Program-made: the position numbers and the translations under genes
Assembly: GCA_947463915.1 (NCBI GenBank)
Contig: CANHVO010000031.1
Location: 1-32,527 of the forward strand
Source: Planctomycetaceae bacterium
Lineage (GTDB): Bacteria > Planctomycetota > Planctomycetia > Pirellulales > Pirellulaceae
Direction: 5' to 3'
DNA: 32,527 nt
The notes under the pieces: generated by a model
Database searches by the model: none
The model's input: the letters and a program-made list of their open reading frames with translations, nothing else
What the model was told of the DNA's origin: nothing
Shown here: piece after piece, positions 1 through 32,527 of the stretch
Position numbering within the stretch: position 1 is the stretch's first letter
Layout of the letters: every line of letters starts with the position of its first letter

Positions 1-168
1 AATCGCAAAATGTTGGTACGGTTTAGTTGTGACGATATGCTTAGCGATATGTGCCGTTCACCAAGAATCATTGTCAATTCACTTCAGCGGACGGCACGAC
101 GGAGCGTGCATGCTTCTTTTTTCGCAGTGTCCCTTGTGGCTGTGGTGATTGGCTTACTGCACCGCTAG
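1..168 (+). CDS. possible 3' end of a plus-strand gene
   Basis: A frame that is open from the left edge ends at TAG 166-168. It encodes about 55 residues and ends in a hydrophobic stretch (SFFAVSLVAVVIGLLHR) that could be a C-terminal membrane helix. An internal ATG lies at position 10. The frame overlaps the last 15 bases of the EamA gene in tail-to-tail orientation. I do not recognise the protein, and a frame this short could be open by chance. Sequence to the left of the window would decide it. Confidence 0.2.
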   Translation, partial: NRKMLVRFSCDDMLSDMCRSPRIIVNSLQRTARRSVHASFFAVSLVAVVIGLLHR

Positions 169-1050
169 AACAATGGCTGAAAGCAAACAAGCCGCCCCGA
201 TGAGCCGATTCACCAGCGCCGCTCTGGTTAACTGGCCTTCCTCGTTCTGAAAGTATCGCCCTACGCTCCACACGAGTAGCACGCTCAAGAGGCCGCGAAT
301 CGAATAAGTCACGTTGGTTTGTGCGGCGCGACCATATACGACGAGACAGCCGATAAAGAGAAGACCCTGCAGCGATAGGAGCAATGCACCGACGGAAAGC
401 CAAGCCAACGCAAGTCTTGATCGTGAACGGAGCGGCGATTGGAAACCACGCGAGCAAGCCAGCGAAAAAATCGCATTGATCCAAAATATACAAGGTAGCA
501 ATCGGCCAACTCCCCAAGCTTGTCCCCATTTCGCCGTGAGCAAATCAAACGCGCCAAAGGAAATCGCAGCCAATAAACCGGATGTTACGGCAATGGTGAA
601 GCGGCTTGAATCGCCGCTCTTTCCGCCCCGGTTCAACATGGTTACTCCGAGAAGCGACAGCGCGACCGCAACCCAGAGTTGAATGGGAATCGCCTCGCCC
701 ACCACGATTGGGCTCATGATGGCTACGACCAACAGTTTAAGCCCCATCACCGGCACTGCCACGGAAACGTCGCCGCGATTCAACGCCATGAACTGAGCCA
801 ACATTCCAGCAAAAAGACAAATTGCAATCAGCACGGGTTGGTACCATAACTCCAACCGAATCGGCGGGCCACCGACGAACCACAACGCTGAGTAAATCAC
901 ACCGGCGGAGATGTTCACCACAAACGCCGTTTGCCAAACATCCATGCCCAGTTGATTCGCTCGTTTCAAAGCCAAGGCTGCGAGTGAGAAAAGAAAAGCC
1001 GCAACTGCAGGCAACAGGACCACACCAACGGCAGGAGAAAGGTTAAACAA
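154..1050 (-). CDS. EamA/DMT-family transporter
   Basis: This is a 298-residue hydrophobic protein with about ten predicted membrane helices, the usual size and layout of the drug/metabolite transporter superfamily (two EamA repeats of about five helices each). The second half begins near the helix SGLLAAISFGAFDLLTAKWG and the protein ends in a hydrophobic helix. Such proteins export or exchange small metabolites at the inner membrane; the substrate cannot be read from the sequence. The start used is TTG at 1050. The same frame stays open about 200 bases further upstream but has no ATG, GTG or TTG there, so the N-terminus is uncertain. It stands alone, with a 519-base gap to the next upstream minus-strand gene. 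Confidence 0.8.
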   Translation of the reverse strand: MFNLSPAVGVVLLPAVAAFLFSLAALALKRANQLGMDVWQTAFVVNISAGVIYSALWFVGGPPIRLELWYQPVLIAICLFAGMLAQFMALNRGDVSVAVPVMGLKLLVVAIMSPIVVGEAIPIQLWVAVALSLLGVTMLNRGGKSGDSSRFTIAVTSGLLAAISFGAFDLLTAKWGQAWGVGRLLPCIFWINAIFSLACSRGFQSPLRSRSRLALAWLSVGALLLSLQGLLFIGCLVVYGRAAQTNVTYSIRGLLSVLLVWSVGRYFQNEEGQLTRAALVNRLIGAACLLSAIVLAVQ

Positions 1051-1273
1051 ATTGGTTACCGGGAGAACGTAGTTCGAAGGCTCAGTAAGTGAATCAAAAG
1101 CTCCATGGTAACTGTGCGCAGCAATTCCGAGTAGATGAACAATACTCGCGGCGTTAGTGTTGAAAGTCTTAAGTCCCTTCCACTTGCTTGAAGCATACTG
1201 AGCCTGAAACGCTAGCCGATTTCCAGAGGCGTGGTCGCGGCTAGTAGCGCCTCAGGCTCAATAGAAGTCGAAT

Positions 1274-1303
1274 GAAAAAAACCGGAAGTTCCTTCCGGTT
1301 TTT
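1274..1303 (-). terminator. intrinsic terminator of the DUF1592-DUF1552 operon
   Basis: An 8-bp perfect stem (accggaag 1281-1288 / cttccggt 1292-1299) closes a 3-base loop. On the minus strand the stem is followed by a run of seven T (A-run 1274-1280 on the plus strand). A shorter T-run on the other side could make it work in both directions. It lies about 270 bases past the DUF1552 stop codon, with no gene between. Confidence 0.7.
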
Positions 1304-1317
1304 GATTAGACTATCGA

Positions 1318-1476
1318 GCCGAAAAAAACGACAAGAACCGAAAAAAGAGACGTTCGAACAAATAGGTTCGCTTTGATCAAAGGCTCGCCGCTACCGAATA
1401 GCCTAACGACCAACGATAATAGAGACTTAGCGAGGCATCCATTCGATTTCTTTCGGCTTCTTTCGTTTTTTTCGGC
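1318..1476. repeat. 159-bp element bounded by an inverted repeat
   Basis: A perfect 14-bp inverted repeat (gccgaaaaaaacga at 1318-1331, its complement at 1463-1476) continues inwards as an imperfect match for about 15 more bases. The arms are separated by about 100 bases with no coding signal. This could be a small non-autonomous mobile element or a structured 3' region of the operon. No target duplication was identified. Confidence 0.4.
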
Positions 1477-1569
1477 CAAAAAGAAGAGACTCTAGCCGCA
1501 TTTCGGTGTCCCTGGCAAATACGGCGGTCGCGGCTAGCGCCTCAAATCGAGCGCCGTGAATAATCAGGA

Positions 1570-2946
1570 CTAGAGGATCATCTCCTTAACTTGTTTTGTT
1601 GCAATACCGATGGGGCGATCGAGCGGGATGCCTGCGCAGGCTAGAATCGTAGTGAGCAGGTCACCTTGATTGCCTTTGGTGTCTGGCAGGAAACGTCCCG
1701 AGTTGATCGTGCCACCACCTTTGCCTGCGATGATAAAAGGGAGGTTGTCGCGGGAGTGTTTGTTGCCATCTTCGAGGCCGGAGCCCCACATCATGATGCA
1801 GTTGTCGAGCAAAGTACCATCCCCTTCGTGGAGGCTGGCCATCTTCTTTACCATGTAAGCGAACTGAGCGATGTTGAACGCGGTAATCGCGGCGACCTTC
1901 GCGACCTGTTCGGGCTTGTTCTCGTGATGGGTCTGGGAGTGATGCTCGTCATTGAACCCCAGTTCAGGATAAGAAACACCGTTCGGCGTCGATCCGATGT
2001 AGGTGCTGACGCGAGTTGTGTCGGTCTGGAAGGCGAGCACGTTGAGGTCGCACATAACCTGCATGTATTCGCTGCGTTTGTCCCCCACAGGAATCTTGAT
2101 TTCGATGGGCGGAGAATCGGAGTCGTTGCGTTTGCTCGAGGCGACTCCGGCTTTCTCCAAAGCGGCCTCCTTTTGGCGATACTCGATCGCGGCGATCCGA
2201 CGCTCCACTGCGCGCACGCTGTCGAGGTATTCATCCAATTTGTGCTGGTCGTCTCGCGGGAGTTTTCGGCGTAGGTCTTTGGCGCCATCAAGCACCAAAT
2301 CGAGCATCTGACGATCGAGCGGGTCGACTTTCGCAAGTTGTCCTGGTTGATCGGTTTTTCCGAAAAGCCGGTTGAGTACGCTTCGAGGATTCGTCTCGGC
2401 GGGGACGGGCTGCGTCGCCGAACGGAAGCTGCAGTGCGTGTAGTACCCTTCGTTCAAGCCTTCTTGGTTCTCCTTGTGCGTCTGCGGCATCGTGGCCAAC
2501 TCCAGCGAACGCAATGATGTGAAGCCACCTACAAAGTTCGCAGCGATCTGGTCCGCGGAAATCGCTATGTTGATTTGGCTCCGCGTATCCGCATCCGGCA
2601 GTTGAGCTGTGAGCCAAGTCGAAAGCTCCAACGCATGCGGTGCGCCACCAAAAGGCAAGATCGGTACGCCCGAGATGCCCTTCATGAGCAAACACTGGTC
2701 GAGCACGGGCTGTAGCGATTCTAAAGCAGGCGGCGGTGAAGTCAGAAAGCTCTCCGCATTTGCTGGCCAGAACTGCTCTGGAATGACGCCATGCGGCATG
2801 TACATGAAGCCAAGTCGGACGGGCAGTGCGACGGTCTTATCCTTGCTTGCGTCTGCCCAACCCATTGTTTCCAATAGCGGTAGCGCCAGGGCGGCGCCGA
2901 GCCCTTTCAAATGAGCGCGACGATCGATGCGGAATTTATTGACCAT
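1570..2946 (-). CDS. DUF1552 domain-containing protein
   Basis: This is a secreted-type planctomycete protein of the DUF1552 family. The start chosen is ATG 2946, which overlaps the upstream gene by 11 bases and gives 458 residues. A start at 3006 is possible but adds 20 residues before the conserved N-terminus. The protein begins with [19 protein letters not shown], a Tat-like leader with RR before a hydrophobic stretch, then a family-typical [19 protein letters not shown] block. The C-terminal half has the family blocks around [25 protein letters not shown] and [20 protein letters not shown]. The exact reaction is unknown. The family resembles sulfatase/DUF1501-type folds and is almost always paired with a DUF1592 cytochrome protein, as here. 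Translational coupling with that gene suggests one complex or pathway. Confidence 0.9.
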
Positions 2947-4906
2947 GGGACTTCGTTGCCTCGGGTTCATGGATGCGGCGATTAACGAAAGGATAACTGG
3001 TGACAATCTCGAAAATTAAGTTTTGCATGCGGTAGCCATCCTTCGCGATAGTCACCATCAACTGGTCGACCACGATCTCGTCGTAGCCTTCCAACTGGCG
3101 GCACAGGGCATAGGCGAGCAGTTTCCGAGTGAGGTTCCTTGCCAGCTCGTCTTTCCTCGCGGCGATGATGGCTTTCAGTTCACGAGGAGAGGAAAAACGC
3201 TTTTCACCTGGCAGCTCGCCCGTAGCGTCAATCGCGCCGCCCGTATCATCCTGATCTCGCCAGCGTCCAATGGCATCGAAGTTCTCCAAACCAAAGCCGA
3301 TCGGATCAAGAATCTTGTGGCAGTTCGCGCACACGGGGTTGGTTCGATGAAGCTCCGTGCGCTTCCGCAGGGTCAGATTTTCGACAGCTTGCTTGTCCTG
3401 TTTTTCCAATGGCGGAACGTTTGGCGGGGCCGGGGGTACGTGTTCGCCGAGCACTTGCTCGAGGACCCACACGCCGCGCTTCACTGGGCTGGTTCGATTC
3501 GGGAACGAGGTCATCGCCAGGACACTGGGCATGCCGAGGATACCGCCGCGATTCGTATCCTCCAACTTTACTTTGCGCATCTCGGGGCCGGTAACGGTTT
3601 TCTCCAGACCGTAAATCGAGGCAAGAGTAGCGTTGAGGAAAGTGTAATCGCTATCGACGAAGTCGATCACGCTGCGGTTTTCGCGGATGATACTATCAAA
3701 GAATAGCCTAGCCTCGTCGATCATCGCCGCGCGCAACTGGGTGGTCATTTGCGGAAACATCGCGTCATCGAACGTCTTGCTCTCCAACCCCACGAGGCCG
3801 AGCCACTGCGCGCCGAAGCCATCGAACAGAGCCCGCGACCGGGGATCGGCGAGCAACCGCTGCACCTGCGCGAGAAGGACAGACTGATCGTGAAGTTTCC
3901 CCGCATCCGCGAGCGCGGATAGTTCCGCATCGGGCATCGTCGCCCATAGCAGATACGATAGACGCGACGCGAGTTGATAGTCATCTAGCGGCGCAATGGT
4001 CTGGCCCACTTCAGGCTCCTTTGCCGGAGTGATGAAAAGGAACTGAGGAGAAACGAGGATTGCCTTGAGTATCAGACGCAATGAAGCCGGGTAGTCGAGC
4101 TTGTTTTCCTGCGCCAGATCGAAGACTCGCAACAACAGTTCCAACTCGGCTTCCGATGCTGGCCGGCGATAGGCGTTTCGAGCAAGTTGGCTCGCTGTGG
4201 TCTTTGCTGCCGCGCGGAAATCGCTGCCAGCCGAGGGCGTGTCTCCAAAGAGCCGCTTTTGCACTTCTGTTGGCGGTTGACCTTGGGGCGCGATGACCCG
4301 ATTTAGCACTTCGTTGGCGATTGATAGATATTGCTCTGACTGGAGCGGCGACAGCGTATTCAGATACCCCTCGCCGAACACTTCATCCGGCAACTCCGCC
4401 GCGATGGCCGGGGCCACTCCGAAGAGATCCCGCAGAGTGTTCCCGTACTCCATCTTGGTCAGTCGACGGATTACAAAAGCGCCTGGGTCTTTCGGGCTGA
4501 GGAATTTGATCGTCCCCATCCAGTCTACGAACATTTGCCGCTCCTCATCGGTCGGCTGATTTTTCGCATCGTCAGGCGGCATGTCATGTGCTTTGATATT
4601 TGCCAGCGCTTGCTTCCATGTCTTGGCCGAGGAGGGAGCGCCGGGGGCTACTAGCGTCGGGGCAAAGTTGACTCCGCCCTCCATTCTGTGAATACCGTGA
4701 CAATCCGTGCAATAGGACTTAAAGAAGGGAGTGACGCGATCCTCGAAGACCTTCTTCGTTTCTGCTTGCAACGCCGCGAAATCCTGCTCCTGGGCCAGTG
4801 CAGCCACGGACGTGGACAGGAACAATGCGATGCACACGAGGGCTACGGAGCCGCCGCTAAAGCCGAAGTGGAAATCGCGTCGAGTGCGAAGTGGAAATGG
4901 ATTCAA
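2936..4906 (-). CDS. DUF1592-type multidomain cytochrome protein (PSD1-like)
   Basis: This 656-residue exported protein has an N-terminal hydrophobic signal (about residues 20-38, ending ALAQ). A c-type heme motif CTDCH follows at 66-70. The planctomycete module series then reads: DUF1587-like (about 145-205, [15 protein letters not shown]), DUF1595-like (about 235-295), DUF1592-like (about 305-435, [20 protein letters not shown]), DUF1588-like (about 450-550, with [15 protein letters not shown] and a second CANCH motif at 526-530) and DUF1585-like (about 570-645). The order and length are normal for the family. Two heme sites suggest periplasmic electron transfer. The substrate is not known; links to polysaccharide breakdown have been proposed for the family. 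It is the first gene of the pair with DUF1552. Confidence 0.9.
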
Positions 4907-5295
4907 GGTAGGACCTTGGTTGGTTAACGATGCACAGGCCTTGCAAGGCTGGGCCTCGGATAATGCGGATAATGAGGCGGGGCGTTATGCGGCAGGACAT
5001 TCCATGATAGCAACTCGGCATGCCTAAGTCATCTGGCTTTGGTCGCGGCTCATTTTCGGAGAGGCTTTTCTGTAGCGAAAGTCGTCAAGACTTTCGACTG
5101 CATTGCGTAATCCACCGAAACTCTTGACGAGTTTCGCTACAAAATGCTTCACGGCGTTGCCAAAAAGGGGCGGGGGCAAAGTCGATAAGATGACGTTGAT
5201 GACGAGGCTAACACCGTACGGCTAAATTGTTGATTTCCCCAAACGACTCGTGCCGACTTGCGTAGAACGCATAGCCTCGCAAAAACCGCACAGGT
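4907..5295. other. intergenic region with dispersed repeat copy 1
   Basis: No gene is visible in these 389 bases between two minus-strand genes. The part next to the DUF1592 start (4907-5040) should contain that operon's promoter. It also carries a direct repeat ggataatg ggataatg-like pair near 4957-4975. Bases 5071-5158 are a copy of the dispersed hairpin repeat described separately. A 13-base string (acaccgtacggct, 5211-5223) recurs at 6920-6932. Confidence 0.6.
5071..5158 (+). repeat. dispersed double-hairpin repeat, copy 1
   Basis: The core 5071-5141 has two hairpins facing each other: cgaaagtc-gtcaa-gactttcg and cgaaactc-ttgac-gagtttcg. Together they form a 27-bp imperfect palindrome around an 18-base spacer. 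The right flank aaaatgcttcacggcg matches copy 2. The matching left arm is missing, so this copy looks truncated on that side. The arrangement resembles paired REP sequences (BIME). Confidence 0.75.
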
Positions 5296-6804
5296 TTATG
5301 GCCAGAGCGACTTTAACATGCGCACGGATTCGTCGACCAATTTCCGGCCCCCGGGAGGACCAATGATTCCGTCATCAATTCTGCCGCTGTACCCACCACC
5401 CTGGACCGCTCGTTCGGTGGGCAGATAGGCTGCGCAGTCCGCAGTCAATTGCACGACCGAGGTTTGAATCGCAGGACTGCGAGATTTGATACGCAAACCA
5501 TAGTCCGTATAGAGCTCGAAGGGGTTCGTGCAATACGCTAAATCATCCAGTCGAAGCGTATGAACCTCAATGCCATAGTCTGGCTCGGTCGACTGAAGCC
5601 GGTATCGATTGACCATCGTTCGACTAACTCGCCAGTTGATATAGTCGGGACTGGAAAGTTCGTTCACTTGGTTTTTGCCAGCCTCAAAGATCTTGGTGGA
5701 TTCCGCGAACCGCTCGTCGCTGACTTTCCACACAGGCAATGGAATAACTTCTACGCGATGCGCAAAACTCAATTCTGATTTTTTATTCTGCTTGGCGACT
5801 TCTATCACGTCCTCAACCGATCGCACCAACCGCCGAGCAATCTCCTGACGATATTGCAATTTTTGTTTCAGAAGCATGCTGTTAGATGATGCTTTATCGA
5901 TCTGAACATGTGGTGATTGATCACCGCTGGCGCCGGTCAACGGCAGCACGAAGAGATCTTTTGAAAATCGAGTTCTTAGCTGTTCGCGAGCATCGGACCA
6001 GAAGTCAGCCGACAAATAAGTTTCCCCTTCGACTTCTTGAGAGGGACAATAGACGGTAATAGCCATGCCAACGATTTGGTCGTTGCGCCAAAAGCAAAGC
6101 AGATCCACCGAGTCGTCGGACGTTCCCTCTAAATGTGAAAAATTTGGGTCGCGAGTGTCGCCGTACATACGTGTGGTCCCGTCAAAGTAAACGGCGCGGC
6201 GGTTCCTTGCAATCGAAGCATGACCGAGCGCTGAGCCGGCATCGCCCGGTTGCTTTGCTTGCCAAGCGCGAACTACGGCTTGTGCGATTTGTCGCTCTAA
6301 AAAGTCCAAGTATTCAAGCGGTTGCATCACGTTGGTCTGATCGGCGGAAATTCGATAGGCCCAACTGCCTAAAAATTCATACGGATGTAAATCGGTTTCG
6401 TTTGCATCGGTCAGTGCGGGAGCGGTATGCGTATGCGTGGCAGAGATAATGATTTTGCTCACGTCGAGATCGCTGGCGACTTCGGAAACCATTTTCCGAA
6501 CGTTGATCACGGTTCGCTTGCGTATTGCACAAAGGTCGCAAGATACCCATACGCATTGATCAAGAACCTTATCTGCATCGCGTGTTTCGATCGCTAAGGC
6601 AGTCACTGTGATCGGGTCATTGACCAGATTGCTGATGCGAGTGTGGTATTGTCCACCAATGGCGACTGGGCGATTGGGGACAATCCGTTCCGTCGCCCAA
6701 CCGAACGACAACGCACCCGGTTTTACCGTTTCAGAAAATGCCGGCGTGGAAAAGTGGGTTAGCCAAAGGGTCAGTGCAACGACGATTAGAATGCGATGAT
6801 TCAT
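5296..6804 (-). CDS. neutral/alkaline ceramidase-like protein
   Basis: This 502-residue exported protein starts at ATG 6804 with a signal peptide (about residues 1-24, cleavage near AFSE). The fold signature is the neutral/alkaline non-lysosomal ceramidase family: SFGWATERIVP near 33-43, and the metal-binding SATHTHTAP block at 121-129, corresponding to the family's SHTHSGP. PLTGASGDQSPH (coordinates 5910-5945) is also family-like. Characterised members cleave the amide bond of ceramide, but many planctomycete relatives are untested and may act on other N-acyl substrates. At about 500 residues it is shorter than characterised ceramidases and seems to lack the C-terminal Ig-like domain. Its neighbours further upstream include a ceramide-glucosyltransferase-like enzyme, which makes a lipid role plausible. 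Confidence 0.8.
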   Translation of the reverse strand: MNHRILIVVALTLWLTHFSTPAFSETVKPGALSFGWATERIVPNRPVAIGGQYHTRISNLVNDPITVTALAIETRDADKVLDQCVWVSCDLCAIRKRTVINVRKMVSEVASDLDVSKIIISATHTHTAPALTDANETDLHPYEFLGSWAYRISADQTNVMQPLEYLDFLERQIAQAVVRAWQAKQPGDAGSALGHASIARNRRAVYFDGTTRMYGDTRDPNFSHLEGTSDDSVDLLCFWRNDQIVGMAITVYCPSQEVEGETYLSADFWSDAREQLRTRFSKDLFVLPLTGASGDQSPHVQIDKASSNSMLLKQKLQYRQEIARRLVRSVEDVIEVAKQNKKSELSFAHRVEVIPLPVWKVSDERFAESTKIFEAGKNQVNELSSPDYINWRVSRTMVNRYRLQSTEPDYGIEVHTLRLDDLAYCTNPFELYTDYGLRIKSRSPAIQTSVVQLTADCAAYLPTERAVQGGGYSGRIDDGIIGPPGGRKLVDESVRMLKSLWP

Positions 6805-7012
6805 TTTGGAAGGATTGGGGGTTGGAGAGGTGTTGGTGGGGCAGTATTCGACTCATCTTAGCGGAGCAGCGCAAGCTGCCCGGTTGCGAAGTGCCCGAAA
6901 AGGTGGGATTTCTCGCCCGACACCGTACGGCTCGCGCCGTTACGCTAACAAATTGAGTGCTAGTGGGCTAAAGTCACCCGCAAATGAACCAATAAAATAC
7001 ACGGGGCTGTGC

Positions 7013-7474
7013 TTAGTTCCATTGCTTGACGAGATAAATCATTTGCCCAATGTGGTGATGAAAATGAACGCAACACCGCAAATAGATGCTAAATCGATCG
7101 TGAACGTCGTCTACGCCTGTTGCGCTATATTCTTTTGACCAATCTCCTTCTCTCTGAGAGGCGAGTGATTGCGTCACCATCGAAACGGCTTTGCTGAATT
7201 CCGATAGCACTTCGGTTCTGTTACCGTTCTCAACAACGGCGAATTCGAGATCGCGGTGGCGAACGTAACCTGTGTTTTCGATTTGGGTGCCGATGTAGTA
7301 GTTCAAATTACCGGACAAATGCAGCACGAGATTTCCAATGCTGTTGCCGTATGGAAAAGGCTTTGCGAAAAACTGCTCTTCTGAGACGGAGTTCGCAAGG
7401 TCTAGTACATGGCGGTGGAAGGATTCGAAATAGTGAACAAATGCAGCTTGAGCAACTTGCGAATCATTGGACAT
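7013..7474 (-). CDS. DinB-like (DUF1572-type) four-helix protein
   Basis: This small helical protein has the layout of the DinB/DUF1572 superfamily: an N-terminal helix with YFESFHRHVLDLANSV, then the block GNSIGNLVLHLSGNLNYYIG, and a C-terminal HFHHHIGQMIYLVKQW. The separated histidines in these blocks are the usual metal ligands of the fold. Some relatives are metal-dependent thiol transferases; the function here is unknown. The start chosen is ATG 7474 (153 residues). ATG 7555 would add 27 hydrophilic residues and cannot be excluded; neither start has a clear ribosome site. It is separated from the ceramidase-like gene by about 208 bases and from the glycosyltransferase by a repeat, so co-transcription is uncertain. 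Confidence 0.75.
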   Translation of the reverse strand: MSNDSQVAQAAFVHYFESFHRHVLDLANSVSEEQFFAKPFPYGNSIGNLVLHLSGNLNYYIGTQIENTGYVRHRDLEFAVVENGNRTEVLSEFSKAVSMVTQSLASQREGDWSKEYSATGVDDVHDRFSIYLRCCVHFHHHIGQMIYLVKQWN

Positions 7475-7640
7475 TTGAGGGGAAGTCTGTTTAGGTTCTT
7501 GTTTATGGGACGGGCACGAGGTGGTTTCTTGTTCTTGGTTCACAACCCGACGCATAGGCGTGCTGATTTAGTCGTTTAACAGTTAGCCGAAAGCGTACTG
7601 GGTGCTATTGACTGTACGCCTACGTCCTAGGATAAGGGCA

Positions 7641-7767
7641 ACGCTATGAAGCATTTCCCGCTGCTTAAAACAGGCTTTTGTGTAGCGAAAGTCGTCAAGA
7701 CTTTCGGCTGTATCGCCTAAACCACCGAAACTCTTGACGAGTTTCGCTACAAAATGCTTCACAGCGT
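7641..7767 (+). repeat. dispersed double-hairpin repeat, copy 2 (full length)
   Basis: The core 7681-7751 is nearly identical to copy 1. Outer arms acgctatgaagcattt (7641-7656) and aaatgcttcacagcgt (7752-7767) pair with one mismatch. The right arm abuts the core and the left arm is 24 bases away. The element sits between the DinB-like gene and the glycosyltransferase stop codon. Confidence 0.75.
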
Positions 7768-7783
7768 CAGATAAGGGGTTGTC

Positions 7784-9040
7784 CTAGATCGAGTGAGCTT
7801 CTTGAGTTTTGGGTTCAGTTTGATACGGGCGATAGCCTAGCATCTTGATGTCAAATGGCCCCTCTACTTCATAATCGATTCCTCTCCAGTTAAAACGTTT
7901 GAGGAACAAGCACCCCAAGAGAGCCCAAGTGTAGACCCATTGAGTCAACCATCCGAACCAAAGCACTGCCATGAAATTGGGTTTGCTGGGCCAAGTATGG
8001 TCTTCACCGCGACCCTTTGCGATTTCAAAGACAGAGTGCTCCATCCAAGGCAACAAGCAGGATAGAAACGTGTGAAATGAGAACAAGGCAAAAAAGACGC
8101 CGAGTGCTCCGAGGACGTCTCCTTGGACCGCTGCAACCACGCCTAACAAGCAACCCCACAATATAACGACTGCTGAGCTGACACCATGCGCAACGACGAG
8201 CGACCAGAATGGATGGTAGAGCCTTGCGGAAAGCAATTGCCTTTTGACCCAAGTTTGATAGGCGGAGACCGTACAGTCTTCTCTATTGATCATCATCAGC
8301 GACGGGACGAACACCACTTGCTGGCCGATTTTGGCAAGAGCGGAGCGAACCATGCTGTCCTCACAGTAGGCTTTTCGCCAGCTATCGAGGATGCCCGCTC
8401 TGCGTATTGAATCAATTTTCAGTGCAAGCGTGCCGCCCCAGGCAATGCTATACCAGTACATTTGAACAATGGCAGCCGCATTCCAAAGATACCGGATCAG
8501 CGACCCTTGGCTGGGCTTCGTTGGCCGGTACCAACGATTGCCAGTCGCCGCTCCCACGTTGTTTGGCTCCAAAGCAGTGCATAGTTCCCGAAGCCAAAGC
8601 GAATGCGGAATCGTATCTGCATCCAAGAGTGCAACGATTTTAGTAGTCGCAGGCAGACTCTCAATCGCTTGAACTAAGCCAGAACACTTCAGACTGCATG
8701 TAGTCAGCGGATTGGTAAGGTAGTCGATTCGAAAACGGTCGAAGGCGCAGTCAGCAATCGTCTGATTCAAAATCGGCACCGAAGGATCCTCCGCGTTGTC
8801 CACCATGAATAAGACGTCGTAGTTTGGGTAGTCCTGCGCCAGCAATCCACTGATACACCGCGTCAAGAAAGGGTCGCCGCCGCGCAAGCATAGTATCACA
8901 GTCGCTTGCGGACAGGCCGAGTCTGCAAGCAACGGCTTCTTCCATTTTCGCAGGCAAGAAACGAAACCGGCAACAAGATAAAATTGAGTCATTGCGGACC
9001 CAATCAAAATTCCGAATAACACCAAGTACATCGTGCTCAT
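7784..9040 (-). CDS. GT2/GT21-like glycosyltransferase (ceramide glucosyltransferase-like)
   Basis: This is a membrane glycosyltransferase. ATG 9040 gives 418 residues; an upstream TTG at 9103 would give 439, and positions below use the longer form. A first helix (25-50) precedes a GT-A catalytic domain with conserved acidic sites VDN (101-103), LLDADT (160-164) and CEDS (247-250), and a degenerate Q/RxxRW-type site RQLLSARLYHPFW (288-300). Two or three C-terminal helices follow, ending in the NWRGIDYEV block (405-413) typical of ceramide glucosyltransferases and HpnI-like enzymes. It probably transfers a sugar from a nucleotide donor to a lipid acceptor at the cytoplasmic face. The acceptor could be ceramide, hopanoid or another lipid. 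It lies 175 bases downstream of the reductase gene on the same strand. Confidence 0.8.
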   Translation of the reverse strand: MSTMYLVLFGILIGSAMTQFYLVAGFVSCLRKWKKPLLADSACPQATVILCLRGGDPFLTRCISGLLAQDYPNYDVLFMVDNAEDPSVPILNQTIADCAFDRFRIDYLTNPLTTCSLKCSGLVQAIESLPATTKIVALLDADTIPHSLWLRELCTALEPNNVGAATGNRWYRPTKPSQGSLIRYLWNAAAIVQMYWYSIAWGGTLALKIDSIRRAGILDSWRKAYCEDSMVRSALAKIGQQVVFVPSLMMINREDCTVSAYQTWVKRQLLSARLYHPFWSLVVAHGVSSAVVILWGCLLGVVAAVQGDVLGALGVFFALFSFHTFLSCLLPWMEHSVFEIAKGRGEDHTWPSKPNFMAVLWFGWLTQWVYTWALLGCLFLKRFNWRGIDYEVEGPFDIKMLGYRPYQTEPKTQEAHSI

Positions 9041-9215
9041 GAGGCGGTGCAGTGTCGATAGATGGATACGGCTGCAAAAAACCAACCCGATTGCTCTTTG
9101 CAAACGCCTCGGGTTGTGATGGCGAATTTACCCCAGGGCAAACTCAGTAAAACCTTTACTTCAGGTACTCGTGAATAATACTGCGTTACGCTTGCGTTTA
9201 CCAGGACGGCAATTT

Positions 9216-10670
9216 CTAAAAAACGCGTTCCCGATTACTTTGAGCGTGAGGCTCTAAGGAAACTGCTGTCGACATTGGAAACAGCTGTTCGACTGCGTGT
9301 TGAGTCTTTGAATTTTTTGTGGTCGCGACCAATTTCCGAAACTCGGAAACGTTGATTCGCAGAACCGAATCGGCGTCGGCATGAATTCCAGCAGTGCAGG
9401 TCAGCGTTCCATCTTCCAATAGCCCCAACGTCCACTGGCCACCGCCAGGGCCGATCAAGTCGATGGCGACACGACTTTTGGTCGCTCCGTAACTGATGTC
9501 GTCGGCAACTTGAAACTCTCTAAAGTAATCCGCAGCCACCCAAGGAATGACTGGTGCCTCAATGCGGCGTTTACCCCAGCGATCTTCTTCACCATATCGG
9601 ATATAGGTGTGAAGCACGGTTTCGTCGATGGGTGGGCAAGGCAAGTGGCTAGCAAATCGCTTTAGATTTGTGCAGTCAAATTTAGGATCGGTGTTTTCGT
9701 AGTTGTTGTACATCGCCAAGCCCGGCAACGAAGCAGCTTCAAGTTCGTTGTAGGTCGATGGGTCGATGGTCACGTATCCGACGTAGTCCACGCCTGACGA
9801 ATTGAAATAGGTGACCCCCGCATCAATCATCTCGCGAGCAGTCATGCAAACGTCTGGAGCTAAATTGAATGTATGGCCGTGAGCCTCTGGGGTGAGATAC
9901 AAATGAGTCATGGCCTTGGACACCCAATCTACAGGGACCACGTTTCTTCGCTCATCGCCAATAATGGGGATTCGAAGGTTCGTGATTCGAACTCCGTCAG
10001 GACCAATCGGCTGACGTGGAATAAGCAAAGCCATCAGTCGTAGATAAAGATAAATACCATGATAGGTATTGGTGTAGCCCGTCTTGGAGTCACCTGAAAT
10101 AACAGCGGGTCGATAGACGGTCAATTCATCGATGAAGTCAGCCGAGCGAACCAACATTTCAGCCTTGAGTTTGCTCTCTTCGTAGTCATTGCGGAAAGTT
10201 TGACCGCAATCCACTTCGGACTCCAACATGGTGCCCGGACGCAAACCGCAAACGTACGCTGTCGAAACATAATGCAATTTCCGAAGGCCCGTCGCTTCGC
10301 AAAGCTCGAGCATATTTCGAGTGCCATCGAAGTTGGTCAGCCAGGGTTCACCGGAACCATCCGCGTGGAAAGTTAACGACGCTGCGCTGTGCATGATCGA
10401 ACTGCAATGGTCTGCAACCCAGCGTTTGTCATTGCCCGAAAGTCCCAAACATGGCTTGCGAAGATCTCCTTCGAGCAAGACGGGGCGGGGGAGTATTCGT
10501 CCGGTTTCACGCTCCCAAAACTGGAGTATGGCTTCAACTCGGTGGGATGCGGATTCTCGCTTAGAACCTCGAACCAAAAGAGCCAGTCGTTGTCCGCTTT
10601 CCAACAGATCGCGCATCAAATAACGACCGAGGAGTCCCGTCGATCCCGTCAATAACAGATAGCCAGTCAA
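9216..10670 (-). CDS. NAD-binding (thioester reductase-like) protein with SCP2-like tail
   Basis: This is a 484-residue protein. Residues 4-250 are an extended short-chain dehydrogenase of the NAD_binding_4 type: the TGSTGLLG nucleotide loop (8-15), the VSTAYV active-site strand (135-140) and the catalytic YEESK (163-167). Such domains in fatty acyl-CoA or thioester reductases reduce an activated acyl group, but no acyl-carrier or ligase domain is attached here. The C-terminus (about 400-455) has a glycine-rich GGGQWTLGLL, then an ADADSVLRINVSEFRKLV block that looks like an SCP2 sterol/lipid-binding fold. TTG 10670 fits directly before the Rossmann strand and has AAGGTG a few bases upstream. 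A role in handling a lipid or acyl substrate is inferred from both domains and from the glycosyltransferase downstream. Confidence 0.75.
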   Translation of the reverse strand: MTGYLLLTGSTGLLGRYLMRDLLESGQRLALLVRGSKRESASHRVEAILQFWERETGRILPRPVLLEGDLRKPCLGLSGNDKRWVADHCSSIMHSAASLTFHADGSGEPWLTNFDGTRNMLELCEATGLRKLHYVSTAYVCGLRPGTMLESEVDCGQTFRNDYEESKLKAEMLVRSADFIDELTVYRPAVISGDSKTGYTNTYHGIYLYLRLMALLIPRQPIGPDGVRITNLRIPIIGDERRNVVPVDWVSKAMTHLYLTPEAHGHTFNLAPDVCMTAREMIDAGVTYFNSSGVDYVGYVTIDPSTYNELEAASLPGLAMYNNYENTDPKFDCTNLKRFASHLPCPPIDETVLHTYIRYGEEDRWGKRRIEAPVIPWVAADYFREFQVADDISYGATKSRVAIDLIGPGGGQWTLGLLEDGTLTCTAGIHADADSVLRINVSEFRKLVATTKNSKTQHAVEQLFPMSTAVSLEPHAQSNRERVF

Positions 10671-10991
10671 TTTTCACCTTTTCCACTAATCAACAACGCG
10701 ATGTGCGAAGCTTAGCTCACATGTGTCATACAGGTAACGCCCCAAGATGGTAATCGGATTTTCCCAAAATTGGGAAGTTCAAAGAGTTTTTTTATTCATT
10801 GAAGAGAAATTCATGCCCATCCAAGGCAAAGAATAGCGCCTGGGGGGATTGGCATTCACTGGGATCCTTTCCCTATCCAATCACCACATGCCGAGTGAGC
10901 CGGAGCGCAACGTTGCTTCAGCCCCCAGAAACGACGCCTAAGGGGCCTGTGCTTTCCAAACATTGCGACGGCATGTGGGCAATACTGTTTG
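10671..10991. other. intergenic region upstream of the reductase gene
   Basis: No gene is seen in these 321 bases. The region should carry the promoter of the reductase gene and the end of the helicase transcript. It contains a hairpin ttccca-aaat-tgggaa at 10761-10776, about 90 bases upstream of the reductase start, next to a T-run at 10787-10793. There is also a 10-bp inverted repeat, ccacatgccg (10884-10893) / cggcatgtgg (10969-10978), and a palindrome gcaacgttgc at about 10907-10916. None can be assigned a function. Confidence 0.45.
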
Positions 10992-12806
10992 CTAAGCTAC
11001 TTTAGGCTGATACTTGGGGACGTTCAGCCCGAACAAGCCGAAAATCTCTTTCTGGCTAAGCCCAAGATTTTGTGGCGTACCGGTTTCCGCGAACAGGTTA
11101 TTGAAAAGTTCGCGTTTCTGTTCCAAAACGTCATGAATCCGTTCCTCAATTGTCTCCAGCGACATCATTCGTGTGACAGTCACTGGCTGTTTGACTCCTA
11201 GCCGATGAGCTCGATTGATCGCTTGATCCTCGACGGCTGGATTCCACCATCTGTCGAACAAGAATACGTAATGGCAAAACTGGAGGTTTAGTCCCACGGC
11301 CCCTGCCCCATAACTCATGAGGATGACTTTGTTCTTCGGATCGTTCTTGAACTGATCGATGACCGCATCTCGCTTGTTGGATGGGACGCCGCCGTGGTAG
11401 TACAACGGATTGTACTTGGCCAATCTTTCGCCGAGCAAATCGAGGGTGCTCACCCATTGGCTAAAGACGATGGCTTTTTGACCGCTTGCCGCGATCTCTT
11501 CCAAGTCGGCTTCAAGTCGTTCCAGTTTTGCGCTTGCCCCAGTTGCGGGGTCGAAATTGCAAATTTGCTTGAGTCGCAGCACGAGTTCAAACACGTGATG
11601 AATCGTAACGGATTCTCCCATTTCATTGAGCTGAACGATTCCATCTTCTTCAGCAGACCTGTAACTTGCTCGTTGTTCTCCGGTCAGTTCAAGTTCGGCA
11701 GGCCGGTAGAGCTTCGGCGGCATATCGGTCAAAACTTTGTCTTTGGTTCTGCGAAGGATGTAGTCACGCGTTGCCTTGCCAAGCGATTTGAGGTGCATGT
11801 CATCGCGGAGGTAGCCAGGCGCAAGAAACTCAAAAATACTGACCAAGTCTTCGACGGAGTTCTCAATGGGAGTGCCTGTAAGCGCCCATGAGCGAGTCCG
11901 AGGTATAGAGCGTACGATTTCGCTAGTCGTACTGTTTCGGTTTTTGATGCGTTGAGCTTCGTCGAGCACGACCAAATCGAAGTGAAGATCGTTGGCTTCA
12001 AACACATCGCGATCTCGCATCATCAATTCGTAGTTGGCAATTTTGACTGGCGCCTGTGGGTTGGTCCAGATCCAATTGCGTTTCGCTGAATCCCCCTCGA
12101 TGATCGCAAGTGGAATCTCGGGTGCCCACTGTTTGAACTCTCGCATCCAATTGGTTACGAGCGGCTTGGGGCAGATCAACAAAACATTCTTGAGCTCGCC
12201 CGATAGCAGTAGCATTCGAATGGTCGTGATGGCTTGCATGGTTTTTCCAAGCCCCATCTCGTCCGCCAAAATGGCTGCATCGCGAGGAAACAAAAACGCG
12301 ATACCTTCTAATTGGTAAGGAAATGGCTGGAAGGGAAACGTGAGCTTGGCCGATTGGATGATGGTCTCCATCGGCGGTTGGAGAACGTAATAGAGTCGAT
12401 CTTCGAGACGTACCAAATCGCCAGGCGGGCGCATCCGCGTTATCGACTTGCGAGGCTTTGCTGTTTCGGAATCATCGTCCGATTCGAATTCCGGATCGTT
12501 CGTATCCTTGTCTATGTGGACGACCTGAGGTGGTGCGGGCCTCGCGACTTTGGGTTCTGGAGCGGTCCATTGAGGCGATTCGGGGAAAGCGAATCCAATG
12601 GTGCGTGGAAGCGTTTGAGATAATTGGATCGGCAACACCTTGAGCGATTCGAATGCAATGCGGTCGTTGGTGTAGCTCTCCGCAAAGTCGATCGAGATGT
12701 CATTGGACCAGGCCTCGAGAGGCGTCCATGTTTGCGTCTCGACTCCCGTTGAGAACCAATCGGATTCTACTGCGATCCCGGCTAACGCGTCGTTCTGGGG
12801 TACCAT
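10992..12806 (-). CDS. SNF2-family DEAD/DEAH helicase-like ATPase
   Basis: This 604-residue protein has a non-conserved acidic N-terminus (to about residue 150) and a complete SNF2 motor. Q-motif-like PFPYQLEGIAFL precedes Walker A DEMGLGKT (182-189). DEAQ (282-285) replaces DEAH, and ALTGTPIEN (308-316) is motif III. The second RecA domain has YHGGVPSNKR, MSYGAGAVGLNLQ and the arginine finger motif QAINRAHRLG. SNF2 ATPases translocate on double-stranded DNA and displace bound proteins; bacterial homologues include the RapA/HepA group and DEAD/SNF2 accessory proteins. No SWIM zinc domain or nuclease domain is visible. Its start lies 8 bases after the stop of the 187-residue unknown gene, so both are probably one transcript. 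Confidence 0.9.
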   Translation of the reverse strand: MVPQNDALAGIAVESDWFSTGVETQTWTPLEAWSNDISIDFAESYTNDRIAFESLKVLPIQLSQTLPRTIGFAFPESPQWTAPEPKVARPAPPQVVHIDKDTNDPEFESDDDSETAKPRKSITRMRPPGDLVRLEDRLYYVLQPPMETIIQSAKLTFPFQPFPYQLEGIAFLFPRDAAILADEMGLGKTMQAITTIRMLLLSGELKNVLLICPKPLVTNWMREFKQWAPEIPLAIIEGDSAKRNWIWTNPQAPVKIANYELMMRDRDVFEANDLHFDLVVLDEAQRIKNRNSTTSEIVRSIPRTRSWALTGTPIENSVEDLVSIFEFLAPGYLRDDMHLKSLGKATRDYILRRTKDKVLTDMPPKLYRPAELELTGEQRASYRSAEEDGIVQLNEMGESVTIHHVFELVLRLKQICNFDPATGASAKLERLEADLEEIAASGQKAIVFSQWVSTLDLLGERLAKYNPLYYHGGVPSNKRDAVIDQFKNDPKNKVILMSYGAGAVGLNLQFCHYVFLFDRWWNPAVEDQAINRAHRLGVKQPVTVTRMMSLETIEERIHDVLEQKRELFNNLFAETGTPQNLGLSQKEIFGLFGLNVPKYQPKVA

Positions 12807-12814
12807 ATCTAAAT

Positions 12815-13378
12815 CTAAGCCGCCTTTGTTGCTGGGTGGGCTTCCATGAGAGCTTCTTCGATACGACCGAAGGGTTCCAATAAATCGAGCGGGGATTTTT
12901 GAGCGTCAAAAAGTCCCTGAATCTCGGAGGAATCCTCGGCGAATTCAGGCAGCACTGAAAACTGCTTCCCAAAGGCTTTGAAACGATGATAACTTTCGCG
13001 ATCGCATTCCGGTCGTGGTAATGAACTGCTCTCTCCATTTGGAAATTCGATGACTGCCATCGGGATCGATTGCATATGCCGAAGAGTAAGCACCGCCAAC
13101 GTGTCCGAGAACAATACTTGCGGTGTGCCTTTTGCTTTTGTCACCAACGCTCTTGCGATCTGCTCTCCGCAGACGAATTCCGCAAGCGTGCTTCCGTAGA
13201 GGATTTGCTGCGCTCGGGTTGGTTGGACCGGGAGCGTACAGTGAAACTCCAATGGTCGTGCAAGGCTGTTTACGATTAAGTACCCACCAAAGTATCCATG
13301 AATGGGATGGTGGCGAACCGTTACGAAACCGAGGGAGATCGTCTTGTTGTTTTTATTTGCGTCCATGCCATCTTTCAT
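12815..13378 (-). CDS. conserved-looking hypothetical protein upstream of SNF2 helicase
   Basis: This 187-residue soluble protein is not recognised. It has a strand-rich N-terminal half (ISLGFVTVRHHPIHGYFGGYLIVNS, in pieces LGFVTVRHHPIHGYFGG and so on), a central region LAEFVCGEQIARALVTKAK and TLAVLTLRHMQSIPMAVIEF, and an acidic, charged C-terminus. There is no signal peptide or membrane helix. Starts are possible at ATG 13378 and ATG 13366. It is followed after 8 bases by the helicase gene, so it may act with it, for example as an adaptor or substrate-recognition partner; this is inference from spacing only. A 9-bp hairpin (13400-13420) lies just upstream of the start. Confidence 0.7.
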   Translation of the reverse strand: MKDGMDANKNNKTISLGFVTVRHHPIHGYFGGYLIVNSLARPLEFHCTLPVQPTRAQQILYGSTLAEFVCGEQIARALVTKAKGTPQVLFSDTLAVLTLRHMQSIPMAVIEFPNGESSSLPRPECDRESYHRFKAFGKQFSVLPEFAEDSSEIQGLFDAQKSPLDLLEPFGRIEEALMEAHPATKAA

Positions 13379-13399
13379 CCGAGATTCGACCGGGATGTG

Positions 13400-13420
13400 C
13401 TGCTCGAGCGACTCGAGCAG
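13400..13420. promoter_or_regulatory. hairpin before the helicase operon
   Basis: A perfect 9-bp stem (ctgctcgag / ctcgagcag) has a 3-base loop cga. It lies 22 bases upstream of the ATG at 13378, so it would be in the 5' leader of the minus-strand operon, or an operator if transcription starts downstream. No T-run follows on the minus strand, so it is not a standard terminator. Confidence 0.3.
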
Positions 13421-13540
13421 CCAGGGTAGCTTCGACTGTCTCTTAACAATTCGTTCAGTGCGACCGGACTTCGCCTACCATTCGGAACATTGGTTACAAC
13501 CGATTCAACCCGCAAAGTTTACAAAAGGCTAGCAAGATGC

Positions 13541-13570
13541 TCGACTTTTGCGCTGCTCCACGACTATACT
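13541..13570 (+). promoter_or_regulatory. possible sigma-70-type promoter
   Basis: TCGACT (13541-13546) and TATACT (13565-13570) are separated by 18 bases. They resemble the -35 and -10 hexamers with four and five matches respectively. The site is about 80 bases upstream of the gene at 13652. Planctomycete promoters are poorly conserved, so this is a weak call. Confidence 0.3.
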
Positions 13571-13651
13571 AGGGATTCATGGCACTTGAGGAAATTTGAA
13601 TTGATTCAGCAGGTTTCGTAACATTCTCGTTGAATAGATTGCACAATCACT

Positions 13652-14116
13652 ATGGCTCACGATCCAGCACAATATTCCCCAGTCTTTAGTATCGATGTCT
13701 CCGCGGAAGCAACCTCCAATGCTCCGCCAAGACCAGCAGAAGTGGGTGCGGCGCTCATCGCCTTGACCCGGCAACTCATCGAATCGCAACAAAAGCAAAA
13801 TCAGCTTTTGGACCAAATCCTTCAAGTCAACAAACAGGTCTTGCAAGCTAGCAATCAAGCAAACTCGCAACGGCAAAACGAGCTCACTCAGTGGCGGAAT
13901 GCCCATCCCAAACTGGTGCGATCCTGCAAGGAAGCTTTGGAGACTCTTTCCACTGTCCAGACCGGATTCCTGCAGAACTTGGCAGATGAGGTTGCCGATT
14001 CCAAAGACGGTTTAACCGACAGCGAATATGTGTTCGCCGAATTTCTTGACCGTTACGGTCCGAGAATGGCCCATCTTAACGGTGTCCTTCAAGTGCTGAA
14101 TCACTTGAGCGGTTAA
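13652..14116 (+). CDS. small Gln-rich helical protein, unknown function
   Basis: This 154-residue soluble protein is not recognised. After a disordered N-terminus rich in Pro and Ala (1-35) comes a long helix (about 36-82) rich in Gln and Asn (QQKQNQLLDQILQVNKQVL). It is probably a coiled coil. A second helical part (85-152) includes the EYVFAEFLDRYGPRMAHLNG block. There is no signal or membrane segment. Starts at ATG 13652 with a possible promoter about 80 bases upstream. It is transcribed away from the helicase operon and no terminator-like hairpin directly follows; the next structures are the tandem repeat and the palindromic element. Confidence 0.7.
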   Translation: MAHDPAQYSPVFSIDVSAEATSNAPPRPAEVGAALIALTRQLIESQQKQNQLLDQILQVNKQVLQASNQANSQRQNELTQWRNAHPKLVRSCKEALETLSTVQTGFLQNLADEVADSKDGLTDSEYVFAEFLDRYGPRMAHLNGVLQVLNHLSG

Positions 14117-14141
14117 GCCGATCATGGAAAAGTAGCGTAAC

Positions 14142-14189
14142 TCGATGGTTTCGAAGGTCGATGGCTTCGAATCTCGATGGTTTCGAAAC
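14142..14189. repeat. 16-bp tandem repeat, three units
   Basis: The motif tcgatggYttcgaa starts at 14142, 14158 and 14174, an exact period of 16. Each unit contains the 6-base palindrome ttcgaa. The last unit runs into the split dispersed-repeat copy. The role is unknown; it could be a protein-binding array or slippage product. Confidence 0.65.
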
Positions 14190-14366
14190 TCGTCAAGGCG
14201 AGCGACGGGCGAGAGCAAACGACAATCCGTAGCTGGATTCGCCAGAATTCAGGACGTTCTGAATTCTGGCGAATCCAGCTACGGTAGTTTTCCGCCTGCC
14301 GCTTGCCCAAGAGTTTCAGAGGTATTGAGGAAATCGCCGAAAGTATTGACGAGTTTCGCTACGGGT
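14184..14366. repeat. dispersed double-hairpin repeat, copy 4, interrupted
   Basis: Bases 14184-14196 (cgaaactcgtcaa) match the start of the core in the copy-3 orientation. Bases 14308-14366 match the rest: caagagtttc, an 18-base spacer, then gccgaaagt-ttgacga-tttcgctac with two differences. Removing 14197-14307 restores a continuous hairpin and the normal spacer length of 18. Confidence 0.65.
14197..14307. mobile_element. 111-bp MITE-like palindromic element
   Basis: The centre is a perfect 26-bp stem (14227-14252 / 14259-14284) with a 6-base loop. The ends are 15-bp imperfect inverted repeats (ggcgagcgacgggcg 14197-14211; cgcctgccgcttgcc 14293-14307, three mismatches). It lies inside dispersed-repeat copy 4, with caa (or caag) on both sides as a likely target duplication. 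It has no coding capacity, so it would need a transposase elsewhere. Confidence 0.6.
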
Positions 14367-14566
14367 AAAAATTGGGTTTCGCTGTTGAAGAGAAACCCCT
14401 GGGCGAACGGCGGCAATGTTCCACTCGCGATACCGAGCTGGCAGACTGGCACGCCAAAGATTCTCTCCTCTTGCTCACACGGCGCTGTTGCGACTGGGTA
14501 TAGTACGAATACCAATATCCTTTGTTCGTATCAACCGTTTTCGCAAAAGGCTAAGGAGGTCCTACT

Positions 14567-14869
14567 TTGGGTGACAAGATCACGCTTCGCTCCCTGTTTT
14601 TTGTGATGATCGTATGCGCCATTCTTCTGATGGTGGTACGACTGGCGGTTCTCAATCAGGGGCAAAACATTTGGGCCGGGGTCGCTGTCATGGTCCTTGT
14701 TCCTGTTGTTACGTTTGGCTTGTTTGGGCTCGCGTTTGCAATGCTTCTACCTTTTGGGATCATCGCAGCTATGACTCGGGAGTCTGTTGCACCAGGCACG
14801 AGTCCTTTTGCTGAGGATAGATTGCCGGACAAACAAATCGATGTCTTAGATCCGGAGCGAGCGAACTAG
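14567..14869 (+). CDS. small membrane protein
   Basis: This is a 100-residue protein with two predicted hydrophobic regions (about 9-29 and 36-69) and a short soluble, acidic C-terminal tail (70-100). The start is TTG 14567, chosen because a full aaggaggt ribosome site (14553-14560) ends six bases before it. That is the best Shine-Dalgarno sequence I noticed in the window. The nearby GTG at 14571 is out of frame. I do not recognise the family. It lies 82 bases upstream of the first ABC ATPase on the same strand and may belong to that operon as an accessory subunit. Confidence 0.7.
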   Translation: MGDKITLRSLFFVMIVCAILLMVVRLAVLNQGQNIWAGVAVMVLVPVVTFGLFGLAFAMLLPFGIIAAMTRESVAPGTSPFAEDRLPDKQIDVLDPERAN

Positions 14870-14951
14870 CGGGCGAACGGAAACTTCCTAGTGAACCTAC
14901 CAACGCCCTGGAATCAAGGTTGCACTCGCAAAAACACGAAAGCAAGCCAGC

Positions 14952-15914
14952 ATGGTTGTGAACAACCTTCATACTGAATCCGAGCCGATGATCGAGTTGC
15001 GGCGGATACATCGTTTTTTTGGGAACACCAAAGCCGTTAATGATATCTCGTTTGAAGTGTATCGCGGTCAAGTCTTTGGCTTCATTGGCCCTAATGGCGC
15101 TGGCAAGACGACTAGCATGCGCATCCTGTCGACGCTCGAACTCCCAAGTTACGGCGATGCCTTTGTTGATGGTTTTTCCGTTATCAACGATCCGGATCTG
15201 GTTCGTCGACGTTTGGGTTTCATGCCCGACGGTTTTTCGATGTACCAAAACATGAACTGCGTTGAGTACTTGGACTTCTTCGCGAGGTCATACGGGCTCT
15301 TGGGGAAAGATCGAATCGCGGCGCTTCGGCGCACGCTGAGTTTCACCGGTCTCGATAAGATCGCAGCAAAACCCATCACCGGTCTATCCAAGGGGATGCG
15401 TCAACGTCTTTGTCTTGGTCGAGCGATGATTCACTCGCCATCAGTTTTGATTCTCGACGAACCTGCAAACGGCTTGGACCCGCGGGCACGTATCGAACTC
15501 AGACAAATGATCCAGCAATTGGCGGTTGAGGGCACCTCGATCTTGGTGTCGTCGCACATTCTGACGGAACTCGCTGAGATGTGCGATCAGGTCGGGATCA
15601 TTGAACGGGGACGACTCTTGGCCGTCGGGAGTGTTGCCGAAATTCGCCGAAACTTACAAGGCGCTCTTCGGGTTGAGATCACGGCTGTCGACAGGGGGGA
15701 GCAACTGCATCAATGGCTCACTGTCCGTCCCGGTGTTTCGCGGATCAAGCGTACGGAGAATTCATTTGCTTTGGACCTAGAAGGCGGGCCGGCTGAGCAA
15801 GCGGTTTTGCTGAAGGACATCGTGCAAGCCGAATTCTCGATACTAGAGTATGCCGCGCATCGCGAAACACTCGAGGATGTGTTTATGAAGATTACGACGG
15901 GGGCAGTCCAGTGA
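14952..15914 (+). CDS. ABC transporter ATP-binding protein
   Basis: This 320-residue ATPase of the ABC-2 export type has Walker A GPNGAGKT (46-53), signature LSKGM (145-149), Walker B LILDEP (166-171) and H-loop His202. The C-terminal 100 residues form the regulatory extension typical of NatA/CcmA-like exporter ATPases, ending in LEDVFMKIT. ATG 14952 is used; an internal ATG at 14988 (MIELRRIHRFFG) is an equally good start. It powers the permease encoded next, whose GTG start overlaps this stop codon by four bases (GTGA). The cargo is unknown. Confidence 0.9.
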   Translation: MVVNNLHTESEPMIELRRIHRFFGNTKAVNDISFEVYRGQVFGFIGPNGAGKTTSMRILSTLELPSYGDAFVDGFSVINDPDLVRRRLGFMPDGFSMYQNMNCVEYLDFFARSYGLLGKDRIAALRRTLSFTGLDKIAAKPITGLSKGMRQRLCLGRAMIHSPSVLILDEPANGLDPRARIELRQMIQQLAVEGTSILVSSHILTELAEMCDQVGIIERGRLLAVGSVAEIRRNLQGALRVEITAVDRGEQLHQWLTVRPGVSRIKRTENSFALDLEGGPAEQAVLLKDIVQAEFSILEYAAHRETLEDVFMKITTGAVQ

Positions 15915-17611
15915 CAACCGTTTCAAATGAAGCCAACGAAGCGATGCGTTTGGTACCGCCTGTTTTGGTAGGGACGGGGCAGAATGAGCATGCCTCTGTT
16001 ATTCAACAATTGGTCGAGGGAGAGACCGCCTGGGACAAGCGGCTGATCGCGGGGAGCGACTGGGTCAATCCGATTCTGGTGAAAGAGACTAGGCAAGCAC
16101 TCAAGAGCAAGCAGTTTTCATGGACATTGATGCTGGTGACGCTCGTCATTCTCGCCTGGTCTGTTTTGGGGATCGTCGGGATGATTCCGAGCATCTACTA
16201 CAACTCCAATGGCTCAGCCTTGCTGATCGGATATGTCATCATCTTGATCGTGCCCGCATTGATTGTGATCCCTCAAGCAACCTTTCGTTCGATGGCCTCA
16301 GAGCTTGAGGATGGAACGTTTGAAACGCTTTCCCTCTCAACGCTTTCGCCTCGCCAGATCCTATTCGGCAAGCTAAGCGTATCGGCCTTGCAATTGGTAG
16401 TTTACCTGTCGGTGATTTCGCCATGTATCGCCTTGACGTATTTATTGCGAGGTGTGACGTTAGAGGTCATCGCCATGACCATCTTGGTCATTTCGACGGT
16501 AAGTTTGGGATTGTCGGTGGTAGCGATTTCGGTGGCGTCCTTTTCTCGGACTCGAATTCAGCAGGTGTTTTTCTCCATCATATTGTTGGGAGGACAAGTC
16601 ATTGGGGCCTTTTGGACCGGCGGGATTTTGATCAGCCTTGTAACTTCGGGTGGCTGGGGGCTGCCGGGTTGGATTGGATTTGTGCTCTTCTTTTTGGGAA
16701 TGATGTTGTACGCATGGTTGCTTCTGCGGTGCGGTGCTTGCGCCATCGGTGTCAGCAGCGACAATCGCTCGACTCCGATTCGTGTCCCGATACTGGTGAT
16801 CGGATTGCTCCTGGCCATGATGGAAGGGTTCATGCTAGCGACGTATGGAACAATAAACTTCATGGCTGAGATGATTGCGGTCTCTGCGGTTTTCCTATTC
16901 ATGCATTGGGGAATCGCGGGCAGCATCATGATGGGGGAAAGAGGTACTATTCCGGTTCGAGCGAGGCGTACATTGCCGAGTACCTTGCTGGGTAGAGTCT
17001 TTTTGACTTGGCTCAATCCGGGAGCAGGGCCAGGCTATATTTTTGTGATGTTGAGTTTCATTGGCTCTGTTGTTTCATTAGTGGTTGGGCCGTGGTTATT
17101 GTTGGATCCCAACTTAACCAATTTTCAACTACCGCTCTTGGTGTATATCCTAGCGTTGACGTGCTATCTAGCTCTCTATCTTGGAACAGTGCGACTGATT
17201 TGCATGGCGTTTTTGAGGCGAGTTCTAGTTGGCCGTTTGGTGATCTCGTTCGCATTCACGTTGGTCTTGATCGTGACTGCGGTAGTGCTGACAGCCTCGA
17301 TTAGTTTGGCCGCCAGTGACTACCAGTCGCTGGACTTTGATTGGTATTGCTTTCCGAACTTTTTCTGGACACTGGCTGAGCTTTTCCCATCGCGCAGTTC
17401 CAACTGGAACTCCGCAGAAGAAATCATTGCGGTCCTTGCTTTGTTTCTTTCGGCGTCTTTGGTTGCGGCAATCAATGTCTTGTTAACAGCAAAAGATGTC
17501 GTTTTGCTGAGAATAGAAACACCGGACCGCGTTATCAAGGAGCGTGTTCGAGCCCAAACAAAACACGGTTCTGGCTCTGTGGTGCCGATTGTGGAGGACC
17601 CGTTTTCTTGA
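15911..17611 (+). CDS. ABC-2-type transporter permease
   Basis: This is a 566-residue integral membrane protein with about a dozen hydrophobic segments after a cytoplasmic N-terminus of about 70 residues. The segment NPILVKETRQALKSKQFSWTLMLVTLVI leads into the first helix; FETLSLSTLSPRQILFGKL is the amphipathic coupling region typical of ABC-2 permeases. It has roughly twice the helices of a six-helix unit, so it may be a fused or extended permease. The GTG start at 15911 overlaps the ATPase stop (GTGA), indicating translational coupling. A 144-base gap separates it from the second ATPase. Confidence 0.85.
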   Translation: MTTVSNEANEAMRLVPPVLVGTGQNEHASVIQQLVEGETAWDKRLIAGSDWVNPILVKETRQALKSKQFSWTLMLVTLVILAWSVLGIVGMIPSIYYNSNGSALLIGYVIILIVPALIVIPQATFRSMASELEDGTFETLSLSTLSPRQILFGKLSVSALQLVVYLSVISPCIALTYLLRGVTLEVIAMTILVISTVSLGLSVVAISVASFSRTRIQQVFFSIILLGGQVIGAFWTGGILISLVTSGGWGLPGWIGFVLFFLGMMLYAWLLLRCGACAIGVSSDNRSTPIRVPILVIGLLLAMMEGFMLATYGTINFMAEMIAVSAVFLFMHWGIAGSIMMGERGTIPVRARRTLPSTLLGRVFLTWLNPGAGPGYIFVMLSFIGSVVSLVVGPWLLLDPNLTNFQLPLLVYILALTCYLALYLGTVRLICMAFLRRVLVGRLVISFAFTLVLIVTAVVLTASISLAASDYQSLDFDWYCFPNFFWTLAELFPSRSSNWNSAEEIIAVLALFLSASLVAAINVLLTAKDVVLLRIETPDRVIKERVRAQTKHGSGSVVPIVEDPFS

Positions 17612-17755
17612 GTAAATGTCGCCAAACTAGTTTTGAACTCGCGTAGAATCCAAGAATGTTGCCAAGCGATCGAATCCATGCGAGTAGCGGCGTGTTAGAA
17701 TCTGTCCTATCATTGGAAACATTCCTTCAAATTCGTTTTCTCCTAGAGAGACTCC

Positions 17756-18772
17756 ATGCAATCCTCGGCCACGGCCATCGACGTCACCGATCTATCAAAA
17801 ACGTATCGCGAAGGACTGGTTTTTCGCAAAGTCCATAATGCTTTGAGTCATGTTTCCCTGTCGGTCAAACGAGGGGAAGTCTTCGGATTGTTGGGGCCAA
17901 ATGGCGCTGGCAAAACGACGCTCATCAAGGTTCTGCTTGGGATATTGCACCCTAACCAGGGCTCTGCGACAGTCCTCGATTTACCCGCTGGCAGCAAATC
18001 CGCTCGACGCAAAATCGGATACCTTCCTGAAAACTTGGTCTTCCCCCGCCATCACACCGGCCGAAGCGCGTTGTACTTTTATGGCCGGTTGAGCGAGATG
18101 ACCGACTCGCAAATCCAGGCCCGCGAAAGCGAACTTTGGAAAATTGTCGGACTAAAAGGTCGAGAACAGGAACCCGTTCGCCGCTATTCCAAAGGGATGC
18201 GCCAACGACTTGGCTTGGCACAAGCCATGTTGCACGACCCGGACCTAATGGTCTTTGATGAACCGACCGACGGGCTTGACCCGATGGGCCGGCAAGAGAT
18301 TCGTAACGTGCTGGATCAGTTAAAGGAGCGTGGCAAAACAGTTTTCTTGAACAGCCACATCCTGCAAGAAGTTGAACTCGTTTGCGATCGAGTCGCCATT
18401 ATGGCAACCGGAAAACTGCGAGGGATAGGAACGATCGATGAGTTGATCGAAAGCCATCCTCATGCTAGTAAGTCCACGGTTACCGTCGAAGCGATCGGCA
18501 CTATGGCTCAGCTCCAGGAAGCGACGCGTGACTGTGCTGTCCGAGATTTCTCTGTCGTTTTGGATGGCGTTGAGGACGCTACGTCAGTCCAACGGTTCGT
18601 TGTAGACGCTACCGACCAAGCCAACGTGGACAAAGTGATCGATCGACTCCGTGAAAATTCGATCAGCATCTATCGCATGCAAAGATACCGCGCGAGCCTC
18701 GAACAAGTCTTCATGAGCATTGTCGGCGCCGCCAACTCGACCCATTCCAACACTCCAAATTTGTTCAAATAA
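17756..18772 (+). CDS. ABC transporter ATP-binding protein (second pair)
   Basis: This 338-residue ABC-2-type ATPase has Walker A GPNGAGKT (47-54), signature YSKGM (144-148), Walker B LMVFDEP (164-170) and a C-terminal regulatory region ending in SLEQVFMSIVG. It is clearly related to the ATPase at 14952 but not a recent duplicate. It starts at ATG 17756. The stop codon is only five bases before the next permease, so the two form an operon and almost certainly a complex. Confidence 0.9.
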   Translation: MQSSATAIDVTDLSKTYREGLVFRKVHNALSHVSLSVKRGEVFGLLGPNGAGKTTLIKVLLGILHPNQGSATVLDLPAGSKSARRKIGYLPENLVFPRHHTGRSALYFYGRLSEMTDSQIQARESELWKIVGLKGREQEPVRRYSKGMRQRLGLAQAMLHDPDLMVFDEPTDGLDPMGRQEIRNVLDQLKERGKTVFLNSHILQEVELVCDRVAIMATGKLRGIGTIDELIESHPHASKSTVTVEAIGTMAQLQEATRDCAVRDFSVVLDGVEDATSVQRFVVDATDQANVDKVIDRLRENSISIYRMQRYRASLEQVFMSIVGAANSTHSNTPNLFK

Positions 18773-18777
18773 TATCA

Positions 18778-21096
18778 ATGAAACCTTACTATGCTGTCCT
18801 ATACGACAGTTTTCAAGAGTCGGTACGTTCCAAGGTTCTTTGGATATTGCTCGCTGCCTGGACCTTGATCTTGGCTGCGTTGTTTCCTTTGTCGTTTTCG
18901 CGAGGAGAAAGCTATGCATTCACCTTTGCCGACATTGAAAACCCAAGACTTGTTCTGGATAATCTTGCCAACGCATCGGCAGGCAAAGGCACGCGAGCTC
19001 AAAGGGCTGTCTTCGCCAAGCTGGACGAAGAATTCAAGAGTATTCTCGTTCAGAGACAAGCCAACAAACGACGCATTTTCACGGGACTTTTAACCGATTC
19101 GTTCAATAAGCTTTTGACCAACAAAGAGCTTTACGACAAAGAGGCTTGGCCCAATGCAGACCGCCGCAAAGACATGAAGCCTCTGATCGAGAACGAGAAC
19201 CGAACGGCTGCCGAATTGGAACAGCTCAATCGTGGTCTGATCAATTTAGCATTCCCAGGATCGATTCGGGCCGCGACCGGGCAGGCGACATGGATCACCT
19301 ACGCTGGAATCAAATTGGGTGGAGCCATCCCGCTATCGGAACGGCTGCTTAAAGGGGTTATCGAGTCCGCGTTCATTCCGCTAGTCATGCGATTCGGGCT
19401 CGGTATCGGAGCCATGATTGTTGCGATCATTATTACCAGCTCGATGATCCCCGATATGTTTCAAACAGGTTCGTTGCATTTGCTGCTGAGCAAGCCTTTG
19501 TCGCGAAACTTGCTTTTCTTGACGAAGTTTTTGGGAGGCTGCATCTTTGTTGCGGTCAATATCATCTACCTTCTGGTCGGGTTGTATCTCTATGCCGGTA
19601 TCAGGCTCGATATCTGGAACACTGGTATCCTTTGGTGCATTCCCATTTTTATCTTCACGTTCATGATTTTCTACTCGGTTTCCGCCCTTGTCGGATTGAT
19701 CTGGAAGAACCCGATCATTTGCGTCGTTATTACCGCGCTTTTCGCAGGCATTTGCGTTTGCGTTGGCTTGATCCACTTTTACTTTGACTTGTTCTTGCAC
19801 GTCGTGCCGCAGACCCAACGCATCTACGCAGTCAACGACACAGTTCTGCTTACGACGCAACAAGGTCGCGTTCAAATATGGGATGATCAATCTAAGGCTT
19901 GGAAGTCGGCGTATGGTGATGTTGATGGGCAGAAGGTCATGGGACTTGTCTGGCTTGAGAACGAAAAGGCCATATACTTTGCCAGGCCGCGATTCAATCC
20001 GTTCGGAATGGGCGGCAATCAAAACGCCAAGCTCGAATTCGCTAGAACTCCTGAGTTGGCGGACCCGAGTGACAAGACTTTTTCTTCCAAAATCTGGGAA
20101 GACAGCCGAATGGATAGTGGGCCTGAGTTGCCATCGGATCCGATACAGATTTTTCGGTGGAAAGATTCTTTGGCCATCCTAAGCGAAAGTGGTGTCTTTC
20201 GCTTCAATCCAGCAGGAGCAGCTCAAGCCGAAGAGCGAAAGGCCGCTTTAGGTGGGCTATCGTGGTTAGGAAACATCGGCGCCACGTCGGCACTGCCTGG
20301 CGAAGCGTTTGTCCAGATGACGGACAAAAATTGGAAACTGCCGAAACCACTTGATGTCGCCGCTTCACCGTCGTTCCAGTATTTGCTGACCTACTCAAAT
20401 GGGAAAGTATGTCGTTGGAAATCGGATGGGGACAAACTCATTCAGGAAACAGAAATCGAACTTGAGCTACCCGGCGAGACCGTCGCCTCGATCGGCACGA
20501 GTGACAAGAACTGCATCGTATGTCCCAATGGAATGAAACCGATCTTGATCGATGTAGAGACCATGCAGATACGAAGAAAACTGGACGAGATGGGGGAACT
20601 CACGGTCAAGCAGATTGTTGCGGATAGCAGTGGTTGTTTGGTCTTGTTGTCGACCGACGGTACGATTTGGAAATACGAACCTGGAACAGACAAGGCCACT
20701 CAGCCATCGCTTGTAGGGCAAGGGAATGCACATGCTGTTTCTTTTGCCTCGGATGGACAACTTTGGGTTGCTCACTCGTTCAAGAAGGCTGACCTGTGGG
20801 ATTTGGCAGCGAACACGTCCAAACGATCACTGCGTCCCAGCTCGAGCATTGCCGAATTGATTTTCACATACGGCATCAGTCCGTTTTACGAAGTGAATCC
20901 GAAGCCGGCTGCGGTTTACGACACCATTTCGTATGTGCTTGAAAACCCAAAGAACAAGACCCTAGCGGTAAACCGTGCTGACTTAGAGGCTGCGACGATT
21001 AAGACAGATCCGTGGAAACCGATATGGACCAACTCTTTGTTCATTGCTGCCCTATTAACTCTGAGCTGTTGGTACTTGTCGCGTCAGGACCTATAA
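18778..21096 (+). CDS. ABC-2 permease with large extracytoplasmic propeller-like domain
   Basis: This is a 772-residue membrane protein. Helices are predicted at about 19-39, 198-221, 250-272, 284-306, 311-335 and 747-765, giving a six-helix ABC-2 core. The loop from 40 to 197 is long and charged. The loop between the last two helices (about 345-745) is a soluble domain of about 400 residues with repeated strand patterns such as GRVQIWDD, DSLAILSESGVFRFNP, GKVCRWKSDGD, GTIWKYEPG and DGQLWVAHS, like beta-propeller blades. By the usual ABC-2 topology this domain faces outside the cytoplasm. The partner ATPase is encoded five bases upstream. The cargo is unknown; the domain could bind it or a partner in the periplasm. 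Confidence 0.8.
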   Translation: MKPYYAVLYDSFQESVRSKVLWILLAAWTLILAALFPLSFSRGESYAFTFADIENPRLVLDNLANASAGKGTRAQRAVFAKLDEEFKSILVQRQANKRRIFTGLLTDSFNKLLTNKELYDKEAWPNADRRKDMKPLIENENRTAAELEQLNRGLINLAFPGSIRAATGQATWITYAGIKLGGAIPLSERLLKGVIESAFIPLVMRFGLGIGAMIVAIIITSSMIPDMFQTGSLHLLLSKPLSRNLLFLTKFLGGCIFVAVNIIYLLVGLYLYAGIRLDIWNTGILWCIPIFIFTFMIFYSVSALVGLIWKNPIICVVITALFAGICVCVGLIHFYFDLFLHVVPQTQRIYAVNDTVLLTTQQGRVQIWDDQSKAWKSAYGDVDGQKVMGLVWLENEKAIYFARPRFNPFGMGGNQNAKLEFARTPELADPSDKTFSSKIWEDSRMDSGPELPSDPIQIFRWKDSLAILSESGVFRFNPAGAAQAEERKAALGGLSWLGNIGATSALPGEAFVQMTDKNWKLPKPLDVAASPSFQYLLTYSNGKVCRWKSDGDKLIQETEIELELPGETVASIGTSDKNCIVCPNGMKPILIDVETMQIRRKLDEMGELTVKQIVADSSGCLVLLSTDGTIWKYEPGTDKATQPSLVGQGNAHAVSFASDGQLWVAHSFKKADLWDLAANTSKRSLRPSSSIAELIFTYGISPFYEVNPKPAAVYDTISYVLENPKNKTLAVNRADLEAATIKTDPWKPIWTNSLFIAALLTLSCWYLSRQDL

Positions 21097-21114
21097 CCCA
21101 GGCGGTTAACGCGA

Positions 21115-21507
21115 ATGCGCAATGACAAGCCGAAAGAGTTTTCTTGGCACGACCGGCGGAAGAGCTTTGTTTACGCCTTGCAAGGCATAAAGCATGTTTT
21201 GCGAACGCAGCATAACGCTTGGCTTCATGCCGTTGCAACGATTGTCGTTTTGGCGATGGGTTTGGCTTTTCATATAACCAACACGGAATGGTGCTGCTTG
21301 GTTATCTGCCTAACGGTCGTATGGACGGCTGAGGCATTGAACACAGCTTTGGAGTTGCTGACCGACTTAGTCTCTCCGGAATTCCATCCGCTGGCGGGAC
21401 ACAGTAAGGACGTGGCGGCGGGGGCAGTTCTCATTGCAGCGTTGGGGGCTGGCTTAGTCGGAACAATCGTCTTTACCCCATATCTCATGAAGCTAGTAAT
21501 TCAATAA
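21115..21507 (+). CDS. DgkA-family lipid kinase (diacylglycerol/undecaprenol kinase)
   Basis: This 130-residue membrane protein has three hydrophobic segments and the DgkA hallmark block AEALNTALELLTDLVSP (72-88), followed by HSKDVAAGAVLIAA (95-108). Glu73, Asn76, Glu80 and Asp99 correspond to the conserved catalytic and metal residues. Members phosphorylate diacylglycerol or undecaprenol at the inner membrane, recycling lipid carriers or phospholipid by-products. The distinction cannot be made by eye. ATG 21115 is 18 bases after the permease stop, so it is probably the last gene of the ABC operon. Confidence 0.88.
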   Translation: MRNDKPKEFSWHDRRKSFVYALQGIKHVLRTQHNAWLHAVATIVVLAMGLAFHITNTEWCCLVICLTVVWTAEALNTALELLTDLVSPEFHPLAGHSKDVAAGAVLIAALGAGLVGTIVFTPYLMKLVIQ

Positions 21508-21647
21508 ATCTGGCCTTCTTTTGCTGGCTTGTGCGCTGTGTTTTCGATTGTCCAAGCGATAATTGTTGTAGCAATTAGCTGGGCTATCGTTTATTCTGGC
21601 TAACTGAATTGAGCAGGTGGTTTTTGATTTCCCCAGCCTTGAATGAC

Positions 21648-24600
21648 ATGATGGTGCGCCCTACCACAAGATTGAAAAAATTGCTGTTTGAGACACTCGA
21701 ACGGCGTTTCGCATGTGATGCTGGCATTGGAATCCAGGTCAATGTTGGCTCCCAAGTTATCGGACCGAATGTCTCTCCGCAGTTCCAGCTAAACTCCGAG
21801 TTAGAGTTTGACATACAAGTTGCGAATCAATCTCAACAGAGCTACAACGACGTCGCACTGAATCTACGTCTTGGCAGCCAAGCCGCGACTACGGCTTTGC
21901 CCGTTCTTGTACCAAACGTGACCCTTGGAACTCAGACCGCAACTTTTCCAATGGGAGCTCTTCGGTTTGTAGCGCATCCTACAGAGCCGATTGTTTTTGC
22001 CACGATTCCTTCCACCAATAGTTTGGCTATTTTTAATACAGAAACACTAACGCTTCAGGCGAACTTCTTTGTTGGATCGCGTCCGTATGGCATGACACTC
22101 TCGAACGATGGGAATTTGTTGTATGTTGCCAACTCGACCTCCCAGTTCCTTTCGGTAGTGGACTGGCGGGCAAAACGGGTGACGCAGAGCATCACCTTAA
22201 GCGCCCCAGCTCAAGATATTGAGGTCGGGGCGGATGGTCGGTTGTATGTCCTTACGAACCGGTCTTTAATCCAGATCGATCCTATAAGCGGCAATAAAGT
22301 CGGTCCCGATTTTCCTGTATTTGTCTACGCTGGAGAACTCGCAATTAGTCCGAAGAAAGACCGCTTGTATTACGGAGATTACGGTCTAAGTCCAGCATCC
22401 CTTTATCAGTGGGATATTACCGTCCAGCCACCGTCCCTTTTGTGGGAAAGCGATCACGGAATCACAAGTGGAGAAAATGGACAAGATGTAGCAATTAGTG
22501 CTGACGGTACGTTCATAAGTTTCGCGGCAGGATACGGGCAACTTGGCTATAACATTGCCAAGTACCGAACGAGCGATATGGCTATCTTAGGAACGTTTAA
22601 CACCGGTCCATATCCTCGGGAAATAACTTTTAGCCCAGACGGATTGCGCGCTTTTGCCATTCACATGGAAGGCGAAATTGACGTCTTCGACACCACATCC
22701 TTTTTATTGGATTCGACCTTTCGTTCAAAAACATTCGATGCACCCCATGAACTGCAGATTGACTCAACAGGTCGAAGCCTTTTCGTCTCCGATGCTTCAA
22801 CAATCACTGTCTATGCAACTGGGCTAGGTTCCACGCTGGTCAATGCGGGTGATCTGAACCAGAACGGAAAATTGGATCCAACTGAAACGTGGCAATACAA
22901 AGCAAAGGGTACGGCTCGCCCAGCATTCCAGTCCGTGGAGACCTACGGAACAGTGCGAGGTGCAAATGGCGGATCGCTCGCTATTGGCGCAACAGGAAGC
23001 TACACGGGAATTGCGTCTCCCGAAATGAAGATGTTCGTCAACGGGGTTGATTCGACAAACCCAACAAAACCTAAAGCACTCGTAGGACAAGAAATTCCCT
23101 ATTCGTTTACGCTTTCAAACCCATACTCTGTTCACTTCGGAAACGTTGGAGTCACATTTGATAATGGAACTCTTAACGAACCGACGGATGACCTTTTCGC
23201 GACCCTCGTTTCGGGTGACACCAATAACGATGGACTACTGGGATTTGGTGAGGTCTGGCAAATGAACGTCCGGGGTAGGGCCAGAATGGACTTTGTCAAC
23301 GTTGGTGCGACATTGTTTGCCGACATGACCGATAGTTCGGGCTCAAAGCTGGCTGGACAGGTCCCTGCACGAGTAAACATGCGAGGCGGATATTTCGGTG
23401 CCTTTCCCGATGTGAGAATCCGATCTGTAACCGAAGGGCTTGAATTATCGGCGACCGATGTTTTGTTCGCCGATGTCGGCAGTGATCTGACCACCAATTT
23501 ATTCGCAACGAACACTGGGAACGTCGCTCTGAACGAAGTCCAAGTGGTAGATCAGGCGAGCGCCGATGAACCTTTTGCTTTTCAGCCCGTTCTCGGCCCT
23601 CCTACCAAGCGAGGCGATCTGCTAGCATCCTATCCAGAGTTCAAAGGAAGGGTTAAATTCTTAACAGACCCAGTGCGATCCGTCGTATATGTATCGGTCT
23701 TCGACAAGAACCTCATCGCCATTCTCGATTCCAAAACCTTTGAGGTTCTTGGAAAGCTAACGGTAGGCGCAGGTCCATCGCAAATGGCTCTCTCCCGGGA
23801 CAACCAGACGCTTTATATTGCCAGCTCTGTCTCGCAACAAATTAGCAGGGTCGATCTTCGAACGAGACAGGTGCTTAACTCATTCACTTTGTCGGATTGG
23901 GTGTATGACGTCAAGGTGGGGGCCGACCGACTATATGTCTTAACAAGCCGGGCGTTGTTTGGCATGAATGAGACGACCGGACAAGTGATTGGCGAGGTGC
24001 TCACCCAATATGCGGGTGGGGAGCTTGCGATCAGTCCTGACCGCAAGCAACTGTTCTATGGGCAGTTCTCGCTATCGCCCGCGCATCTTTTCAAATACTC
24101 GCTGGACGGCGACTCCATTACGCGTATCGAATCAAGATCAGATGGCGCCAGTAATGGGCAAGATCTCGCTTTAAGTCACGATGGTCAATTCGTGGCTTTT
24201 GCAGCTGGGGCGGGACAGTTCGGGTACCAGATTGCTCAGTATCGCACACGAGACATGAAGATTGTTGGCAGTTTTGCTACTGGGCCCTACCCAACTGAAA
24301 TTGTTTACAGCCCTGATGACCGAATCGCCTTTACTGTAAACGGTTCTACAAAAGTTCAAGCTTGGGACACAAGTACTTTTGATCAACTTTACTCAATCCC
24401 TACGATCGATTCAGCGACAGAACTGGAGGTGAGTCAAGACGGAACTGTACTCATCGCTGCGTTTCAAGACTCGCTTCGAGTATACGATCTGGCAAAAGGA
24501 TTGACTAAGAATATTGGCGACGTCGATCTAGACAATCAATTCGATGTCGGTGAGACATGGCAATACACAAATACAAGCCTTGCAAAAGTAGGGCGACATA

Positions 24601-25259
24601 CGCATGAGACCAAGCTGGCATCGGTCTATCCTGAATTGGTTTTTCAGAACACGGTGTCGACAACAACAGTCTACGAAGGAGTTTCCGACGGTTCGGTCGT
24701 GCCAGAGCTTGTTAGGGGGGCGCGGGTCATGCCTTTGGGGAGTAATGCCGTTTCCTTTTCGGATGATCGCTTTGAGTTCAAAAACGGTTGCATTTACCTC
24801 AAAGAAGAGCATTTTCTAACGATGAGCGACAACGCTCTCCAGCTCAAGGTTACCTATGCTGATCAAACTTCTAGAGTCGTCAGTATATACGTTCGTTCAA
24901 ACAAGTTTCCATGGCATAACTGGCGGAATGCATCGGATATTGACGGAGATAAGAAAGTCACGCCACTCGATGTCCTGAGTGCCATCAATGAACTGAATGA
25001 TCACGGCGCGAGATGGCTTTCGACTCGATATTTCGAAGTATCAACATTCTTCGACGTCGACGCAGACGGATCCATTTCGCCGCTTGATGTTCTCCTTGTG
25101 ATCAATGAGATCAATCGGAAAAGCGGTAGCAACGGAGAAGGTGAGCAAAGTAACCTAGAAAGAAATTATTGGATGATGGACCTTGATACCGTCGAGGTCG
25201 ATCAACAAGCAGTAAAAAACCGTCGCCGAATGGATGGATTTAAATCGGTTGCAAAATAA
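21648..25259 (+). CDS. large exported double beta-propeller protein with dockerin-like C-terminus
   Basis: ATG 21648 gives 1203 residues; a TTG at 21609 would add 13, and positions here use that longer form. The N-terminus has the planctomycete sorting-like motif LLFETLERRFACDA (about 25-38). Two related propellers of about 295 residues follow (about 110-405 and 670-964). They share blocks such as LAISP...LYYG/LFYG, NGQD-A-S-DG and GPYP-EI-SPD, so one arose by duplication. Three D-N-G-(L/F)-GE-WQ motifs (about 415, 537 and 971) close the propeller or Ig-like units. Two EF-hand-like dockerin repeats (DIDGDKKVTPLDVLSAINEL near 1110; DVDADGSISPLDVLLVINEI near 1148) suggest a calcium-binding attachment module. 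It is probably a cell-surface or extracellular protein; its ligand is unknown. Confidence 0.85.
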   Translation: MMVRPTTRLKKLLFETLERRFACDAGIGIQVNVGSQVIGPNVSPQFQLNSELEFDIQVANQSQQSYNDVALNLRLGSQAATTALPVLVPNVTLGTQTATFPMGALRFVAHPTEPIVFATIPSTNSLAIFNTETLTLQANFFVGSRPYGMTLSNDGNLLYVANSTSQFLSVVDWRAKRVTQSITLSAPAQDIEVGADGRLYVLTNRSLIQIDPISGNKVGPDFPVFVYAGELAISPKKDRLYYGDYGLSPASLYQWDITVQPPSLLWESDHGITSGENGQDVAISADGTFISFAAGYGQLGYNIAKYRTSDMAILGTFNTGPYPREITFSPDGLRAFAIHMEGEIDVFDTTSFLLDSTFRSKTFDAPHELQIDSTGRSLFVSDASTITVYATGLGSTLVNAGDLNQNGKLDPTETWQYKAKGTARPAFQSVETYGTVRGANGGSLAIGATGSYTGIASPEMKMFVNGVDSTNPTKPKALVGQEIPYSFTLSNPYSVHFGNVGVTFDNGTLNEPTDDLFATLVSGDTNNDGLLGFGEVWQMNVRGRARMDFVNVGATLFADMTDSSGSKLAGQVPARVNMRGGYFGAFPDVRIRSVTEGLELSATDVLFADVGSDLTTNLFATNTGNVALNEVQVVDQASADEPFAFQPVLGPPTKRGDLLASYPEFKGRVKFLTDPVRSVVYVSVFDKNLIAILDSKTFEVLGKLTVGAGPSQMALSRDNQTLYIASSVSQQISRVDLRTRQVLNSFTLSDWVYDVKVGADRLYVLTSRALFGMNETTGQVIGEVLTQYAGGELAISPDRKQLFYGQFSLSPAHLFKYSLDGDSITRIESRSDGASNGQDLALSHDGQFVAFAAGAGQFGYQIAQYRTRDMKIVGSFATGPYPTEIVYSPDDRIAFTVNGSTKVQAWDTSTFDQLYSIPTIDSATELEVSQDGTVLIAAFQDSLRVYDLAKGLTKNIGDVDLDNQFDVGETWQYTNTSLAKVGRHTHETKLASVYPELVFQNTVSTTTVYEGVSDGSVVPELVRGARVMPLGSNAVSFSDDRFEFKNGCIYLKEEHFLTMSDNALQLKVTYADQTSRVVSIYVRSNKFPWHNWRNASDIDGDKKVTPLDVLSAINELNDHGARWLSTRYFEVSTFFDVDADGSISPLDVLLVINEINRKSGSNGEGEQSNLERNYWMMDLDTVEVDQQAVKNRRRMDGFKSVAK

Positions 25260-25514
25260 GCGAATCGGATCAAGGCAAAAGCCCGCTTTGGCACGCCGGA
25301 GCGTCGCAATCGCAATTCGAGACAACGATTTTCAAGGCTACCATGAATTCGATCCGTCCACAGGGCTCGGCGGCGTGGACACCTGGATACCGCTAGAAGG
25401 ACAACGTTTACTCTCCCAATTCAAGCGGCTTCCCGACTATTCAGAATCAAACCACAAGTTATCATGAGGCGGACCACATGACTTGTTCACCTAAGACTTT
25501 GTTCTTACCTCATT

Positions 25515-26546
25515 ATGACATTGCAAGTAGAAACGACTACTAAATCTAACCCAAATCTTCAGGACCAACCATCGGCGGTTCCCGACGAATTTCATACTCA
25601 ACACGAAAAGGCAACCAGCGGTCCGGGCAGCATTCCGCGTCCTAAAGCTGTCGATAAGAGGAGTCGAATTCTTTGGGAGAATTTGGTGCCGTTTGTGGTT
25701 TTCCACGCGCTCATTCCTCTCGCCTTTTTCCCATATGTCTTCAGTTGGTGGGGCGTCGCATTTTTACCGATCGGCAACTATCTTTTCTGCTCGCTTGGGA
25801 TCGGCGCTGGCTATCATCGTTTGCTAACCCACCGTGGCTTTCAATGCCCAAAGTGGTTTGAGTACACACTGGCGACACTTGGGATGTGCAGTCTCCAGGA
25901 TTCACCCATTCGATGGGCGCTCGTCCATCGAATTCACCATCAACACTCTGACCACCAGCCAGACCCACATACCCCAATGGCTGGCGTTTTTTGGTCGCAC
26001 GTCGGCTGGATGTTCGTCGAGAACCGCGAGTTGGATTCGGCGGTCATGTACGATCGATACGCACGCGATCTTTTAAAGGATCCTTACTATTTTTGGATGC
26101 AACGGGGTGGGCGCTGGGTCCTTGTCTATTTAGCTCATGCATTGATCATTACCGCGATTGGATTTGTCTTCGGTTGGTTGCAATCAAATGATTTATCGAC
26201 TGCGACACGCTTCGGAGTACAGTGGTTTATGTGGGGAGTTATCTATCGTACGATCTTCACATGGCACGTTACAGCCGCCATCAATTCAGCTGCCCATCTC
26301 TGGGGCTATCGAAACTACGAAACTCGCGAGAACAGTCGAAACAACTGGCTTTTTGGAATCTTGACGAACGGCGAGGGGTGGCACAACAATCATCATGCCG
26401 ACCCACGCTCTGCGCGGCATGGCCATCGCTGGTGGGAGTTGGACTTAACGTACGTTACGCTCTGCCTGTGCGAGCGAATCGGAATCGTCTGGAATGTGGC
26501 AAGACCAAACCGAACGCAGCTCGAGCGTAAGAGTCTTGTTGGATGA
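25515..26546 (+). CDS. acyl-CoA/acyl-lipid delta-9-type fatty acid desaturase
   Basis: This 343-residue membrane di-iron desaturase has all three histidine boxes: HRLLTH (101-106), HRIHH (138-142, within [10 protein letters not shown]) and HNNHH (290-294). The NSAAHLWG block (257-264) is also typical of the stearoyl-CoA desaturase type. Hydrophobic helices lie around 58-78, 82-100, 200-222 and 232-255. The first 50 residues are a charged, probably disordered extension. The enzyme introduces a double bond into acyl chains using oxygen and an electron donor. It stands alone between the propeller protein and a convergent operon. A strong hairpin follows its stop codon. Confidence 0.92.
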
Positions 26547-26561
26547 AAACCTGTCCCCTAG

Positions 26562-26615
26562 CACGACGCGCAAGCTAGTGAATTGGATAGCGAATTCACT
26601 AGCTTGCGCGTCGTG
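26562..26615. terminator. strong hairpin between convergent genes
   Basis: A perfect 23-bp inverted repeat (26562-26584 / 26593-26615) has an 8-base loop and two or three more base pairs beyond a G-T wobble. It lies between the desaturase stop (26546) and the convergent permease stop (26650). It may end transcription from both sides, but there is no clear T-run, so it could equally be a dispersed palindromic repeat. Confidence 0.5.
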
Positions 26616-26649
26616 TTAAGCTGCTTTTCATACAGCCGCCCGCCTAAAC

Positions 26650-28131
26650 CTAGTTTCTGCGAAAACGTCCGACCAAATACATCGTCGGTAGCGCTCCCGC
26701 TAAGGCTAGAGATAACGCCAAACCCGATTCTCGATTCTTGATGCCATAATGCAACAGATCGAACATGCGCATGGCCACCGTTGTCACCTGCGGCGGTTGG
26801 ACCAAGAGATACGTCGCAAGGTCCGCGAAGGACACGAAGAACGAAACGGCAAATGCCATAGCAATCGGCGTCGACATGGCTTTCGCATGAACCCACATTC
26901 GAGTCAAGAACGGAAGCCCCTGATCCAATCGCAACAAGCTTTCGTTGTGGCGTTGATACCTCTGATTGGCAATCCACAGCACCCCAAACACGATTGGCAA
27001 ACAGCGTGTTTGCTGAGCCAATATCGGGCCCAAAAGCGTTCTGTCCGCCAGAAAACCGATCCATTCGGGCTCGCTTCTATCGAATAACCTGAGGATGAAC
27101 AGATTGACAATCGGACCTGGAATCGCCAACAAGAACGCCAACAAGCCAATCGTTATCCAAGCCGCCCAAGCCTTTGACGAACAGCGAACCAGCACGGCAG
27201 CCAGAACAGTTGCGACAATCGAGGAATACAAGCCCAGCTGAACACTCCACAGGATTTCGTTGGTAAACATTCTTGATTGCAAGAGGGAATCGATCAAAAC
27301 CAACGGAGACCAACCTCGGCGAGTTTGCTCGTTTTCCATCGTGGCAACCCAGCCAGCCTTAACGATCAAATTGGCTAAAGGAATCAAAACGGCCATCGAC
27401 ACGATGCCCCATCCAAGGCTCGTGCCTAGCCAACGCACGACGCCGTGCTCCTCAAATGCTTGGAAATCAGCAGGCCCCGACGTCTCGCTCGACTCGCTTC
27501 CAACCTGTCTAAACAATACCGAAGCGATCAAAAGAACCGTGGCCCCGACCAAGATGGCAAACGAACAAGCTTGCCAGATGGAGCCTTGGTCCAACTCATT
27601 GAATTGCACTTGTTGGTATACCGATTCGGTAATCGTCGGCACTTGAAACAAATTGGTGATGACCATATCGTTTCCAGTCATGGCTACACCCCACAACGCG
27701 CTGGCCGCAATCCAAGGCCAAAGTTTTGGAATGAGCACAGTCCCGATCGAAACCCATGGGCCAAAGTCGATGAGGGATTGCCGTGTCCGCGCGTCGAATG
27801 ACCGATTCAAACCCAACGCACAAAACAGAAAACAGACAGGGGTTGCCGCCATCGCATGAATCCAAACAACCGAAGCGATCGCTCGACTCGGCGATAGAGC
27901 GGCAGAAACCTGACTCAATCGAAACCATCCTTGTACTCCGAAACCAGCGCTCCATGCCGTCGCTTGGACATAGAGCGGTATCATGAGCAAACTGAGAACG
28001 AGAGTGCTCATCCACCGATGCGTTGGAACTCGAAGACAGATCGTCAGCAACGCGAGCGTTAAGCCGAAAAGGGTGGCCAGCGCCGAGGTGCCAAGGCAAA
28101 CAAAGAGCGTGTTAAAAAACGGTGAACTCAA
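26650..28131 (-). CDS. ABC transporter permease (iron/thiamine-type, fused two-domain)
   Basis: TTG 28131 gives 493 residues and overlaps the pdxA stop by four bases (TTGA). A longer TTG start at 28200 would add 23 non-hydrophobic residues inside pdxA and is less likely. The protein has about twelve helices arranged as two binding-protein-dependent permease domains. Loop regions after WIAASALWGVAMTGNDMVITNLFQVP and around FVSFADLATYLLVQPPQVTTVAMRM match the EAA regions of FbpB/ThiP-type permeases, which import iron(III), thiamine or similar. No ATPase or binding protein gene lies next to it in the window; downstream is the convergent desaturase. The substrate is unknown. Confidence 0.8.
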   Translation of the reverse strand: MSSPFFNTLFVCLGTSALATLFGLTLALLTICLRVPTHRWMSTLVLSLLMIPLYVQATAWSAGFGVQGWFRLSQVSAALSPSRAIASVVWIHAMAATPVCFLFCALGLNRSFDARTRQSLIDFGPWVSIGTVLIPKLWPWIAASALWGVAMTGNDMVITNLFQVPTITESVYQQVQFNELDQGSIWQACSFAILVGATVLLIASVLFRQVGSESSETSGPADFQAFEEHGVVRWLGTSLGWGIVSMAVLIPLANLIVKAGWVATMENEQTRRGWSPLVLIDSLLQSRMFTNEILWSVQLGLYSSIVATVLAAVLVRCSSKAWAAWITIGLLAFLLAIPGPIVNLFILRLFDRSEPEWIGFLADRTLLGPILAQQTRCLPIVFGVLWIANQRYQRHNESLLRLDQGLPFLTRMWVHAKAMSTPIAMAFAVSFFVSFADLATYLLVQPPQVTTVAMRMFDLLHYGIKNRESGLALSLALAGALPTMYLVGRFRRN

Positions 28132-29195
28132 TGAGTCGATAACCTCGCAGCTGTGAGAACCGCTTGAATCATCCCTGACGCTTCCGCTCGATTTTGCCAA
28201 GCGATATCGTGTGCCGTACCGTGTGCCACACTCGTTCTCAGGATTGGCAGCCCAAGCGTTATGTTTACGGCGTCGAACATGTCCAGCAGCTTCAGTGCAA
28301 TATGCCCTTGATCATGGTACATGGCAACTACGGCATCGAAAGCACCATCAACCGCACGTGGCATCAAGGTATCGACCGGCAGTGGACCAACCACGTCGAT
28401 GCCAGATGACTTGGCTTTCAATACGGCTGGACCGATAATGGTCTGCTCCTCGGTCCCAAACCGGCCGCTCTCACCAGCGTGCGGATTGAGGGCTGCGACC
28501 GCAATCTTGGGATTGCCTCCAAGTCGCATCGCTTTTCGGATCCGAATGAACACGTCGCTCGCCAATCTTATTTTTTCGTCGATCGAATCGATAGTCAGAT
28601 GTTCAAAGATCTCTCTCATTGCCATATGCAAAGTCACATGCACGACACCAAATCCTGCGTCGCCACCATGACGTGGTCTCCCCGGAGGCAAATACAACAT
28701 CATCGCGTGCTCTTGGACTCCACATAAATGAGCGAGAAGCTCCGTGTGTCCCGGCCAATCATATCCTGCGGCATGCAACGCAACTTTATGCAGCGGCGCA
28801 GTGACGATCGCAGCAACTTGACCGGCTAACGCCAACTCCGCGGCTCTCACCAAACAATCATACGCCAATTGCCCTCCCCTCGCATCGACACGCGGCTCGG
28901 TTGCATAGTCAGCCTCCGGTTGTCCGGTCGATAAACACCATAGCGTCTCGGATGGCCGACGTTTGCTTGCGTTAACGTTGGCAACGAGATCGCCAACCGA
29001 GGCTACTTCAACAATGTCGAGGGAAACCTCGGACAATTCAGCAGCTTTCTTAAGAATGGCAACTCTACCCAAGACCAGCGGCGTACAAGACGTATTCAAC
29101 TCGCCGCTCGCGATCGCCTTGACGATCACTTCTGGACCAACACCAGTGGGATCGCCAATAGTAATTGCGATGACCGGCTTGATGGAAGCGATCAT
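28128..29195 (-). CDS. pdxA: 4-hydroxythreonine-4-phosphate dehydrogenase
   Basis: This 355-residue enzyme of vitamin B6 (PLP) synthesis oxidises 4-phosphohydroxy-L-threonine with NAD. The product is used by PdxJ. Family blocks are all present: GDPTGVGPEV (14-23), TAPLHK (132-137), GHTELLAH (149-156) with metal ligand His150, NPHAGE (237-242), MYHDQGHIALK (292-302) with a second ligand His, and RTSVAHGTAHDIA (320-332). The length is slightly above E. coli PdxA (329 residues). The ATG at 29195 overlaps the stop of the thioredoxin-like gene (ATGA), and its own stop overlaps the permease start, so three genes are translationally coupled. Confidence 0.95.
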   Translation of the reverse strand: MIASIKPVIAITIGDPTGVGPEVIVKAIASGELNTSCTPLVLGRVAILKKAAELSEVSLDIVEVASVGDLVANVNASKRRPSETLWCLSTGQPEADYATEPRVDARGGQLAYDCLVRAAELALAGQVAAIVTAPLHKVALHAAGYDWPGHTELLAHLCGVQEHAMMLYLPPGRPRHGGDAGFGVVHVTLHMAMREIFEHLTIDSIDEKIRLASDVFIRIRKAMRLGGNPKIAVAALNPHAGESGRFGTEEQTIIGPAVLKAKSSGIDVVGPLPVDTLMPRAVDGAFDAVVAMYHDQGHIALKLLDMFDAVNITLGLPILRTSVAHGTAHDIAWQNRAEASGMIQAVLTAARLSTH

Positions 29196-29830
29196 TTGGA
29201 AGCCAACTTTTTGTTGGCCAGCTTTGCCTTGTCAATCGCCTTAACCAATGCGTTTTCGGGCACTTCGGTTCGCCATACATCGACAACCTCACCTGCCCCA
29301 TCGATCACAAGCGTCGTTGGATAGCTGAAGCCGCCCGCGGTTAGGAGCTGGCTGAGACGAGTGCGAGAAAATTCGACCGGGTCATAATAGGCTGGAAGAT
29401 CTTTTCCATCTGCGCTCTGCAGGAATTTGTTCGTGTAAAACTTAAGTGCATCAAGCGTCTCTTCCTTGCGTTGGCTACATGAAACGCTTGCAAAGAGTAC
29501 GTCGGCGTCCGATGCGTAACTCTTTTGGGTTTTGACAAACGCAGGCAATTCTTTGACACAGGCTGGACACCAATACCCCCAAAAATGGAGAACAACTACT
29601 TTGCCTCGCATCGCTTCGTCGGTTATCGGCGATTCCGTATTCAAAAGAGGCTGAATATCGAGCTCGGTGATTGTCTGGCCGATGATTCGCGTCTTTTCCT
29701 TGCCGATAAGGAGAAGAACGCAAATCCCGGTAACCATAAACAGTCCAGCCAGGAGGAGCGGTACAATCGCTGGAGTCGACCGCATTTTTGGCGCATTTTC
29801 GAGTCCTGCGGATTCATCGGTCGTTTGCAT
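29192..29830 (-). CDS. membrane-anchored thioredoxin-like protein (TlpA/ResA type)
   Basis: This is a thiol-disulfide protein with an N-terminal anchor. ATG 29830 gives 212 residues; a TTG at 29956 would add 42 unremarkable residues (positions below use that longer form). The membrane helix is at about 62-85. The thioredoxin fold begins near 95 and has the redox site WGYWCPAC (126-133, Cys130 and Cys133). The following PVEFSRTRLSQLLTAGGFSYPTTLVID contains the usual cis-Pro region (SYPTTLV). Such proteins reduce periplasmic disulfides, often for cytochrome c maturation, which would fit the c-type cytochromes of planctomycetes. It is the first gene of the pdxA operon and is divergent from nrdR. 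Confidence 0.85.
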   Translation of the reverse strand: MQTTDESAGLENAPKMRSTPAIVPLLLAGLFMVTGICVLLLIGKEKTRIIGQTITELDIQPLLNTESPITDEAMRGKVVVLHFWGYWCPACVKELPAFVKTQKSYASDADVLFASVSCSQRKEETLDALKFYTNKFLQSADGKDLPAYYDPVEFSRTRLSQLLTAGGFSYPTTLVIDGAGEVVDVWRTEVPENALVKAIDKAKLANKKLASK

Positions 29831-30052
29831 GATTTGATTTTGAATCGAGTGATTAGAACCATCTGGCCTGGGCTTTCCAAGCAATTCTGACTCAATTGTA
29901 GCTACGAGGTCAAATGCATGCGATGACAAAACCGGTGCTCCGACCGGCGAAATCAAAGCGCTGCGGGTTGAAGAATTGGCGGCTGCCTGCGAAAATAGAA
30001 ATTCGTTCCTTTTTCAAACAGCCCTCGTTGAGCGTTTAAGACAAACTAATTC

Positions 30053-30547
30053 ATGCGATGCCCCTACTGCTACAGTGATAACGACGGAGTCAGGGACTCC
30101 CGAATTGTTGAGGACGGCAAAGCGATTCGCCGAAGACGCTTTTGCAACCACTGCCGACGCCGGTTTACAACCTACGAACGCGTGGAAGGCCTTCTCCAAG
30201 TTCGCAAGCGAGACCAAACGCATCAAGACTTTAGCCGCGTCAAAATTGAGCGTGGCCTGCGAGCCGCTTGCTGGAAACGGAAAATCGAAGCCGAGGAAAT
30301 TCAGAAACTGGCCGCAGAAATCGAAGCCCACATCCTGGACAACTACGAAAAAGAAGTTACCAGCGAGGAAATCGGAAATCTGTGCATGGAGTTTCTCCGC
30401 GACGTCGATCAAGTCGCGTTCGTCCGATTCGCAAGCGTCTATCGTAGCTTCAGCGACGCCCAAGACTTCGTAGATGAACTCACACCGATCCTCAAGATCA
30501 AGGCAAAAGCCAAAAAGAAGAAGATAAGCAAAGAACTAGAATCATAA
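30053..30547 (+). CDS. nrdR: transcriptional repressor NrdR
   Basis: This 164-residue regulator of ribonucleotide reductase genes has an N-terminal zinc ribbon with Cys3, Cys6, Cys31 and Cys34 (CPYC / CNHC), the conserved VRDSR (13-17) and RRRRFC and RFTTYER (27-43). The ATP-cone domain follows (about 48-138). It ends with a lysine-rich tail that is longer than in the shortest homologues. It senses ATP/dATP and represses nrd operons. No NrdR box pair was found near this gene or elsewhere in the window. ATG 30053 gives the canonical MRCPYC start. It is divergent from the thioredoxin-like operon. Confidence 0.96.
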   Translation: MRCPYCYSDNDGVRDSRIVEDGKAIRRRRFCNHCRRRFTTYERVEGLLQVRKRDQTHQDFSRVKIERGLRAACWKRKIEAEEIQKLAAEIEAHILDNYEKEVTSEEIGNLCMEFLRDVDQVAFVRFASVYRSFSDAQDFVDELTPILKIKAKAKKKKISKELES

Positions 30548-30707
30548 CAAGCCTGTTGGTGTTCCGCCAAGTGTCACTATGGCGATCACTTTAGGCGAGC
30601 GGCAGCATGAAAAACACCTTATCACGACGCGGCACGGCCCCCTCGCTCATGCTTCGGGTTGGGATTGAATCGATAGCCAGCTCGCCCCACAGACAAATTC
30701 CGAAATC

Positions 30708-30909
30708 GAATGCAAGAGCCGTGAAACGCAACGCTGTTTCGCATTTTGTAGCGAAACTCGTCAAGAGTTTCGGTGGTTTATGCAATGCAGCCGAAAGTCT
30801 TGACGACTTTCGCTACAGAAAAGCCCAATTGACATTGAGCAGAATGCGAAACAGCGTTGCGTGAAACGGCGCCACCTCACTGTGGCGCCGTTTCACGGCT
30901 CTTGCATTC
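30708..30909. repeat. outer inverted repeat around repeat copy 3
   Basis: Twenty-base perfect arms (gaatgcaagagccgtgaaac at 30708-30727 and its complement at 30890-30909) enclose copy 3. Inside the right side is another perfect 15-bp hairpin (gtgaaacggcgccac 30861-30875 / 30882-30896). Together they could form a branched cruciform or RNA structure. Confidence 0.7.
30730..30857 (-). repeat. dispersed double-hairpin repeat, copy 3 (full length, reverse)
   Basis: Core 30747-30817 is the reverse complement of copies 1 and 2, with few differences. The outer arms aacgctgtttcgcatt (30730-30745) and aatgcgaaacagcgtt (30843-30858) pair perfectly. Their middle (ttc/gaa) is opposite to copy 2 (gaa/ttc), yet the pairing is kept. 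Confidence 0.75.
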
Positions 30910-30923
30910 AGCTTGCCCAGAGA

Positions 30924-30943
30924 CCGTGGGGCGAGCCCCACGG
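30924..30943. repeat. GC-rich hairpin
   Basis: The 8-9 bp stem ccgtggggc (30924-30932) / gccccacgg (30935-30943) is just outside the large palindrome. It may be part of a transcription stop for nrdR or nuoN, or another short dispersed repeat. There is no T-run. Confidence 0.45.
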
Positions 30944-31119
30944 CTACGAAGTGACGCCGTTACACGGCTAAACACATTTCCTCAACAAAGGTGAGACGGC
31001 AGCTGGGGGCTCCATGGAAAGAAAGTTGCGCAATCGAAAGTTGCTGCAATAACCAACTTCCCCAGTGGGCTTAGCCGGCTTCATGTGCCACGCGCCGAAA
31101 ACTCACACCAACCCCAAAA

Positions 31120-32523
31120 TCACATCACTGCGGGCACAAAGAACCACACGAGCGTCAACACGACGCAAATCGTGTACGCCACAAACAAACTCGGACGAAA
31201 CACTCGCAGCGGAACATAGGCGTCGCTCTTTTCAAACAACTTACCCAAAACTCGCCAATAATAACCTGCTGCAACAACCGCGTTAAAGGCCATCAACACC
31301 GCCATCGCAATCGACCATGGGTCCTTGGTCCCTGCCGCAACCATTCCCATGAACACCAAGAACTTTGCCCAGAAACCAGCCGTCAGTGGCAAGCCAATCA
31401 AGCTGATGAGACACACCGTCATGCCAATCGATGCTGCCGGTCTGCGATAAAACATTCCCGACAAATCGCCAACCAGTTGCGTCTTCCCACCCGCTGCTTC
31501 GATCTCTCCCAAACAAGCAAAGAATCCAAGCGTCATCGCTGCATAAGCGGCAAGATACGAGAACAGGGCATTCGGCTCTGCGTTCTGACGCAATAAAGCC
31601 GTCAATGCAAGCAACAGATAACCAGTGTGTGCCACACTCGAATAGGCCAACAGGCGTCGCAAACTGCTTTGCGCCGATGCCATGAAGTTACCGACTAGCA
31701 TCGTCAATGCCGAACACACAAATAAAACCGGTACTACGACTGCAATCGCTTCCGCTCCCAATCCCGTACCGAGCACGCGAATCAGAGCCACGAACCCCGC
31801 GACCTTCGGCAGATAACTCATGATCCCAGCCAATGTCAAACTGGTACCTTCAAAAACATCCGGAGCGTAAAAGTGAAATGGGACAGCAGTGATTCGGAAC
31901 GCCAAACCGCACATGACGAGAACGACAGCGAATGAAACCAACCGTCCTCCCGATGCATAGCTGCTTTGAATCACCTGCAAATTGGTCGATCCAGCAAAGC
32001 CATACAAATAGCTGATACCCAACAAGAAAAAGCCCGAAGCAAAGGCGCTCAACAGAAAATACTTGATCGTTGCCTCGGAACCCGCATTATCACCCTTGGA
32101 AATTCCAAGCATGATGTAAGTTGGAATGCTGATCAGTTCCAAGCCCAAAAACAAAGAGACCAAGTCATTCGCTGCTCCCACCACGGGAATTGCACCAAGG
32201 ATGATCAGCAAACAACCATAATATTCGCCAAGATTTGCTTTCGGCGCGGTGGACCAAGACATCAGAATCAAAATCAATCCGCCCAACAACGCCAATCGCT
32301 CCGATGCCAACGCGGTCGGATCGAAACGAAACAAACCCTGACCAAGTTCACTTGGAATCGTCCGCCATAATTCCATCATCGTTGCCAAAGCAAGAATGGC
32401 CAGCGAGGCGATAGCGACGCCGGTCCGTTGACCGTGAACATCGCGGGCATTTCCCGGCTTAAGAACCAGCGACGCTGCCATCACAACGGAGCCACCAAGG
32501 ATCAAAGTGATCGCTGGAGCCAT
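31120..32523 (-). CDS. nuoN: NADH-quinone oxidoreductase subunit N (possibly 5'-truncated by the window edge)
   Basis: At least 467 residues with about 13-14 helices place this in the NuoN/antiporter-like family of respiratory complex I. Family blocks include FLGLELISIPTYIML with the conserved Glu, the following GSEATIKYFLLSAFASGFFLLGISYLYG, the discontinuous-helix region AVPFHFYAPDVFEG, and LLAYSSVAHTGYLLLAL. It pumps protons or transmits conformational change in the membrane arm. ATG 32523 is four bases from the window edge, and related proteins usually have about ten more residues before the first helix, so the true start may lie outside. It is probably the last gene of a nuo operon extending to the right. 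It ends convergent with nrdR. Confidence 0.93.
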   Translation of the reverse strand: MAPAITLILGGSVVMAASLVLKPGNARDVHGQRTGVAIASLAILALATMMELWRTIPSELGQGLFRFDPTALASERLALLGGLILILMSWSTAPKANLGEYYGCLLIILGAIPVVGAANDLVSLFLGLELISIPTYIMLGISKGDNAGSEATIKYFLLSAFASGFFLLGISYLYGFAGSTNLQVIQSSYASGGRLVSFAVVLVMCGLAFRITAVPFHFYAPDVFEGTSLTLAGIMSYLPKVAGFVALIRVLGTGLGAEAIAVVVPVLFVCSALTMLVGNFMASAQSSLRRLLAYSSVAHTGYLLLALTALLRQNAEPNALFSYLAAYAAMTLGFFACLGEIEAAGGKTQLVGDLSGMFYRRPAASIGMTVCLISLIGLPLTAGFWAKFLVFMGMVAAGTKDPWSIAMAVLMAFNAVVAAGYYWRVLGKLFEKSDAYVPLRVFRPSLFVAYTICVVLTLVWFFVPAVM

Positions 32524-32527
32524 CAGA

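Follow-up and report, generated by a model that had tools for sequence, protein, structure and literature searches.

How did a 111-bp palindrome come to lie inside the hairpin of a second dispersed repeat, and what is it made of? The question arises at positions 14197–14307 of a 32,527-nt stretch of contig from a Planctomycetaceae bacterium, which in its whole length is called the window here. The genome to which it belongs, G000, comprises 7.6 Mb in 618 contigs and is 99% complete. The insertion, first noted in an initial annotation made from the letters alone, is confirmed by our analysis, with corrections. We read the segment, with a probability of roughly 0.86, as a non-autonomous MITE of the ISAzo13 family whose centre is an exchangeable, REPIN-like GTAG-tagged REP doublet.

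The MITE is complete (14197–14307, plus strand, as are all its parts) and combines ISAzo13-type ends with a core termed REP doublet A. The terminal inverted repeats each measure about 25 bp, the left one at 14197–14221 and the right one, in reverse orientation, at 14283–14307; both are delimited by the consensus of 52 core-A elements and by ISAzo13 remnants with similar, 25-bp ends. The left end is separated from the core by 7 bp (14222–14228) that read ACAATCC here and ACGATTC in the consensus, and that are missing from the core-B consensus. The core itself (14229–14282) is a 54-bp inverted pair running from GTAG to CTAC, delimited by doublets that stand bare, between unrelated flanks, elsewhere in the Planctomycetota. 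Direct reading agrees with other copies in the same genome, which set the ends of the element as GGCGAGCG...CGCTCGCC. A perfect 26-bp central stem, reported in the initial annotation, is seen again by direct reading and in comparisons across the window, with a 6-nt loop. The terminal repeats are imperfect, as had been stated, and are better taken as about 25 bp than as 15 bp, given the related insertion-sequence remnants. The target-site duplication is CAA, read directly at 14194–14196 and 14308–14310, and its 3-bp size is set by other copies; the 4-bp form CAAG, offered as an option, falls away, its fourth base being the first G of the element itself. A 153-aa open reading frame at 14145–14606 spans the element and finds no match in Pfam, and Rfam matched nothing within the window.

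The target of the MITE was the 5-nt loop of one hairpin in a GTAG-tagged REP doublet of another kind, REP C, which is an inverted pair of GTAG...CTAC hairpins. The left arm of the interrupted hairpin, CGAAACTCGT, lies at 14184–14193 with its GTAG tag at 14132, and the remainder of the doublet, recognised by repeat comparison across the window, lies at 14308–14362 and ends in CTAC (both plus strand). When the two parts are joined, they align without internal gaps to the three intact window copies, with identities over 65 bases of 51 (5072–5140, plus strand), 52 (7682–7750, plus strand) and 52 (30748–30816, minus strand). Excision thus restores the host hairpin repeat, as had been claimed, and the piece to be removed is 114 bases, the element and one CAA, not 111. 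The left half of the host doublet is not clean, as the GTAG at 14132 is followed by a tandem repeat. This 16-bp repeat, present in three units at 14136–14192 (plus strand; found by repeat comparison within the window), expands the left REP C half beside the insertion. The intact doublet at 30748 is nested in larger inverted repeats at 30708–30909 of the window.

The sister genome, G023, is contiguous at this locus and is without some 417 bp spanning the tandem repeat, the host doublet and the MITE; the gap being larger than the element, it is not a clean empty site for the window copy. Because the missing segment holds both repeats, G023 cannot separate the two events, and the order of insertion is therefore read from the footprint itself. 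The footprint makes this REP doublet older than this MITE copy; the relative age that had been drawn for two repeat families holds for these two copies and not for the families generally.

Many copies with the same ends are found in G000. When 40 copies were scored from 287 first-look candidates, 34 matched 100 or more of the 111 bases. Thirty were viewed with their flanks: most end in GGCGAGCG...CGCTCGCC, some have one end decayed, and many are bounded by 3-bp duplications, most often TTA or TAA. At one mismatch or fewer, the end motif plus TWA target, TWAGGCGAGCGGCRG, gave 234 matches in the genome, 100 of them listed singly, against 7 for the reversed pattern. Pairing was measured in a 1.63-Mb sample, 21% of the genome and not random, which consists of the window, the first 38–40 kb of contigs C1–C20 and the first 20 kb of C21–C30 and C32–C61. 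Here, ends at one mismatch or fewer and 105–117 bp apart formed 12 inward pairs and no outward pair; no excess of inward pairs was seen in this sample at 24–70 bp, the coreless range, or at insertion-sequence length. Within the window, a decayed core-B element on the plus strand (26558–26644) consists of REP doublet B (26558–26619) and a right terminal repeat to 26644, followed by TAA, with no recognisable left end. A plus-strand fragment at 30591–30631 comprises TTA, a left terminal repeat and the start of REP B (end match C31:30591–30605). An apparent 1.9-kb element on contig C427 proved to be separate MITEs instead.

Target duplications were counted in the sample and in fetched loci, most of which, beyond the sample, had been chosen for carrying these ends or cores. 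Identical 3-bp flanks occur in 34 of 78 elements of 104–118 bp (shuffled mean 14.8), and a 4-bp match in 1 of the 78. The 34 are TTA (19), TAA (9), CAA (2), TTG (2), CTA (1) and TAG (1), and the CAA of the window copy differs from the preferred TTA/TAA. Eight of the 78, likely chance pairings, have no recognised core and were dropped; the 70 that remain include all 34 with matching flanks, and the other 36 are without them. We rejected targeting of hairpin loops as a rule, since the stem at the target averages 3.24 in the 78 elements and 3.23 at 2,000 TTA/TAA control sites. With target stems no longer than in the controls, the hairpin-loop position is taken as a coincidence of the window copy. 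Another repeat lies within 40 bp of 8 of the 70 elements, compared with 97 of 2,000 TWA sites outside long open reading frames, which is a weak excess.

The arms extend to related genomes, where they are present in 9 of the 36 searched, with four reversed-control matches in all. From 70 loci in these relatives, 52 elements could be read, of which 28 have identical 3-bp flanks (shuffled mean 14.7, maximum 24 in 1,000 shuffles). Their cores are A in 5, B in 17 and D in 6 by pattern, one of the six (L391) looking like H by eye; a CCCGAAGCGTAAGCGAG-type palindrome, H, in 11; and others in 13, further GTAG...CTAC palindromes among them. In two relatives' loci (L339 and L348), ISAzo13-type ends enclose a core that is split by a nested palindrome, for a total of 202 bp; the nested element has GGCTTGTTGATTTA-type ends around GACGGACTTCCAAGTCCGTC palindromes. 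Thus same-end copies with short duplications, which the initial annotation had proposed to look for, exist in the genome and in its relatives, and the duplication is 3 bp. Together with same-end transposons in relatives whose transposase is degraded, they support the transposition footprint of a non-autonomous element that had been inferred from the window copy.

Element length is less constant than it first appears. In G000, 55 of 85 elements in the range of 70–260 bp measure 110–112 bp. Among relatives' elements in the range of 60–300 bp, 20 of 52 measure 111–113 bp, 126 and 202 bp come next with four each, and lengths run from 63 to 259 bp. The 59 of 70 that fall at 110–112 bp do so partly by construction, as that set was chosen at 104–118 bp. 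Total length peaks near 111–112 bp, other sizes occur, and the constancy is weaker than the 104–118 bp set implies.

Comparison with the sister genome bears on the age of the core combinations. Fifteen sister/own locus pairs were listed and six were aligned, and in four aligned pairs both genomes have an element with these ends and agree in core type. At one of these four, L326/L218, the A-type core is longer in the own copy; at L146/C41, core A is common to both and the ends are not clear; at L401/L038, the element is in the sister genome only. No in-place core replacement since the sister split was seen among the six aligned pairs. As all four readable orthologues keep their core type, exchange of cores is either old or rare.

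The ends point to a parent transposon. Of nine genomes tested with the PF07592 (ISAzo13) profile, five gave matches; G000 and its sister G023 gave none. Genome G009 carries an element of 1004 bp, flanked on either side by TAA, in which ISAzo13 transposase fragments lie between the ends GGCGAGCGGCGGCCTGAAAACTACC and GGCGAGCGGCAGGCTGAAGCCTACC. In genome G021, an element of 1052 bp lies between two copies of TTA; it contains a PF07592 remnant and has sequence of the right-end type at each end (GGCGATCGGCAGG...), and shorter elements so bounded occur in the same genome. The inverted repeats of the remnants in these two genomes are about 25 bp long, closely similar to the MITE ends, and accompanied by TWA duplications. 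The G009 fragment is assigned to ISAzo13 by Pfam (3.9e-30, over the cut-off) and is named ISAzo13 by NCBIfam (4.5e-24, short of the full-length cut-off, as a fragment would be); the ISAzo13 fragments also give a weaker IS630 match. In a third genome, G077, from another genus of the family, a partial ISAzo13 open reading frame is accompanied by one such end at TTA. Matching the ends to the terminal repeats of a transposase, the route suggested in the initial annotation, has led to the ISAzo13 remnants of G009 and G021, which are bounded by them. The MITE most likely represents the two ends of an ISAzo13-type element.

No copy found to combine these ends with transposase sequence is whole: each is broken or runs off the end of its contig. 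The longest two PF07592 open reading frames found, of 341 aa (G022) and 454 aa (G021), are without these ends. For these two reasons, activity and the identity of the exact parent are matters of inference. When 117 genomes were searched with the G009 element, with up to four candidates scored per genome, the matches were mostly to a dispersed repeat inside the element, and among the matches listed its transposase part was matched in a few genomes. Locus L356 concerns this repeat: positions 54–156 of the 1004-bp element are a dispersed repeat common to many genomes of the family, lying inside the ISAzo13 remnant. As G000 has no transposase match, the MITE looks orphaned and has probably lost its mobility in this genome, a result that bears on present activity and not on where the element came from.

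An exact scan of named genomes for REP A returned at least 62 stretches, all of them by title in planctomycetes, to which we take their genera to belong; the exact 54-base core pattern had no match in named genomes. Around bare REP A loci, no column before GTAG exceeds 0.25 bit (36 loci), and beyond the far end none exceeds 0.42 bit (30 loci); the 36 come from the 62 listed, the 26 left out being 10 from the sister assembly and 16 in which another arm set is present. REP A forms 94 units in the own-genome sample, some overlapping, with both ends at 23, one at 26 and neither at 45. REP B forms 37 (6, 12 and 19, respectively) and REP D nine (2, 1 and 6). The other repeats stand mostly or wholly bare, with one both-ended unit among 71 of REP C and the remaining 70 without ends, and none of the 13 units of repeat E having either end. 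Random positions gave both ends in 20 and one end in 78 of 5,000 cases. Consensus sequences of A, B and D were built from 52, 11 and 7 elements. The arms of the three are related, with scores reached by 0–3 of 300 shuffles, and their cores are unrelated, with scores reached by 62, 298 and 299 of 300. Inside elements, core B mostly starts with TAG, without the leading G.

Two other arm sets were found. The second, with ends TTTTGAAGTTGCAC, comprises 11 elements in the own-genome sample (on C2, C10, C15, C16, C20, C55, C58 and C61); nine are 124 bp long and contain a REP A variant, ten lie within recognisable REP B, the one on C10 being doubtful, and five show a perfect 8-bp duplication by eye. 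The third, CTAGTGGTCTGTCA...TGACAGACCACTAG, encloses REP doublet A at 15 loci by pattern in genomes of other planctomycetes (L110, L115, L116, L120, L132 and others; assemblies CALHPU, CAKZVF and Mariniblastus sp. JALZWN). Doublet A is thus enclosed by three kinds of arms, and several doublets share a single arm set. The palindrome thus occurs with end points other than those of the MITE, both bare and in two other arm sets, an outcome that the initial annotation had set against its own reading. The MITE stands nonetheless, and these copies show that the central palindrome is a module in its own right, which the MITE carries.

The simplest competing account is that of an ordinary ISAzo13 MITE, its palindrome being its own sequence and bare REP A being broken MITEs. 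About half of the 94 core-A units in the own-genome sample have at least one recognisable end, which is what this account would lead one to find. It is nevertheless improbable, as REP A with unrelated flanks occurs in many Planctomycetota, the same arms enclose unrelated cores, and REP A is present in two other arm sets. Genome G036 is a case in point, with core-only REP A matches and 0 arm hits. Shared arms, unrelated cores and the presence of doublet A in other arm sets lead us instead to a MITE of ISAzo13 type whose REP core is exchangeable. The palindromic core does not consist of insertion-sequence DNA; it is a GTAG-tagged REP doublet, widespread in Planctomycetota. Core A is called a REP from its GTAG tag, its doublet form and its distribution; the 14 Y1/RAYT-like loci of the genome have no close REP A, the best having 6–7 mismatches. 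REP C was found at two of these 14 loci. At one (L088, on C180), an intact REP C doublet lies about 0.3 kb from the Y1/RAYT-like gene; at the other (L085, on C100), the gene lies between inverted GTAGCCATGGGCGCGAGCCCATGG hairpins and a REP C doublet. Divergence among 36 full-length A elements is 4.3% in cores and 12.5% in arms, a comparison biased by arm subfamilies and by selection on core match.

Other enzymes could be proposed for the ends. PIF/Harbinger and IS5-type transposons prefer TTA/TAA and duplicate 3 bp, and a Tourist-like MITE of such a transposon would agree with both the target preference and the duplication seen here. However, PF13359 (DDE_Tnp_4) is unmatched in the genome, neither of its two PF01609 (DDE_Tnp_1) genes has a flanking pair of these ends, and ISAzo13 remnants with such ends do exist. 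We rejected an IS5/PIF parent on the two gene results, and consider this origin slightly less probable than the ordinary MITE.

Marginally less probable again is that the arms are terminal repeats of a tyrosine (HuH) transposase system, a TIRtron or TIRYT, in which a RAYT-like enzyme moves the whole unit. The GTAG cores and 14 Y1 transposase matches in the genome, two of them below the family cut-off, speak for it. The 3-bp target duplications speak against it, since HuH transposases would not be expected to make them. None of the 14 Y1 loci has a flanking pair of these ends, the nearest approach being L088, where a single end lies some 0.8 kb away from the match to the gene, and repeats flanking RAYT genes were rejected as the source on this count; such ends are, moreover, carried by ISAzo13 remnants. 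Families of terminal inverted repeats tied to tyrosine transposases have been described (PMC3733652). A chance or assembly artefact, in which two unrelated palindromes adjoin in a fragmented metagenome assembly, has a negligible probability even for a genome in 618 contigs, as dozens of same-end copies lie on different contigs and in other genomes and orthologous copies are common to the separately assembled sister.

For the ISAzo13-family MITE with an exchangeable core, the following course of events may be proposed. A full insertion sequence, of which none was found in G000, would have provided an ISAzo13-type DDE transposase in trans; this enzyme would have cut the element at its ends and joined it to a 3-bp staggered cut, which for the window copy would have been CAA in the REP hairpin loop. 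The REP doublet may have been captured between two insertion-sequence ends several times, a step that we propose with low confidence. The doublet might have inserted into a small insertion sequence reduced by internal deletion, or entered during the repair of one, and each combination of ends and core could then have been amplified by the DDE transposase; our confidence in these steps is equally low. A broader proposal, which we put forward as speculative and probably too strong, is that ISAzo13 ends serve as a reusable chassis in which different REP doublets have time and again taken the place of the palindromic core, with total length tending to remain near 112 bp. The DDE transposase would act on the ends and a RAYT-type enzyme on the core, each contributing to the spread of the other's repeats. 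The two other arm sets with REP A suggest that the same happened with other Planctomycetota transposons.

Several known systems share parts of this arrangement. The ISAzo13 family (PF07592, NF033519) has the 25-bp ends and TWA 3-bp duplications around transposase remnants in related genomes, whereas the window element is without transposase sequence, has only the terminal repeats and holds a foreign REP doublet in its middle. The 54-bp core A and the 69-bp host repeat resemble REPINs and BIMEs built from GTAG REPs in being inverted, GTAG-tagged hairpin doublets (PMC3116915, PMC3733652); unlike these, the doublet here is also a passenger between DDE transposon ends. GTAG repeats occur in the PVC superphylum, and R. 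baltica has many tyrosine transposase genes with flanking repeats (PMC3733652). The closest description found concerns 'double inverted repeats' in Pseudomonas putida and P. fluorescens, in which degenerate GTAG-1 REP units are joined to unrelated stem-loops in hundreds of copies (PMC3733652). Those repeats, unlike the elements described here, flank tyrosine transposase genes, and the text of that paper available to us reports no DDE ends, target duplication or exchange of several REPs (PMC3733652). MITEPsy1 is similar in its size of about 100 bp, in ends that almost match those of an insertion sequence, in its short target duplication and in the movement in trans envisaged for it (PMC3189936). 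Here, by contrast, no parent was found in the genome, the core is interchangeable and the duplication is 3 bp rather than the 4 bp of MITEPsy1. In one review (PMC10969869), REP and ISAzo13 appear as whole words only in the references. An ISAzo13-type MITE is thus a known kind of element; for the variant with exchangeable REP cores, we found no description in the open PMC literature, subscription journals being outside the scope of the search.

These elements link two classes of small repeat that are usually treated apart, REPs and REPINs, which are tied to HuH enzymes, and MITEs, which are tied to DDE transposases. One class can be the passenger of the other, and in more than one combination. 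If cores have been exchanged with length roughly kept, the series of elements with the same ends and different cores would offer a natural way to ask what the middle of a very short transposon needs. If cores have been exchanged, the elements could also serve to trace how REP families reach new genomic sites.
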